Shown: positions 1-64,000 of the stretch, piece by piece
Numbering within the stretch: the stretch's first letter is position 1
Layout: each line of letters begins with the position of its first letter
From: an uncultured Alphaproteobacteria bacterium
Lineage (GTDB): Bacteria > Pseudomonadota > Alphaproteobacteria > Micropepsales > Micropepsaceae
Reading direction: 5' to 3'
NCBI GenBank assembly: GCA_903837555.1
Contig: CAILUV010000085.1
Location: forward strand, 1-64,000
Length of the DNA stretch: 64,000 nucleotides
The notes under the pieces: model-generated
What the model saw: the letters and a program-made list of their open reading frames with translations, nothing else
Databases searched by the model: none
Told to the model about the DNA's origin: nothing
Program-made: the position numbers and the translations under genes

Positions 1-177
1 CGACCACCGGCACCGCAGGCCACAGTCTGGCCGCCAGATCAGCCGGCTAGCAACGGGATGGTGCAAATGATGCCCTTAAACTAACATACCAACTGGGCCA
101 CTCAGTGGGGGCCGGTCAGATGACGACAATGACGGCGTCGCCTGCGAACCGCTGCCGCAGCGCCCGTAGCAATTTCT
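1..177. other. left edge, no supported gene
   Basis: This stretch lies downstream of the minus-strand prolyl-tRNA synthetase gene and runs to the window edge. A plus-strand reading frame of about 34 codons starts near base 121 but has no recognisable product and overlaps the 3' end of the synthetase gene. I see no tRNA-like fold or clear terminator. It may hold the end of a gene whose body lies outside the window. Confidence 0.4.
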
Positions 178-1707
178 TCAGTAAGCGCGGGCGATCAGGA
201 TTTCTTCCACGCCGGGCTGTCCGGTGAACAGGCAGGGCGCGAAACTGTCGGGCTGCTTCGTCGGTGCATTGCGGATGGTCAGCTTGAGCGTCTTGAGCTT
301 GGCATCGACCTTGTCCAGCTCCGCACCGGTCGGCTTGGACCAGGACACCCGCAGCCAGCCCTTGAACTCTTCGTCGCCGCCCGCGAAATAGCTTTCCACG
401 CCCGCCCAGTCGGTGACGCCGCTTTTGATGTTGGCGTCCAGCCGCGCCTTGGCTTCGGCGTACAGGCTGTGCTGGATCTCGGCCAGCAACTGCACGGCCT
501 TCTCCTCGATGAATTCCTGACGGCCGGCGGACATGGATTTCACCTTGTCGCCGTCGCGCAAGGTATCGCGGCGCATGAAGGTGATGTTGCCGCCCGCGGC
601 GTCGCGCGGGCCGATTTCGATGATGATGGGCGCGCCGCGGCGTACCCAGTTCCAGCGCTTTTCCGCCGACTTGATCTTTTTCATGTCCAGCAGCACGCGC
701 AGGCGCTGGCCAAAGATGCTGAGCTTGCCCAGCTCTTCGACCAGGCTTTCGCAATAGGCCAGCACTTCGGTGTCTTCCGGCTTGTCGCGCAGCATCGGCA
801 CCACCACGATCTGGCGCGGCGCGATGGCGGGGGGCAGGCGCAAACCGTCGTCATCGCCGTGCGTCATGATCACGCCGCCGATCAGGCGGGTGGAAACGCC
901 CCAGCTTGTGGTGTTGCACAGGCTGACCGTGCCGGCATCGTCCTGGAACTTGATGTTCTGGGCTTCTGCAAAATGGGTGCCCAGGAAATGCGAGGTGCCG
1001 GCCTGCAGCGCCTTGCCGTCCTGCATCATCGCTTCGATGGAATAGGTGTTCTCGGCGCCGGGGAAACGTTCATTCTCCGGCTTCTCGCCCGCGACCACCG
1101 GCATCGCCAGAACGTCTTCGGCGAAGCTGCGATAGACTTCCAGCATCTTCCTGGTCTCATCGACCGCTTCGGCCGCGCTGGCATGGGCGGTGTGACCCTC
1201 CTGCCAGAGAAATTCGGTGGTGCGCAGGAACAGGCGCGGGCGCATTTCCCAGCGCACGACATTGGCCCACTGGTTGATCAAAAGCGGCAGGTCGCGATGG
1301 CTTTTCACCCAGCGCGCAAAGGCGTCGCCGATGATGGTTTCGGATGTGGGGCGCACCACCAGCGGTTCTTCCAGCTTGGCTTCCGGATCGGGCACCAGCT
1401 TGCCGTCAATATTCTTCAGGCGATGATGGGTGACGATCGCCATTTCCTTGGCGAAGCCTTCGACATGCTCGGCTTCCTTGGCGATGAAGGACAGCGGGAT
1501 GAACATGGGGAAGTAGCAGTTCTCATGGCCGGTGGCCTTGATGCGGCGGTCGAGGTCCTGCTGGATCTGCTCCCACACGCCATAGCCCCAGGGCTTGATC
1601 ACCATGGCGCCGCGCACCGGACTGGTCTCGGCCATGTCGGCATCGCGCACGACCGCCTGGTACCAGTCGGCGAACCGGCTGCGGTTTATGTCCAGGGCGC
1701 GCTGCAT
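178..1707 (-). CDS. proS: prolyl-tRNA synthetase, archaeal/eukaryote-like type
   Basis: Cytoplasmic class II aminoacyl-tRNA synthetase of 509 residues that charges tRNA-Pro with proline using ATP. The class II motif 2 region (WANVVRWEMRPR, about 147-158, then RTTEFLWQEGHTAH, 162-175) and motif 3 region (STRLIGGVIMTHGDDDG, about 272-288) are intact, followed by an anticodon-binding domain from about 298 and a C-terminal zinc-type domain ending in Tyr. The N-terminus (VRGAMVIKPWGYGVWE) and the absence of the YbaK-like editing insertion place it in the archaeal/eukaryote-like ProRS type, not the short bacterial type usual in alphaproteobacteria. Bacterial proS often sits just upstream of lolCD in this class. 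Here it is near lolCD but on the opposite strand with a transporter between, which suggests displacement of the original gene. Confidence 0.95.
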   Translation of the reverse strand: MQRALDINRSRFADWYQAVVRDADMAETSPVRGAMVIKPWGYGVWEQIQQDLDRRIKATGHENCYFPMFIPLSFIAKEAEHVEGFAKEMAIVTHHRLKNIDGKLVPDPEAKLEEPLVVRPTSETIIGDAFARWVKSHRDLPLLINQWANVVRWEMRPRLFLRTTEFLWQEGHTAHASAAEAVDETRKMLEVYRSFAEDVLAMPVVAGEKPENERFPGAENTYSIEAMMQDGKALQAGTSHFLGTHFAEAQNIKFQDDAGTVSLCNTTSWGVSTRLIGGVIMTHGDDDGLRLPPAIAPRQIVVVPMLRDKPEDTEVLAYCESLVEELGKLSIFGQRLRVLLDMKKIKSAEKRWNWVRRGAPIIIEIGPRDAAGGNITFMRRDTLRDGDKVKSMSAGRQEFIEEKAVQLLAEIQHSLYAEAKARLDANIKSGVTDWAGVESYFAGGDEEFKGWLRVSWSKPTGAELDKVDAKLKTLKLTIRNAPTKQPDSFAPCLFTGQPGVEEILIARAY

Positions 1708-1743
1708 TGAAGGCTCCGAAAAGGGGAAAGTTCCGTGCCCGTC

Positions 1744-2958
1744 TTAGCGCGGGGCGGGCGGCCTGAACAGGACATAAGTCGCCAGCCCGCTCAGCCCGAA
1801 AAGGCACATCAGCGCGGTCATCGGCACCGGCGTCTTGGCATGGATCGCGCCCATCAGCAGGGAGGCAAGAAAGCCGCCTCCGTATAGAAAGAAGCCGATC
1901 AGGGCCGAGGCCATGCCGGCGGCATGACCGAAATGCTGCATGGTCAGCCCAGCGGCGGTGGGATTGATGACGCCAATCATGGCGCAATAGATGAATATCC
2001 AGATGATCAGCCCAATCAGTCCGCCCCAGCCGGTCAGGCCGAAAAGCAGCGCCAGGCATCCGGCCAGCGCATTGGCGCCCAGCGCGACGAAGAACAGGGG
2101 TTCGCCGGGGTGCGTCTTCAGCCAGCGGGCACTGGCCTGGCTGAAAATGATCAGGCCGATGCCGTTCAGCACGAAGGTGAAGCCGAAATATTCCGGCGCA
2201 ACCTTGAACATGCCGATCACCACATTGGGCCAGCCGGTCAGGAAGACATAAAGCCCCGCGCCGGTCAGCGTGGCGGGAATGATCAACCGGCTGAAATGCG
2301 GGTCGCGCGCGATCTTCCAGTAATCGGCCAGGACATGAAAGGGATGCAGACGGCGATCCGAGCCGGGATGGCTTTCGGGCAGAATTTTCCACACCACGAT
2401 CCAAGTCAGCGCGGCGGCGCCGGCCTGCAGCCAGAACAGGCTGCGCCATCCGGTCAGCGGCAGCAGGAAGCCGCCGACGAAAGGCGCGAACAGCGGCGAC
2501 ACCGACAGGATCAGCAGCATCTGGGCGAAGATCCGCGCCGCCTGCGCCGGCGGGAAAAGATCTCTTACACAGGCGCGTGCCAGTACCGTCCCGGCGCAGC
2601 CGCCCAGCGCCTGCAGGAAGCGCAGCGCATCGAGGGTGAGGGGGCCTTGCGACAGGGCGCAGCCCGCCGCGCCGGCGATGTAGAGACCCAGGCCCACCAG
2701 GATCGGCATGCGCCGCCCGAAGCGGTCCGAAATGGGGCCGAACATCGCCTGGCCCAGGCACATGCCGAGGAAGAAGGCGGCCAGCGAATGTTCGATGGCC
2801 GACACCGGCGCGCCGAATTCCCGCGCGATGGTGGGCAGCGCCGGCAGATACATGTCGATGCCGATGGGGACGAAGACCGTCAGCAGCCCGAACAGGGCGA
2901 TCAGCTCGATCCGCCGGGCGCGGGTGAAACTGTCGCTGGGGGCGGCCATATGGGTCAT
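1744..2958 (-). CDS. Bcr/CflA-family drug-resistance MFS exporter
   Basis: Inner-membrane proton-driven exporter of the major facilitator superfamily with about 12 predicted membrane helices. The first helix carries the family hallmark GIDMYLPALPTIA, and the cytoplasmic loop between helices 2 and 3 has the MFS signature PISDRFGRRMPI. The closest family is Bcr/CflA (bicyclomycin, chloramphenicol or polyamine efflux); the actual substrate cannot be read from sequence. The reading frame extends upstream, but the ATG at 2958 (MTHMAAPS) or at 2949 is a more natural start, because the extra 21 residues are basic, unlike the family, and would run into the promoter region of the divergent lolC gene. 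Confidence 0.85.
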   Translation of the reverse strand: MTHMAAPSDSFTRARRIELIALFGLLTVFVPIGIDMYLPALPTIAREFGAPVSAIEHSLAAFFLGMCLGQAMFGPISDRFGRRMPILVGLGLYIAGAAGCALSQGPLTLDALRFLQALGGCAGTVLARACVRDLFPPAQAARIFAQMLLILSVSPLFAPFVGGFLLPLTGWRSLFWLQAGAAALTWIVVWKILPESHPGSDRRLHPFHVLADYWKIARDPHFSRLIIPATLTGAGLYVFLTGWPNVVIGMFKVAPEYFGFTFVLNGIGLIIFSQASARWLKTHPGEPLFFVALGANALAGCLALLFGLTGWGGLIGLIIWIFIYCAMIGVINPTAAGLTMQHFGHAAGMASALIGFFLYGGGFLASLLMGAIHAKTPVPMTALMCLFGLSGLATYVLFRPPAPR

Positions 2959-3041
2959 CGCGCGACGGGTATGGGGCCGAAGGGACAGCGGCGCAAGCCT
3001 TTGCGATGGACGGATTTGCACAGCCCCCTTACCTTGGCCAC

Positions 3042-4316
3042 ATGCCAGAATCAGCCCGTAAAAGCTCCCGAATTTTCGCGCCTTTTGAATGGATGATCGC
3101 CGCCCGCTACCTGCGCGCCAAGCGGCAGGAAAGTTTCATTTCGGTCATCTCGCTGTTCTCGCTGCTGGGTATCGCGGTGGGCGTGGCGACCCTGATCATC
3201 GTCATGTCGGTGATGAACGGTTTTCGGGTCGAGTTGCTGCGTTCGATCCTGGGCCTGTCGGGACACATGACGGTGCAGTCCCAGATGGGCAACCTGGCCG
3301 ATTACGACGCGGTGGCGGGACGCATCCGGGCCGTCAACGGCGTGGTCAGCGCGACGCCTATCGTGGACGGGCAGGTGATGGCCAGCCAGAACGGCGCCAA
3401 TTCCGGCGTGCTGGTGCGCGGTGTGCGCCGCGAGGACCTGGCCAAGGTCACGGTACTGACCGAGAAACTGTCACCCCGCGCCCTGCAATTCTTCGAGGGC
3501 GAAGAGTCCGTTATCATCGGGCAGGGCCTGGCCAACAAGCTGGGCTTGCGGCTGGGCGCCGACATCACGCTGATCGCGCCGCGTGGCAACGTAACGCCGT
3601 TCGGTACCACGCCGCGCATCAAGACCTATCGGGTTATCGGCACCTTCCGCATCGGCAATACGCTGTACGATAACAATTACGTCTACATGCCGCTGGAGGA
3701 AGCACAGCTTTATTTCAGCACTGGCGAGGCGGTCAGTGGCATCGAGGTGATGGTGCGCGATCCCGAAGCCGATCTGCGGCTGGTGCCGGACATCCAGAAG
3801 GCGGCGGGCACGCAGATGCGGATCGTTACCTGGCAGCAGCTCAACAACACCGTGCTGCAGGCGCTGGAGATCGAAAGCAGCACGATGTTCCTGATTCTGT
3901 CGCTGATCATTCTGGTGGCGACGCTGAACATCATTTCCGGCCTGATCATGCTGGTTAAGGACAAATCCAGCGACATCGCCATCCTGCGCACCATGGGGGC
4001 GACGCGCGGCGCCATGATGCGGGTGTTCTTCATCGCGGGCGCCAGCATCGGCGTGGTGGGCACCATTCTGGGCCTGATCCTGGGCGTGTTGTTCTGCATG
4101 AATATTGAAAGCATCCGGCAGGGCCTGTCGGCGCTGACCGGCAAGACCCTGTTCGACCCGGCGATCTATTTCCTGTCGCGCATGCCCGCCCAGATGGATC
4201 CGGGCGAGGTGGCCGCCGTGGTGGTAATGGCGCTGGTGCTGACCTTTATGGCCACGCTCTATCCGTCCTGGCGCGCGGCGAAACTCGATCCGGTCGAGGC
4301 GCTGCGTCATGGCTGA
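3042..4316 (+). CDS. lolC: lipoprotein-releasing ABC transporter permease LolC/LolE
   Basis: Inner-membrane subunit of the Lol ABC transporter that extracts outer-membrane lipoproteins from the inner membrane and hands them to LolA. The 424-residue protein has one N-terminal helix (about residues 28-55, after [13 protein letters not shown]), a large periplasmic MacB-type domain, and three C-terminal helices with the FtsX-like motif [19 protein letters not shown]. It ends with the family-typical [15 protein letters not shown]. Alphaproteobacteria usually have one LolC/E protein that probably forms a homodimer, and only one permease is seen here. I chose the ATG at 3042 because homology begins soon after it; an in-frame ATG at 3006 would add 12 unconserved residues. 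The 3' end overlaps lolD by 8 bases. Confidence 0.93.
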
Positions 4317-5001
4317 GGTTCTCAAGCTTGAAGGCATCACCCGCCGCTACAAGGAGGGTGAAGGCCAGCTCGAAGTGTTCAACGAACTGTCGCTGACGCT
4401 GAAGCCGGGCGAGATCGTGGCGCTGGTGGGACCGTCGGGCGCGGGCAAGTCGTCGCTGCTGCATATCGCGGGCTTGCTGGAAGCGCCGACCAGCGGCGAG
4501 ATTTACATCGAAGGCGTTGCGACCTCGAAACTGGCCGACCAGGAACGCACCCGCATTCGCCGTGACAAGATCGGTTTCGTCTATCAGGCGCACCACCTGC
4601 TGCCCGAATTCGACGCGCTGGAAAATGTGATCCTGCCGCAGATGATCGCCGGCGCGTCACGCCAGGCTGCGGCCGTGGAAGCGCAGCGCCTTCTGGAAGT
4701 GATGGGTCTGGGCAAGCGCCTGTCGCATTTGCCGTCCAAGCTGTCGGGCGGCGAGCAGCAGCGTGTCGCCATCGCCCGCGCCCTGGCCAATCGCCCGCGC
4801 ATTCTGCTGGCCGACGAGCCCACGGGAAACCTCGACCCCCGCACCTCGGGCGGGGTGTTTGAATCCCTGATCGGCATCACCCGCAAAGAGGGTCTGGCGG
4901 CGCTGATCGCCACGCACAATTTCGAACTGGCGTCGCGCATGGACCGCGCCCTGTTGCTGCACCAGGGCAAGCTCATCGAAGGCACCCAGCTGCCGCGTTA
5001 G
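4309..5001 (+). CDS. lolD: lipoprotein-releasing ABC transporter ATPase LolD
   Basis: Cytoplasmic ATPase that powers LolC/E in lipoprotein release. The 230 residues hold all ABC motifs: Walker A GPSGAGKS (41-48), Q-loop region [10 protein letters not shown] (91-100), signature [15 protein letters not shown] (145-159) and Walker [13 protein letters not shown] (165-176), followed by an H-loop in IATHNFELA. The start overlaps the end of lolC by 8 bases, so translation is probably coupled. The length matches the family. Confidence 0.95.
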
Positions 5002-5217
5002 CCGCAGGTTTTGTTGATGCGCGCCTCCGCCGCGGTGCGGGCGTTAACGTTTGAAGCCAGTTCCCGTTAAGACCTGGGGTCTTTCAGCGACATCCGAAAC
5101 CGGAAGGCCTAGCGAAGACTTGTCTTTGCATGAGCTACCAGCGCGACCCCATCTACTGGTCCAACGCCACCCGCGTTCAAGGCAATTTGGTCACGTTTTG
5201 TTCTTGCCTTCTTGATG

Positions 5218-5232
5218 GAACACAACTAGAAC
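5218..5232 (+). promoter_or_regulatory. LexA (SOS) box, GAAC-N7-GAAC
   Basis: GAAC at 5218-5221 and GAAC at 5229-5232 are separated by exactly seven bases, the direct-repeat operator recognised by alphaproteobacterial LexA. It lies 30 bases before the start of the small membrane-peptide gene. The other perfect copy found in the window is in front of lexA itself (31790-31804), which supports this reading. The box also precedes dnaE by 220 bases and could influence it by read-through. Confidence 0.8.
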
Positions 5233-5261
5233 AAAACTCGACCAAGAGGGAGACGGCGATC

Positions 5262-5366
5262 ATGTGGATCAAGGATGCGGCGGCGGGCGCGGGGCTTATT
5301 TTGTTCATGGTGTCGGCGTTTGTCTTCACCAGCGGCGCCCATGTCTTTCTGGGTTCCAGCACCTGA
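5262..5366 (+). CDS. SOS-controlled single-helix membrane micropeptide (SidA-like architecture)
   Basis: A 34-residue open frame starting MWIKDAAAGAG, then a hydrophobic helix (about residues 10-30, LILFMVSAFVFTSG) and a short polar tail. A good Shine-Dalgarno sequence (GAGGGAG, 5246-5252) lies nine bases before the ATG, and a perfect LexA box lies 30 bases upstream. An upstream in-frame ATG at 5130 would run through the LexA box and adds no plausible protein, so I reject it. In Caulobacter the LexA-controlled 29-residue membrane peptide SidA blocks division by acting on FtsW/FtsN. The size, helix and control here are similar, but I cannot show homology. The role is inferred from the SOS box and the membrane helix only. 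Confidence 0.65.
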   Translation: MWIKDAAAGAGLILFMVSAFVFTSGAHVFLGSST

Positions 5367-5451
5367 TCGCTGTGGATAGGGCGCCGTTGGGCGTCCATAT
5401 CGGGGGCCGTCGGGCGATACTGGCGACTGGCTTTCGCTGAAGAACCACCCC

Positions 5452-8400
5452 ATGGCGTCTTTCGTCCATCTGCGCGTGAAAAGCGCCTATTCGCTTCTGG
5501 AAGGCGCGGTCCGCCCCAAGGAACTGGCGGATCTGGCGCGGGAGTCCGGCACGCCTGCCGCGGCGGTCACCGACACCAACAACCTGTTCGGCGTCTATGA
5601 AATCACCGAGACCCTGACCAAGGCAGGCATCCAGCCCATCGTGGGCGCGCTGCTGTCCGTGGAATTCGCGCCGCGCAGTCCGCTGCAAACCGGCTCGCGC
5701 AAGAAGCCGCCGCATGTGCCGCTCCTGGTGCAGAATGAAGTGGGCTATCAGAACCTCACCAAGCTGCTTTCGTCCGCCTATCTGGATGTGGAAACCGGTG
5801 ACTGGCCGCATGTGAAGGCCGAGAAGCTTTTCGCCCATTCCGAAGGCTTGATCGCGCTGACCGGCGGGCCGGGCGGGGCGCTGAACCAGCTTCTGCTGGA
5901 GGGGCAGAAAGAGGCCGCGGCCCTGCTGCTCGAGAAACTGGCCACCGCTTTCCCAACCCGTCTCTATGTCGAGTTGCAGCGCCACGACCTTCCGGAAGAA
6001 CGCGCCACCGAAGACGGTCTTCTGGACATGGCCTATGGCCAGAAGCTGCCGATCGTCGCCACCAACGACGTGCATTTCGGCCGCGCCAACATGTACGAGG
6101 CGCATGACGCGCTGCTGTGTATCGCCGATGGCGCCTTCGTTTCGCAGGATGATCGCCGCCGCCTGACGCGCGAACATCGCTTCAAGTCTCCGTCGGAAAT
6201 GCAGGCCAAGTTTGCCGATCTGCCCGAGGCGCTGGAAAGCACTGTCGAGATCGCGCGGCGCTGCGCTTTCAAGCCCGTGAAGCGCAAGCCGATCCTGCCG
6301 GTCTTTACGACCGAGTCTGGCCTGTCGGCGGAAGCCGAGCTCAAGGCCCAAGCCGAGGCCGGCCTCTCGCGCCGCCTGACCGGCGCGCCGCTGGCCGCGG
6401 ACCGCAAGGTCTATGACGAGCGGCTGGATTATGAGCTGGGCATCATCAATCGCATGGGCTTTCCCGGTTACTTCCTGATCGTGTCCGATTTCATGAAGTG
6501 GACACGCGGGCAGGGCATTCCGGTGGGCGTGCGTGGTTCGGGCGCCTCCTCGCTGGTGGCTTGGGCGCTGGACATCACCAACCTCGATCCTTTGCGCTTC
6601 GGCCTGTTCTTCGAGCGGTTCCTCAATCCCGAACGCATGTCGATGCCGGACTTCGATATCGACTTCTGCCAGGAGCGGCGCGACGAGGTCGTGCGCTATG
6701 TGCGCGACAAGTATGGCGCCGACCGGGTGGCGCAGATCATGGCGCTGGGTTCGCTTCAGGCGCGCGCCGCGGTGCGTGATGCGGGCCGCGTGCTGCAGAT
6801 GCCGTTGGGCTTGGTCGACCGCATCGCCAAGCTGATCCCCAACCCGCCGGGCAAATCCATTTCGCTCAAGGAAGCGGTGGAGAGCGAGCCGCGCCTGCAG
6901 CAGATTGCCGAGCAGGAGCCTCTCGCCCAACGCCTGTTCCAGATCACCGAGCGGATTGAGGGTCTTTATCGTCATGCCTCCACCCATCCGGCGGGTGTGG
7001 TGATCGGCGATCGGCCGCTGGATGAAATTCTGCCGCTGTACCGCGATCCGCGCTCCGACATGCCGGTGACGCAATTCGACTATGAGGATGCGGAAAAAGC
7101 CGGGCTGGTGAAGTTCGACTTTCTGGGCCTGAAAACCCTGACCGTCATCGCCAAGGCCGAAGAGTTGTTGAAAAAGCGGGGTGTCGATCTGCACACCCAG
7201 ACCATCGACTTTGTCGATGCGGGCACTTTCGAAATGCTGGCCCATGGCGACAGCGTCGGCGTATTCCAGCTTGAAGGCGCGGGCATGCGCGACCTGCTGC
7301 GCAAGATGAAGCCCGATCACATCAACGATCTGGTGGCGCTTGTGGCGCTGTATCGCCCGGGCCCGATGGATTCGATCCCGACTTACATCGCGCGCAAGAA
7401 CGGCAAGGAGCCGGTGGAATATCTTCATCCCGCGCTGGAGCCGATCCTCAAGGAAACCTACGGTGTGATGACCTATCAGGACGATGTCATGCGCATCGCC
7501 CGCGAGTTGGCCGGTTACACGATGGGCGAGGCCGATATCCTGCGCCGCGCCATGGGCAAGAAGATTCCGGCGGAAATGATCCCGCAGCGCCAGAAATTCA
7601 TGAAGGGCGCGGAAGAACGCAAGATCGCCCGCAACGTGGCCGAAATGATTTTCGAACAGGCCGAAAAATTCGCCGGTTACGGCTTCAACAAGGGCCATGC
7701 GGCCGCCTATGCGCAGGTCGCCTATCAGACCGCCTATCTGAAGGCGAACTATCCGGTCGAATTCCTCGCTGCCTCGATGACGCTGGATATCGGCAACACC
7801 GACCGCCTTAACATTTTCCGCCAGGAAGCCCAGCGGCTTGGCGTGAAAGTGGCGCCGCCCGACATCAATGTCAGCGAAGCGGTGTTCACCTGCGATGCGC
7901 AAGCCAACACGGTGTTCTACGCGCTGGCGGCCGTGAAGGGTGTCGGCAAGCAGGCCATGGACCATGTGGTCGAGATGCGAAAGGACGGCGGCAAGTTCAA
8001 ATCGCTGTCTGATTTTTCGCGCCGTGTCGATCCGCGGCTGGTCAACAAGCGGGCCTTCGAAAATCTGGTGCGCGCCGGCGCCTTCGACAGTCTCAACCCC
8101 AACCGCCGCCAGTTGGTGGAAAATTCCGACCGCATCCTGGGCGGCGCGCAGGCGGCGCAGCGCGAACGTGAAAGCGGGCAAGTATCGCTGTTCGGTGGCG
8201 GCGACAGCCCGGCGGAAGAGTTGCGGCTGTCGAACATTCCCGACTGGCCGGTGCATGAGCGGCTGGGCGAGGAATTCTCCGCCATGGGCTTCTATCTGTC
8301 GGGCCATCCGCTGGATTCGTATGGTCCAGCGCTGAAGCGGTTGGGCGCCTCGACCTATGCCGCGCTGCTGGAAGACCGTCGCCGTGCCGGCTTCAAGGCC

Positions 8401-8868
8401 AAGATCGCCGGCACCCTGATCAAGAAATCGGAGCGGCGCGGTCGCAACGACCAGATGTATGCCTTTGTGTCTTTCTCAGATCCCACGGGCATGTTTGAAA
8501 TCATGCTGTTCCCCGAAGTGCTGGCGGCCAGCCGCCTTCTGCTGGAAGCAGGCAAATCGCTGATCATCACGGCGTCCGCCGAATGGGATGGCGACGAACT
8601 CAAGCTGCGCGCGGCTTCCATCCTCGACCTGGATCAGGCTGCGGCGCAGGCGGGCGAGGGCATGGTGATCCGCCTGTCGGACGCCTCATCGCTGGCCGCG
8701 CTGTCGGCGGAGCTGTCGCAGGTCGGCAAGGGCCTCGTGAACATCGTGGTGCCGGGCAGTGCGGGCGAGGAAGTCGAGATCGAGCTGAAAAAGCGCATCG
8801 CGGTGAATGCCACCTTGCGCAACCGCATCGCGGCGCTGCCCGGCATCGCCTCCGTCGAAGCGGTTTAG
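5452..8868 (+). CDS. dnaE: DNA polymerase III subunit alpha
   Basis: Catalytic subunit of the replicative polymerase holoenzyme, 1138 residues, close to the usual length for DnaE1. The N-terminus is a PHP domain (FVHLRVKSAYSLLEGA, from residue 4). The palm carries the metal-binding PDFDIDF at 399-405 and the third acidic residue near 556 (VKFDFLGLKTL). The fingers and tandem helix-hairpin-helix region follow (GYGFNKGHAAAYAQVAYQTAY), with an OB-fold domain near the C-terminus. It is the replicative type rather than the ImuC/DnaE2 mutagenic type, as judged by full length, position after lolCD (a conserved alphaproteobacterial neighbourhood) and lack of imuA/imuB beside it. Its last four bases overlap the convergent aminotransferase gene. 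Confidence 0.96.
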   Translation: MASFVHLRVKSAYSLLEGAVRPKELADLARESGTPAAAVTDTNNLFGVYEITETLTKAGIQPIVGALLSVEFAPRSPLQTGSRKKPPHVPLLVQNEVGYQNLTKLLSSAYLDVETGDWPHVKAEKLFAHSEGLIALTGGPGGALNQLLLEGQKEAAALLLEKLATAFPTRLYVELQRHDLPEERATEDGLLDMAYGQKLPIVATNDVHFGRANMYEAHDALLCIADGAFVSQDDRRRLTREHRFKSPSEMQAKFADLPEALESTVEIARRCAFKPVKRKPILPVFTTESGLSAEAELKAQAEAGLSRRLTGAPLAADRKVYDERLDYELGIINRMGFPGYFLIVSDFMKWTRGQGIPVGVRGSGASSLVAWALDITNLDPLRFGLFFERFLNPERMSMPDFDIDFCQERRDEVVRYVRDKYGADRVAQIMALGSLQARAAVRDAGRVLQMPLGLVDRIAKLIPNPPGKSISLKEAVESEPRLQQIAEQEPLAQRLFQITERIEGLYRHASTHPAGVVIGDRPLDEILPLYRDPRSDMPVTQFDYEDAEKAGLVKFDFLGLKTLTVIAKAEELLKKRGVDLHTQTIDFVDAGTFEMLAHGDSVGVFQLEGAGMRDLLRKMKPDHINDLVALVALYRPGPMDSIPTYIARKNGKEPVEYLHPALEPILKETYGVMTYQDDVMRIARELAGYTMGEADILRRAMGKKIPAEMIPQRQKFMKGAEERKIARNVAEMIFEQAEKFAGYGFNKGHAAAYAQVAYQTAYLKANYPVEFLAASMTLDIGNTDRLNIFRQEAQRLGVKVAPPDINVSEAVFTCDAQANTVFYALAAVKGVGKQAMDHVVEMRKDGGKFKSLSDFSRRVDPRLVNKRAFENLVRAGAFDSLNPNRRQLVENSDRILGGAQAAQRERESGQVSLFGGGDSPAEELRLSNIPDWPVHERLGEEFSAMGFYLSGHPLDSYGPALKRLGASTYAALLEDRRRAGFKAKIAGTLIKKSERRGRNDQMYAFVSFSDPTGMFEIMLFPEVLAASRLLLEAGKSLIITASAEWDGDELKLRAASILDLDQAAAQAGEGMVIRLSDASSLAALSAELSQVGKGLVNIVVPGSAGEEVEIELKKRIAVNATLRNRIAALPGIASVEAV

Positions 8869-10046
8869 AGCTTGCGGATTGCGCCTTCGAGGCGGGTCAG
8901 CGCCTGTTCCAGCCTTGCGGCATCCTGCGCGAAGCAGATGCGCAGGTAAGAGTCGTCGCGCGGATCGCCCAGGCTGAAGGCCCAGCCCGGCGACACGCCG
9001 ACATGATCGTCCAGCACGGTGCGCTGGCAGAAGCCCAGACTGTCTTTCAGGCCGTCGACATGCAGGAAGCCGTAAAAGGCGCCGTCCGGTTTCATCCAGC
9101 GCACGCGGTTCTGCCGCCCGATCCACTTTTCCACCACATCGCGCCCGGCGCGGCAGCGTTCCAGCAGGCTGGCGCGGAACGCTTCGCCTTCCGGCGACAG
9201 CGCGGCCAGCGCGCCATACTGGGCAAAGTGCGTCGAGCCCGTGTTGTTGCACTGGGCCATGGCAGCAGCGGCGTTCTCGACGCTCTTGGGATGCACCAGC
9301 CAGCCCACCCGCCAGCCGGTCATCGCCCAGGGCTTGGAAAAGCTGTTGATGCCGAACACCGCATCGTTTTCGTCGGCGATGGACAGGAAAGATGGCGCAT
9401 GCGCGCTGCCGTCGAATACCAGTGTGCCGTAGACCTCGTCGGCCAGAATGGCGATGCCGCGCTGGCGGCAGAAATCCAGAATGATCTTCTGTTCGTCCGC
9501 CGTCAGCATCCAGCCGGTGGGGTTGCCGGGCGAGGCGAGGAACAGCGCCTTGGTGCGTTCGTCGCAGGCGTCGAACAGCTTGTCCATGTCCAGCCGCCAG
9601 CGGCCCGCATTCCAGTCTTCTTCCAGCCGCACCAATCGCGGCTCCGCGCCCACCACCTTGGCGGCCTGGAAAATGTTGGGCCAGATCGGCGACACCACCA
9701 CGATATTGTCGCCCGTCTCGCACACCATCTGCAGCGCGGTGACGGCGGCCAGCATCGCGGCGCCGGGGATGGTGATCCGCTCGATCGGAATGTCGGCGCC
9801 AATGGTGCGTTTGTGGAATGCGCTGATCGCTTCGCGCAACGGCGTGATGCCGCGCGCATTGGTATAGAATGTGCGTCCATCTTCCAGCGCCTGCGCCGCT
9901 GCCTTGCGGATAAAAGGCGGCGTGACCAGATCGGTTTCTCCGAACCACAGCGGCAGCACATCCGGATTGCCCAGCCCCAGGGCCGTGACCTGGCTGATGC
10001 CGCTGGGCTTGAGTTGCGCAATAACGGGACGTATCGGGCTTTTCAT
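8865..10046 (-). CDS. class I/II pyridoxal-phosphate aminotransferase
   Basis: Cytoplasmic fold-type I PLP enzyme of 393 residues. The PLP lysine is K238 in NSFSKPWAMTGWRVGW. ASPGNPTG (171-178) binds the substrate carboxylate and cofactor region, and ADEVYG (202-207) carries the Asp and Tyr that contact the PLP ring. This is the aspartate/aromatic aminotransferase superfamily (AspC/AAT-I), but the amino donor cannot be assigned. It stands alone, convergent with dnaE and divergent from the GT87-like gene, with only 44 bases between the two starts. Confidence 0.85.
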   Translation of the reverse strand: MKSPIRPVIAQLKPSGISQVTALGLGNPDVLPLWFGETDLVTPPFIRKAAAQALEDGRTFYTNARGITPLREAISAFHKRTIGADIPIERITIPGAAMLAAVTALQMVCETGDNIVVVSPIWPNIFQAAKVVGAEPRLVRLEEDWNAGRWRLDMDKLFDACDERTKALFLASPGNPTGWMLTADEQKIILDFCRQRGIAILADEVYGTLVFDGSAHAPSFLSIADENDAVFGINSFSKPWAMTGWRVGWLVHPKSVENAAAAMAQCNNTGSTHFAQYGALAALSPEGEAFRASLLERCRAGRDVVEKWIGRQNRVRWMKPDGAFYGFLHVDGLKDSLGFCQRTVLDDHVGVSPGWAFSLGDPRDDSYLRICFAQDAARLEQALTRLEGAIRKL

Positions 10047-10090
10047 GTCGCGCTGTGTAACTCAAACGCTTTTGGCCGCATAGTCGGACG

Positions 10091-11299
10091 ATGGATATGA
10101 TTCCGCTCGTCCTGAAACGGCATTGGCCGCTGGGCCTGGCCGCCATCGCGTTCGCCGCTTACGGCTGGGCGCTGGTGATCGCCACCGGCACAGGCCATGA
10201 CGGGGCGATTGGGCCCCATTTCAATGCATTGGGCGCGGACTGGGTCATCTTCATGACCGCGGGCCGCGCGATTTTCACCGGCGACCTTGGCCACATCTAC
10301 AATCAGCTTTGGATCACCCAGACCACGAACAGCCAGTTCGCGCACTGGCTGTCGGGACCGCTGCCCGCGCCGCTCTTTCCCTATCCGCCCGTCTATCTTT
10401 TGCTGATCGCGCCGTTCGCGAAACTGAGCGTGGGATGGTCGTTGCTGCTGAGCCAGTTGGCGCAGTTCGCGGCGCTGGCGCTGGCCTTGCGCAAATGGGC
10501 GCCGGACAAATCCTATCTGTTCTTTCTTGCCGGGGCGCTGTTGTGCCCGGCCGCTTCCAACAATGTCGTGGCAGGCTCCAACGCCGTGCTTGTGGCGGCG
10601 CTGGTTCTGGGCGGCATGGCGCTTGTGGACCGCAAGCCGTTGCTGGGCGGCGCGCTACTGGGGCTGATGATCTTCAAGCCTCAATATTTTCCGCTGCTGC
10701 CGCTTGCCTTGATCGCATCGGGACAGGTCCGCGCCTTTGCGGCCATGTCCGCCAGTGCGATCCTGTTTACGCTGGCCAGCGCGGCGCTGTTTGGCGTCAG
10801 CCTGTGGTGGGACTGGATCAATGTTTACCTCCATCCCCAGGAGGTTGCGGGCATGAACGCCACCGAATGGGGAAACATGTGGGATGAGAGCGTCTCAACC
10901 TGCATGACGTTGCTTGGCGCGCCGCGATGGCTGGCGAATGCGGCGCAAGGTGTCGCGATACTGGGGTGCGCGGGGTTGGTCTGGCACGTGTTCCGGTCTG
11001 GTCATCCCCAGCGCATCGCGATCCTGGGCTGCGCGGCGCTGCTGGCTTCGCCGCATCTGTCGAACTACGACCTGGTCTTGCTGGGGCTCGCGGCCCTGAA
11101 ACTGGTGTGGGACATGCCGCAAGGCGCGCGTCCCCTTTTCGTGATGCTGCCGCTGCTGGCCTGGACGGCGGCGCTCTACAATCCGCCCAGGGCGATGCCG
11201 CTGGGACTGATCACGCCGTTGGTGTTGTTGGGCGTCATCCTGGCGCTGTTGAAACTGCCGGGTGCTAGCCGCGCGCCGACGTCGGCTCCGGCAAGATAG
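10091..11299 (+). CDS. GT87/DUF2029-like multi-spanning membrane glycosyltransferase
   Basis: 402-residue polytopic membrane protein with about nine or ten hydrophobic segments. After the first helix there is an extracytoplasmic loop with GADWVIFMTAGRAIFTGDLGH and then FPYPPVYLLLIAPFA. An aromatic YPP segment at that place is typical of GT87 (DUF2029) polyprenyl-phosphate-sugar dependent glycosyltransferases, the family of mycobacterial mannosyltransferase PimE. The substrate is unknown. Its 3' end overlaps by 35 bases the end of another GT87-like gene on the opposite strand. That neighbour has the same plan (YSYPPVTLLLSLPLGF), so the two are probably distant paralogues. Confidence 0.7.
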   Translation: MDMIPLVLKRHWPLGLAAIAFAAYGWALVIATGTGHDGAIGPHFNALGADWVIFMTAGRAIFTGDLGHIYNQLWITQTTNSQFAHWLSGPLPAPLFPYPPVYLLLIAPFAKLSVGWSLLLSQLAQFAALALALRKWAPDKSYLFFLAGALLCPAASNNVVAGSNAVLVAALVLGGMALVDRKPLLGGALLGLMIFKPQYFPLLPLALIASGQVRAFAAMSASAILFTLASAALFGVSLWWDWINVYLHPQEVAGMNATEWGNMWDESVSTCMTLLGAPRWLANAAQGVAILGCAGLVWHVFRSGHPQRIAILGCAALLASPHLSNYDLVLLGLAALKLVWDMPQGARPLFVMLPLLAWTAALYNPPRAMPLGLITPLVLLGVILALLKLPGASRAPTSAPAR

Positions 11300-12503
11300 G
11301 CGCGCTCTGCGCGACGGGCTGCGCCTGACAGGCGCGCCGCCAGGTGACGATCAGGGCGGGCCACAAAAGCGCAAAGCCGGGCTGGATGTGCAGCAATGTC
11401 ATGAACGGCATCACCAGCAACGGTTGGGCCAGCGCCAACGCCAGCGCATTTTTCTCGAATGGCCGGAAACCGGATGTGACGCCTTCGCGCACCAACCAGG
11501 CCACAGCGAACACGACCGCCACCAGGTCATAATCCCAGGCATAGGGCGTGACGAGAAACGTCGCCAGGATCAGCGCCGCGCCTTTCACGGGCAGCGGAGC
11601 AGGGCTGCGCCAGACCTGGATCAGGATCCCCAGTGCCGCCAGTGCGCCAAGAATATGCATTCCATAGGCGACCGGAACGCCGCCACCCATGTAACGGACC
11701 GCGGCAAAAATAGTGGGCATGCGCGGCCACACTCCGGCAGCGTGTTCGAGGATTTCCACATTGAGCGGCGAGTTCTGCACGAAGCCGGTCCAAGGCTGCG
11801 CGCCGAACAGCGCATAGCTCACCAGGCACAGCAGCGTGGCGGAGATGATCGAACCGGCGAGGGCGCGATACTGCCCACCCGCCAGCAGTGCCAGCGGAAC
11901 GAGCACTATCAAATGCGGCTTGAAACAGAGCGCGCCGAAAAGCGCGCCTGCCAGCCATGGACGACGCGCCAGCAACATGAGTCCGCCCGCCATCAGCGCC
12001 GCACTGAAAGCGCCGTTCTGGCCCGAGAGCGTGTTCCACAGGATGGCGGGTGCGGCGAAGGTCGCCAGCAGGGCCCAGCGCCAGCCGATCGATTGCGCCA
12101 GCAGCGCAGCGCAAAGCGCGAAGCTGGCCGCAAGCCACAGCGCCAGACCGAGGCCGAAGCCGACAAATCCCAGCGGCAGGCTCAGCAGCAGGGTGACGGG
12201 CGGATAGGAATACCAGCGCCACGAGGTGTCCGGCGCGACGGTGCGCTCGAAGTCCATGAAGGCCTTGAAGTCGTAGACCTGGCCGACCCTGTCCTGCACC
12301 GCGAGCTGGGCGCCCGACCAGTAATTGATGAAGTCCCGCCCGGCCGGCTGACCCTGGCGGGTCTGGTACCAGAAGTCCGCGGCAGCCAGAACGGCGAAGG
12401 CCACGGCAAGGCACACCGCAATGCGCCGGATACGCTCCTGCGTCAGCCAGTTTCCCCGGGAAATGGCACCATCAGACGCGAAAAGGGCAGAAAACCGGGA
12501 CAT
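11265..12503 (-). CDS. second GT87/DUF2029-like membrane glycosyltransferase
   Basis: About 412 residues from the chosen start, rich in hydrophobic helices. The segment after helix 1 reads GRDFINYWSGAQLAVQD and is followed by WRWYSYPPVTLLLSLP, matching the GT87-type pattern of an Asp-containing first loop and a YPP segment. Helices then repeat to the C-terminus. The open frame extends to 12620, but that would carry the coding region across the likely rpsB promoter (12577-12605), and the extra residues are unlike the family, so I take the ATG at 12503 (MSRFSALF). It is a likely distant paralogue of the convergent gene next to it. Probable role: transfer of a lipid-linked sugar to an envelope glycan, substrate unknown. 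Confidence 0.7.
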   Translation of the reverse strand: MSRFSALFASDGAISRGNWLTQERIRRIAVCLAVAFAVLAAADFWYQTRQGQPAGRDFINYWSGAQLAVQDRVGQVYDFKAFMDFERTVAPDTSWRWYSYPPVTLLLSLPLGFVGFGLGLALWLAASFALCAALLAQSIGWRWALLATFAAPAILWNTLSGQNGAFSAALMAGGLMLLARRPWLAGALFGALCFKPHLIVLVPLALLAGGQYRALAGSIISATLLCLVSYALFGAQPWTGFVQNSPLNVEILEHAAGVWPRMPTIFAAVRYMGGGVPVAYGMHILGALAALGILIQVWRSPAPLPVKGAALILATFLVTPYAWDYDLVAVVFAVAWLVREGVTSGFRPFEKNALALALAQPLLVMPFMTLLHIQPGFALLWPALIVTWRRACQAQPVAQSAPILPEPTSARG

Positions 12504-12576
12504 TCTGAGCCTGATAGGTTCCCGGGCGTTGTAGCCCATGGCCGCCTTCGGAAAGGTAAAGTGCCGGTTTTCCGCC

Positions 12577-12605
12577 TTGCCTGTGGGGGATTCAGCCCGT
12601 ATAAG
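12577..12605 (+). promoter_or_regulatory. sigma70-type promoter for rpsB-tsf
   Basis: TTGCCT at 12577-12582 and TATAAG at 12600-12605 with a 17-base spacer, a close match to the housekeeping consensus. It gives a leader of a little over 100 nt before rpsB, a plausible place for ribosomal-protein feedback, although I could not recognise a specific S2-binding fold. Confidence 0.55.
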
Positions 12606-12719
12606 CCCGCCATCTCGCATGCGCGGGTGGCTTTCGGCGGGTGTTCCGTCGTCGCCGTCCGGTGTCTCCTGAAAGGGGATAACCCGCGCATCTGGCCAAC
12701 CGGTAAAGGAGACTGATCA

Positions 12720-13490
12720 ATGGCTTTGCCAGAATTTTCCATGCGCCAGCTGCTCGAAGCGGGTGCTCACTTCGGCCACCGCCAGCAGCGCTGGAATCCG
12801 AAGATGGCCCCCTTCATCTATGGCCAGCGCAACGACATCCATATTCTCGACCTGACCCAGTCGGTGCCGTTGCTGCACCAGGCGCTCGTCGCCCTGCGCG
12901 AAGTTGCTGCCGGTGGCGGTCGCATCCTGTTCGTGGGCACCAAGCGCCAGGCGTCGGATCCGATTGCCGGGGCCGCCAAGCGCTGCGCCCAGTATTATGT
13001 GAACCATCGCTGGCTGGGCGGCACGCTCACCAACTGGCAGACCATCAGCCATTCGATCCGCCGCCTGCGTTCGATCGAAGAAACGCTGTCGACCGCCGAA
13101 CAGTCGGGCCTGACCAAGAAGGAATTGCTGGGTCTGCTGCGCGAGCAGGACAAGCTGGAACGCAGCCTCGGCGGCATCAAGGAAATGGGCGGCCTGCCCA
13201 ACATGCTGTTCGTCATCGACACCAACAAGGAATCCATCGCCATTGCCGAAGCCCGCAAGCTGGGCATCCCAGTCACGGCGATCCTGGACTCCAACTGCGA
13301 TCCGGATGGCATCGCCTATCCGATCCCCGGCAATGACGACGCCGCCCGCGCCATCGCTATGTATTGCGACCTGGCCGCGCGCGCGGTGATCGACGGCCTG
13401 GGCCAGAGCCAGACCGACGCCGGCGTCGACCTGGGCGCGGCCGAAGAGATCGAAGACACCGGCCCCCAGCCGGTCGAAGCGACCGCTTAA
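12720..13490 (+). CDS. rpsB: 30S ribosomal protein S2
   Basis: 256-residue protein of the small ribosomal subunit, needed to recruit S1 and start translation. The N-terminus [20 protein letters not shown] and the internal [18 protein letters not shown] and [12 protein letters not shown] are hallmarks of bacterial S2. The acidic C-terminal tail (about 235-256) is common in alphaproteobacteria. A strong Shine-Dalgarno sequence (AAAGGAG, 12705-12711) precedes the ATG. It opens the conserved run rpsB-tsf-pyrH-frr-uppS-cdsA-dxr-rseP-bamA, here driven at least in part by the promoter at 12577-12605. Confidence 0.97.
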
Positions 13491-13567
13491 TTTTTCAAAT
13501 CATCGAACCCGCGCGAGGCCCCTTTCCTGAAGAGGGCGGCGCGCGCGGGCGAAGAATGGAGACGAGT

Positions 13568-14491
13568 ATGTCGAACATCACCGCTGGCATGGTGAAGGAC
13601 CTGCGCGACAAGACCGGCGCTGGCATGATGGACTGCAAGAACGCGCTGACGGAAAATAACGGCGACATGGAAGCGGCCATCGACTGGCTGCGCAAGAAGG
13701 GCATTTCCAAGGCCGCCAAGAAGTCCGGCCGCGCCGCCGCCGAAGGTCTTGTGGGTGTCGCCGTCGACGCCAGCACCGGCGTTCTGCTGGAAGTGAACGC
13801 CGAAACCGACTTCGTCGCCAAGAACGAAGAGTTCAAGACCTTCGTGAAGGACGCGTCCAAACTCGCCCTCCAGACGGGCGGCGATTTGGAAAAGCTGCTG
13901 GCCGCGCCGATGGGCTCGTCCAACGTGCAGCAGACGCTGACCGAGCTGGTCGCCAAGATCGGCGAAAACATGACCGTGCGCCGCGCCGCCGCGCTCAGCG
14001 TCAATCCGGGCGTCGTCGCTGCCTATGTGCACAATGCCGCGTCGCCCGAACTGGGCAATATCGGCGTGCTGGTCGGCCTGAAGTCCGCCGGCGACAAGGA
14101 CAAGCTGTCGGCCCTGGCCAAGCAGCTCGCCATGCATGTCGCCGCCGCCGCGCCGCTGGCTCTGACCAAGGATCACCTCGACAAGGCGCTGGTCGAACGC
14201 GAATACAACGTCCAGAAGGACATCGCCCTGCAGTCCGGCAAGCCGGAAGCCGTCGTCGAAAAGATGATGGAAGGCCGCATGCGCAAGTACTACGAGGAAG
14301 TGGTGCTGATGCAGCAGGTCTACATGCTGGACGGCGAGACACCGATTGCCAAGCTGATCGAGAACGCCGCCAAGGATGTGGGCGCGCCGGTCGAGATCGA
14401 AGGCTTTGTCCGCTTCAAGGTGGGCGAGGGCATCGAGAAGGTCGAATCCGACTTCGCCGACGAAGTTGCCCAGATGGCAGGCACCCGCTAA
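13568..14491 (+). CDS. tsf: translation elongation factor Ts
   Basis: 307-residue nucleotide-exchange factor that reloads EF-Tu with GTP. The N-terminal UBA-like domain (MVKDLRDKTGAGMMDCKNAL, about 8-27) and the core signature ETDFVAKNEEFK (about 79-90) are intact. The C-terminal dimerisation domain carries LMQQVYMLD. The chosen ATG (13568) starts MSNITAGMV; another ATG four codons upstream is less like the family. It follows rpsB after 77 bases, the usual co-transcribed pair. Confidence 0.96.
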   Translation: MSNITAGMVKDLRDKTGAGMMDCKNALTENNGDMEAAIDWLRKKGISKAAKKSGRAAAEGLVGVAVDASTGVLLEVNAETDFVAKNEEFKTFVKDASKLALQTGGDLEKLLAAPMGSSNVQQTLTELVAKIGENMTVRRAAALSVNPGVVAAYVHNAASPELGNIGVLVGLKSAGDKDKLSALAKQLAMHVAAAAPLALTKDHLDKALVEREYNVQKDIALQSGKPEAVVEKMMEGRMRKYYEEVVLMQQVYMLDGETPIAKLIENAAKDVGAPVEIEGFVRFKVGEGIEKVESDFADEVAQMAGTR

Positions 14492-14521
14492 CCGACAGGT
14501 CTCTTCAGAGAAAGATTGGCC

Positions 14522-15244
14522 ATGCCCACAGCGCCAAAGTACCGCCGCGTCCTGCTCAAGGTCTCCGGCGAGGCGTTGATGGGCGCGGGCCAGTTCGGCA
14601 TCGACGTCGAGACCATCGACCGCATCGCCCGTGACGTGAAGCAGGCTGTCGAAGCCGGCAGCGAAATCTGCATGGTGGTGGGCGGCGGCAATATCTTTCG
14701 CGGCTTGGCCGGTTCGGCCAAGGGCATCGATCGGGCGACCGCCGATTACATGGGCATGCTGGCCACAGTGATGAACGCGCTGGCGATGCAGGCGGGTCTG
14801 GAGCGGACGGGGGTGTCGTCGCGCGTCCAGTCGGCCATCGCCATGAACAATGTCTGCGAACCCTATGTCCGGCGCCGGGCCATCCGGCACATGGAAAAGG
14901 GACGGGTGGTGATCTTCGCCGCCGGGACCGGCAACCCCTTCTTCACTACTGACACGGCGGCCGCCCTGCGCGCCGCCGAGATGGCCTGCGACGCCATGCT
15001 CAAGGCTACCCAGGTTGATGGTGTTTACAGCGCCGACCCCAAAAAGGTTCCGGACGCCAAGCGCTACGATTCTCTAAGCTATCACGAGGTGTTAGCCCAG
15101 AATCTTCAGGTAATGGATGCGGCGGCCATTTCCCTGTCGCGGGAAAATCGCATCCCGATCCTGGTGTTTTCCCTGGCCGAGCCGGGCGCGCTGGCGGAGG
15201 TCCTTCAGGGCCGTGGCCGGGCAACCATTATCGAAGAAAAGTGA
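14522..15244 (+). CDS. pyrH: uridylate kinase
   Basis: 240-residue hexameric UMP kinase of the amino-acid-kinase fold that makes UDP for nucleic acids and envelope sugars. KVSGEALMG near the N-terminus is the phosphate-binding segment, [10 protein letters not shown] (about 53-62) binds UMP, and [17 protein letters not shown] (about 136-152) is the family hallmark. A TTG two codons earlier could also serve, but the ATG at 14522 has the better fit to the family start and an upstream AGAGAAAG. Lies between tsf and frr, the usual order. Confidence 0.95.
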
Positions 15245-15301
15245 AGCGGCGCCCCGGTTTAAGGGTAGTCTCTCACCGGGGTGCGTTGGAGCGAAGGTGA
15301 C

Positions 15302-15861
15302 ATGGCCGAGGCCTATAGTAAGGACGAACTGGACCGCCGCATGAACGGGGCGGTCTCCACCCTCAAAACCGAGCTGGGCGGCCTGCGTACCGGGCGTGCC
15401 AGCGCCGCGCTGCTCGATCCGGTCAAGGTCGAGGCCTATGGCAACACCGTGCCGATCAACCAGGTCGGCACGATTTCGACCCCCGAAGCCCGCATGATCA
15501 CGGTACAGGTCTGGGACAAGGGCCTGGCCAAGGCCGTCGACAAGGCGATCCGCGACGCCGGCATGGGTCTGAACCCGCAGATGGACGGCCAGTTGCTGCG
15601 CATTCCACTGCCCGAACTGAACGAGGAGCGCCGCAAGGAGCTTTCCAAGCTAGGCGCCAAGTATGCCGAAGCCGCCCGCGTCGCCGTGCGCAATGTGCGC
15701 CGCGATGGCATGGACCTGCTCAAGCGCCTGCAGAAAGATGGCAAGATCGGCGAAGACGATCAGCACACCAAGGGCGAAGAGCTGCAGAAGCTGACCGACG
15801 CCCACATCAAGGATATCGATGCCGCGCTCCATGCCAAGGAGCAGGAAATCATGCAGGTCTG

Positions 15862-15862
<1 letters not shown>
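15302..15862 (+). CDS. frr: ribosome recycling factor
   Basis: 186-residue factor that, with EF-G, splits post-termination ribosomes. It has the tRNA-shaped family signature [22 protein letters not shown] (about 20-41, quoted in part) and [17 protein letters not shown] near residue 135, with the helical bundle closing at the C-terminus. The ATG at 15302 gives the family length; an in-frame ATG at 15281 adds seven residues. The stop codon overlaps the uppS start by one base (TGATG). Confidence 0.96.
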
Positions 15863-16602
<740 letters not shown>

Positions 16603-16604
16603 CC

Positions 16605-17468
16605 ATGAGTCAGCCTCATTCCCGCCCGGTGGAGCGCGGCGCCAGCGAAGGCGTTCTGCGCGTGCTGTTCGGCAGCTTCATGGCGATCACCGCCATGGCG
16701 ATCCTGCTCTACAGCGCCGAATGGTTTGCAGGCCTGGTGGTTCTGCTGGTGCTGTTCGCGGCGCGCGAATGGCACCGCATGGTGCGCTCCCCGGCGATGC
16801 GCGAAGCCGCCGAGCAGCGCCCGGTGCATGTTCAGACCATCATCAGCGGCGTCACCATCGCGCTGGCGGTGCTGCTGATGCTGGAAGATATGGCGCTTTA
16901 TGCGTTCGGCGCGGTTATCGCCGGCGCGGCGGCGTCTTTCGCTTACGCGCGGGTGCGCAATGACAATCCGTCCTGGCATGCCGCCGGGGTTCTTTATATC
17001 GGTGTGCCCGCGCTGGCGCTGGTGGCGCTGCGCGGTGCGCCTTCGGGCGCGCTCATCGTGCTGGGCATGTTTGTGGTCGTCTGGGCGACCGATACCGGCG
17101 CGCTGGTGTTCGGCAAGCTGATCGGCGGCCCGCGCATTGCTCCCAAACTCTCGCCGGGCAAGACTTGGGCCGGCACCATCGGCGGCAGCCTCAGCGGCGC
17201 GCTGGTGTTCGCGTTTTTCATCGCCGTGCTGGGCTTCGATGTCACCCTCGGCGCGCTCTATGCATTTTTCTTCAGCTTCGTCGCCCATGCCGGTGATCTG
17301 CTGGAATCCATGGTCAAGCGCCGCTTCGGCACCAAGGATTCCGGCGGCATGATTCCGGGCCATGGCGGCGTTCTTGACCGGCTGGATTCCACCTTCGCCG
17401 CCGCCATTGTGCTGGCGGTGCTGGTGTTCGGTGCCGGGTTCAATCCGCTTTTCGGAGGCCAGTCTTGA
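16605..17468 (+). CDS. cdsA: phosphatidate cytidylyltransferase
   Basis: 287-residue integral membrane enzyme that makes CDP-diacylglycerol from phosphatidate and CTP, the branch point of phospholipid synthesis. Seven or eight hydrophobic segments run to the C-terminal family signature, seen as GDLLESMVKRRFGTKDSG followed by MIPGHGGVLDRLDS (about 226-260). The ATG at 16605 lies two bases after uppS. A much longer frame begins upstream, but that part overlaps uppS in another frame. The last four bases overlap the dxr TTG start. Confidence 0.94.
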   Translation: MSQPHSRPVERGASEGVLRVLFGSFMAITAMAILLYSAEWFAGLVVLLVLFAAREWHRMVRSPAMREAAEQRPVHVQTIISGVTIALAVLLMLEDMALYAFGAVIAGAAASFAYARVRNDNPSWHAAGVLYIGVPALALVALRGAPSGALIVLGMFVVVWATDTGALVFGKLIGGPRIAPKLSPGKTWAGTIGGSLSGALVFAFFIAVLGFDVTLGALYAFFFSFVAHAGDLLESMVKRRFGTKDSGGMIPGHGGVLDRLDSTFAAAIVLAVLVFGAGFNPLFGGQS

Positions 17469-18703
17469 AGGCCATTGCCGCGACCAAGGTTTTCGACGAA
17501 CTGCCCCCGATGGACGAGGTGCTGGCGCGCAGCGTCACGGTGCTGGGCTCCACCGGCTCCATCGGCGTCAACACGCTGGATGTCATCGCCCATGTCCGAA
17601 AGCTGCATGGCGCCGATGCGCTGCCGATCGCCGCGCTGACGGCGGGCGAGAATGTCAAAGTGCTGATCGAGCAGGCGAAGGCGGTAAAGCCCAAGCTGGC
17701 GGTGATCGGCAACGAACAATTGTTCGGCGAACTGAAAGCCGGTCTGGCCGGAACCGGCATTGAAGTGGCCGCCGGCCGCCAGGCGGTGATTGACGCGGCG
17801 GCGCGTCCGTCCGATTTCGTGATGGTGGCGATCATGGGCGCGGCGGCGATCGAACCGGCGCTGGCCGCGATCCGCCGCGGTGTTGTCGTCGCGCTGGCCA
17901 ACAAGGAATGCGTTGTTGCGGCGGGCGCGGTGTTCCGCGATGCGATGGAAAAATCCGGGGCGCAGGTTCTGCCCGTGGACAGCGAGCATAACGCCATCTT
18001 CCAGGTGCTGGGCTCGGGGGACGCGTCCGAAGCCGATCTGGTGACGATCACCGCGTCGGGCGGACCTTTCCGTGAATGGTCGCTGGAACGCATGCGCGCC
18101 GCGACGGTCGAAGAGGCGGTCGCCCATCCCAACTGGGCGATGGGCCACAAGATATCGCTCGATAGCGCCACCCTGATGAACAAGGGGCTGGAGCTGATCG
18201 AGGCCCATTTTCTCTTCGCCCTGCCGCCCGAAAAACTGGGCGTGGTGGTGCATCCCCAATCCATCGTGCACTGCCTGGTTTCTTATGAAGACGGTACCAC
18301 CATGGCGCACCTGTCGGCGCCCGACATGCGCACGCCCATCGCGCATGCGCTGGGCTGGCCGCGCCGCATTCCGTCGCCCTCGCGCCGTCTCGACCTGGCG
18401 GCGCTGGGCAGTCTGGTGTTCCACCCGCCGGCGCATGAGCGCTTTCCCGCGCTCAATCTGGCCATCGGCACGATGCGGTCCGGCGGGCTTGCGCCCACGG
18501 TGTTGAACGCCGCCAACGAAATCGCGGTGCAGGCCTTTTTGGACCGGCGCATCGGCTTTCTCGACATTCCACGCGTGGTGGCCGCCGCGCTGGACAGCGA
18601 TTGCGGCAGCAACGGCATGGCCGGCGATCTGGAAACCGTGCTGGGCATGGATGCGCGCGCGCGCGTTCTGGCCGAAGAAATCTGTCAGCGGGTAGGAACC
18701 TGA
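17465..18703 (+). CDS. dxr: 1-deoxy-D-xylulose-5-phosphate reductoisomerase
   Basis: Second enzyme of the MEP isoprenoid pathway; it rearranges and reduces DXP to MEP with NADPH and a divalent metal. LGSTGSIGVNTLDV (about 28-41) is the NADPH-binding loop, LANKECVV lies near 142, VDSEHNAIFQ (about 173-182) supplies metal ligands, and NKGLELIEAH (about 239-248) is the substrate flap region. The frame opens with TTG overlapping the cdsA stop. An in-frame ATG at 17510, just before the Rossmann strand, is an alternative that would shorten it by 15 residues. It supplies precursors for UppS two genes upstream. Confidence 0.94.
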   Translation: MKAIAATKVFDELPPMDEVLARSVTVLGSTGSIGVNTLDVIAHVRKLHGADALPIAALTAGENVKVLIEQAKAVKPKLAVIGNEQLFGELKAGLAGTGIEVAAGRQAVIDAAARPSDFVMVAIMGAAAIEPALAAIRRGVVVALANKECVVAAGAVFRDAMEKSGAQVLPVDSEHNAIFQVLGSGDASEADLVTITASGGPFREWSLERMRAATVEEAVAHPNWAMGHKISLDSATLMNKGLELIEAHFLFALPPEKLGVVVHPQSIVHCLVSYEDGTTMAHLSAPDMRTPIAHALGWPRRIPSPSRRLDLAALGSLVFHPPAHERFPALNLAIGTMRSGGLAPTVLNAANEIAVQAFLDRRIGFLDIPRVVAAALDSDCGSNGMAGDLETVLGMDARARVLAEEICQRVGT

Positions 18704-18704
18704 G

Positions 18705-19841
18705 ATGTTAGACACGATTCAAAGTCTGATCGCCTGGACCCCGATGGGGCTTCCGGCCTTCCTGTTCGTCATCACTCTGGTGGTGTTCTTCCACGAGCTC
18801 GGCCATTTCCTGGCCGCGCGCTATTTCGGCGTGAAGGTGCTGGTATTCTCAGTCGGCTTCGGCAAGGAAATTTTCGGCTGGAACGACAAGCACGGCACGC
18901 GCTGGAAGCTGAGCTGGCTGCCGATCGGCGGGTATGTGAAGTTCTCGGGCGACGCCGACGCCTCCTCGCGCCCTGACAATGACGCGGCCAGCCAGATGAC
19001 GGCGGCTGAAAAGGCGCAGACCCTGACCTACAAGCCGGTCGGCCAGCGCGCCGCAGTGGCCGCCGCCGGTCCCTTTGCCAACTTCGCGCTGGCGATCGTG
19101 CTTCTGACCGGCCTGTTCATGTACACCGGCCATAGCGTGATGGCGCCGGTCATCGGTCAGGTGACCAAGGGCAGCCCCGCGGCGCTGGCGGGAATCATGC
19201 CCGGCGACCGGGTCACCAGCATCAACCGGACCAAGGTCACGGACTTCCAGCAACTGCCCCAGATCATTTCGCTCAGCGGCGGTGAGACGCTGGCGGTCGG
19301 CTTGCTGCGGCAGGGCCGCGACCTGACCGTGAACGTCACCCCCAAGCTGATGAACACGACCGACGTTCTGGGCAATCCCACCAGCCAGATGGTGATTGGG
19401 GTGCGCCCGGACCCCAAGGCGCCGGTCACCCGCGAGATGTATGGCCCGGTGGGGGCGTTCAGGGCTGCCTGTTCCGAGACCTGGAACATCGTTCGCAGCA
19501 CGATTGTCGGGGTTTCCCAGATGATCACCGGCAATGCCAGCACAGACCAGCTCCGGGGCCCTGTGGGCATCGCCAACATGACCCGCCAGGTGGCGGATTT
19601 CGGCTTCCTGCCGCTGCTGAATCTCGTAGCTATACTTTCTGTAAGTATTGGTTTGATCAATCTTTTTCCGATTCCGCTCCTCGACGGGGGGCATCTTCTG
19701 TACTATGCAGTGGAAGCTGTTTTGGGGCGCCCGCTCGGTGAGCGGGCCCAGGACGTTGGATTTAGGCTGGGGCTGGTTTTTGTCCTGGGGCTGATGCTCC
19801 TGACGACCTGGAATGACCTGGTCCGGCTAAATCTTTTCTGA
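18705..19841 (+). CDS. rseP: site-2 intramembrane zinc metalloprotease RseP/MmpA
   Basis: 378-residue inner-membrane protease. The zinc site HELGH (H30, E31, H34) sits in the first helix, a single PDZ domain spans roughly 120-200 (PGDRVTSINRTKVTDFQQLP), and the second conserved site FPIPLLDGGH lies near 320. In other proteobacteria this enzyme cuts anti-sigma factors such as RseA and cleaves signal-peptide remnants; in Caulobacter the homologue MmpA degrades PodJ. The target here is unknown. Located one base after dxr and just before bamA, the conserved order. Confidence 0.95.
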   Translation: MLDTIQSLIAWTPMGLPAFLFVITLVVFFHELGHFLAARYFGVKVLVFSVGFGKEIFGWNDKHGTRWKLSWLPIGGYVKFSGDADASSRPDNDAASQMTAAEKAQTLTYKPVGQRAAVAAAGPFANFALAIVLLTGLFMYTGHSVMAPVIGQVTKGSPAALAGIMPGDRVTSINRTKVTDFQQLPQIISLSGGETLAVGLLRQGRDLTVNVTPKLMNTTDVLGNPTSQMVIGVRPDPKAPVTREMYGPVGAFRAACSETWNIVRSTIVGVSQMITGNASTDQLRGPVGIANMTRQVADFGFLPLLNLVAILSVSIGLINLFPIPLLDGGHLLYYAVEAVLGRPLGERAQDVGFRLGLVFVLGLMLLTTWNDLVRLNLF

Positions 19842-19895
19842 AAACACAGGCGTTCCGCGCGCGGACGCCCCTTCGACGAGTTGGCCGAACCCGGG

Positions 19896-22346
19896 ATGCG
19901 AATTTTGCGCCTCAAAAACAGGTTGTTGCGCGCGACCTCCACCACGGGCCTCTGCCTGGCGCTGGCGTCGCTGCCGGCTGTCGCCCAGCTTCGTCCCGGC
20001 GCCGCCGAACGCGCCGCGGAGCTGAACAAGCAGGGCGCCGCGGTCGGCAACGAGGCCGCTGCCAATCCCGCAGCGACCGCAGCCCCCGTCGCCGCGCCGC
20101 CGCGCCTCATCCAGCATATCGTGGTGCGCGGCACCCAGCGCGTCGAACCCGGCACGGTTCTGACCTATGTCGGGGTGCACGAAGGGGACAATTACACGCC
20201 CGCCGAAGTGGACCAGGCGCTACGGGCGCTGACCGCCACCAACCTGTTCTCCGACGTCAAGACCAACTTCGAGAGTTCGACCGGCACGCTGACCATCCGC
20301 GTCACCGAAAACCCCATCGTCAACCAGGTGGTGTTCGAAGGTAATACCAAGGTCAGCGACAAGGACCTGACCAAGGAAGTCCAGATCCGTCCGCGCGCCG
20401 TCTTTACCCGCACCAAGATCCAGGCCGACGTGCAGCGCATCATCGAGCTGTACCGCCGCAACGGCAAGTTCGCCGCCCGAGTCGATCCCCAGATCATCCC
20501 GCGTCCGCAGAACCGCGTCGACCTGATCTTCTCGATCGCCGATGGTCCGACCACCGGCGTCAGCCGCATCAATTTCAGCGGCAACAAGGTGTTTGACGAC
20601 GACACGCTGAAGGGCCAGATCGCGACCGAGGAAAGCCGCTGGTGGAAATTCTTTGCCACCAACGACAATTACGATCCTGACCGTTTGCAGTTCGACCAGG
20701 AATCCGTGCGCCGCTATTACGTGACGCGTGGCTATGCCGACTTCAAGGTTGTGACCGCCGTGGCGCAACTGACGCCCAACCGCGAGAGTTTCTATATCAA
20801 CTTCACGGTGGATGAGGGTGTCCGCTACAAGTTCGGCAAGATCACCGTCGATTCCAAGATCAAGGAACTGAGCGGTGCCAGCCTCAGGCCGCTGATCGAC
20901 GCCGACGAGGGCGATATCTACTCGCAGGAAGTGGTGCAGAAGGCTATCGACGCCCTGACCAATGCCGCCGGCACGCAGGGCTATGCCTTTGCCGAAGTTC
21001 ATCCGCGCATCAAGCGCAACGAAAAAGAACGGACCATCGATCTGGGCTTTGAGATCGCCCAGGGTCCGCGCGTCTATATCGAGAAGATCAACATCGCGGG
21101 CAACACGCGCACGCTCGACAAGGTGATCCGCCGCCAGTTTCGCCTGCAGGAAGGTGACGCCTTCAACCGCGTGCTGATCGACCGTTCGCGCACGCGTATC
21201 CGCGCGCTGGGCTTTTTCAAGGACGTGACCGTCCAGAACGTGCCGGGCAGCCAGCCCGACCGCACCACGCTGAACGTCCAGGTTGCCGAACAGTCGACCG
21301 GCTCGCTACAGGTCGGCTTGGGCTATTCCTCGTACACCTCGCTGCTGGGTGAAATCAGCTACACCGAACAGAATCTGTTCGGCCGCGGCCAGAATATGCG
21401 CATCAGCCTGCAGGCGTCCTACATCACCAAGTCTGCCCAGTTCAGCTTTACCGAGCCTTTCTTCCTGGACCGCGAGCTGGCGGTTGGTTTTGACCTCTAC
21501 CAGGTGCAGACCAATTACGAGCAGTCCACCTTCCAGAGCGATGTGAGTGCCGCGGTGGCGCGCCTGGGCTTTCCGATCTCCGAATACAGCACGGTCGGCG
21601 TCAGCTACACCTACAAGATCGAAGAAGTGCGGCCTTATGCGGGCGCGCCGCTGGACGTGCAGTTGGCGGCGGGTTCGGCCAGCGGCTCGATCATCGGATT
21701 CTCCTATTCCTATAACGACCTGGACGATGTGCGTAAGCCCACCAGCGGCGGCACCTTCACCTTCGCGCAGAGCTTTGCCGGCTTTGGCGGCAGCCTGAAG
21801 TACATGTCCACCAACAGCACCTTCTCTACCTACAAGGCGATTTTCGACGGCAGTGTCGTGACCAGCCTGTCGGGCCGTGGCGGCTATATCACCGGCTATG
21901 ACGGATCGCTGGTGCCGTTCAACGAACGCTACTTCATGGGCGGCGAAACCTTCCGCGGCTTCTCGCTGGCGGGCGTGGGCGCGCGCGATCTCGTCGCGCC
22001 GCAGAACACCGGCGCGCTGGGTGGCACCGTCTACGCCATCGGCAGCCTGGAAGCGCGCATGCCGGGGCTGATCCCGGAAAGCTATGGCATCCAGGTCGGC
22101 CTGTTCTCCGACTTCGGCACCATCGGCCGCCTCGACAACGTCTTCACCCGCACCTGTACCGGCGCGCAGTATTCCGGCGTTGGTTCCTGCGTGAAGGACA
22201 ATCTCGCATTCCGCGCCACCGCCGGTCTGAGCGTGCAGTGGCGCTCGCCGGTGGGCCCGGTGCAGATCAATATCGGCCTGCCGCTCTCCAAGACCGAATA
22301 CGACAGAGCACAGATCATCCACTTCAGCACTGCCACAGGATACTGA
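19896..22346 (+). CDS. bamA: outer-membrane protein assembly factor BamA
   Basis: About 816 residues. An N-terminal export signal ends near LPAVAQ, then an Ala/Pro-rich linker, five POTRA domains (about 75-430, beginning IQHIVVRGTQRVEPGTV) and a C-terminal 16-strand beta-barrel. The barrel holds the RGF-type loop motif as FRGFSLAGVGARD and ends on an aromatic-rich strand. BamA folds and inserts outer-membrane proteins. The ATG at 19896 (MRILRLKNRLL) gives a normal signal peptide; an ATG five codons earlier is possible. Its position between rseP and skp matches the conserved envelope operon. Confidence 0.95.
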   Translation: MRILRLKNRLLRATSTTGLCLALASLPAVAQLRPGAAERAAELNKQGAAVGNEAAANPAATAAPVAAPPRLIQHIVVRGTQRVEPGTVLTYVGVHEGDNYTPAEVDQALRALTATNLFSDVKTNFESSTGTLTIRVTENPIVNQVVFEGNTKVSDKDLTKEVQIRPRAVFTRTKIQADVQRIIELYRRNGKFAARVDPQIIPRPQNRVDLIFSIADGPTTGVSRINFSGNKVFDDDTLKGQIATEESRWWKFFATNDNYDPDRLQFDQESVRRYYVTRGYADFKVVTAVAQLTPNRESFYINFTVDEGVRYKFGKITVDSKIKELSGASLRPLIDADEGDIYSQEVVQKAIDALTNAAGTQGYAFAEVHPRIKRNEKERTIDLGFEIAQGPRVYIEKINIAGNTRTLDKVIRRQFRLQEGDAFNRVLIDRSRTRIRALGFFKDVTVQNVPGSQPDRTTLNVQVAEQSTGSLQVGLGYSSYTSLLGEISYTEQNLFGRGQNMRISLQASYITKSAQFSFTEPFFLDRELAVGFDLYQVQTNYEQSTFQSDVSAAVARLGFPISEYSTVGVSYTYKIEEVRPYAGAPLDVQLAAGSASGSIIGFSYSYNDLDDVRKPTSGGTFTFAQSFAGFGGSLKYMSTNSTFSTYKAIFDGSVVTSLSGRGGYITGYDGSLVPFNERYFMGGETFRGFSLAGVGARDLVAPQNTGALGGTVYAIGSLEARMPGLIPESYGIQVGLFSDFGTIGRLDNVFTRTCTGAQYSGVGSCVKDNLAFRATAGLSVQWRSPVGPVQINIGLPLSKTEYDRAQIIHFSTATGY

Positions 22347-22348
22347 CC

Positions 22349-22921
22349 ATGACCAAAACCTTCGCGTTCGCTTTTGCGGGCCTCGCGAGCCTGGCCACCC
22401 CGGTCTTCGCGCAGTCCACGCCCCCCACCAAACTCGTGGTGATTGACAAGGTCGCCATCATGCAGGGCTCCAAGGTCGGGCAGGACGTCGCCCGTCAGGT
22501 CCAGGCCATTGCCAAGCAGGCCCAGACCGACCTGAGCGCGCAGGGCCGTTCCATCCAGGAAGAAGAGCGCACGGCCGTGCAGCAGACCGCGATCCTGTCG
22601 CCGGACGCGAAGGCCAAGCGCATGGCGGGCATTGAAGCCAAGAAGCGCGGCCTGCAGGCCGCGGCCCAGAAGAAGGACGAGCAGATCAAGGCCGGCTTCT
22701 TCCAGGCGCGCCAGCAGATGGAACAGGCGCTGGGCCCCATCGTGCAGGAAGTCGTCAAGGAAGAGGGCGCCAATATCGTGGTCGACAAGCAGGCCGTGGT
22801 GTTTGCCACCGCCAACAGCTTCGACATCACCCAGAAGGTGATCGACCGGCTGAACCAGAAGCTGCCGACCATCAAGGTGGACCTCAACGCGCCGCCGCCG
22901 CCGCAAGCGCCCCGGCAGTAA
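22349..22921 (+). CDS. skp: periplasmic chaperone Skp/OmpH
   Basis: 190-residue exported protein: signal peptide to about residue 22 (ATPVFAQS), then the OmpH family core with VVIDKVAIMQGSKVGQ and long amphipathic, Gln/Lys/Ala-rich helices that form the chaperone's tentacles (about 55-140). A proline-rich tail closes it. Skp carries unfolded outer-membrane proteins across the periplasm to BamA, encoded two bases upstream. The larger open frame beginning at 22238 overlaps the bamA end and is not the real start. Confidence 0.9.
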   Translation: MTKTFAFAFAGLASLATPVFAQSTPPTKLVVIDKVAIMQGSKVGQDVARQVQAIAKQAQTDLSAQGRSIQEEERTAVQQTAILSPDAKAKRMAGIEAKKRGLQAAAQKKDEQIKAGFFQARQQMEQALGPIVQEVVKEEGANIVVDKQAVVFATANSFDITQKVIDRLNQKLPTIKVDLNAPPPPQAPRQ

Positions 22922-22930
22922 GAGCCCCGC

Positions 22931-23980
22931 ATGGCCGACCCCCGTTTTTTCGAAAATCGCGGGCCGTTCACGCTGGCGCAGGTTTGCGAAAAGACCGGCT
23001 GCGCCGTTCCCCCCGGCGCGGACGCGGCCAAATCGGTATTCGACCTCGCCGATCTGGCCGGCGCCTCACCGGCGCATCTCACCTTTTTCACCGGAAGCCG
23101 CAAGCTGCGTGACGCGTTCGCCGCGTCAGGCGCGGGCGTATGTCTCATCCCGCAAGGCGCCACCGCCCAAGCGGAAAAAGTCGCGCCGCCGGGCATGACG
23201 CTGGTCGAGGCCGCCTCGGTGCAAGTGGCCTTTGCCGCCGTGGCGCGGCTGTTCTACCCCAATTATTCCCAGCCCATCTGGCCGCAGACCGGCGCCATCG
23301 CGCCTGATGCGGTATTGGGGAAGGACGTGCAGATCGCCCCGGGTGCCGTGATCGGTTCAGGCGCAGAGATCGGTGACGGCACCCGCATCGCGCCCGGCGT
23401 GGTGATCGGGCCGGGTGTTGCCATCGGACGAAACTGCGAAATCGGCGCCAATGTGACCATCAGCCATGCCTATGTCGGCGACCGGGTGGTGATCCTGCCG
23501 GGCGCGCAGATCGGCCAGCCGGGCTTTGGCTTCACGCCGGGCGCCAAGGGTTTCATCAAGATGCCGCAACTGGGCCGCGTCATCATCCAGGATGATTGCG
23601 AGATCGGCGCGGCCACCACCATCGACCGCGGGGCGCTGGGCGACACCGTGATCGGCGAAGGCAGCAAGATCGATAACCTGGTGCAAATCGCGCACAATTG
23701 TCAGATCGGGCGTCATTGCATCATCGCGGGCCAGGCGGGTCTTGCCGGCAGCGTGGTGCTGGAAGACGGCGTGATACTGGCCGGGCAAGTGGGCCTGGGT
23801 GATCACACGCGTGTCGGGGCCGGGGCCCGTCTTGGCGCGCGCGCCGGAACCGGATCGAGCATCTTTTTGCCTGGCGGCGTCGATTATGGCGGGGCTCCGG
23901 CGAAACCTGTAAGAGAATGGGCCCGGGAGATTCACGCCGTGACAAGGCTGGCGAAACGCCGCGCGCAGGACGAAAAATGA
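22931..23980 (+). CDS. lpxD: UDP-3-O-(3-hydroxyacyl)glucosamine N-acyltransferase
   Basis: 349-residue trimeric acyltransferase, third step of lipid A synthesis, which adds the N-linked 3-hydroxyacyl chain from acyl-ACP. The N-terminal uridine-binding domain (about 1-105) leads into a left-handed beta-helix of hexapeptide repeats ([17 protein letters not shown] and on, about 115-300). The catalytic His is in [12 protein letters not shown]-terminal helix closes it. It overlaps fabZ by four bases. Confidence 0.95.
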
Positions 23981-24432
23981 CGGACAATATTGTTCTGGAT
24001 GTCGAGCAGATCAAAAAGCTGCTGCCGCATCGCCCGCCCATGCTGCTGGTGGAAAAGCTCACCGACATCGTTCCGGGCCAGAGCGCCACGGGCTTCAAGG
24101 CGGTCAGCATCAACGAACCCTTTTTCATGGGACACTTTCCGGAACGCGCGGTGATGCCGGGCGTGTTGATCGTGGAGGCCATGGCCCAGACGGCCGGCGC
24201 GCTGGTGGTGCACACGCTGGGCGGCAAGACCAGCAGCGTGGTCTATTTCATGAGCATTGAAAATGCGCGCTTCCGCAAGCCGGTATCGCCGGGGGAGCTT
24301 TTGCGCATGCAGGTCAGCCTGATCCGCAGCCGGGGCCCCGTGTGGAAGTTCCGCGGCGAGGCCTTTGTCGGCGACACGCTGTGCGCCGAGGCCGAGTTTG
24401 CGGCCATGATTTCCGACGGCGCGGCCGCCTGA
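23977..24432 (+). CDS. fabZ: 3-hydroxyacyl-ACP dehydratase
   Basis: 151-residue hot-dog-fold enzyme that removes water from 3-hydroxyacyl-ACP in fatty-acid elongation and so competes with LpxA and LpxD for the same substrate. The catalytic H53 is in [14 protein letters not shown] and the catalytic E67 in VLIVEAMAQ. The ATG at 23977 overlaps the lpxD stop (ATGA); the stop overlaps the lpxA start by one base. Confidence 0.96.
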
Positions 24433-25238
24433 TGGCCATCCACGCCACGGCAGTGGTGGAAGACGGCGCGACACTGGGCGCGGGCGTTGAGATCGGACCC
24501 TTCTGCCATGTCGGCCCGCGCGTGACGCTGGGCGATGGCGTGCGGCTGATCTCGCATGTTTCCATTTGCGGCCTCACGAATATCGGCGAAGGCTGCACGG
24601 TTTATCCGGGCGCGGCGCTGGGCGGCGACAGCCAGATTCGCGGCAATGATTTCACCGACGGGCGGCTGGAGATCGGTGCGGGCTGCACCTTGCGCGAGAT
24701 GGTGTCGATGAATGTCGGCAGCAAGCGCGACAAGGGTGTCACCACTGTCGGCGCGCGCGGTTTCTTCATGGCCGGAAGCCATGTCGGGCACGACTGCGTC
24801 GTGGGCGATGATGTCACCTTCGCCAATTCGGTGGCGCTGGGTGGCCATTCAATTATCGGCGATGGCGTGATCTTTGGTGGCCTGTCGGCAGTGCAGCAGT
24901 TCTGCCGCGTTGGCAAGGGCGCCATGGTGGGCGGCCTGACCGGCGTCAACCGCGACGTCATTCCCTATGCCATGGCGTTCGGCGACCATGCCGAACTGGC
25001 AGGGCTGAACCTGATCGGGCTGAAGCGCCGGGGCCTTTCGCGAGATACCATCAATGCCATGCGCAGCACCTTTCGCAGCGTGTTTTATGGCAGCGGCGGC
25101 GGTGTTGCCGACCGGGCGCGCGAAGCTAAAGCGAAGTTCGCCGGCGTGCCGGAAGTGGCGGAAATTGCCGATTTCATCCTGGCCGACGCCAAACAGGAAT
25201 TGTGCCTGGCGCGGCGTCGCGGCGGAGATGCGGCGTGA
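24432..25238 (+). CDS. lpxA: UDP-N-acetylglucosamine acyltransferase
   Basis: 268-residue trimeric enzyme for the first step of lipid A synthesis, O-acylation of UDP-GlcNAc. The N-terminal two thirds are hexapeptide repeats of a left-handed beta-helix (IHATAVVEDGATLGAGVEIG). The catalytic His is in MAGSHVGHDCVVGDD (about residue 122), and the C-terminal helical domain carries NLIGLKRRGLSRDTI. Start and stop overlap its neighbours by one and four bases. Confidence 0.96.
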   Translation: MAIHATAVVEDGATLGAGVEIGPFCHVGPRVTLGDGVRLISHVSICGLTNIGEGCTVYPGAALGGDSQIRGNDFTDGRLEIGAGCTLREMVSMNVGSKRDKGVTTVGARGFFMAGSHVGHDCVVGDDVTFANSVALGGHSIIGDGVIFGGLSAVQQFCRVGKGAMVGGLTGVNRDVIPYAMAFGDHAELAGLNLIGLKRRGLSRDTINAMRSTFRSVFYGSGGGVADRAREAKAKFAGVPEVAEIADFILADAKQELCLARRRGGDAA

Positions 25239-26068
25239 ATGCGCTGGGCATCATCGCGGGCGGTGGCGATCTGCCGCGCGCGGTGGCGCAAGGCGCGCGG
25301 GACTGCGGCCGCACCGTGTTCGTGGTGCCGCTGGTCGGCAGCGTCACCGAGGACTGGGTAACGCAGTTCCCGCATGAATTCCTGTCACCGGGCGAGCCGG
25401 GGCGTATCCTCAAGGCGCTGTCCGGCCATGGCGTGACGGATGTTCTGCTGTGCGGCAAGGTCGACCGGCCGAAATTCTCCGAGATGAAGCTGGATACCAA
25501 GGGCATGCTGCTGCTGCCCCGCGCCGTCGCGGCGGCGCGTCAGGGCGACGATGCGCTGCTGCGTGTGCTGGTGCGTTTTTTTGAAGATGAAGGATTGAAG
25601 GTCATCAGCGTGGCGCAGGCCGCACCGGGCCTGGTTTGCGGCGAAGGCGTGCTGGGAAGCCTGTCGCCCAAGGACGAACACCGCGCCGATATCGCGGCCG
25701 CCTTCAAGATCGTGCAGGCGCTGGGCGCGCTGGATGTGGGGCAGGGCGCGGTGGTGTGTGACGGGCTGACCCTGGCGGTGGAAGCCGCCGAAGGCACTGA
25801 CGCGATGTTGGCGCGGATTCCGCAATTGCGCGAAAGCCTGCGCGGCAACGAAAACAACCGGCGCGGCGTGCTGGTCAAGGGCCTCAAGCCCACCCAGGAT
25901 GGCCGCACCGACATGCCGGTGGTCGGCATCGCCACGCTGCGTGGCGCGGCGACCGCGCATCTGGCCGGCATCGCGCTGCAGGCAGGCGGTTCGCTTGTGC
26001 TGGACCGGCAGGGGATTGCGGCGGAAGCCGACCGGCTGGGTCTGTTTGTCGTCGGCATCAAGCCGTGA
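25235..26068 (+). CDS. lpxI: UDP-2,3-diacylglucosamine pyrophosphatase LpxI
   Basis: 277-residue enzyme that hydrolyses UDP-2,3-diacylglucosamine to lipid X, the step done by LpxH in E. coli. LpxI (DUF1009) is the usual alphaproteobacterial form. It starts ALGIIAGGGDLPRAVAQGAR and carries the conserved VLLCGKVDRPKF and GNENNRRGVLVKGLKPTQD segments. The start is the GTG at 25235 overlapping the lpxA stop (GTGA); an ATG at 25202 would add residues encoded inside lpxA. Its end overlaps lpxB in the same GTGA fashion. Confidence 0.93.
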   Translation: MNALGIIAGGGDLPRAVAQGARDCGRTVFVVPLVGSVTEDWVTQFPHEFLSPGEPGRILKALSGHGVTDVLLCGKVDRPKFSEMKLDTKGMLLLPRAVAAARQGDDALLRVLVRFFEDEGLKVISVAQAAPGLVCGEGVLGSLSPKDEHRADIAAAFKIVQALGALDVGQGAVVCDGLTLAVEAAEGTDAMLARIPQLRESLRGNENNRRGVLVKGLKPTQDGRTDMPVVGIATLRGAATAHLAGIALQAGGSLVLDRQGIAAEADRLGLFVVGIKP

Positions 26069-27225
26069 AATCCGTCACCATCATGCTGGTCTGCGGCGAG
26101 CCGTCGGGCGACGCGCTGGGCGCGCAACTGATGGCTGGCCTTAAAACCTTGGCAGGGGACCGCGTCCGCTTTGTCGGGGTCGGGGGCATCGCGATGGAAC
26201 GCGAAGGTCTCAAAAGTCTGTTTCCGCTGGATGCCACTGCGGTGATGGGCCTGAGTGAAGTAGTGCCGGCCATTCCCGCCATTCTGCGCCGGGTGAAACA
26301 GGCGGTGGATTTTGCGGTAGAGACAAAGCCCGATGCGGTGGTGGTGATTGACAGTCCCGATTTCACCCACCGCGTGGCCCGCGCGATCAGGAAGCGCGAT
26401 CCTTCGATCCCGATCGGGGACTATGTCGCGCCCCAGGTCTGGGCTTCCCGTGCTTACCGCGCCAAGGCCATGGCGCAGTACTTTGATTTGGTGCTGGCGC
26501 TGTTTCCGTTTGAAGTGCCGTTCTTTGAGAAGTACGGCCTGAAGGCGGTGTTTGTCGGCCATCCGGTGGTGGAACGTGCCGCCAGGATGGTGGGCGGGGA
26601 TGTATTGCGCGCGCGTCTTGGCATCGCCGCCGGCGCGCCGTTGCTGGCCTTGCTGCCGGGCAGCCGCACCAGCGAGATCCGCTTCATTCTGCCCGCCTTC
26701 AAGGATGCGGTGGACCTGTTGGCCAAACGCATCCCTGGGCTGGTCACGGTGCTGCCGACCGTGCCGCACGTCGCCGCCAAGGTTCGTGTCGCCACGCAAG
26801 ATTGGGCGACGCCGCTGCATATTGTGGAAGGCGAGGCCGACAAATACGCCGCCTTCAATGCCGCCGACGTCGCGCTGGCCGCGTCCGGCACGGTGACGGC
26901 GGAACTGGCGCTGTCACGCACACCCATGGTGGTGGCCTACAAGCTGGGTGCCATCACCTATGCCCTGTCGCGCTGGATGATGCTGGTGAAGCACTTCACG
27001 TTGATCAATATCCTGCTGGAACGCGAGGCGGTTCCAGAGTTTCTGCAGGAACGGGCCTCGCCGCAAACGCTGGCTGACGCGGTGGCGCATCTGTTTGCCG
27101 ATGAAGCGGCGCGCGGCGCGCAGGTCGCGGCGATGAACGAATTCGCCGGGCTGCTGGGCGAAAAAGAAGAGCCGCCCTCCTTGAGGGCGGCTCGGGTACT
27201 GTTAGATTTCGTCGAGAAACGCTGA
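26065..27225 (+). CDS. lpxB: lipid-A-disaccharide synthase
   Basis: 386-residue peripheral membrane glycosyltransferase (GT19) that joins lipid X to UDP-diacylglucosamine. It has the N-terminal CGEPSGDALGAQLM, the conserved VIDSPDFTHRVAR, the APQVWASRAYRAK segment, LLPGSRTSEI for the UDP site and LAASGTVTAELAL near the C-terminal domain. The GTG start overlaps lpxI. A perfect hairpin lies in its last 60 bases, and its stop abuts the gltA stop on the other strand with no gap. Confidence 0.95.
   Translation: MKSVTIMLVCGEPSGDALGAQLMAGLKTLAGDRVRFVGVGGIAMEREGLKSLFPLDATAVMGLSEVVPAIPAILRRVKQAVDFAVETKPDAVVVIDSPDFTHRVARAIRKRDPSIPIGDYVAPQVWASRAYRAKAMAQYFDLVLALFPFEVPFFEKYGLKAVFVGHPVVERAARMVGGDVLRARLGIAAGAPLLALLPGSRTSEIRFILPAFKDAVDLLAKRIPGLVTVLPTVPHVAAKVRVATQDWATPLHIVEGEADKYAAFNAADVALAASGTVTAELALSRTPMVVAYKLGAITYALSRWMMLVKHFTLINILLEREAVPEFLQERASPQTLADAVAHLFADEAARGAQVAAMNEFAGLLGEKEEPPSLRAARVLLDFVEKR
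27169..27193. terminator. perfect 11-bp hairpin inside lpxB 3' end, possible bidirectional terminator
   Basis: Stem 27169-27179 pairs fully with 27183-27193 around a three-base loop (27180-27182). It is strongly GC-rich and sits within the last codons of lpxB, just before the zero-gap junction with convergent gltA. There is no T-tract on the plus side and only a weak one (CTTCTTTTTC) on the minus side. It may end transcription from both directions where no intergenic space remains. Confidence 0.45.
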
Positions 27226-28536
27226 CTACTTGCGCTTCGGCATCGGAACGTAGGTGCGTTCCGTCGGGCCGGTATAGATCTGGCGCGGACGGCCGATCTT
27301 CTGGTGCGGGTCTTCCAGCATTTCCTTCCACTGCGCGATCCAGCCCACCGTGCGGGCTAGGGCGAACAGCACGGTGAACATGGACGTGGGGAAGCCCAGC
27401 GCCTTCAGCGTAATGCCCGAATAGAAGTCGATGTTGGGATAGAGCTTTTTTTCGATGAAATAGGGATCGCTGAGCGCGACCTTTTCCAGCTCCATCGCCA
27501 CCTTCAGCAGCGGGTCGTCATGCAGGCCCAGTTCGTCCAGCACGGCATGGGCCTGGATCTGCATCGCCTTGGCGCGCGGATCGTAGTTCTTGTAGACGCG
27601 GTGGCCAAAGCCCATCAGGCGGAAGCCGCTGGTCTTGTCCTTCGCCTTGGCGACGAATTCGGGAATGCGGTCGACGGAGCCGATCTCTTCCAGCATCTTC
27701 AGCGCTGCTTCGTTGGCACCGCCATGGGCAGGGCCCCACAGGCAGGCGATGCCCGCCGCGATGCAGGCAAACGGATTGGCGCCCGACGAGCCGGCAAGGC
27801 GCACGGTCGAGGTCGAGGCATTCTGTTCGTGATCGGCATGCAGGATGAAGATGGTGTCCAGCGCCTTGGCCAGAACCGGGTTCACCACATAATCCTCGGC
27901 CGGAACCGAGAAGCACATGCGCAGGAAGTTTTCGGTATAGCCCAGCTCGTTGCGCGGATACACGAAGGGCTGGCCCACGTGATATTTGTACGCCATGGCC
28001 GCGATGGTCGGCAGCTTGGCGACCAGGCGGTGGCTGGCGACTTCGCGCTGCTTGGGATCGGTGATGTCGGTGCTGTCGTGATAGAAGGCCGACAGCGCGC
28101 CGACCACGCCGCACATGATCGCCATGGGGTGCGCGTCGCGGCGGAAGCCGCGGAAGAAGCTGGCCAACTGCTCATGCACCATGGTGTGGCGGGTGATGGA
28201 GTTGTCGAACTTCGCCATCTGGTCGGCGGTCGGCAATTCTCCGTACAGCAGCAGGTAGCAGCATTCCAGGAAGGTGGAATGTTCGGCCAAGTCGCCAATG
28301 GCATAGCCGCGATACTGCAGCACGCCCTTGTCGCCATCGATGAAGGTGATGTTGGACTCGGTCGAGGAGGTCGAGGTGAAGCCGGGATCGTAGGTGAAGA
28401 TGTCGGCCTGGTCGTAGAGCTTGCGGATGTCGACGACGTTGGGGCCCTGCGTGCCGGCGAATACCGGCAGCTCGAAATCCTTGCCTTCATAGTTAAGGCT
28501 GGCCTTGCCCGCCGGCTTGATCTTGCTCTCTCTCAT
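27226..28536 (-). CDS. gltA: citrate synthase (type II)
   Basis: 436-residue entry enzyme of the TCA cycle that condenses acetyl-CoA and oxaloacetate. It has the N-terminal beta-rich domain of hexameric type II enzymes, and the active-site segments [20 protein letters not shown] (in part), [14 protein letters not shown] and the Asp-bearing [10 protein letters not shown] are intact. The ATG at 28536 ([10 protein letters not shown]) has a clear Shine-Dalgarno sequence (AAGGGGAC); the frame extends 18 codons further without family similarity. Lies between gltX and the lpx operon, the conserved alphaproteobacterial order. Confidence 0.96.
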
Positions 28537-28640
28537 GCTTGTCCCCTTGCCCCGGCTTGTCGGGTTTATCTTGCGCCGCAATAAAGCCACGCTTTGCGCT
28601 ATCCGTCACCCCTTTTGCGGCACCGCACCACTCTAATTCC

Positions 28641-30047
28641 TTAAGCGGCGTAAGCCCTTAGCCGGACTAAGGATTCTTCCCGGCCTAACAGTGCCAACAT
28701 CTCGAAAAGCGGCGGGGACGACGCCTTTCCGGTCAGCGCGGCGCGCAGGGGCTGGGCGACCTGGCCCAGTTTGAGGCCGGAGCTTTCCGCATGGGTGCGG
28801 GCGGCGGCTTCCAGCGCAGGTCCGGTCCAGTCGGTGCCTTCCAGCGCGGGCAGGGCCCCCGCCAGTGCGGCGCGGCCGTCAGGCGTCAGCAGCTTGTCGG
28901 CGGGGGCATCCAAAGTGCGCGGACCGTCCGTGAACAGAAATTCCGCCCCCTGAACAAGTTCGACCAGCGTCTTGGCCCGTTCCTTCAAGCTGGTCATGGC
29001 GCTTTCCAGCCGCTGGCGGGCGGTCAGCGACAGGATGCGCGGCGGGGTTTCGCGGGCCAGGAAGGCGGTGATCTCAGCCACCAGCACGTCGTTGGCGGTT
29101 TCGCGGATGTAATGGCCGTTCAGATTGTCGAGCTTCTTGTAATCCATCCGCGCGGCGCTCTTGCCGATGGATTCCAGGTTGAACCATGCGATGGCCTGCT
29201 CGGTCGGGATGATCTCGTCATCGCCATGGCTCCAGCCCAGGCGCAGCAGATAGTTGCGCATGGTTTCGGGCAAGTAACCCATGTCGCGGTACGCTTCGAC
29301 CGCTAGCGCGCCGTGGCGCTTGGAAAGCTTGGCGCCGTCGGGGCCGTTGATCAGCGGCAAGTGGCCATAGACCGGAGTGGTCGCGCCCATCGCCTCGATC
29401 AGTTGAAGCTGGCGGGCGGCATTGTTCAGGTGGTCGGCGCCGCGAATGACATGCGTCACGCCCATGTCGGCATCGTCCACCACCACGGCCAGCATATAGG
29501 TCGGGGTGCCGTCGCTGCGCAGCAGAACCATGTCGTCAAGCTGGCTGTTCTCGAACCGCACATCGCCCAGCACCTTGTCCTGCACGATGGTCTCGCCGTC
29601 CTGCCGGGCCTTCAGGCGCACGACGGAGGGCTTGGCGGCTTCTTCGGCGGTAGGCGTGCGGTCGCGCCAGCGACCGTCATAACGCATGGGCTTGCCGGCG
29701 GCTTTCTGTTCCTCGCGCATGGCGGTGAGTTCGTCGGCGGTGGCATAGCAGCGATAGGCCTTGCCCTCGGCCAGCAGCTTTTCGGCGACTTCGCGGTGGC
29801 GCGGCGCGCGGGCGAACTGGAAAACGGCGTCGCCGTCCCAGTCCAGGCCCATCCATTTCATGCCGTTCAGGATCGCGTCCACCGCTTCGGGGGTGGAGCG
29901 TTCGCGGTCGGTATCCTCGATCCGCAGCAGGAAGGTGCCGCCGGTGTGGCGGGCATAGAGCCAGTTGAACAGGGCCGTGCGGGCGCCGCCGATATGCAGC
30001 ATGCCGGTGGGCGAGGGGGCGAAACGCAGGACGGGTTTTTGCGACAT
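28641..30047 (-). CDS. gltX: glutamyl-tRNA synthetase
   Basis: 468-residue class I synthetase. The HIGH motif appears as [12 protein letters not shown] (about 18-29) and the KMSKS motif as KLSKRHG (about 245). A C-terminal anticodon-binding helical domain follows. Alphaproteobacteria commonly carry two GltX proteins, one of which charges tRNA-Gln with glutamate for later amidation; which one this is cannot be decided without the other copy. It is 104 bases upstream of gltA on the same strand, so the two may be co-transcribed. Confidence 0.94.
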
Positions 30048-30453
30048 GGGAAAAGGCTTTAGGGTAGCAGTGGGGATATATCAAATAGGGTTCGGTGGGG
30101 GCAATTTCCGCCTATTTTGAAGCGTGAGGCGCGACCCGCTTGCGGGGCTGATCGGCCCTGTGGGCCGATCTGAGCGCCGAACGCGCCGAGCTCGGGCGAG
30201 GCGCAGCTGGCTGGCCGGGTATATCCCGAGACCGCAGGTGTGTAGGAGGTCTCACGATTTTCGCCGGAGCCAACCGGAATTTCCTACAGACCATCCCGAA
30301 CCTTAGTGTCGGCAAAAAAGTCGAACCAGACCGGCATCGAATTATTCTAAGTTTCGTCATTGATGGGTTGAAGTATCGCAACTATTTGATCCGCCACGGT
30401 GTGCAGATTCGGTAGGCGATTCCATACGTCATTGATCGCGCGAGCGAGCGCAC
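30048..30453. other. gene-poor gap, possible remnant DNA at the usual comEC position
   Basis: About 400 bases between gltX and the next minus-strand gene with no reading frame I can support. The first part near gltX probably holds the gltX promoter. Bases 30120-30240 are GC-rich with a 9-bp perfect hairpin; from about 30240 the composition shifts to AT-richer DNA that continues through the next gene. In related genomes comEC normally sits between gltX and lexA. I see no comEC-like sequence here. Confidence 0.5.
30150..30170. repeat. 9-bp perfect inverted repeat
   Basis: GATCGGCCC (30150-30158) and GGGCCGATC (30162-30170) flank a three-base loop. It is not followed by a T-run on either strand, so it is more like an intergenic palindromic element than a terminator. 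Copy number in the genome is not visible from this window. Confidence 0.5.
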
Positions 30454-30912
30454 TCAGCGGGAGCTTTTATTGCTCCATATCTTTCGGCCAAGGTCGCCAG
30501 CAGGTTTGCAGGTAGCTTTCATGGAATAAATTGCATTTGGAAGTGCTGTGCTTCCAGCGCGCGTTTTGCTGAAAAGAAGTTCCGAAGTAGCGGCTGAGTA
30601 AACGTACGTCTCGATATATTCTTCTCCAAAAGATGTGATCGAGAAGCCGCTTCTCATTTCCATTCCAAGCGCCGCAACATCGAAGACGCTTTCTTGTCCA
30701 CGTAGTGTCGCAATTTGGGAGGTGGATTTATCACCCTTGTAATGAACTAAGAATGCCAATTGAGACATGGCATCCGGTTCCGCGATCCAATCGGGAGCAG
30801 CGAGCCGTACCCCTTTCGGGCTGGCGCATAGAAATACTAAGTCATCTAAGCTTTTCCCTTGTGCGGGCAATGCGAAGGCGCTCAGCAAAATGGCAATCAA
30901 GACTCTTTTCAT
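30454..30912 (-). CDS. unrecognised exported protein, AT-richer than its neighbours
   Basis: 152-residue frame with a clear signal peptide (MKRVLIAILLSAFALPAQGKS, cleaved near residue 19). The mature part contains two cysteines (CASPKG near 29 and TCKPAG near 137) that could form a disulfide, and alternating hydrophobic residues suggesting a beta-rich fold. I do not recognise the family. The base composition is visibly lower in GC and codon third positions are less biased than in flanking genes, which suggests recent acquisition. It stands alone between gltX and lexA. Confidence 0.55.
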   Translation of the reverse strand: MKRVLIAILLSAFALPAQGKSLDDLVFLCASPKGVRLAAPDWIAEPDAMSQLAFLVHYKGDKSTSQIATLRGQESVFDVAALGMEMRSGFSITSFGEEYIETYVYSAATSELLFSKTRAGSTALPNAIYSMKATCKPAGDLGRKIWSNKSSR

Positions 30913-30982
30913 AGGCAGCCCCCGGACTTTGAGATCGGCAGCCTAGCTGATGGGTAAAACTGCGCAACGGATCGTAAGTATT

Positions 30983-31000
30983 CCTAATGCGCCCATTAGG
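30983..31000 (-). terminator. hairpin just after lexA, possible terminator
   Basis: CCTAATG (30983-30989) and CATTAGG (30994-31000) form a perfect 7-bp stem with a four-base loop, two bases beyond the lexA stop. On the minus strand there is no long T-run after it, so it would be a weak terminator or an mRNA 3'-end stabiliser. Confidence 0.4.
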
Positions 31001-31002
31001 CG

Positions 31003-31740
31003 TCAGTAGCGACGGATCAATCCAACCAGCTTGCCCTGCACCTTGACGCGGTCTGAGCCGTAGAGCCGCGTTTCATAGGCCGGATTGGCTGCTTCCAGCG
31101 CGATGGAGTCGCCGCGGCGGCGCAGGCGCTTGAGGGTCGCTTCCTCGTTATCGACCAATGCGACGATGATTTCGCCGGTGTTGGCGGTGTCGCATTCATG
31201 GATGATCACGGTGTCGCCATCCAGGATGCCGGCGTTGATCATGGAATCGCCGGTCACTTCCAGCGCGTAATGGCTGCCCTTGCCCAGCATGCCGCCGGGC
31301 ACCGGAATGTCGTTCATCTTGTTCTGCAGCGCTTCGATGGGCGTGCCCGCCGCGATGCGGCCGACCAGCGGCACGTTGATGGCGCCTTCGCCGCCTTCGC
31401 CATAACTGCGGCGCGGGGCGGTCGAGCGGCTGTCGGCCATGCGGATATCGGTGCGGCCATGGCGGCCGGCGGCACTGCGCTGGACCTGGCTGCGGGTGGT
31501 GGCGGGCCGCACGGTCTCGGCCATGTTGTCGGGCAGCTTGAGCACTTCCAGGGCGCGGGCGCGCTTTTCCATGCGGCGCAGGAAGCCGCGTTCTTCCAGC
31601 GCGGTGATCAGGCGGTGGATGCCGGACTTGGATTTCAGGTCCAGCGCCTCTTTCATCTCGTCGAAGGAGGGTGGCACGCCGCTTTCGCGCACCCGTTCAT
31701 GGATGAACATCAGCAATTCATATTGCTTGCGGGTCAGCAT
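31003..31740 (-). CDS. lexA: SOS repressor LexA
   Basis: 245-residue transcriptional repressor and self-cleaving protease. The N-terminal winged-helix domain (1-65, [17 protein letters not shown]) is followed by an Arg-rich linker longer than in E. coli, then the S24 peptidase domain. The cleavage site is in GRIAAGTP (A131-G132), the nucleophile is S166 in VTGDSM and the general base is K204 in ATLKR. The ATG at 31740 starts exactly at the conserved N-terminus; a start ten codons earlier is unlikely. A perfect LexA box lies 50 bases upstream, so autoregulation is expected. Confidence 0.96.
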
Positions 31741-31789
31741 GAAAAAGTCTCCCAGAGGGGCGGCGAACAAAGCCGGTACACGACGAATC

Positions 31790-31804
31790 GTTCTACTTTA
31801 GTTC
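31790..31804 (-). promoter_or_regulatory. LexA (SOS) box upstream of lexA
   Basis: On the plus strand GTTC (31790-31793), seven bases, GTTC (31801-31804), which is GAAC-N7-GAAC on the lexA coding strand. It is placed 50-64 bases before the lexA ATG, where it would cover the promoter. It may also affect the divergent small secreted-protein gene. Confidence 0.85.
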
Positions 31805-31891
31805 CACCCCCGGCGTCAACGCGGGAACACAATTCCGGGACCTCCGTTTCCTTGCGCGAAGGGCAGCATCAACCTTCGTACGGAGCCCGTA

Positions 31892-32170
31892 ATGAAACTG
31901 AAGACCTTTGCTTTGAGCGCGCTGGTCGCCGCCGGCGCGGTGATCGCCACGGCTCAAACGGCGTCGGCCGCGGTCGTTTGCAATCGCTTTGGCGATTGCT
32001 GGCGCACCAACGCGCGGTACGACTATCGCCCCGCCTGGGGCCTGCGCGTCTATGACGACAATTGGCGCTGGCATGCCCGCGATGACCGCCGTTATCGCTG
32101 GCGCGATGTGCCGCCCGCCGTGGCTATTGGGGCCGGGGCGGCGTGTGGATCACCTTCTAAGGTCGTTTAG
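31892..32170 (+). pseudogene. small secreted WxW/GYW protein gene with a 3' frameshift
   Basis: The frame encodes a signal peptide (cleaved near TAQTASAA) and a short mature part, VVCNRFGDCWRTNARYDY then WRWHARDDRRYRWRDV, typical of a small exported Arg/Tyr/Trp-rich family widespread in alphaproteobacteria. Members I remember end in a GRGYW...GVWI-F tail. Here that tail, RGYWGRGGVWITF with a TAA at 32158-32160, is present but in another frame from base 32119. The open frame instead runs into an unrelated PPAVAIGAGAACGSPSKVV. One missing base around 32111-32119 (in CCGCCCGCC) would restore it. It is either a real disruption or a sequencing error. Function unknown. Confidence 0.6.
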
Positions 32171-32184
32171 AGTTGCGTAACGAA

Positions 32185-32211
32185 GGCGGCGGTCCATCAG
32201 GCCGCCGTTTT
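32185..32211. terminator. intrinsic terminator between convergent genes
   Basis: GGCGGC (32185-32190) pairs with GCCGCC (32201-32206) around a ten-base loop, followed on the plus strand by GTTTTCGTTT. It lies between the end of the small secreted-protein gene and the end of the minus-strand HTH gene, so it may act for both. Confidence 0.6.
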
Positions 32212-32215
32212 CGTT

Positions 32216-32620
32216 TCAGCGCAGCAGGTCTTCGGGCGACGCTTTCGCAACCGCTGCCAGCTTTTCCAGCGTCGCGGGCGCGATGCTGCGCGACTGGCCG
32301 GTCAGAAAGCCCAATATCTCGCCCGGCGCTACGCCTGCGGCGCGGGCCCATTCGGTGGGACGCAAATGATGTTTGGTCATGAAGGCGCGAAAGGCGTCGC
32401 GCTGGGCGCGGATGGCTTCGCCCTTGGCCAGTTTCGGGGCGGAGGTTTCATCCATCAGCACTTTTGGCTTGGCGAAGCGCGAGGCAACGGTGCGCGCCGG
32501 TTCGCTGGCCTGCGCGCGCGGCTTCGCGGGCAGGGGCGCGGGCGCCTGTTTGGGGGATTCATTGGTCGGCGTGCCGCGCATGCCGGCGGAACGGCGAACC
32601 GGCGGAGCCTTGTCGATCAC
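32216..32620 (-). CDS. small Pro/Ala-rich protein with putative C-terminal HTH, coupled to trpC
   Basis: 134 residues from a GTG at 32620 that overlaps the trpC stop (GTGA); an internal ATG at 32581 is an alternative. The first 60 residues are Pro/Ala/Lys-rich and probably disordered. From about 70 the sequence ([34 protein letters not shown], quoted in part) has the spacing of an XRE/phage-repressor-like helix-turn-helix, followed by [21 protein letters not shown]. Being the last gene of trpG-trpD-trpC suggests a regulatory link to tryptophan or to its neighbours, but nothing proves it. I do not recognise a named family. Confidence 0.6.
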
Positions 32621-33414
32621 CGGAAGCCGTTGCCCAGCAGCAGGGCGGTGGCGGCGCGCACGTCTTTCTGGCGCATCAGGCTTTCGCCCACCAGCACGGT
32701 GGTGACCTTGTGCTGGGCCAGCCGCTTCAGGTCGGCGGGGGCGGAAATGCCGCTTTCCGACACGACATGAATGTCCGACGGAATTTTGTGCGCCAGCCGG
32801 GTGGAGGTGCCCATGTCGGTGACAAAGGTCTTGAGGTTGCGGTTGTTGATGCCGATCAGCGCGGCATCCAGGTCCAGGGCGCGGTCCAGTTCTGCTTCGT
32901 CGTGCACTTCCACCAGCGCGTCCATCTCCCAGCGCGCCGCTTCGTCCAGCAACGCGCGGGCCTGGTCGTCACTCAGCATCGCCATGATGATCAGGATGCA
33001 ATCGGCGCCCCAGCTTCGGGCCTCGATCACCTGATAGGGTTCGATCATGAAGTCCTTGCGCAGCACCGGCAGGCGGGTGGCTTCGCGGGCCTGGGCCAGA
33101 TATTCCGGCGCGCCCTGGAACGACGGCGTATCGGTCAGCACGGACAGACAGGCGGCGCCGCCTTCCTCATAGGCGGTTGCCAGCGCGGGCGGGTCGAAAT
33201 CGGCGCGGATCAGCCCCTTGGACGGGCTGGCCTTTTTGATTTCCGCAATCAGGCCGAATTCGCCGCCGGCCTTCTTGTCCTCCAGCGCGGACAGAAAACC
33301 GCGCGGCGCTTCCACGTCGCGGGCGCGCGCTTCTAGGTCGGCCGTGTTCGCCTTGGTCTTGGCGGCGGCGACCTCTTCTTTTTTATAGCCGAGGATTTTG
33401 TCCAGAATGCTCAT
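32617..33414 (-). CDS. trpC: indole-3-glycerol phosphate synthase
   Basis: 265-residue TIM-barrel enzyme that closes the indole ring in tryptophan synthesis. [20 protein letters not shown] (about 57-76) holds the catalytic Lys and phosphate-binding residues, [27 protein letters not shown]-type residues follow near 115-140, and [12 protein letters not shown] lies near the C-terminus. It overlaps trpD by four bases (ATGA) and the small HTH gene downstream by four. In many alphaproteobacteria trpC is followed by moaC-moeA-lexA; moaC and moeA are absent here. Confidence 0.95.
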
Positions 33415-34403
33415 GCGTTCGAAGCTTTGATCAGTGCCTGCAGTTTGGTCCGGGCCGCGCCGCTGTCCAGAGCCTGCGCCGCCAATGTGACACCCGAGCT
33501 TACATCGTTTGCCGCGCCCGCCACCATAAGGGCGCAAGCCGTATTCAGCAGCACGATGTCGCGGTAGGCCCCGGTTTCGCCCTCGAACAGCCGGGTGATG
33601 GCGGCGGCGTTATGGGCCGCGTCGCCGCCTTGGATGTCGGCCAGCGGCCAGCGCTTCAGACCAGCCTGTTCCGGCGTCAGTTCGCCGCTGGTGATGGCGC
33701 CGTCTTTCAGCATGGTCGTGTGCGTCGGGCCGCTGATGGAAACTTCGTCCAGCCCGTCGGCGCCATGCACGATGGTGGCGTGGCTGCTGCCCAGCGCGTT
33801 GAGCGCGTTGGCATAGGGCTGCAGCCAGTCGGCTGAAAAGACACCGACCAACTGGCGCGTGACTTTCGCGGGCGAGGCCAGCGGCCCCAGCAGGTTGAAG
33901 ATGGTGCGGCGGCCGATCTGTTTTCTGGCCGCGCCCACATGCTTCATCGCCGGGTGATAGGTCTGGGCGAACAGGAAAACCAGCCCGACATCGCCCAGAA
34001 CTTTCTCCGCCGCTTCGGGTGCCAGCGTGATGTTCACGCCCAGCGCTTCCAGCACGTCGGCGGCGCCGCTGCGCGAGGAGGCGGAACGGTTGCCATGCTT
34101 GGCCACCGGCACGCCCGCACCCGCGACCACGAACGACACGGCGGTGGAAATATTCAGCGTGCCCAGACCGTCGCCGCCGGTGCCGCACAGGTCGATGGCA
34201 TTGGCAGGAGCTTTCAGTGCACGCATATGGCGGCGCATCGAGGTGACCGCGCCCACCAGCTCGTCCACCGTCGGCTTGCGGTCGGCGGTGGACGACAGAT
34301 AGGCGATGAGTTCGTCCTGGCCAAGCTGGCCGGTGAAGATGTCGTCGAACAGCGCGGTGGTGTCGTCCCTGCTGAGCGGCGCGGAAGCAGACGTCACGCT
34401 CAT
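33411..34403 (-). CDS. trpD: anthranilate phosphoribosyltransferase
   Basis: 330-residue enzyme that transfers phosphoribose from PRPP to anthranilate. [17 protein letters not shown] (about 79-95) binds [26 protein letters not shown] (in part, about 107-128) binds anthranilate and metal, and [10 protein letters not shown]-like [11 protein letters not shown] lies near 216. The ATG at 34403 overlaps the trpG stop (ATGA), and its own stop overlaps the trpC start the same way. Confidence 0.95.
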
Positions 34404-34990
34404 GCTGGAATTTTTGCGAAGTCGCGGGCGATGGTCAGGAAGTTGCCCAGCAGCGCATGGCCGTTTTCCGACGCGATGCTTTCGGGATGAAACTGCACGC
34501 CATGCACGGGTTGGGTCTTGTGCATCACCCCCTGGATCACGCCATCCTCGCTGGTGGCGGTGACTTCCAGTACGCTGGGCATCGACGGCGGATCGATGGT
34601 CAGCGAATGGTAGCGGGTGGCGAGGAAATCGTTGTTCAAACCCCGGAACACGCTCTTGCCGGTGTGATGCATGCGCGACAGCTTGCCATGCATCGGTTCG
34701 GGCGCGCGCACGACATTGCCGCCATAGACCTGGCCGATGGCCTGATGGCCAAGGCATACGCCCAGGATGGGGACATTGCCGTTCGCCTGCCGGATGACAT
34801 CCATGCAGATGCCCGCCTCGTTGGGCGTGCAGGGGCCGGGCGACAGCACGATGCCTTCGGGCTTCATGCCCAGCGCTTCGGCCGCCGATATTTCGTCATT
34901 GCGCACCACGCGAACGTCCGCGCCAAGCTCACCCAGATAATGGAAGAGGTTGTAGGTGAAGCTGTCATAGTTATCGATAAGCAGAAGCAC
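34400..34990 (-). CDS. trpG: anthranilate synthase component II (glutamine amidotransferase)
   Basis: Class I glutamine amidotransferase that supplies ammonia to TrpE, which is encoded 16 kb away. LLLIDNYDSFTYNLFHYL opens the domain, the nucleophilic Cys is in ILGVCLGHQAIGQ and the His/Glu pair in GVQFHPESIAS. The start is unclear: the GTG at 34990 fits the family N-terminus and has an AGG nine bases upstream; the GTG at 34996 and ATGs at 35026 and 35050 are also in frame. First gene of trpG-trpD-trpC. Confidence 0.93.
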   Translation of the reverse strand: MLLLIDNYDSFTYNLFHYLGELGADVRVVRNDEISAAEALGMKPEGIVLSPGPCTPNEAGICMDVIRQANGNVPILGVCLGHQAIGQVYGGNVVRAPEPMHGKLSRMHHTGKSVFRGLNNDFLATRYHSLTIDPPSMPSVLEVTATSEDGVIQGVMHKTQPVHGVQFHPESIASENGHALLGNFLTIARDFAKIPA

Positions 34991-35153
34991 GGGCACGCAC
35001 CTAGGGTCTGGAATGGGCGGCACCATAGCCGAAAAATGCTGCGGCTGCACAAGTGTTGGGGCGGCTTTCGGCCCATGCTAGGAATCAAAGCCATAAACAC
35101 AAGAATCCGGGCGCCAGCCGGCACGATTTTCGAGAATTCCTTTGGAGGACTGC

Positions 35154-36338
35154 ATGACCTTGCTTCGCACCGTGGCCCTTGCGGCTTTCACCGCCGGGCT
35201 GCTCGCCAGCGCCACCAGCGCCCATGCCGCGCGCGCCTATATCGGCACCTATACACCGGACGCGTCCGGCGCGCCGTCGGCCAATCGCGGCGAGGGCATC
35301 TATCTGGTCGATGTCGATGACGCGACCGGCGCGCCCAGCAAGCCGCGCCTGGTGGCCAAGACGCTGTCGCCCTCCTGGCTGGCCATGTCGAAGGACGGCA
35401 AGTTTCTCTATGCGGTGAATGAAGTCGGCAATTACGGCCCGGCCAAGAGCGGCTCGGTCACCGCCTATGCCATCGACCGGGCGACCGGCGCGCTCAAGGC
35501 GCTGAACACCGTCAGCTCGGAAGGCGCGGTGCCCTGCTATATCGCCGTGCATCCGTCAGGCAAGTTCGTGATGGTCGCCAATTACACCGGCGGCACTTTC
35601 ACGATCATCCGCATCAAGGCTGACGGCACCCTGGGCGAGGCCACCGATGTGATCAAGCCGGGCGGCCCGACCAATTCGGCCGCCGCCGCCGATGCGCCGC
35701 CCGGACAATCCGCGCCGTCGCAGAACCGCATCACCCGCGGTCACATGATCGCCGCCGATCCGTCGGGCCAGTATGTGATCGGCGACGACGCCGGGCGCGA
35801 CAAGATCTTCGTCTGGAAGCTGGACACAAGCAGCGGCAAGCTGACCGAAGTGTCGGTCACCAACACGCCGCCCGGTTCGGCGCCGCGCCATTTCGGCTTC
35901 TCGCCCGATGGCAAGACGCTCTACCAGATCGGCGAATACAACATTCACCTCTATGTCTATGGTTTCGCGAACGGCAAGCTGACCCAGAAGGGGCCCAGCA
36001 TCTCGGCGATGCCGGACGGCTATCAGGGCAGCGGCTCGGCCTCGGAGCTGTTGGTGTCGAAGGATGGCAGCCGCGTCTATTCCGCCAACCGCACCCATGA
36101 CTCCATCGCCACCTTCGCGGTGGGTGCAGGCGGCGGCGTGACTAAGCTGGGCACCGTTCATACCGAAGGCAGCACCCCGCGCACCTTGCACATCGATCCC
36201 GCGGGCAAATTCCTCTATTCGCTGAACCAGCGGGCCGACAACATCGCCACCTTCCGCATCCAGCCGAATGGCGTGCCCAAGTTTACGGGCAAGTTCCTGT
36301 TCGTCGGATCGCCCGCCGCGATGTTGTTCCTGCCCTGA
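35154..36338 (+). CDS. exported lactonase-family beta-propeller protein (copy 1)
   Basis: 394-residue protein with a signal peptide (cleaved after ATSAHA, about residue 24) and a seven-bladed propeller of the 6-phosphogluconolactonase/YbhE lactonase family, opening RAYIGTYTPD. Family-type segments are RGHMIAADPSGQYVIGDDAGRD-like residues (in part, about 195-215), SAPRHFGFSPDGKTLY and NRTHDSIATFAV. Export makes a cytosolic pentose-phosphate role unlikely; a periplasmic sugar-lactone hydrolase is more plausible. The next gene is a full-length tandem paralogue and the third an exported amidohydrolase, all in one likely operon. A GGAGG precedes the ATG at 35154. Confidence 0.85.
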   Translation: MTLLRTVALAAFTAGLLASATSAHAARAYIGTYTPDASGAPSANRGEGIYLVDVDDATGAPSKPRLVAKTLSPSWLAMSKDGKFLYAVNEVGNYGPAKSGSVTAYAIDRATGALKALNTVSSEGAVPCYIAVHPSGKFVMVANYTGGTFTIIRIKADGTLGEATDVIKPGGPTNSAAAADAPPGQSAPSQNRITRGHMIAADPSGQYVIGDDAGRDKIFVWKLDTSSGKLTEVSVTNTPPGSAPRHFGFSPDGKTLYQIGEYNIHLYVYGFANGKLTQKGPSISAMPDGYQGSGSASELLVSKDGSRVYSANRTHDSIATFAVGAGGGVTKLGTVHTEGSTPRTLHIDPAGKFLYSLNQRADNIATFRIQPNGVPKFTGKFLFVGSPAAMLFLP

Positions 36339-36367
36339 TAAAGCGCGGTGGCGCGAGGAGACGTGAC

Positions 36368-37561
36368 ATGAATCTTCTGCTTCGCGCCGCCACCCTTGCT
36401 GCTGTTGCGGCGGGCATGATGGCCAGTGCCAGCAGCGCCCATGCGGCGCGCGCCTATATCGGCACCTACACGCCCAATCTGGCGGACCCAAGCGCTTATG
36501 CGCATGGCAGTGGCGAAGGCATCTATCTGGTGAATGTCGACGATGCCACCGGCGCGCTGTCCGGCCTCAAGCTGGCGGCCAAAGACCGATCACCGGCCTG
36601 GCTGGTGCTGTCGGCCGATAACAGGTTCCTCTACGCGATCAACGAAATCGACATCCATGGCCCGGGCAAAAGCGGTTCCGTCACGGCCTATGCGGTGGAT
36701 GCCAAAAGTGGTGCGCTGAGAAAACTCAATACCGTGGATTCCGGTGGCGCAATGCCCTGCTATATCAGCATCCATGCCTCGGGAAAGTTCGCGCTGGTCG
36801 CCAACTACGCCGGCGGAAGCTTTTCGGTGATCCCGATCAAGGCGGACGGCAGCCTGGGCGAGGCCACCGATGTGGTGAAGCCGGTTGGGCCGGCCAGCTC
36901 CGCCAGCGCGGTGGATGCGCCGCCGGGGCAGGGACGCGCCCAGACTGGCCGCAACACGCGCGGTCACATGATCGCCAGCGATCCGTCCGGCCAGTATGTG
37001 GTGGGCGACGATGCCGGTCGCGACAGGATTTTCGTCTGGAAGCTCAACACCAACACCGGCAAGCTGAGCGAAGTGTCGGTCACCAACGCGCTCGCCGGGT
37101 CGGCGCCGCGCCATTTCGGTTTCTCGCCCGACGGCAAGACGCTGTACCAGATCGGCGAATACAATGTCCGCCTGACGACCTATGACTTCGCAGGCGGCAG
37201 GCTGACGCCAAAGGGCCCCAGCCTTTCAGTCCTGCCGGATGGCTATCGGGGCAGTGCGTCGGCATCGCGCCTGCTGGTCTCCGCCGACGGCAAGCATGTT
37301 TATTCGGCCAATCGCACGCACAACTCCATCGCCACCTTTGCGGTGGGTGCTGGTGATATTCCCGCCAAAATCGCAACCACCGCGACCGAAGGCGAGCATC
37401 CGCGCAGTCTGACCATCGATCCGACGGGCAAGCTTTTCTATTCGCTGAATTTGCGCGCCAACAACATCGCCACTTTCCGGCTTGATCCCAGGGGCGTGCC
37501 GAAATTTACTGGCAAGTTTCTGGCGGTGGGCGCGCCGGCCGTGATGGTTTTCCTGCCGTAG
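36368..37561 (+). CDS. exported lactonase-family beta-propeller protein (copy 2)
   Basis: 397 residues with a signal peptide (cleavage after ASSAHA) and the same seven-bladed lactonase fold as the gene 29 bases upstream. The two align from end to end with almost identical blade motifs (RAYIGTYTP, GRNTRGHMIASDPSGQY, SAPRHFGFSPDGKTLYQIGEYN, KFTGKFL.VG.PA), so this is a recent tandem duplication. Differences cluster in surface loops, notably after the first strand (NLADPSAYAHGSGEG). Probable periplasmic lactone hydrolase of unknown substrate. Confidence 0.85.
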   Translation: MNLLLRAATLAAVAAGMMASASSAHAARAYIGTYTPNLADPSAYAHGSGEGIYLVNVDDATGALSGLKLAAKDRSPAWLVLSADNRFLYAINEIDIHGPGKSGSVTAYAVDAKSGALRKLNTVDSGGAMPCYISIHASGKFALVANYAGGSFSVIPIKADGSLGEATDVVKPVGPASSASAVDAPPGQGRAQTGRNTRGHMIASDPSGQYVVGDDAGRDRIFVWKLNTNTGKLSEVSVTNALAGSAPRHFGFSPDGKTLYQIGEYNVRLTTYDFAGGRLTPKGPSLSVLPDGYRGSASASRLLVSADGKHVYSANRTHNSIATFAVGAGDIPAKIATTATEGEHPRSLTIDPTGKLFYSLNLRANNIATFRLDPRGVPKFTGKFLAVGAPAVMVFLP

Positions 37562-37564
37562 GAC

Positions 37565-38530
37565 ATGGATTCAACAATGCAACGTAGACATTTCATTGCA
37601 GGGAGTGCCGCGCTGGCGGCAACAACGACCATGGCAGACGCTCAATCGCTGGCCGACATTCCGATCATCGACACCCACATTCATTTCTTCGACAAGCGCC
37701 GCCCGCAGGGCGTGCCCTATGCGGGCTCCAAAGTGTGGGAACAGGAAACCGGCGGCGTGGCGCTGCCAGCGACCTATCGCAAGCTGGCGGAAAAAATGAA
37801 CATCGTCGGCGCCATCGAGCTGGAGGCCAGCCCGTGGGTTGAAGACAATTTATGGATTCTGGAACAGATGGAAACCGACACCCTCTATGTTGGCACTGTC
37901 GGCAATCTGGAGCCGGAAAAGCCGGACTTCGCCGAATTGTTCGACCGCTTCCGCAAGAATCCGATGTTTTTGGGGATACGCTGCGGCCTGATCTGGGGCC
38001 GCAATGTGGTGGCGCAGATCGAGGATCCCAAATTCATTGACGGGCTTCGCCGCGTCGCCGATGCCGGGCTGGTGATGGAAACCGCCAATCCCAATCTCGC
38101 TTTGTTGCAGGCGATGGTGAAGCTGAACGATCGTGTCCCGACCTTGAAGATCATGTGCGATCACATGATGCATTACCTGCCGCCCGCCACGGAGCAGGCG
38201 GCGTACAAGGCCGTGCTGAAAGAGATCAGTGGCCGCCCGCAAATCTGGGGCAAGTTGTCAGACATGGAAAACCGCGACATTCCCGCGCGCGGCCTTGCGC
38301 AGGTGAAAGACCGGCTGGACGTACTGATGGACTGTTTCGGCGAGGACCGGGTGGTGTTCGGCACCAACTGGCCTGAAACCTGGGGCGTCGCTACCCCGGC
38401 GCAAATTGTGACGCTGGCGCGTCAGTATTTCGCCACGCGCACCCGCGCCGAGGCGGAAAAGTTCTTCTGGAAGAATTCGCTGAATTTCTACCGGTGGAAG
38501 AAGCGCTCGCCGAACCAGCCGTCTCTCTGA
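37565..38530 (+). CDS. exported amidohydrolase (amidohydrolase_2, lactonase-like)
   Basis: 321-residue TIM-barrel metal hydrolase with a Tat-like leader (MQRRHFIAGSAALAA; the ATG at 37577 may be the true start). IIDTHIHFFD gives the HxH metal ligands, KIMCDHMMHYLP a further His, and VVFGTNWPETW the late Asp/Asn site region. The closest relatives by pattern are the COG3618 group, which contains L-fucono- and L-rhamnono-lactonases. It follows copy 2 of the propeller lactonases after three bases. The three together look like a periplasmic sugar-lactone module, substrate unknown. The B12 riboswitch promoter begins just after its stop. Confidence 0.82.
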   Translation: MDSTMQRRHFIAGSAALAATTTMADAQSLADIPIIDTHIHFFDKRRPQGVPYAGSKVWEQETGGVALPATYRKLAEKMNIVGAIELEASPWVEDNLWILEQMETDTLYVGTVGNLEPEKPDFAELFDRFRKNPMFLGIRCGLIWGRNVVAQIEDPKFIDGLRRVADAGLVMETANPNLALLQAMVKLNDRVPTLKIMCDHMMHYLPPATEQAAYKAVLKEISGRPQIWGKLSDMENRDIPARGLAQVKDRLDVLMDCFGEDRVVFGTNWPETWGVATPAQIVTLARQYFATRTRAEAEKFFWKNSLNFYRWKKRSPNQPSL

Positions 38531-38532
38531 AC

Positions 38533-38561
38533 TTGACGACAAAGCACATTCGCCCGATAAG
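38533..38561 (+). promoter_or_regulatory. sigma70-type promoter of the btuB riboswitch leader
   Basis: TTGACG (38533-38538) and GATAAG (38556-38561) with a 17-base spacer. Transcription would start near 38568, immediately before the cobalamin aptamer. Confidence 0.6.
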
Positions 38562-38567
38562 CCTCTT

Positions 38568-38720
38568 CACGTGCAAGGTTAGGGAACGCGGTCTGACACC
38601 GCGGCTGCCCCCGCAACTGTAGCCGGCGAGCGAAGTCCGAAAAAACCACTGAAATCTCAGTCGATTTTGGGAAGGTGGACCAAGCAGCGACCCGGAAGCC
38701 AGGAAACCTGCCTCGCACTG
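38568..38720 (+). promoter_or_regulatory. cobalamin riboswitch aptamer (btuB leader)
   Basis: The conserved core GCGGCTGCCCCCGCAACTGT (38600-38619) is followed by the B12 box GAAGCCAGGAAACCTGCC (38695-38712). The flanks GTGC (38571-38574) and GCAC (38715-38718) can close the outer stem. The RNA binds adenosylcobalamin or a related cobalamin and lowers expression of the downstream TonB receptor and BtuFCD genes. The variable 38620-38690 region carries the peripheral helices. Confidence 0.92.
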
Positions 38721-38831
38721 TCGTCTTGTATCCGGCCGGGGTGCGCGGGATGCAGTGGGGTGAACCGCAGCGGCGACGAAGTTGGAGTCGTCGTGCGGGA
38801 CCCAAAATCCCTTTTCAATACCGCTTGACGG

Positions 38832-38846
38832 CTCCTGTGCCAGGAG
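38832..38846 (+). promoter_or_regulatory. Shine-Dalgarno-sequestering hairpin before btuB
   Basis: CTCCTG (38832-38837) and CAGGAG (38841-38846) form a perfect 6-bp stem with a three-base loop. The right arm contains the AGGAG ribosome-binding site, seven bases before the ATG at 38854. It is the probable translational expression platform of the upstream cobalamin aptamer. Confidence 0.65.
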
Positions 38847-38853
38847 ACGATTC

Positions 38854-40749
38854 ATGTTGAAGTCCGTTCTTTATACCTCCGCCGCGCTTGCGGCTCTTGC
38901 GTTTGCCGCCCATGCACAGCCGCGCGATGAGCGCGTTGTCGTCGTCGCCACCCGTGTCGTCACGCCGGTGGAGCAGGTCGCCAGCAGCGTCACGGTGATC
39001 ACGGCGCGCAAGATCGAAGCGCGCCAGCACCGTTCGCTGCCCGATGTGCTGCGTCAGGTGCCGGGCCTTTCGATCACCCAGACCGGCGGCGCGGGCGGAC
39101 AAACCTCGCTGTTCATGCGCGGCACCAATTCCAATCACGTCAAGGTACTGCTGGACGGCATCGACATCGCCGATCCGTCCACCCCCAGCGGCGCGGCGGA
39201 TATTTCCAAGTTCCTGGCGGGCGATATCGCGCAGGTCGAAGTGCTGCGCGGCCCGCAGGGCGCGCTGTATGGTTCTGACGGCATCGGCGGCGTGATCAAT
39301 ATCATCACCAAGTCGGGCGAGGGCCCGGCCCAGTTTACCGCCAGCGCCGAAGCCGGTTCGTTTGATACCTTCAACCAGACGGCGGGCATGTCGGGCTCAT
39401 ACGGCAAGCTGCGCTACGCCGCCACGGTCCAGCACAATCACGCGGGCGCCACGCCGGTGACGCCGTTGAACCTGCTCCCGCCGGGCCAGCGCCGCAACGA
39501 TGACTATTACGACAACCTGACCATTGGCACGAAGCTGGGCTATGACGTGGCCGAGAATTTCGATCTGGGTATCGTCGCGCGCTATTACAACACGCTGGGC
39601 CGCGTCACCGGCGACGCGTTCAATTTTCTGACCTTCGCATCCTTCCCGTCGCCGACCCAGACACGCATCGCGTCCATCGGCTATCAGACCCGCGCCACCG
39701 CGCATCTGGTGCTGTGGGATGGCCGCATCGACCAGACGCTGGGCTTTGCCTATGGCAGCACCATCACCGCCACCCAGGATCCTGACAATGGCAACAGCCG
39801 CGCCATTGGCGACCGCATCAAGATCGACTGGCAGGGCAATGTCGCGGTGACGGATGGCCAGACGCTGGTGCTGGGTGCGGAAACGGCGCGCGACGCGCTG
39901 CATCCGGGCCTGTCCTTCGGCTTTCCCACCACCTTGTCGCGCGGCATCACCACCAATGCGGGTTATGCGGCGCTGCAGTCGGATTTCGGCCATGGCATCT
40001 TCACCAATGCCAGCATCCGCTATGACGACAACAGCCGTTTCGGCAACGAAGTGACCTGGCGTCTGGCCCCGGCCTGGGTGATTGAAGAGAGTGGCACCAA
40101 GCTGAAGGCCAGCCTGGGCACAGGCTTCAAGGCGCCCTCGCTGCAGCAACTGTTCGGCACCTTCGGCGGCAATCCGCTGCTGAAGCCGGAGACCAGCTTC
40201 GGTTACGACGTTGGCGTGGAGCAGAGCCTGTTGGGCGATGCGCTGACCGGTGGGCTGACCTGGTTTCACAACGACATCGAGAACCTGATCGTGACGGGTC
40301 CGGCGCCCGGCTTTGTGCTGGGCAATATCGGCCGCGCCAAGACGCAAGGCGTGGAAAGCTTCGTCGCCTGGCAGGCGCTGGACACGCTGAACCTGCGCGC
40401 CGATTACACCTACACCGACGCGATCGACGACCGCACGAACTTGGCGCTGCTGCGTCGTCCGCGCCACAAGGCCAGCCTGAATGCCGGCTGGCAGGCGACC
40501 GGCGAACTGCTGCTTGATGCGACGCTGCTGTATGTCGGCCCGCATGTGGACGGCAACCGCGACTTTTCGGTGCCGCGCTTCAAGAAAGGCGGCGAGTTCA
40601 CCGCCGACTTTGCCGCCAGCTACCGCCTGACCGAGAATTTCTCGGTCTTCGGCCGGCTGGAGAATGCCTTCGACAACACCTACCAGTCGCCGGACGGTTT
40701 CCTGCGTCCCGGCATTGGTGGTTTTGCGGGCATCAAGGCGAACCTCTAG
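38854..40749 (+). CDS. btuB: TonB-dependent vitamin B12 receptor
   Basis: 631-residue outer-membrane receptor for cobalamin. It has a signal peptide (to AAHAQP), a TonB box-like ERVVVVATR, a plug domain (QVPGLSITQTGG, LFMRGTNSNHVKVLLDGIDI, VLRGPQGALYGSDGIGGVINI in part, about 50-155) and a 22-strand barrel ending in a terminal aromatic-poor FAGIKANL. The length matches BtuB. The ATG at 38854 has the AGGAG site; the frame upstream passes through the riboswitch. Control by the riboswitch and the adjacent btuFCD genes support cobalamin as substrate. Confidence 0.93.
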   Translation: MLKSVLYTSAALAALAFAAHAQPRDERVVVVATRVVTPVEQVASSVTVITARKIEARQHRSLPDVLRQVPGLSITQTGGAGGQTSLFMRGTNSNHVKVLLDGIDIADPSTPSGAADISKFLAGDIAQVEVLRGPQGALYGSDGIGGVINIITKSGEGPAQFTASAEAGSFDTFNQTAGMSGSYGKLRYAATVQHNHAGATPVTPLNLLPPGQRRNDDYYDNLTIGTKLGYDVAENFDLGIVARYYNTLGRVTGDAFNFLTFASFPSPTQTRIASIGYQTRATAHLVLWDGRIDQTLGFAYGSTITATQDPDNGNSRAIGDRIKIDWQGNVAVTDGQTLVLGAETARDALHPGLSFGFPTTLSRGITTNAGYAALQSDFGHGIFTNASIRYDDNSRFGNEVTWRLAPAWVIEESGTKLKASLGTGFKAPSLQQLFGTFGGNPLLKPETSFGYDVGVEQSLLGDALTGGLTWFHNDIENLIVTGPAPGFVLGNIGRAKTQGVESFVAWQALDTLNLRADYTYTDAIDDRTNLALLRRPRHKASLNAGWQATGELLLDATLLYVGPHVDGNRDFSVPRFKKGGEFTADFAASYRLTENFSVFGRLENAFDNTYQSPDGFLRPGIGGFAGIKANL

Positions 40750-40758
40750 GATCGCTTC

Positions 40759-41574
40759 ATGAAGCATGGGATTTGCGCGGCTGCGGTTCTGCTCCTGTTG
40801 GGGCAGGCTGCGGCCGCGCAGCCCAAAGCGTCGCGGATAATGTCTCTCAAAGTCTGCACCGACGAGTTGTTGCTCGATCTGGTGCCGCCGGCGCGCATTG
40901 CTTCGGTCACGTTCATGGCGCAGGAGCCGGCATCGCTGCGCCACTGGCCGCAAGGCGCCAGGGCCCGCGTCAATTACGGTTCGGCGGAAGAGATACTTTC
41001 CACGCAGCCTGATCTCATTCTCACAGATCCCTTCATGGCGCCGGGCATGCGGCAGCTTCTGGCAAAAACCGGTGCGCGCATCGTGGAAGTGCCGCCGGCC
41101 GAAAATTTCGACCAGATCCGCGCCGTCACCCGCATGGTGGCGAAGGAAGTGGGCGAAGAAGCGCGCGGCGAAGCGCTGATTGCGCAGATGGACGCCGATC
41201 TTGCCGCTGTCGCCGCCAGGCGGCCCGCCAGGCCAGTGCGGGTCGCGCAATGGGGCAATGGCGGCTATGTGCCGGGCGCGGGCGGATTGTTCGGCGCCAT
41301 GCTGACTGCGGCGGGCGCGGTCAGCATCGAAAAGGGCGCGATGGGTTTTTATGACGTCGAAACGCTGATCGCCGCCCAGCCTGATCTTTTGGTCTATGGC
41401 GATACCTATCGCGGCATGAGCTTGCGCAGCCAGCAGGACAATCATCCCGCGCTGGTGAAGCGATACGCCGGGCGGCGCATCTCTTATGCTTCGCTCTATG
41501 GCTGCGGCGTTCCCAGAACCGCGCGCATCACCCGCCAGCTTCAGGCGGACATGCTCAAGGCGGTGAAGCCATGA
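40759..41574 (+). CDS. btuF: periplasmic cobalamin-binding protein BtuF
   Basis: 271-residue class III periplasmic binding protein with signal peptide (to QAAAAQ). It has two lobes joined by a long helix; characteristic segments are ASRIMSLKVCTDELLLDLVPP (in part), YGSAEEILSTQPDLILTD and YDVETLIAAQPDLLVYGD. The family also includes iron-siderophore binders, but its place between a riboswitch-controlled btuB and btuCD makes cobalamin (or cobinamide) the likely ligand. Ten bases after btuB; overlaps btuC by four. Confidence 0.88.
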   Translation: MKHGICAAAVLLLLGQAAAAQPKASRIMSLKVCTDELLLDLVPPARIASVTFMAQEPASLRHWPQGARARVNYGSAEEILSTQPDLILTDPFMAPGMRQLLAKTGARIVEVPPAENFDQIRAVTRMVAKEVGEEARGEALIAQMDADLAAVAARRPARPVRVAQWGNGGYVPGAGGLFGAMLTAAGAVSIEKGAMGFYDVETLIAAQPDLLVYGDTYRGMSLRSQQDNHPALVKRYAGRRISYASLYGCGVPRTARITRQLQADMLKAVKP

Positions 41575-42545
41575 CGCGGCTGAACCTCTCATTGATCTTT
41601 CTGGGCGTGCTGGCCTTCGCCGCATCCTTGCTGGCGGGGCGCGTGTGGCTGCCGCCCGCGGCGCTGCTGGACATGTTCAACGATCCTGACAGCCTGGCCG
41701 CCACCATTATCCGCGACATCCGTTTGCCGCGCACGGTGCTGGCGCTGGTGGTGGGCGCGGTGCTGGGATTGGCGGGCGCTGTGTTGCAAGGGTTCACGCG
41801 CAATCCGCTGGCCGAACCAGCATTACTGGGTGTGTCGAGCGGCGCGGCGCTGGGTGCGGTGATCGCGATTTATTTCGGGCTGGCTGCGCTGTCGCCGGTC
41901 ACGGGTCCGCTGATGGGCATGGTGGGCGCGACAGCCGCCTGCGCGCTGACCTGCGCGCTGGGCCGCAGCGGCACCGTCGCGCTGGTGCTGGCGGGCGCGG
42001 CCGTGTCCAGCCTGACGGCGGCCGGGATCGCGCTGGCGCTGAACTTCGCGCCCAATCCCTATGCGGCGTATGAAATCATGTCCTGGCTGCTGGGATCGCT
42101 GGCCGACAAGAGCTGGTCACAGGTTCTGCTGGTGCTGCCGTTTGTGGGTGTGGGCGGCGTGTTGCTGGCGATGACGGGCAGGGCGCTCGATGCGCTCAGC
42201 CTGGGCGAAGCACAGGCGCAGAGCCTGGGCATCAATCTGACCCGCCTGGCCGTGCTGGTGGTGGTGGGCACGGCCTTGTCGGTGGGCGCGGTGACATCGG
42301 TGGTGGGCGCCATCGGCTTTATCGGGCTGGTCGCGCCGCATCTGGTGCGGCCTGTGGTCGGCTATGCGCCGCGCCGCGTGCTGTTGCCGTCGGCGCTGGC
42401 GGGTGCGGTGCTGCTCCTGTGCGCCGACATTGCCGCGCGGCTGGTGCACACCAATCCGGAACTGCGGCTGGGCGTTTTCACCAGCCTGCTGGGCACCCCC
42501 TTCTTCTTTTGGCTTGTGGTGCGCATCCGGAAAGTCGCGCCATGA
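41571..42545 (+). CDS. btuC: cobalamin ABC transporter permease BtuC
   Basis: 324-residue FecCD-family inner-membrane permease with about ten helices. Family marks include RDIRLPRTVLALVVGAVLGLAGA (in part, about 44-66), NPLAEPALLGVSSGAALGA, and GFIGLVAPHLVRPVVGYAPRRVLLPSALAGA (in part), the coupling region that contacts BtuD. Start and stop each overlap the neighbouring gene by four bases (ATGA). Confidence 0.92.
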   Translation: MTRLNLSLIFLGVLAFAASLLAGRVWLPPAALLDMFNDPDSLAATIIRDIRLPRTVLALVVGAVLGLAGAVLQGFTRNPLAEPALLGVSSGAALGAVIAIYFGLAALSPVTGPLMGMVGATAACALTCALGRSGTVALVLAGAAVSSLTAAGIALALNFAPNPYAAYEIMSWLLGSLADKSWSQVLLVLPFVGVGGVLLAMTGRALDALSLGEAQAQSLGINLTRLAVLVVVGTALSVGAVTSVVGAIGFIGLVAPHLVRPVVGYAPRRVLLPSALAGAVLLLCADIAARLVHTNPELRLGVFTSLLGTPFFFWLVVRIRKVAP

Positions 42546-43312
42546 CCATGCTGGTGGCCGAACATGTCAGCCTCAGCAAAGGTGGCCGCGCCATCCTGCG
42601 CGATGTCTCGCTGCAGGCGCATGCCGGAGAGTTCATCGCCGTGCTGGGTCCCAATGGCGCGGGCAAGTCCACGCTGTTGTCTGCGCTGGCAGGGCTTTCC
42701 AAACCCGACAGCGGCAAGCTGCTGCTGGACGCCCATGCCCTGAACCGGATTTCGCTGGATCAACTGGCCCCGCGTCGCGCCTACCTGCCGCAAAATCCGC
42801 GGCTGGAATGGCCGATTTCGGTGGAGCGTCTGGTGGCGCTGGGGCTGACGCCGAAACTCCCGGCTGTGGATGAATTGCCGCAAAGCTTCGCGCCCGCCAT
42901 CACGCGCGCGCTGGAATTGTGCGATCTGGCACAGTTGCGCGATCAACCCGCGACAACGCTGTCGGGCGGCGAATTCGCCCGCGCGATGCTGGCCCGCGCC
43001 ATCGTCTCCATGCCCCAGATATTAATTGTGGACGAGCCGATCACGGGGCTGGATCCGCGTCACGCGATGGAATGCATGACATTGCTGTCACGTTTCGCAC
43101 GCGAAGGGATGCTGGTGATCGCATCGCTGCACGACCTGACGCTGGCCACGCGCCATGCCTCGCGCATCATCGTACTTGTGGATGGAGGGGTGGTGAGCGA
43201 CGCGCATTCGCTCACAGAGGAACTTATCCACAAGGCCTTTGGGGTACGGGCCATGGCCACCGGCGCGGGAGATTCGCGAGGATTCACACTTTTGTCCCCA
43301 AGCGAAAAATGA
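42542..43312 (+). CDS. btuD: cobalamin ABC transporter ATPase BtuD
   Basis: 256-residue ATPase that powers BtuC. Walker A is GPNGAGKST (36-44), signature LSGGEFARAM (140-149), Walker B LIVDEPITGLD (161-171), with an H-loop in ASLHDLTLATRHA. The ATG at 42542 overlaps the btuC stop; the frame upstream is read inside btuC. It closes the btuBFCD run, and a second riboswitch leader begins about 70 bases after the stop. Confidence 0.92.
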   Translation: MTMLVAEHVSLSKGGRAILRDVSLQAHAGEFIAVLGPNGAGKSTLLSALAGLSKPDSGKLLLDAHALNRISLDQLAPRRAYLPQNPRLEWPISVERLVALGLTPKLPAVDELPQSFAPAITRALELCDLAQLRDQPATTLSGGEFARAMLARAIVSMPQILIVDEPITGLDPRHAMECMTLLSRFAREGMLVIASLHDLTLATRHASRIIVLVDGGVVSDAHSLTEELIHKAFGVRAMATGAGDSRGFTLLSPSEK

Positions 43313-43383
43313 CGCCTGTGTGAAAGTTTTCCGGCTTGACGGAATCCGCGAATGCCCCCCTAGATGTAGTCGTTCACGGTTAC

Positions 43384-43561
43384 TCGAATGCTCTAGATAG
43401 GGGATTCAAGGGAACTTCGGGACGGTCTGGTGGGACCGGTAACCGGGGCTGCCCCCGCAACTGTAAACGGCTGATTTTGGGTCCAAACGCCACTGGGAAA
43501 CCGGGAAGGCGGGCCCAAAAAGGGCCGCGAGCCAGGAGACCTGCCGCGAACACGGTTTGAG
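43384..43561 (+). promoter_or_regulatory. cobalamin riboswitch aptamer (nrdAB leader)
   Basis: The conserved GGGGCTGCCCCCGCAACTGT (43445-43464) and the B12 box GAGCCAGGAGACCTGCC (43529-43545) are nearly consensus. CTCGAA (43384-43389) can pair with TTTGAG (43556-43561) to close the outer stem. It lies between btuD and nrdA, on the coding strand of nrdA. A weak promoter-like pair (TTGACG at 43336, TAGATG at 43361, long spacer) precedes it. It should reduce class I ribonucleotide reductase synthesis when cobalamin is abundant. Confidence 0.92.
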
Positions 43562-43627
43562 CAATTGGGGCGGGGTGTCCCAGGAAGGCTGCGCGGCGCA
43601 GGATGTGTTCCGCGCCGACGCCATCCG

Positions 43628-43651
43628 ATTCCCCGCCAGGGACAGGGGAAT
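43628..43651 (+). promoter_or_regulatory. Shine-Dalgarno-sequestering hairpin before nrdA
   Basis: ATTCCCC (43628-43634) and GGGGAAT (43645-43651) form a perfect 7-bp stem with a ten-base loop. The right arm holds the GGGGA ribosome-binding site just before the ATG at 43655. The arrangement mirrors the hairpin in front of btuB and is the likely translational platform of this riboswitch. Confidence 0.65.
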
Positions 43652-43654
43652 AGC

Positions 43655-45658
43655 ATGTCGGCACTCGGTAAATCCGTACTTGAAGGCGACTTCGACACCA
43701 ACGGCCAGGTGGTCGTGCAGTCGCCGGCTGAACGGGTGATCGAGCGTTCGGTGGTGGTGACGCGCACCGTCACCGAAACCCCGGTGGAGGCTCCCCAGCC
43801 CGCCGCAGCGCCCGTGGCGCAGGACCTGTTCGAGCCGGCGTCCCAGCCGCCGCTGCCCTATCCGCTGGCCCCGCGTCCCAAGCCCACCGACCTGGTGCTG
43901 GATCGCAGCCGCGACGACCTTCTGACCCCGTTCGGCAAGGCGACCCTGACCGACCGCTACCTGATGCCGGGTGAAAGCTTCCAGGACATGTTCGCGCGGG
44001 TGTCCTGCGCCTATGCCGACGACATCCAGCATGCCCAGCGGCTGTACGATTACATGTCGCGCCTGTGGTTCATGCCCGCCACCCCGATCCTGTCCAATGG
44101 CGGGACCAAGCGCGGCCTGCCGATTTCCTGCTTCCTCAACGACGTGTCGGACTCGCTGGACGGCATCGTCGGCACCTGGAATGAAAACGTCGCCCTGGCC
44201 AGCAATGGCGGCGGCATCGGTACCTATTGGGGCAAGGTCCGCTCCATCGGCGAAAAGGTGAAGACCGGCAAGACCAGCGGCATCATCCCCTTCATCCATG
44301 TGATGGACGGTCTGACGCTGGCCATTTCGCAGGGTTCGCTGCGCCGGGGTTCTGCGGCGGTCTATCTGGACATCGCCCATCCGGAAATCGAGGAGTTCCT
44401 GGAAATCCGCAAGGCGTCGGGCGACTTCAACCGCAAGGGCCTGAACCTGCATCACGGCATCAACATCACCGACGAATTCATGGACTGCGTGAAGGAAGGC
44501 AAGATGTTCGGCCTGCGCAGCCCCAAGGACCAGCAGGTCCTGCGCGAGGTCAATGCCCGCGAACTGTGGCAGCGCATCCTGGAGACCCGCCTGCAGACCG
44601 GCGAGCCCTACATCCTGAACATCGACGCGGTGAACCGCGCCCTTCCCAAGCACCAGCGCGAGCTGGGCCTGAAGGTCAACACCTCCAACCTGTGCAGCGA
44701 AATCACCCTGCCGACCGGCGCCGACCATGATGGCAAGGAACGCACCGCGGTCTGCTGCCTGTCCTCCCTGAACATCGAGACCTGGGACCAGTGGGCCGAA
44801 GAAGAGGGCTTTGTCGAAGACGTGCTGCGCATGCTCGACAACGTCCTGACCAGCTTCATCGAGGAAGCCCCGGACTCCATGCACCGCGCCAAGTATTCGG
44901 CGCTGCGCGAGCGTTCGGTCGGACTGGGCGTGATGGGCTTCCACTCGTTCCTCCAGTCCAAGAACATCCCGCTGGAAAGCGCGATGGCCAAGTCGTGGAA
45001 TCTGCGCATTTTCAAGAAGATACGCCGCGAAGCTGATGCGGCATCTTATCATCTGGCCGAGGAGCGTGGCGCCTGTGAAGACGCCCGCGAGCGGGACATG
45101 AAGGCCCGCTTCAGCCACAAGATCGCCATCGCTCCGACCGCCAGCATTTCGATCATCTGCGGCGGCACCAGCGCCTGCGTCGAGCCGATCCCGGCGAATG
45201 TTTACACCCACAAGACGTTGTCGGGCGCCTTCTCGGTCCGCAACCCCTACCTGCAGGACCTGCTGGAGGAAAAAGGCCAGAACACCGACACCACCTGGCA
45301 GTCGATCGTCGAGCAGGAAGGTTCGGTCCAGCATCTGGACTGCCTGACGGACGAAGAAAAGACCGTCTTCCGTACCGCCTTTGAAATCGACCAGCGCTGG
45401 ATCATCGAACTGGCCGCCGACCGCACCCCCTATATCTGCCAGAGCCAGTCGCTGAACCTGTTCCTGCCCGCCGACATCGACAAGTGGGACCTGCACATGC
45501 TGCACTGGACGGCGTGGGAGCGCGGCATCAAGAGCCTGTATTACTGCCGCTCCAAGTCCATCAGCCGCGCCGGTTTTGCCGGCCAACTTGAGAAAAAAGA
45601 AAAGGGCGTCTCGACCGCGCCGCGCACCGACTACGAGGAATGCCTGGCATGTCAGTAA
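43655..45658 (+). CDS. nrdA: class I ribonucleoside-diphosphate reductase, alpha subunit
   Basis: 667-residue catalytic subunit that reduces NDPs using a radical from NrdB. The redox/active-site cysteines are C159 (PISCF), C347 with N345 and E349 (NLCSEI) and C368 (VCCLS). The radical-relay tyrosines are in SLYYCRSKS and the C-terminal dithiol is ECLACQ. Residues 20-75 are a Pro/Val/Ala-rich stretch, and I see no N-terminal ATP-cone, so activity inhibition by dATP may be lost. The ATG at 43655 follows the riboswitch hairpin. It overlaps nrdB by ten bases. Confidence 0.93.
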   Translation: MSALGKSVLEGDFDTNGQVVVQSPAERVIERSVVVTRTVTETPVEAPQPAAAPVAQDLFEPASQPPLPYPLAPRPKPTDLVLDRSRDDLLTPFGKATLTDRYLMPGESFQDMFARVSCAYADDIQHAQRLYDYMSRLWFMPATPILSNGGTKRGLPISCFLNDVSDSLDGIVGTWNENVALASNGGGIGTYWGKVRSIGEKVKTGKTSGIIPFIHVMDGLTLAISQGSLRRGSAAVYLDIAHPEIEEFLEIRKASGDFNRKGLNLHHGINITDEFMDCVKEGKMFGLRSPKDQQVLREVNARELWQRILETRLQTGEPYILNIDAVNRALPKHQRELGLKVNTSNLCSEITLPTGADHDGKERTAVCCLSSLNIETWDQWAEEEGFVEDVLRMLDNVLTSFIEEAPDSMHRAKYSALRERSVGLGVMGFHSFLQSKNIPLESAMAKSWNLRIFKKIRREADAASYHLAEERGACEDARERDMKARFSHKIAIAPTASISIICGGTSACVEPIPANVYTHKTLSGAFSVRNPYLQDLLEEKGQNTDTTWQSIVEQEGSVQHLDCLTDEEKTVFRTAFEIDQRWIIELAADRTPYICQSQSLNLFLPADIDKWDLHMLHWTAWERGIKSLYYCRSKSISRAGFAGQLEKKEKGVSTAPRTDYEECLACQ

Positions 45659-46740
45659 AATCGCTTGGCTCGGTCGACCCGCGCACCCTGATCGGCAAGG
45701 GGACCATCGGTCTTCTGAACGCCACCGGCACCTATGACATCACCCGCTATCCCTGGGCCTATGACTGCTGGAAGCGCCAGCAGCAGACGCACTGGATGGG
45801 CGAGGAAGTGCCGCTGGGTTCCGACATCCGCGACTGGCAGTCCGGTCACCTGTCGGACGCCGAAAAGGGTCTGCTGACCCAGATTTTCCGCTTCTTCACC
45901 CAGTCGGACGTGGAAGTGGGTGACAATTACCTCAAGCGCTACATCCCCATCTTCCAGCCTCTGGAAGTGCAGATGATGATGGCCGCCTTCACCAATATGG
46001 AGACGGTGCATATCGACGCTTACGCGTTGCTGCTCAAGACGCTGGGCATGCCCCAGACCGAATTCGAGGCCTTCCGCGATTATCGCGAGATGAAGGCCAA
46101 GTCCGACTACATGCACACGTTCGGCGTGGGCACCTGCGCCGACGTCGCGCGCACCCTGGCCATGTTCGGCGCCTTTACCGAAGGCATGTCGCTGTTCGCC
46201 AGCTTCGCGATGCTGATGAACTTCCCGCGCTTCAACAAGATGAACGGCATGGGCCAGATCGTGTCCTGGTCGGTGCGCGACGAAAGCCTGCATTGCGAAG
46301 GGATCACCAAGCTCTATCACGCCTGGGCCGATGAAACCGGCTGCGTCACCAAGGCGGTGCGCGATGATATCCGCGATGTGGCGCACACCATGGTCGGGCT
46401 GGAAGAGGGCTTTGTCGATCTGGCCTTCAGCCTGGGCGAAGTCCAGGGCATGACCGCCAAGGAAATCAAATCCTATGTCCGCTACATCGCCGACTGGCGC
46501 CTGACCCAGCTCAAGCTGGAGCCGGTGTTCGGCAATTTCGAAGTCACCGACACGGGATACAAGCAGCTCAAGGCGCATCCGCTGCCCTGGCTGGTGGAAA
46601 TCCTCAATGGCGTCGAACACGCCAACTTCTTCGAACAGCGCGCCACAGAATATTCCAAGGGTGCGTCGAAGGGGTCGTGGGACGGTGCCGAAGGCGTGTG
46701 GTCGCAGTTCGACAAGCGCAACCAGATCGCGGCTGAGTGA
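45649..46740 (+). CDS. nrdB: class I ribonucleoside-diphosphate reductase, beta subunit
   Basis: 363-residue di-iron ferritin-like subunit that holds the tyrosyl radical. Metal and radical residues are visible: D87 region (TQSDVEV), E118, H121 and Y125 in NMETVHIDAYA, and the second E/H set in SVRDESLHCEG. Presence of the Tyr argues for a classical Fe-Tyr (class Ia) cofactor. There is no ATP-cone at the N-terminus either. The start at 45649 (MSVKSLG) has GAGGA nine bases upstream; an ATG at 45640 is possible. Requires oxygen and no B12, which explains control by a B12 riboswitch. Confidence 0.94.
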   Translation: MSVKSLGSVDPRTLIGKGTIGLLNATGTYDITRYPWAYDCWKRQQQTHWMGEEVPLGSDIRDWQSGHLSDAEKGLLTQIFRFFTQSDVEVGDNYLKRYIPIFQPLEVQMMMAAFTNMETVHIDAYALLLKTLGMPQTEFEAFRDYREMKAKSDYMHTFGVGTCADVARTLAMFGAFTEGMSLFASFAMLMNFPRFNKMNGMGQIVSWSVRDESLHCEGITKLYHAWADETGCVTKAVRDDIRDVAHTMVGLEEGFVDLAFSLGEVQGMTAKEIKSYVRYIADWRLTQLKLEPVFGNFEVTDTGYKQLKAHPLPWLVEILNGVEHANFFEQRATEYSKGASKGSWDGAEGVWSQFDKRNQIAAE

Positions 46741-46789
46741 GGCGGCGCCATCGCGCTGCGCTAACCGCAGCCAAGGGTAAGGCTTGGTC

Positions 46790-48031
46790 TTACTTCTGCG
46801 CGCGGTCTATCAACCGCATCGCGGGCGTGGCGCTTATGCCATGAACCACGATCGAGATCAGCACCACCAGGCCGGTGATCGCCCACAGCCTCTCACTGGA
46901 CGAAAACTGGCCGTGATTGACGCCGTAGGCGATGTAGTAAAACGATCCGATACCGCGAATACCAAAGAATGAGATGAGGCCGCGCTCCTTGGCGGAGTGC
47001 CCCGATCCCAGGAGCGATATCCATCCTGCGGCTGGACGGATCAGGAAAACAACGGCCAGCGCGACGAAGAAATCGTTCCATGTCACGCTGGCGAATAGGC
47101 CCGTCGTGATCGCCCCGCCGAACAAGACCAGTACGAGCAGCATCAGCAGGCGCTCCACCTGCTCGGAAAAATCATGCAGCGCTTCGTGATACTTGTGATT
47201 GCGTTCGGCATTGCGCAGCGCCAGAGCGGCCACAAACACGGCGAGAAACCCATAGCCATGGCAAATTTCCGCGATTGCGTAGGCCACAAAAGTCGCGCCG
47301 ATGGCTACAAGGCCGTCGCCGGTCCCCGATAGTTTCGCGTCGCCCCTGCCAAAGGTGAGCCAGCCCAGGCCACGTCCGACAAGCCAGCCGATGCCGACAC
47401 CCGCGCCGATCCGCCATACGACGTCACGCAGCATCCATTCGCCGAACATGAAGAGGCTCGGCCACGCCCCCGACGCTCCCGCGGCCACGCCGAAAACAAG
47501 CGCAAGATGCACAAAGGGAAATGAAAGGCCATCATTGAGGCCGGCTTCCGATGTCAGCGCAAGCCTGACTTCATCTTCCTTGCCCGAGCGGGGCTTTCCG
47601 ACCTGCACCTCCGAAGCCAGAACCGGATCGGTCGGCGCCAGCGCGGCGCCCAGCAGCAGCGCCATCGCCAATGGAAGCCCCAGCGCATAAAATCCCGCCA
47701 GGGTGATCGCGAGAATTGTAAGCGGCATCGCGATGCCGAGCAGCCGCCAGGTCGTAGCCCAGGACCGAAGACCAATCTTGCGATCGATTTTCAAGCCTGC
47801 GCCCATGAGCGAGATGATGACGACCGCCTCGCAGAGCTTTTCTACAACCGTGTCATAGGTGCGCGGATCGGGATCGAACTCCAGCCAGCCCAGTCCGAAA
47901 AGACCGGCACCCAGCCCCACGCATACCACCGACAAGGAAAAGGGCAGGGCCTTGAGCGCAAATGGAAGCCACGCCACCAGAAGAACGATGACGCCCAGTC
48001 CCAGCAGAAACGCAATGTAGGGGTCGATCAC
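46790..48031 (-). CDS. CPA1-type cation:proton antiporter (NhaP-like)
   Basis: 413-residue polytopic membrane protein with about 12 helices. The ion-binding region is seen in GAALAPTDPVLASEVQVG (about 130-147) and EAGLNDGLSFPFVHLAL (about 165-181), hallmark motifs of the CPA1 Na+(K+)/H+ exchangers. It lacks a long C-terminal cytosolic regulatory domain. Likely role: pH and sodium homeostasis. Convergent with nrdB. The 49-base gap holds a small GCTGCG/CGCAGC hairpin (46755-46771). Confidence 0.85.
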   Translation of the reverse strand: MIDPYIAFLLGLGVIVLLVAWLPFALKALPFSLSVVCVGLGAGLFGLGWLEFDPDPRTYDTVVEKLCEAVVIISLMGAGLKIDRKIGLRSWATTWRLLGIAMPLTILAITLAGFYALGLPLAMALLLGAALAPTDPVLASEVQVGKPRSGKEDEVRLALTSEAGLNDGLSFPFVHLALVFGVAAGASGAWPSLFMFGEWMLRDVVWRIGAGVGIGWLVGRGLGWLTFGRGDAKLSGTGDGLVAIGATFVAYAIAEICHGYGFLAVFVAALALRNAERNHKYHEALHDFSEQVERLLMLLVLVLFGGAITTGLFASVTWNDFFVALAVVFLIRPAAGWISLLGSGHSAKERGLISFFGIRGIGSFYYIAYGVNHGQFSSSERLWAITGLVVLISIVVHGISATPAMRLIDRAQK

Positions 48032-48188
48032 GTGGCACTCCCGGGCGCGCCAACCTCTATAGCGACATCAGCCTGCGGACCTTGGGTATTGCGAGCCGAC
48101 ATTGCAACCTGCCTTGCTTCGAGTGACGAGGGGCATTTCGGTCGGCTATGGCGAGCTGGCCGGCTGCAAATTGGGGTCCATCAGGATG

Positions 48189-49433
48189 TCAGCGCCGCTT
48201 CGGCGGATTGATCCCGGCATCCATGATCAGCCGCGTCAGCAGGTAGAGGCGGGGCGTCACGCTGTTCAGGTCGACCCACTCATTGTCGGTGTGGAAGTCG
48301 CCACCGACCCAGCCCAGCCCATCCAGCGCCGGTGTGCCGGCCGCCTGCGCCAGCGCCGACTCCGACGCGCCGCCATTGCCGGACGCGCCAATGGTCTTGC
48401 CCAGTTCGGCGTAAATGGTGCGGGCGCGCTCGGCCAGCGCGTTCACATCATCATTCTGGATCAGCGGCGGCAGCCCGGAATCCAGGTAAATCTCGGCGCT
48501 GGTGTCCGGCACGCTGGTGACTTTGGCGGCGGCGCGAAAGCGGGCGACGATCTGTTCCAGGTCCTTGGGCTGGCGATAGCGGGCGCTGTAGATGGCTTCC
48601 GCGGCATCGGGAATGATGTTGGTGCGTTCGCCCGCCTTCATCACCGTCAGGTTGACGGTGGTGCCGTCGCCGGTGGTGGGAAAGTCTTTCGACAAGGATG
48701 TGATCTGATGGATCAGCTCCAGCGCGGCGTTGCGGCCATCCTGCGGCGCGACCCCGGCATGGGCGGGGCGGCCTTTGACGCGAATATGGATGCGTGCCGA
48801 GCCCTTGCGCCACACGGTCAGATTGTCCGGCGGATCGCCCGGTTCCAGGTTGAATTCCACGTCATGCTCGCTGGCCAGCGCCTTGATCAGCTTCTGGGTG
48901 CCGGGCGAGCCGCGTTCCTCGCTGGTTTCCAGCAAAAGGGTGAGGGTGGCGAAATTCTGGAAACCGATATCGCGCAGAACCTTCAGCGCCATGATGGCGT
49001 TGACCACGCCGCCTTTCTCGTCGCTGACGCCCGGGCCATAGGCGCGGCTGCCTTCGATGCGAAAGGGGCGCTTGGCCGCCACGCCCGGGCCGAACACGGT
49101 GTCGACATGGGCGATCAGCAGCACGCGGCCCTTGCCTGTGCCCTTCAAGCTCACCACCAGATTGTCCGGGAGGTCGGGCGCTTCGGCGGGCACGCGGCGC
49201 ACCTGCGCCCCCAGCGCGGTCAGATGCGGCGTCAGCACCGCCAGCACGCGGTTGTTGCCGGCAATGTCGCCGGTTCCGGAATCGATGTTGACGATCTCCT
49301 TGAGCAGTTCGATGGCCTCGGCGCGGCGCGCCTCCGCGGCGGCATGGACGCGCGCGTCCGGCTTGGGCTGGGCCTGGACGGGCAGGGCAAGTGCCAGCAG
49401 GGCGGCGGCAATCGCGAAAGACGTGCGGGTCAT
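48189..49433 (-). CDS. exported M20-family metallopeptidase (glutamate carboxypeptidase-like)
   Basis: 414-residue protein with signal peptide (to LPVQAQ). Zinc-site residues are in LLIAHVDTVFG, GVSDEKGGVVNAIMAL and ETSEERGSPG (catalytic and metal Glu), with the dimerisation-domain VKGRPAHAGVAPQDGRNA and a final metal ligand in GGDFHTDNEW. The pattern fits the carboxypeptidase G2/M20A group, which trims C-terminal glutamate or acts on small peptides. The substrate cannot be fixed. Probably periplasmic; monocistronic by context. Confidence 0.87.
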   Translation of the reverse strand: MTRTSFAIAAALLALALPVQAQPKPDARVHAAAEARRAEAIELLKEIVNIDSGTGDIAGNNRVLAVLTPHLTALGAQVRRVPAEAPDLPDNLVVSLKGTGKGRVLLIAHVDTVFGPGVAAKRPFRIEGSRAYGPGVSDEKGGVVNAIMALKVLRDIGFQNFATLTLLLETSEERGSPGTQKLIKALASEHDVEFNLEPGDPPDNLTVWRKGSARIHIRVKGRPAHAGVAPQDGRNAALELIHQITSLSKDFPTTGDGTTVNLTVMKAGERTNIIPDAAEAIYSARYRQPKDLEQIVARFRAAAKVTSVPDTSAEIYLDSGLPPLIQNDDVNALAERARTIYAELGKTIGASGNGGASESALAQAAGTPALDGLGWVGGDFHTDNEWVDLNSVTPRLYLLTRLIMDAGINPPKRR

Positions 49434-49470
49434 GAACTCTCCTGTGGGCCGCGACGTTAGCAGAGCCGGG

Positions 49471-49731
49471 TCATTCGCGCAGCAGGGCGCGGAAGGCGCG
49501 GTCGTTCTTCAGAACATATTCCCGCCGCATCGCGCCTTTGCGGGTGCGGTGCTTTTCGGCATAGACGAGGGCCCAGGCCCGGCCGCGCGTGCTTTTCGCA
49601 CCCCCGGATTTTTTCGAGACGGCTCCATTGTGCTGCGCCAGCCGGCGTTCCAGGTTCAGCGTCCAGCCGACATAGGTGATGGTGCGGCCGTCGGCCTTTC
49701 GCGCCGCCAGGATGTAAACAAACGAAGGCAT
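49471..49731 (-). CDS. GIY-YIG domain protein (UPF0213-like)
   Basis: 86-residue single-domain protein. The motif pair is VYIL (residues 5-8) and YVGWT (about 20), followed by the Arg in NLERRLAQHN and the Glu in AMRREYVLKND. Stand-alone GIY-YIG proteins of this size are common in bacteria and their role, presumably nuclease-like, is not established. The ATG at 49731 starts exactly at the domain; the longer frame upstream overlaps the divergent deacetylase gene and is rejected. Confidence 0.85.
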   Translation of the reverse strand: MPSFVYILAARKADGRTITYVGWTLNLERRLAQHNGAVSKKSGGAKSTRGRAWALVYAEKHRTRKGAMRREYVLKNDRAFRALLRE

Positions 49732-49804
49732 GGGGCGAGCATAGCGCGAAATCGTCCGGCCGCGGAGCAATTGACAGTGTCGCGCCCTGTTGCGGTAGTG
49801 GGGC

Positions 49805-50803
49805 ATGGAACGCGAATCCCTGATTCGGCGCGTGTGCGATTCTGCCTTTGTGGCGCTGCTGGCTGGCGGCGTGGCGACGGGCGGCGGCGCGGCATTGGCC
49901 GGTCTGCCCAAATTCCTCGATGCTGCGCTGCCGGGCATGGCGGCGATGGTGGCGCCCGATCCGGGCGTACAGGTGGCGCGCTTTTCCCTGCCGGACGGCT
50001 TCGCCCAAAGCCGCTATGCGCCACAGGTGTTGTATCCGGTGATCGGCAATCCCTTTCCCGACTGGCTGAAGAGCCCAGCCGCGTCGCTACCTCGCCGCGT
50101 AGCCGAGGCCCCGGCGATCGCGCCCGTGATGGCCATCGTGATCGACGATCTGGGCGCGGACCTGGCCGGCACCGATCGGGCCATGATGCTGCCCAAGGAG
50201 GTAGCGCTGTCGTTCCTGCCCTATCCGGAAACCACGCCCTTCCTGGCGGAAGCCGCCGCCAGACGCGGCCACATGATTTTGGCGCATGTGCCGATGCAGG
50301 CTTTTTCGGGCACGCATGCCCCGATGGCGCTGCGCCCCGACATGACGCCAGACGAGATCACCCGCCGCCTGGACTGGAACCTGTCGCGCGTGCCGGGGAT
50401 CGTGGGCATGAACAATCATGAAGGCAGCCGCTTCACCACCGATGCGCCGGCCCTGACGCCGGTGATGGCGCGGTTGAAGGCCAAGGGGCTGTTCTTCTTT
50501 GACTCCCGCACCTCGCCCCGCAGCGCCGCCGAGCGGGTGGCCGCCGACATGGGGGTGATGAGCGCGGGCCGCGACATCTTCCTGGATGACGTGCCGGGCG
50601 AGGAAGAAGTCATCCGCCAGTTGCAGGCGCTGGTACGCGAAGCCAAACGCACCGGCGTCGCCATCGCCATCGGCCATCCGCGCGACGCCACGCTGACCCA
50701 TCTCAAGAAATTCCTCAGCGAGGATCACGGCGTGAAGCTGGTGCCGCTGGACGAGGCGATGCGGTTGAAAACGGCGCGGGGTTTGCGGCTCACCGCGCGC
50801 TGA
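49805..50803 (+). CDS. divergent polysaccharide deacetylase family protein
   Basis: 332 residues with an N-terminal hydrophobic segment (about 14-35) that may act as anchor or signal, then a NodB-like barrel of the divergent polysaccharide deacetylase (YibQ) family: MAIVIDDLGADLAGTDRAM (about 116-134), GHMILAHVPMQ, NNHEGSRFTTD, FFFDSRTSPRSAAERVA and AIGHPRDATL. In E. coli yibQ neighbours envC. Here it neighbours trpE by convergence and a GIY-YIG gene by divergence. Substrate unknown, likely an envelope glycan. Confidence 0.85.
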   Translation: MERESLIRRVCDSAFVALLAGGVATGGGAALAGLPKFLDAALPGMAAMVAPDPGVQVARFSLPDGFAQSRYAPQVLYPVIGNPFPDWLKSPAASLPRRVAEAPAIAPVMAIVIDDLGADLAGTDRAMMLPKEVALSFLPYPETTPFLAEAAARRGHMILAHVPMQAFSGTHAPMALRPDMTPDEITRRLDWNLSRVPGIVGMNNHEGSRFTTDAPALTPVMARLKAKGLFFFDSRTSPRSAAERVAADMGVMSAGRDIFLDDVPGEEEVIRQLQALVREAKRTGVAIAIGHPRDATLTHLKKFLSEDHGVKLVPLDEAMRLKTARGLRLTAR

Positions 50804-50811
50804 CTTAGTTT

Positions 50812-52326
50812 TTATTGGCCTTTTTTCGCCGCGCTGGCGAAGCGCACGGCTTCTTCTGCTGCCGCAAACAGCGCGCGGGACTTGTTCACCGTCTCCTGAT
50901 ACTCGGCTTCGGCCACGCTGTCGGCGACCACGCCGCCGCCGGCCTGCACATACATGGTGCCGTCCTTGACCAGCGCGGTGCGCAGCACGATGCAGGTGTC
51001 CATCGAACCATCGGCGGCGAAATAGCCCACCGCGCCCGCGTAACCGGCGCCGCGTTTTTCCTTTTCGAACTCGTCGATGATTTCCATGGCGCGAATCTTG
51101 GGCGCGCCGGTCAGCGTGCCGGCGGGCAGGCCCGCGGCCAGCGCATCCACTGCGTCCAGCCCGTCGCGGATTTCGCCTTCCACGTTCGACACGATATGCA
51201 TCACATGGCTATAGCGCTCGATGAAGAAGCTGTCGGTGACTTTCACCGCGCCGGTCTTGGCGATGCGGCCGATATCGTTGCGGCCCAGATCGATCAGCAT
51301 CAGGTGTTCAGCCCGCTCCTTGGGATCGTTCAGAAGTTCTTCGCCCAGCGCCTTGTCTTCTTCGGGCGTCTTGCCGCGCCAGCGGGTGCCGGCGATGGGG
51401 CGGATGGTGACCTTGTTGTCGCGCAGCCGCACCAGCACTTCGGGACTGGAGCCCACGATCTGGAAACCAGGCAGCGACAGGTAATAAAGGTAAGGCGAGG
51501 GGTTCAGGCGGCGCAGCGCGCGATACAGCGAAAAGGGCGGCAGCGCAAAGGGGCGGCGGAAGCGCTGGCTGGGAACCACCTGAAACACATCGCCGGCGGC
51601 GATATATTCCTTGGCCCGCGCCACCACGTCGAAATACTCGGCCTTCGTCATGTTGGATTCCACCGGCACGCCGGTGGGCAGGTTGGCGGGCACTTCGGCG
51701 CTGGGCGGCGCAGGCGCTTCCAGCGCGGCCACGGCTTCTTCCAGGCGCTGGGCGGCTCGGGCATGGGCCGCTTTGGCATCCACGTTCTTATCGGGCCAGA
51801 CCGGCGTGATCAGGATGATCTCATCCTTCACGCTGTCGAAGATGGCGGTGATGGTGGGACGCAGCAGGATCGCGTCGGGCAGGCCCAGCGTGTCGGGCGG
51901 CGGATTGGGCAGGTCTTCCACCTGCCGCGCCATGTCGTAGCCCAGATAGCCGAACAGGCCGGTGGCCATGGGAGGCAGGCCCTGCGGCACCACCATGCGG
52001 GTCTCTTTGCTGAGGGCCCGCAGGCTTTCCAACGGTCTGGCGCTTTCGGCCGTGAAGCTGCCGCCGTTCAGCGCGCCGCGATTGATCTCGGCCTTGCCGT
52101 CCCGGCAACGCCAGATCAGGTCGGGCTTCAGGCCGATGATGGAATAGCGCCCGCGCGTTTCGCCGCCCTGAACGCTTTCCAGCAGGAAGGCATTGTCCTT
52201 GCCGTCGCCCAGCTTGAGAAACGCCGAGACTGGCGTTTCCATGTCGGCGACCAGGCGGGTGAAGACAAGCTGTCCGCGGCCTTTGTCGTGTTCGGCCGCG
52301 AACGCGTCAAAGGCCGGTTCGATCAC
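50812..52326 (-). CDS. trpE: anthranilate synthase component I
   Basis: 504-residue chorismate-using subunit that works with TrpG. The tryptophan-feedback motif LLES is at 48-51, and the catalytic part carries [37 protein letters not shown] and [13 protein letters not shown]. It starts with GTG overlapping the stop of ppiD (GTGA), so it is translated with that gene and is physically separate from trpGDC. Tail to tail with the deacetylase gene (eight bases between). Confidence 0.95.
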
Positions 52327-54215
52327 TGTCCCTGGCCCGTCGTCTGATCCAGCAGGCGCTGATTGACCTTCACGCCCTGGCGCGCGCGCGCGGCGTTGGC
52401 GAGCGAAACCGAAAGATCCTGCGCCACGCCGGCGGACAGGCGCTGCATCCCGCCGATGAAATTCGGGTCGCCTGGATTGGGCGTGGGATGCGCAATGCCG
52501 GTGACGCGGGCAATGATGTGATTGCCCGACAGGCCCTGCGGCCCGGTCACCACCGCGCCCGGGGCGGCGGCGAACAGCTTGGTGATAATCGGCGCGCTGA
52601 ACATGGTGTCGTTGGTCTCGCGGCTCAGCGCGGGGCTCTTCTGCACCGACACTTTCAGCTCACGCGCGATGCCATCCAGCGACTTTTCCTTCTTCGCCTT
52701 TTCGACCAGCGCGCGGGTCTTGCTGTCCATCAGCTTGGCGCGCTGTTCGGCGATCCAGGCGTTCTGGGCTTCCTCGCGCACCACATCCATGGTCTTGAGC
52801 TTGGGCGGCGTCACGCCGTTGACACGCAGCGCGTAATAGCTGCCCGCCTTGCTGGGGAAGGGGTCGCCATCTTCGCCCACTTCGGCGGTGAAGGCGGCGG
52901 TGAGGAATTCGGGATCGGTTGGGGCGTCGGTCTTGGTGCCATCGGGCGCCATGCCGCGGGCATCGATCGCCGCGACGCGGCCCACCCGCATGCCGGACTT
53001 CTTGGCCGCGTTGTTGAGGTCGTCGCCATTGCTGCGGGCTTCAGTGAAGCCGTTGACCGCATCCACCATCTTGTTGCTGGAAAGCTGGGCAAACAGGTTC
53101 TGGCGAATTTCCTCGCGCACCTCGTCAAGGCTGCGCGACACGCCCGGCGTGATCTTGGTGACGCGCGCCAGCACCCAGCCGCCAAAGCCGGTCTGCAGCG
53201 GCTGGCTGGTCTCGTTGAGGGGCAGGGTGAAGATGGCCTTGGCGCGCGCGTCATCGGGCACTTCGCTCTGCGCCAGGTCGCCCAGCAGGGTCTGTTCCGG
53301 CGTGAGGCCACGCGTGGCGGCCAGCGCATCGAAGCTGGTGCCGGACACGATGCGGGCGCGGGCATCGGCCGCTTCCTTCTGCGTCTTGAATTCGATCTGG
53401 TGAACCTCGCGGCGCTCCGCCACCACATAGGTGCCTTTGCGCGATTCATAATCATCCTTGATCTGCTGTTCGGTGACGGTGACGCCGCCCTTCACGTCGT
53501 CTGGCGAGATCATGGCGTAATCCACCGAACGGTATTCGGGCGTGGAGAAGCGCGCGGTGTTGGCCTTTACATACGCGGCCAGAACCGCTTCCGACGGCGG
53601 CGCAATGGGGTCGACGGCTTCCGGCGTCACGATCACATAGTCGGCGGCGCGCCTTTCGTTGATGTAGAGGAACAGCGCCTGGGCATAGGTGGGCGGCACG
53701 ACGAAGTTGGATTCCACCGACTGGGTGAGCTGGTCACGGGTCATGTCCTGGCGGACTTCCTCCATGAACTGGTTCTCGGTGTAGTTGGCGCCGGCGATGG
53801 CCTGCACGAAGGTCTGGCGGTCAAACGCGCCGGTCGGGCCCTTGAACGGCGCCATGTCGCGCACGCTGGCCGCCACGGCGGCGTCCGAGGTCACCAGGCC
53901 CAGGCGCCGGGCTTCATTGTTGAGCGCGGTGCGGCTGACAAGCTGCTGCAGGGCGACGTTGGCCAGGCCCATTTTCTGGGCCAGGTCCGGCGTGATTTCG
54001 GTGCCCATCTGCTGGCCCTGGTTGCGCAGGAAATTGCGATAGACCCTCTGGAATTCCAGCGCGCCGATTTCGGTGCGGCCCACGGTGACCACCGCGGTGG
54101 ACGAGCCGCCGGTGAAGACGTCGGCGATGCCCCACACCACAAAGCTCATGCCCAGCATGCCCATCAGGATCACGGCGACCCAGGACTTGGAAAGACGGTG
54201 CATCCATTGAATCAT
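52323..54215 (-). CDS. ppiD: PpiD/SurA-type periplasmic folding protein
   Basis: 630-residue inner-membrane-anchored chaperone: short cytosolic N-terminus, one helix (about 14-36, [19 protein letters not shown]), a SurA_N-like chaperone domain (about 40-200), a parvulin-like prolyl-isomerase domain (about 240-370, [18 protein letters not shown]) and a second PpiC-like region to the C-terminus. It assists proteins leaving the Sec translocon. The parvulin core looks degenerate, as is usual in PpiD. The ATG at 54215 ([12 protein letters not shown]) is chosen over a longer Pro-rich extension. Divergent from tpiA; coupled to trpE. Confidence 0.9.
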
Positions 54216-54380
54216 TGCGGCAATTTCCGTTGCTTGGCTCCGTGGCGCCACCTGTGGCGTCCGCGGGCGGCGGATGATAGGGAGGGGGCTGGCTGGCGGC
54301 AAGCCGTGTTTCGCCCCGCTTTTGCCGTCGAAGTCGGGGAATTACAAGCACTTATCCTTCGCGATTCGTTGGGGCATCAC

Positions 54381-55127
54381 ATGCGTCCGCTGGTGGCGGG
54401 AAATTGGAAGATGAACGGGCTGGCGAGCAGCCTTGGCGAGCTTTCCCGCCTGAAAGAGGCGCTGGCGGCGCGCGCGCCGGCTTACGACGTGCTGGTCTGC
54501 CCGCCCGTCACGCTTCTGGCCCGTGCCGTGGATGCGGCGGCGGGGGCGTTTGCCGTCGGCGCGCAGGATTGTCATGCGCTGCCGGGCGGCGCTTATACCG
54601 GTGACATTTCCGCCGAGATGCTGCGCGACTCCGGCGCGTCCTTCGTGATCGTCGGTCATTCCGAACGCCGCCAACTGCATGGCGAGCGCGACGGCGATGT
54701 CGCCGCCAAGGCTGGGGCCGCCTGGCGCGCGGGTCTCACCGCCATCATCTGCATCGGCGAAAGCGAAGCGCAGCGTGATGCCGGGGACGCCAACCGCGTG
54801 TGCGGCGACCAGATCGACGGCAGCGTGCCGGAGGGCGCGACCGCCGCCAACACCGTCATCGCCTATGAACCGGTCTGGGCCATCGGCACCGGCAAGACGC
54901 CGACGCTTACCGAGATCACGGCGATGCATGGCCATATCCGCAGCGTCCTGGTGCGGCGGCTGGGCGAGGCGGGGCGCGGCGTGCGCATCCTCTATGGCGG
55001 CTCGGTGAAACCGGACAATGCCAGCGAAATTCTTAACCTCCCCGAAGTGGGTGGTGCTTTGGTGGGCGGCGCGAGCCTCAAAGCCTCGGATTTTCTGAGC
55101 GTAATCGCGGGCCTTAGTCCATCTTAA
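54381..55127 (+). CDS. tpiA: triosephosphate isomerase
   Basis: 248-residue glycolytic TIM barrel. Catalytic residues are K10 (NWKMN), H93 (VGHSERR) and E163 ([10 protein letters not shown]), with the phosphate-binding LYGGSVKP near 213. The ATG at 54381 begins at the conserved N-terminus; the much longer frame upstream overlaps ppiD on the other strand and is a shadow. Confidence 0.96.
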
Positions 55128-55202
55128 CCAAGTCGTTCGACCCTTTGTTAATAGCCTGGCGCGCATTCTTCCCTCACAAAAGAAGAATGTGTGCGGTGGG
55201 TG

Positions 55203-56156
55203 ATGAGCAGGCTGTCGTATGACAGTGTTGATGTACTGATTTACGATCCGGTGCCGTCAAACCGCACCGCGACGCGCGCGACCCTGTATGCGCTGGGCTT
55301 TCGCCGAACCGAAACCGTTTCCACCATCGACGCCTTTGTCGAAGCGGTGCAGAAAAATCCGCCAGACATCGCGCTGTGCGAGACCCAGGGCGCCTCCGAA
55401 GAGCTTTGCGCCACCATCCAGCAGATGCGCCAGGGTGGCGCCAGCTACAATCCCTTCATGGTCATCATCGTCACGGCCTGGGAAAAAAGCACCACCCTGA
55501 TCAACAAGGTCGTGTCCAGCGGCGCCGATGACCTTTTGCTGCGTCCCTTTTCGGTGGCCCAGTTGGGCAGCCGCATTGAAACCCACATCGAACGCCGCAA
55601 GAGCTTCGTCATCACCACCGACTATGTCGGTCCCGACCGCCGCAAGGACAACAGCCGCGCGTCGAACGCCGAAATGTTCGACCCGCCCAATTCGCTGAAG
55701 ATGAAGGCTAAGGACAAAATGTCCAGCGAGGCCATCGCCCGCAAGCTGGATGCCGAACTCAAAAGCGCGCGCGAAAAGCTGACCAGCGAAAAGCTGCGCC
55801 GCGACTCGTTCCAGGTCTGCATCTTGTGGCGGTTGATGCAGGAAGAAACCATCGTCGTGGGGCAGGTATCGCCGGACCTGGCCAAGCTGCAGGCTTTGAC
55901 CAAATCCATCGAGGTGCGCAGCCAGGGCACCGAATTCGAGCCGGCGGTGGAATGGTGCGGATCGGTACTGGCGGCCGCAGAGGGCCTGAGCCTCGGCGTC
56001 GACCGCAATGCGTCCATGCACCTGCTGGGGCATGGCGCATTGAGCCTGCACCAGGTCTTCCATCCCGAAAAATCGGCTGCCGACCAGCTTTCGGAAATCG
56101 ATGCCACCGTGACCATCATCCGGGCGCGCACCCAGGCCGAAGCGCTGGCGAGCTAG
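55203..56156 (+). CDS. receiver-domain protein lacking the phosphoacceptor Asp
   Basis: 317-residue protein. Residues 8-135 match the CheY-like receiver fold: D15 in VLIYDPVPSNR is the metal-site acid, but the phosphoacceptor position is E60 (PPDIALCETQGA) and the conserved Lys is R124 (LLLRPFS). T101 is present. A DYVGPDRRKD segment follows near 140, a motif seen after receiver domains, then charged helices (about 165-205, likely coiled) and an all-alpha C-terminal part without a recognised output domain. E60 may mimic the phosphorylated state. Sits alone between tpiA and secG, where no such gene is usual. Confidence 0.75.
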   Translation: MSRLSYDSVDVLIYDPVPSNRTATRATLYALGFRRTETVSTIDAFVEAVQKNPPDIALCETQGASEELCATIQQMRQGGASYNPFMVIIVTAWEKSTTLINKVVSSGADDLLLRPFSVAQLGSRIETHIERRKSFVITTDYVGPDRRKDNSRASNAEMFDPPNSLKMKAKDKMSSEAIARKLDAELKSAREKLTSEKLRRDSFQVCILWRLMQEETIVVGQVSPDLAKLQALTKSIEVRSQGTEFEPAVEWCGSVLAAAEGLSLGVDRNASMHLLGHGALSLHQVFHPEKSAADQLSEIDATVTIIRARTQAEALAS

Positions 56157-56161
56157 CCCAC

Positions 56162-56186
56162 AAAATCCGCGCTTCGCGGGGATTTT
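56162..56186 (+). terminator. terminator after receiver-like gene
   Basis: AAAATCC (56162-56168) pairs with GGATTTT (56180-56186), with an inner GCG/CGC pairing and a CTT loop. It starts five bases after the stop at 56156 and separates this gene from secG. Confidence 0.6.
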
Positions 56187-56264
56187 GACTGGAAAACCCG
56201 GTTTGGCTTCCTATTTTCAGGGCGATAAGATAAGACCCCGGCCCGGAAGTACGGATTTAGACCC

Positions 56265-56612
56265 ATGCAGACCCTTTTGCTCGTCGCCGAGCTGTTTATT
56301 GCCATCGCCCTGATCGTGTTCGTGCTGCTCCAGCGGTCCGAAGGCGGCGGCCTTGGCATGGGCAGCAGCAGCAGTGGCGGCGGCATGGGCGGTCTTTTCA
56401 GCCCGCGCGGCGCTGCCGACACGCTGACCCGCACCACCGCCGTTCTGGCCGGCCTGTTCTTTCTGACCTGCATCGGTCTGAACCTGCTGGCGCTGCATGG
56501 CCGCGACACCCGTTCGATTCTCGATTCGGTGCCTGCCGCCGCCACCCCGGCCAAGCCGGCGGCGCCCGCCGTGCCGCTGCCCACGGGTCCGTCGGTCCCC
56601 AAGCCCCAATAG
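56265..56612 (+). CDS. secG: preprotein translocase subunit SecG
   Basis: 115-residue two-helix inner-membrane component of SecYEG. Helix 1 (about 3-22) ends in VLLQRSEGGGLGMGSSSSGG, the family signature, and helix 2 (about 58-75) follows TRTTAVLAGLFFLTC. The C-terminus is a Pro/Ala-rich tail, common in alphaproteobacteria. It precedes pyrG, the conserved order. Confidence 0.94.
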   Translation: MQTLLLVAELFIAIALIVFVLLQRSEGGGLGMGSSSSGGGMGGLFSPRGAADTLTRTTAVLAGLFFLTCIGLNLLALHGRDTRSILDSVPAAATPAKPAAPAVPLPTGPSVPKPQ

Positions 56613-56696
56613 CACTGCGTTTCACGCAAGCCTGTTAGCGTCCGAAGAAAATTCGGATTTTGCGCTTGCGTACGCACCGTCATGTGATGATGGTGA

Positions 56697-58331
<1,635 letters not shown>

Positions 58332-58334
58332 CAC

Positions 58335-58362
58335 TGTCATGCCCGGCGAGCCGGGAATGACA
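58335..58362. repeat. palindromic element after pyrG (REP-like, terminator-like)
   Basis: TGTCAT (58335-58340) and ATGACA (58357-58362) flank CCCGGC/GCCGGG, forming one long stem with small mismatches. Short palindromes beginning GTCATGCCCGG are common intergenic repeats in alphaproteobacteria. Here it fills the 32-base gap between pyrG and the convergent DUF1543 gene and probably acts as a bidirectional terminator. Confidence 0.6.
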
Positions 58363-58363
58363 T

Positions 58364-58906
58364 CTATTGCTTGGCCAGATACGCGGCAATCACGGCCTTC
58401 GGAATGATGTGATAGCCGTTGTTGGGCTTTGCGGCAGACGTTTCACCCGTCCTGGTCAGCGTGACATGCAGCCCGGCGACGCCATCCACCGCGATGCAGT
58501 CGTCGATGGCGTACAGGTCGTCCTTGTGGCGTTCGCTGAAGCCACTTTTGAAATGCTCGGCTAGTGCCCGCTTCTTGGCCTCCAGCGCATCGGCGGCGAC
58601 ATAGAAACCGACCGCATGCAGTTCGGTGAAGTCGCCGTCGCGGTATGCGCCCAGATTGACGAAGAAGAGTTTCTCGGGCGCAGGCGAGGGCGCATCGGTC
58701 AGGCTCACCCGCCAGCCATCGACCACATCCAGTTCCAGCCAACTGTCGATATGCAGCCCTTTGGGTTCGCCGAACCATTTGTCCAGCAATTGGGTGTAGG
58801 TGTCTTCGATCCGCGCGCCGACGGCGAACACCATGTCGTGCAACTCGGTATTGGCCCTGGGGGCGCGGCCGCCCAGGTAAACCGCGAACAATTTTGGCTG
58901 TCCCAT
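58364..58906 (-). CDS. DUF1543 domain protein
   Basis: 180-residue soluble protein. LFAVYLGGRAPRANTELHDMVFAVG (in part, residues 6-30) and, in the second half, LFFVNLGAYRDGDFTELHAVGFYVA (in part) show two copies of the same motif, the feature of DUF1543. Function unknown. It diverges from the polysaccharide-export gene across an 86-base gap that carries a CtrA-type box only 15 bases before this start. Confidence 0.8.
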   Translation of the reverse strand: MGQPKLFAVYLGGRAPRANTELHDMVFAVGARIEDTYTQLLDKWFGEPKGLHIDSWLELDVVDGWRVSLTDAPSPAPEKLFFVNLGAYRDGDFTELHAVGFYVAADALEAKKRALAEHFKSGFSERHKDDLYAIDDCIAVDGVAGLHVTLTRTGETSAAKPNNGYHIIPKAVIAAYLAKQ

Positions 58907-58921
58907 GCCGGTTTATAGAAC

Positions 58922-58937
58922 TTAACAGTTCCTTAAC
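58922..58937. promoter_or_regulatory. CtrA-type box, TTAA-N7-TTAAC
   Basis: TTAA (58922-58925), seven bases, TTAAC (58933-58937) match the full consensus for the cell-cycle regulator CtrA. A third TTAA at 58945-58948 follows with an eight-base spacing. The box lies between the divergent DUF1543 and polysaccharide-export genes, 56 bases before the latter's ATG. The match is exact, but no binding evidence exists here. Confidence 0.6.
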
Positions 58938-58992
58938 TGCAACCTTAAAGCACGTAGGAAATAAGTAAGGCCCGCGCTTATAGGATCGGCCC

Positions 58993-60102
58993 ATGGGCCA
59001 GTCCGTCTCCTTCCTCATCATGCGCGCCGTCACCATTATCGTGGCGGGGCTGCTGCTGTTCATGGCGTTCAACGCGCGCGCCCAGACGTATGACGGGTAC
59101 GGCATCAAGCCAGTGGCGGGCGGCGAAATCTCCAATTACGGCCGCGTGCCGGTTCCCGAACCGGTTGGACCGGCCTACAGCCCGGCCGCCGCCGCCAACA
59201 ACAGCTACAACGCCGCGCCGGTCGGCGGCGGTTACTATCCGCCGCAGGCTGGTGGTTACGGCGCCGCGCCGGTGGGTGCTTACGCGCCGCCCGCGCCCAC
59301 CGCTTATGCCGCGCCCGCGCGGACCGCAGATGGTTATGTGCCTGCGGCTGGCGGTTACAATGCGGGTCCTGCGCCGGCCTATGCGCCGCAGCCTGCGCCG
59401 TATCGTCAGCCCGCACCGCAACAGCCCGTCTATCAGCAGCAGACCGCCGCCGCCGGCACGCCTTACGGCTACAAGCGCGGCGACGGCGCGCCGATGTCCG
59501 CCGCCACGCTGCCGCAGGATTCCGCCTACAATTATTATCAGGGCGGGCGTTCGAATGGCGTGCGCCCGGAGAATGCCGATTACGTGCTGGGCCCGGGCGA
59601 CAAGCTGAAGCTGACCGTGTTCGAGGAAGCCGATCTCTCCGGCGATTACACCATTGATGGCATCGGCTTCCTGCGCCTGCCGCTGGCGGGACAGGTGCGT
59701 GCCGCTGGTCTGAACTCCACGCAGCTTGAAGGCGCCATCGCCGCCCAGCTCGCCCGCGGCTATCTCAAGCAGCCGCGCGTCTCGGTGCAGGTCTCCACCT
59801 ATCGCCCCTTCTACATCATCGGCGCCGTGGCCAAGCCCGGTGAATATCCCTACGTCAACAACATGACCGCGCTGAACGCCATCGCGCTGGCGGGCGGCTT
59901 CACGCCCAGCGCCGTGGAAAGCGCCGTCTATGTCCGCCGCGAAGGCAGCAACATCGAAGTGAAGATGCCGGTGGACCGTTCCACCGCGATCCGTCCGGGC
60001 GATGTGGTGCGGGTCAACACCACGATGTTCGCCGATGTGATGCAGTTGATAAATCCGCTCTCGACCCCACTCAGCATCGCCGCCGCTGCCGCCGTCCCCT
60101 AA
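58993..60102 (+). CDS. polysaccharide export (Wza-like) periplasmic/outer-membrane protein
   Basis: 369 residues: signal peptide to about 31 (FMAFNARAQ) with no lipobox Cys, then a Tyr/Pro/Ala/Gly-rich low-complexity region (about 50-165), then the poly_export domain (ADYVLGPGDKLKLTVFEEADLSGDY, in part, from about 196) and an SLBB domain (YIIGAVAKPGEYPYVNNMTALNAI, in part). Family members form or gate the pore for capsule or exopolysaccharide. The long linker is unusual. The start at 58993 has AGGA seven bases upstream; an ATG nine codons later is possible. A CtrA-type box upstream suggests cell-cycle control. Confidence 0.85.
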   Translation: MGQSVSFLIMRAVTIIVAGLLLFMAFNARAQTYDGYGIKPVAGGEISNYGRVPVPEPVGPAYSPAAAANNSYNAAPVGGGYYPPQAGGYGAAPVGAYAPPAPTAYAAPARTADGYVPAAGGYNAGPAPAYAPQPAPYRQPAPQQPVYQQQTAAAGTPYGYKRGDGAPMSAATLPQDSAYNYYQGGRSNGVRPENADYVLGPGDKLKLTVFEEADLSGDYTIDGIGFLRLPLAGQVRAAGLNSTQLEGAIAAQLARGYLKQPRVSVQVSTYRPFYIIGAVAKPGEYPYVNNMTALNAIALAGGFTPSAVESAVYVRREGSNIEVKMPVDRSTAIRPGDVVRVNTTMFADVMQLINPLSTPLSIAAAAAVP

Positions 60103-60144
60103 CCGGTCTTTATCGGGCGGGCGCCACCCTCTATAAGGGCGGCC

Positions 60145-60984
60145 ATGAACCCCAACAGCACCGTCACGCTCGGCCCGGACTCCAATCCGGTCCTGGTCGG
60201 CAACAGCCAGAAGCTCTCCATCATTGCCGGGCCCTGCCAGCTTGAAAGCCGCAGCCATGCCTTCGACATGGCGGGCGCGCTGAAAGAGGCCTGCGCCAAG
60301 TTTGGCGTCGGGCTGATCTACAAGACCAGCTTCGACAAGGCCAACCGCACCAGCGCCTCCACCGCGCGCGGCATCGGGCTTGAGAACGCGCTGCCGATCT
60401 TTTCCGACATTCGCAGGCAATTCGGATTACCCGTCCTGACCGACGTGCACGAACGCGACCAGTGCGCCGCCGTGGCGCAGGCCGTGGACATTCTGCAGAT
60501 ACCGGCCTTCCTGTCGCGCCAGACGGACCTGCTGGTGGCCGCCGCCCATACCGGCAAGTGCATCAATGTGAAGAAGGGTCAGTTCCTGTCACCCTGGGAC
60601 ATGAAGAATGTGATCGCCAAGATCACCGGCGCGGGCAATCCCAACGTGCTGGTGACCGAGCGCGGCGTGTCCTTCGGTTACAACACGCTGGTGTCCGACA
60701 TGCGGGCGCTGCCGATCATGGCGGGCTTCGGCGCGCCGGTGGTGTTCGACGCCACCCATTCGGTGCAGCAGCCCGGTGGGCAGGGCGACAAATCCGGCGG
60801 CGACCGCACCATGGTGCCGTATCTGGCGCGCGCGGCGGTGGCGGCGGGTGTTGCCTGCGTCTTCATGGAAGTGCATCAGGATCCCGACCACGCGCCGTCC
60901 GACGGCCCCAATATGGTCAAGCTGCAGGATTTCCCGCTGCTGCTGGAGCAGTTGGTGGAGATTGACGCGATCGTAAAGCGCTAA
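60145..60984 (+). CDS. kdsA: 3-deoxy-8-phosphooctulonate (KDO-8-P) synthase
   Basis: 279-residue TIM-barrel enzyme joining PEP and arabinose-5-phosphate for the LPS inner core. Marks are IAGPCQLESRSHAFDMA, YKTSFDKANRTS, VLTDVHERDQ, IPAFLSRQTDLL, KKGQFLSPWDM, VFDATHSVQQPGG and MEVHQDPDHAPSDGPN. Lies between pyrG and eno as in related genomes; the last four bases overlap the convergent MAPEG gene. Confidence 0.96.
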   Translation: MNPNSTVTLGPDSNPVLVGNSQKLSIIAGPCQLESRSHAFDMAGALKEACAKFGVGLIYKTSFDKANRTSASTARGIGLENALPIFSDIRRQFGLPVLTDVHERDQCAAVAQAVDILQIPAFLSRQTDLLVAAAHTGKCINVKKGQFLSPWDMKNVIAKITGAGNPNVLVTERGVSFGYNTLVSDMRALPIMAGFGAPVVFDATHSVQQPGGQGDKSGGDRTMVPYLARAAVAAGVACVFMEVHQDPDHAPSDGPNMVKLQDFPLLLEQLVEIDAIVKR

Positions 60985-61394
60985 ACCGCGCTGGCCGTCC
61001 ACGCGCCGAACAGGCCGATCGCGGCCAGCACGATCAGGGTCACGCTGGGCAGAACCGTCAGGGCAAAGCCGGGCAGGCGCTGTTTGTGACTGCCATAGGC
61101 CACCGCATAGATGATGCGCCCCAGGCACCAGACCGCGCCGATGATCGGCGGCAGCCAGCCCTGGAAATACAGCGCCGCCAGCCACAGCGCCGGCAGGAAG
61201 ATCACGATCTGCTCCACCGTGTTGCCCTGAATGCGCAGGGCGCGTTCCAGGTCGGGATGGCCGCTCATCGCCGGGGCGTCGATCCGGACGCGGCCACGGG
61301 TGCGGCCCACCAGAATCGCAAAGCCTAGCGTGATCAGGATCGCGACCAGCGTGACGAAGCCGGTCAGGATGATGGCGGGCGCGGCAATCGTCAT
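60981..61394 (-). CDS. MAPEG-family membrane protein
   Basis: 137-residue protein with four hydrophobic helices. The segment DLERALRIQGNTVEQIVIFLPALWLAA (in part, about 48-75) is the signature of the MAPEG family (glutathione- or eicosanoid-linked enzymes; bacterial members of uncertain role). Divergent from eno across 79 bases; overlaps kdsA tail to tail. Confidence 0.82.
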   Translation of the reverse strand: MTIAAPAIILTGFVTLVAILITLGFAILVGRTRGRVRIDAPAMSGHPDLERALRIQGNTVEQIVIFLPALWLAALYFQGWLPPIIGAVWCLGRIIYAVAYGSHKQRLPGFALTVLPSVTLIVLAAIGLFGAWTASAV

Positions 61395-61461
61395 GGAAAT
61401 CCCCTCTGGCAGCCGCGCCTTGTTTGGCGGGCGGCACTCGCTTAGAACCCGGCAAGACTAA

Positions 61462-62751
<1,290 letters not shown>

Positions 62752-62752
62752 A

Positions 62753-62959
62753 TCACGCCCGGTCGATGTCGGCCGGCAACGGCGGTCCTGGTGGCGCGGT
62801 GTCCGGTTTTTTGCAGGCGCCCGCCTGACGGCATTTATCGAACAGGTCACGCGCAGAACCTATCGCCGGTGGCGGCAATCCGGGCCGGATGGCGATATAG
62901 AGGGTGGCCCCGATCAGGAACGCCGTCAGAAACCAAAGAAGTGCCACCGCTGCACGCAT
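62753..62959 (-). CDS. small single-helix membrane protein, unrecognised
   Basis: 68 residues with one N-terminal hydrophobic helix (about 4-25, ALLWFLTAFLIGATLYIAI in part) and a Pro-rich tail containing two cysteines (KCRQAGACKKP). The stop lies one base after the eno stop, convergent. No family recognised. Codon use is ordinary for the region, which mildly supports it as a real gene. Confidence 0.45.
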   Translation of the reverse strand: MRAAVALLWFLTAFLIGATLYIAIRPGLPPPAIGSARDLFDKCRQAGACKKPDTAPPGPPLPADIDRA

Positions 62960-63002
62960 GCGGTTCTATACATGCCTTAACGCGGGCAGGTCTAAGTTCC
63001 TT

Positions 63003-63068
63003 GAATCCTTTACCCATTTTCCCTTGACCTTCCGAATCAGTGTGTGATTCGTTGTGTGAATGCGAATC
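63003..63068 (+). promoter_or_regulatory. cluster of four GANTC sites at the ftsB start
   Basis: GAATC at 63003, 63034 and 63064 and GATTC at 63046, four sites in 66 bases, covering the region upstream of and just inside ftsB. GANTC is the target of the cell-cycle methyltransferase CcrM, and GcrA activates some promoters with methylated sites. By composition one site per roughly 300 bases would be expected. Confidence 0.5.
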
Positions 63069-63377
63069 AGACGTTCGGTCTCCCGTTTTTTTGGTGTGTT
63101 GGTGCTTCCGGCCCTGTGTCTGGCGGTGGTCAGCTACTTCGGCAGCTACGCCATCTGGGGTGATCGCGGCATCCTGGCGCTGCGGGACACCAATGCCGAA
63201 CTTTCCCTGCAGCAGCAGCAACTGGCCCAGCTTCAGGACAATCGCGCCCGCCTCGAACATCGCATCGGCCTGATGGAAAAGAACGGCGCCGATCCCGACC
63301 TGGTCGAAGAACTCGCCCGCACCGAATTGATGACCGCCGCGCCCAATCAAGTCGCTGTTTCAAGAAACGGCCGCTAG
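63060..63377 (+). CDS. ftsB: cell-division septum-formation protein FtsB (DivIC family)
   Basis: 105-residue bitopic inner-membrane protein: short basic N-terminus (MRIRRSVSR), one helix (about 11-31), then a periplasmic coiled coil (AELSLQQQQLAQLQDNRARLEHRI, in part, about 46-72) and a conserved acidic end (DPDLVEELARTEL). FtsB joins FtsQ and FtsL in the divisome. Located between eno and pdhA, the conserved alphaproteobacterial position. The GANTC cluster at its start suggests cell-cycle timing. Confidence 0.9.
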   Translation: MRIRRSVSRFFGVLVLPALCLAVVSYFGSYAIWGDRGILALRDTNAELSLQQQQLAQLQDNRARLEHRIGLMEKNGADPDLVEELARTELMTAAPNQVAVSRNGR

Positions 63378-63476
63378 ACGTTCCGAAAATTGCTTTGTTG
63401 CGCCCCCACTGCGGGTGGCTGTTGCGCGGGCCGCGAACACTGTTCGCTATTGCAGCGCAATAAAATAACAACGCTC

Positions 63477-63501
63477 TTGCCAAGCCTTTCCGGGCTTGCA
63501 A
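63477..63501. terminator. hairpin between ftsB and pdhA
   Basis: TTGC/GCAA and AAGCC/GGCTT pair with one bulged C, around a TTTCC loop. It could end the ftsB transcript or lie in the pdhA leader; an AT-rich AATAAAAT element (63459-63466) just upstream may be a -10 region for pdhA. Confidence 0.35.
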
Positions 63502-63551
63502 CAACCCGTTTTCCGCCTTTCCAAAATCAAAAAACGGCACCCCAACCGCCC

Positions 63552-64000
63552 ATGCCCGACGCCCCCAAAAGCAATTCGGAATCCCTCAAAAAACTCTATT
63601 CGGACATGCTGTTGATCCGCCGCTTCGAGGAGCGGGCCGGTCAGCTTTACGGCATGGGCCTGATCGGCGGCTTCTGCCACCTCTATATCGGCCAGGAAGC
63701 CGTGGTGGTGGGCCTCATGGGCGCCGCCCAGGAAGGCGACCAGCAGATCACCGCCTATCGCGACCACGGCCACATGCTGGCCATGGGCATTGACCCCAAG
63801 GCGGTGATGGCCGAACTCACGGGCCGTTCCACCGGCCTGTCGCGCGGCAAGGGCGGCTCCATGCACATGTTCTCGCGCGAAAAGCGCTTCTACGGCGGCC
63901 ACGGCATCGTCGGCGCCCAGGTGCCGCTGGGGACTGGACTGGGCTTTGCCCACAAGTACTCCAAGGACAACGGCGTCGCGCACGTCTATTGCGGCGATGG
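63552..64000 (+). CDS. pdhA: pyruvate dehydrogenase E1 component, alpha subunit (partial)
   Basis: The first 149 codons are present; the gene runs off the right edge. The frame reads MPDAPKSNSESLKKLYSDM, then LIRRFEERAGQLYGMGLIGGF, YRDHGHMLAMGIDP, GGSMHMFSREKRFYGGHGIVGAQ (in part) and VYCGDG at the edge, the last being the start of the thiamine-diphosphate GDG motif. E1 alpha, with E1 beta, decarboxylates pyruvate and acetylates the E2 lipoyl domain. In related genomes pdhB and pdhC follow. Confidence 0.95.
   Translation, partial: MPDAPKSNSESLKKLYSDMLLIRRFEERAGQLYGMGLIGGFCHLYIGQEAVVVGLMGAAQEGDQQITAYRDHGHMLAMGIDPKAVMAELTGRSTGLSRGKGGSMHMFSREKRFYGGHGIVGAQVPLGTGLGFAHKYSKDNGVAHVYCGD

Follow-up and report, generated by a model that had tools for sequence, protein, structure and literature searches.

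A LexA-boxed, single-helix peptide gene beside dnaE in an uncultured alphaproteobacterium is a probable sidA orthologue

The window, by which we mean the whole 64-kb stretch of DNA that was analyzed, contained a 34-codon gene ahead of dnaE whose product is probably an orthologue of the Caulobacter peptide SidA, to which its sequence is linked via intermediate families. Peptides of the SidA type hold a fixed address beside dnaE in at least 13 alphaproteobacterial families (the window's own family, the Caulobacteraceae, and eleven more). Judging from sequence and from the Caulobacter precedent, we consider it likely that the window peptide blocks FtsW/FtsI/FtsN-driven septation during the SOS response.

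All of the features of the locus were on the plus strand. The sidA-like gene (MWIKDAAAGAGLILFMVSAFVFTSGAHVFLGSST; 34 codons and a stop, positions 5262 to 5366) was recognized by its homologues, its dN/dS ratio, and its profile links. A LexA (SOS) box of the form GAAC-N7-GAAC (GAACACAACTAGAAC; 5218 to 5232) ended 29 nt before the ATG at 5262 and was identified from its sequence, its conservation in the genus, and its match to the lexA and recA motif. The ribosome-binding site was AAGAGGGAG (5244 to 5252), and many relatives had GGGAG at this site. Codons 7 to 27 (5280 to 5342), which followed a conserved N-terminal W-x-K-D, were predicted to form a single membrane helix, as the hydropathy profile showed one strongly hydrophobic segment with a best 17-residue mean of 2.25. 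The start of dnaE, an ORF for the 1138-aa alpha subunit of the replicative DNA polymerase III (5452 to 8868), was 85 nt beyond the end of the peptide ORF. Upstream of the peptide gene were lolC/E-like and lolD-like genes; the lolD-like ABC ATPase ORF (4309 to 5001) was the upstream neighbor in most genus loci.

The promoter layout was also conserved in the genus. Specifically, an TTTTGTTCTTG element that contained a GTTC half-site was located in the -35 region (5196 to 5206), was near-invariant in most of the 12 genus promoters that were aligned, and was followed by the LexA box. Promoter calling on the window's own sequence gave no consensus sigma-70 promoter. When the 34-residue peptide and a 78-aa in-frame ORF starting at ATG 5130 were scanned against Pfam and NCBIfam, nothing real was found (PsbJ, with an E value of 0.11, was under its cut-off). 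The 78-aa version was discarded as the gene because several relatives had a stop codon a short distance ahead of the position that corresponds to ATG 5262.

A search upstream of dnaE in related genomes had been suggested in the first-pass annotation of this DNA, and we searched for the peptide in the window's genome, 24 further genus genomes, and 16 outgroups. The peptide was present in 24 of the 25 genus genomes, and the sole miss was only 74% complete. In all 24 genomes with a peptide match (24/24 in each case), dnaE was located downstream and GAAC-N7-GAAC was located ahead of the peptide. A second, overlapping genus set consisted of 37 loci in named contigs, mostly MAGs and mainly deposited as "Alphaproteobacteria bacterium." The box was found in 37/37 of these loci, and the peptides (35 identified automatically and two, at L251 and L264, by eye) were all before dnaE. 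Across loci, the gap between the peptide and dnaE was about 40 nt at its shortest and more than 550 nt at its longest, and three loci (L017, L018, and L260) had the peptide more than 450 nt away from dnaE.

The peptide was 30 to 36 residues long in most relatives. Residues W2 and D5 were invariant in the genus, and A8, G9, L12, F15, and F20 were nearly invariant. The earlier annotation had named the lack of a conserved peptide frame as an observation that would count against the gene; we found that the frame was kept across the genus, with a dN/dS of about 0.25 (pooled, 107 close pairs). Substitutions fell mainly in third codon positions (464/217/872 by codon position). In these alignments, purifying selection acts on the amino acid sequence of the peptide. 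Thus, the box, the ribosome-binding site, and the 34-residue one-helix ORF before dnaE, as originally annotated, were borne out by the sequence, the ORF list, hydropathy, and conservation in the genus.

The boxes before lexA and recA showed that this genome has a LexA system and that it uses the motif typical of alphaproteobacteria. The second GAAC-N7-GAAC match in the window (GAACTAAAGTAGAAC; 31790 to 31804, minus strand) was 49 nt before the start of lexA, a minus-strand gene with its HTH domain at 31552 to 31737. Because this match fronts lexA, it acts as a positive control and is not noise. In the case of recA, GAACGCCTTAAGAAC was located upstream of the gene in the window's genome and matched the LexA motif. 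In some relatives (L004 and L248), the 15 bases of the window's lexA box recurred as the sidA-like box.

SidA was described in Caulobacter as a 29-aa peptide of the inner membrane that is induced in the SOS response, interacts with both FtsW and FtsN, and blocks division (PMC4211646). The sidA gene is CCNA_02004 (PMC10769358), and Caulobacter dnaE is CC1926 (PMC1839093). Caulobacter-level genomes were located via a MipZ search with the residues of PDB entry 2xj4/2xit; a class search led to family f63, which was then searched itself. Two genomes (G678 and G675) carried a MipZ that was 100% identical to that of the PDB entry, and both had a 29-aa ORF directly before dnaE and behind GAAC-N7-GAAC. 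The peptide began MIRVARES[LF]ALVSV[VI], and the G675 version differed from the G678 version by two changes. A longer in-frame ORF was also visible at this locus, which was consistent with the experimental correction of the SidA start codon, for which ribosome profiling and similar data were used (PMC4117421). We took the 29-aa peptide to be the putative Caulobacter SidA by its length, position, and genome.

A strict box and the peptide were found in 19 of the 29 Caulobacteraceae loci. Nine of the other ten loci had a matching peptide, and most of these peptides were behind a near-box such as GAACAAAACCGGAAT. Near-boxes that ended in GAAT, not GAAC, were frequent before Caulobacteraceae sidA (L219, L220, L222, L223, L226, L228, L229, and L234), and sometimes two near-boxes occurred in a row. 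The sequences of these near-boxes may point to tuned LexA affinity.

To cover the class, dnaE was sought in 385 alphaproteobacterial genomes, and the upstream region was read in the 145 genomes, from 71 families, that had stronger dnaE matches. The survey criterion was a LexA box, and then a short hydrophobic ORF, upstream of dnaE. A LexA-boxed single-helix peptide was found before dnaE in eleven families (f4, f9, f41, f57, f82, f91, f116, f121, f123, f126, and f171) besides the window's family and the Caulobacteraceae; MSEWVKDTAALFVLGAVMWSGFALTAAAQAAG from f121 and MMDWVKDAFGLATLVGLWGAFAAWGEIISTVVGG from f82 are examples. By sequence, the f123 and f116 members were the least certain. In most of the surveyed families, the interval from -500 to -150 of dnaE held no strict box.

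Two further kinds of locus were seen in the survey. In f2, f25, f104, f107, f135, f148, and f155, GTTC-N7-GTTC occurred roughly between -58 and -89 relative to dnaE, and these families, which were without such a peptide, were not counted. The loci concerned were L199, L130, L151, L184, L137, L163, L208, L070, and L174, in which the motif was 58 to 89 nt before the dnaE match; it possibly indicates LexA control of dnaE itself, or it is due to chance. At L285, from a Beijerinckiaceae bacterium MAG, a strict LexA box (GAACAAAACAAGAAC) was 186 nt before the dnaE match, and the survey filter did not pick up a peptide there.

The relationship to SidA was examined with three profiles, which were built from the window's genus (A1), Caulobacteraceae SidA (A2), and the other families (A3). 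The f123 candidate MTPTGLSLIKEMCASISLLLFAGGLLTLLSALAGG was omitted from the comparison alignment because it did not show the visible motif, an omission that could flatter the profile slightly. Comparison of A1 with A3 gave a probability of 93% (P=4.2e-7), and comparison of A3 with A2 gave a probability of 95% (P=4.3e-8); in 300 column shuffles (150 full and 150 segment-preserving), neither the A1-A3 nor the A3-A2 score was ever reached. Direct comparison of A1 with A2 showed no significant similarity. Ungapped pair scores followed the same pattern, with z values of 9.4 for the genus versus the other families, 11.6 for the Caulobacteraceae versus the other families, and 1.2 for the genus versus the Caulobacteraceae. 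The best cross-family pair (MAWLKDAAAGVGLVVILVSSFVLTSAAQAFFAPG and MADWIKDTAALLVLGAVMWSGFALTAAAQAVH) scored 66, compared to a shuffled maximum of 49.

Genome searches were also performed. The A3 profile, which was built without the Caulobacteraceae, found the peptide beside dnaE in ten genomes of the Caulobacteraceae and in 0 of 14 genus genomes at E values up to 0.5. The A1 profile recovered the f121 peptides at the correct dnaE-side place with E values of 0.01 to 0.33. Since the direct window-to-Caulobacter comparison was not significant, the case for orthology rests on the intermediates, the shared position, and the box. These lines of evidence moved the SidA comparison in the first-pass annotation from an analogy to a probable orthology. 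The same intermediates and the common dnaE locus group the peptide with SidA, and the suggestion that it was possibly a new family was not supported.

By analogy with Caulobacter, LexA would sit on the box, which overlies the promoter, and keep the sidA-like gene off. After DNA damage, RecA would trigger LexA cleavage and the peptide would be made, insert into the inner membrane through its one helix, and keep the late divisome (FtsW/FtsI/FtsN) from working, which would delay septation until repair. We infer the induction, the membrane insertion, the FtsW/FtsN target, and the division block from Caulobacter (PMC4211646). The window's genome encoded one FtsW-like and one RodA-like protein. The idea that the peptide inhibits replication was without support, as the position beside dnaE is common to Caulobacter sidA, and SidA acts at FtsW/FtsN to block division (PMC4211646).

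Other readings of the locus were weighed against this one. A chance GAAC-N7-GAAC match next to a spurious micro-ORF had to be considered because the motif is expected about 1.35 times per 64-kb window; two were found, and a single match is not unusual alone. However, the box and the frame were conserved in all readable genus loci, which refutes this reading and led us to accept the peptide gene as real. In addition, a sense box was found in the interval from -500 to -150 of dnaE in 28 of the 145 genomes, compared to three with the opposite orientation, and a box was found inside dnaE in 0 of 37. We therefore give chance next to no credence. A role as leader peptide or upstream ORF, in which translation would adjust dnaE expression in response to DNA damage and the product would be incidental, is also very improbable. 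The constant location before dnaE would fit such a role, as would the finding of no terminator-like site in the gap that separates the genes, but the selection on the amino acids, including the invariant W2 and D5, and the variable gap to dnaE make it unlikely, and the Caulobacter counterpart works when it is expressed from a plasmid (PMC4211646).

A different possibility is that the peptide is a SidA homologue that, in the window's clade, acts on another membrane target, such as an energy or transport function, in the manner of TisB or DinQ, and slows growth instead of septation. The helix is strongly unlike that of Caulobacter SidA, and the direct comparison was not significant. DinQ, a single-helix peptide under SOS control, is known to act on membrane functions (PMC3567139). 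Nevertheless, the locus and the box are the same as those of sidA, the intermediates provide a sequence link, and the window's genome encodes an FtsW homologue. We regard this alternative as unlikely.

The reading that we favor, a SidA orthologue that arrests septation, fits into a broader proposal on which our confidence is evenly divided. In this proposal, the dnaE-side LexA-boxed peptides are an ancient alphaproteobacterial SOS checkpoint family whose single locus has stayed next to the replicative polymerase in at least 13 families, while the helix changed along with its divisome target and may have switched partners between clades. The family itself was already known, and what is new here is its breadth and its fixed address; we found no description of SidA outside Caulobacter in the accessible literature. 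The distribution across 13 families suggests that alphaproteobacteria have long had one-helix division arrest in common as a component of their SOS response. A LexA box and a micro-ORF before dnaE also provide a simple rule for finding genes that are easily overlooked, and the diverged inhibitors are a natural series with which to map the way one helix brings the FtsW/FtsI/FtsN machine to a halt.

Among the known systems, SulA of the gammaproteobacteria resembles the proposed function in that it is an SOS-induced agent of division arrest. SulA is soluble, is far larger, and inhibits FtsZ. YneA of Bacillus and SosA of Staphylococcus are described as SOS-induced membrane division inhibitors, with FtsW as the target of YneA; these are Gram-positive proteins from other locus contexts, and they are likened to the window peptide by description and not by sequence. 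DidA of Caulobacter (CCNA_03212) is also induced by damage, has a single helix, and inhibits division at the FtsW/I/N stage, but it is a 71-aa, SOS-independent, DriD-activated protein from another locus (PMC4211646), whereas the window gene is LexA-boxed and has 34 codons. DidA was therefore rejected as the identity of the window peptide. In the case of SidA, the differences are in length (34 residues in the window peptide versus 29) and in sequence (W-x-K-D-A-A-A-G versus R-x-A-R-E-S-L-A-L). The FVWMM stretch of Caulobacter is missing from the window's clade, and the target surface may thus differ. The two peptides are alike in having a LexA box, about 30 residues, a charged pair near the N terminus, one membrane helix, and a gene immediately before dnaE.
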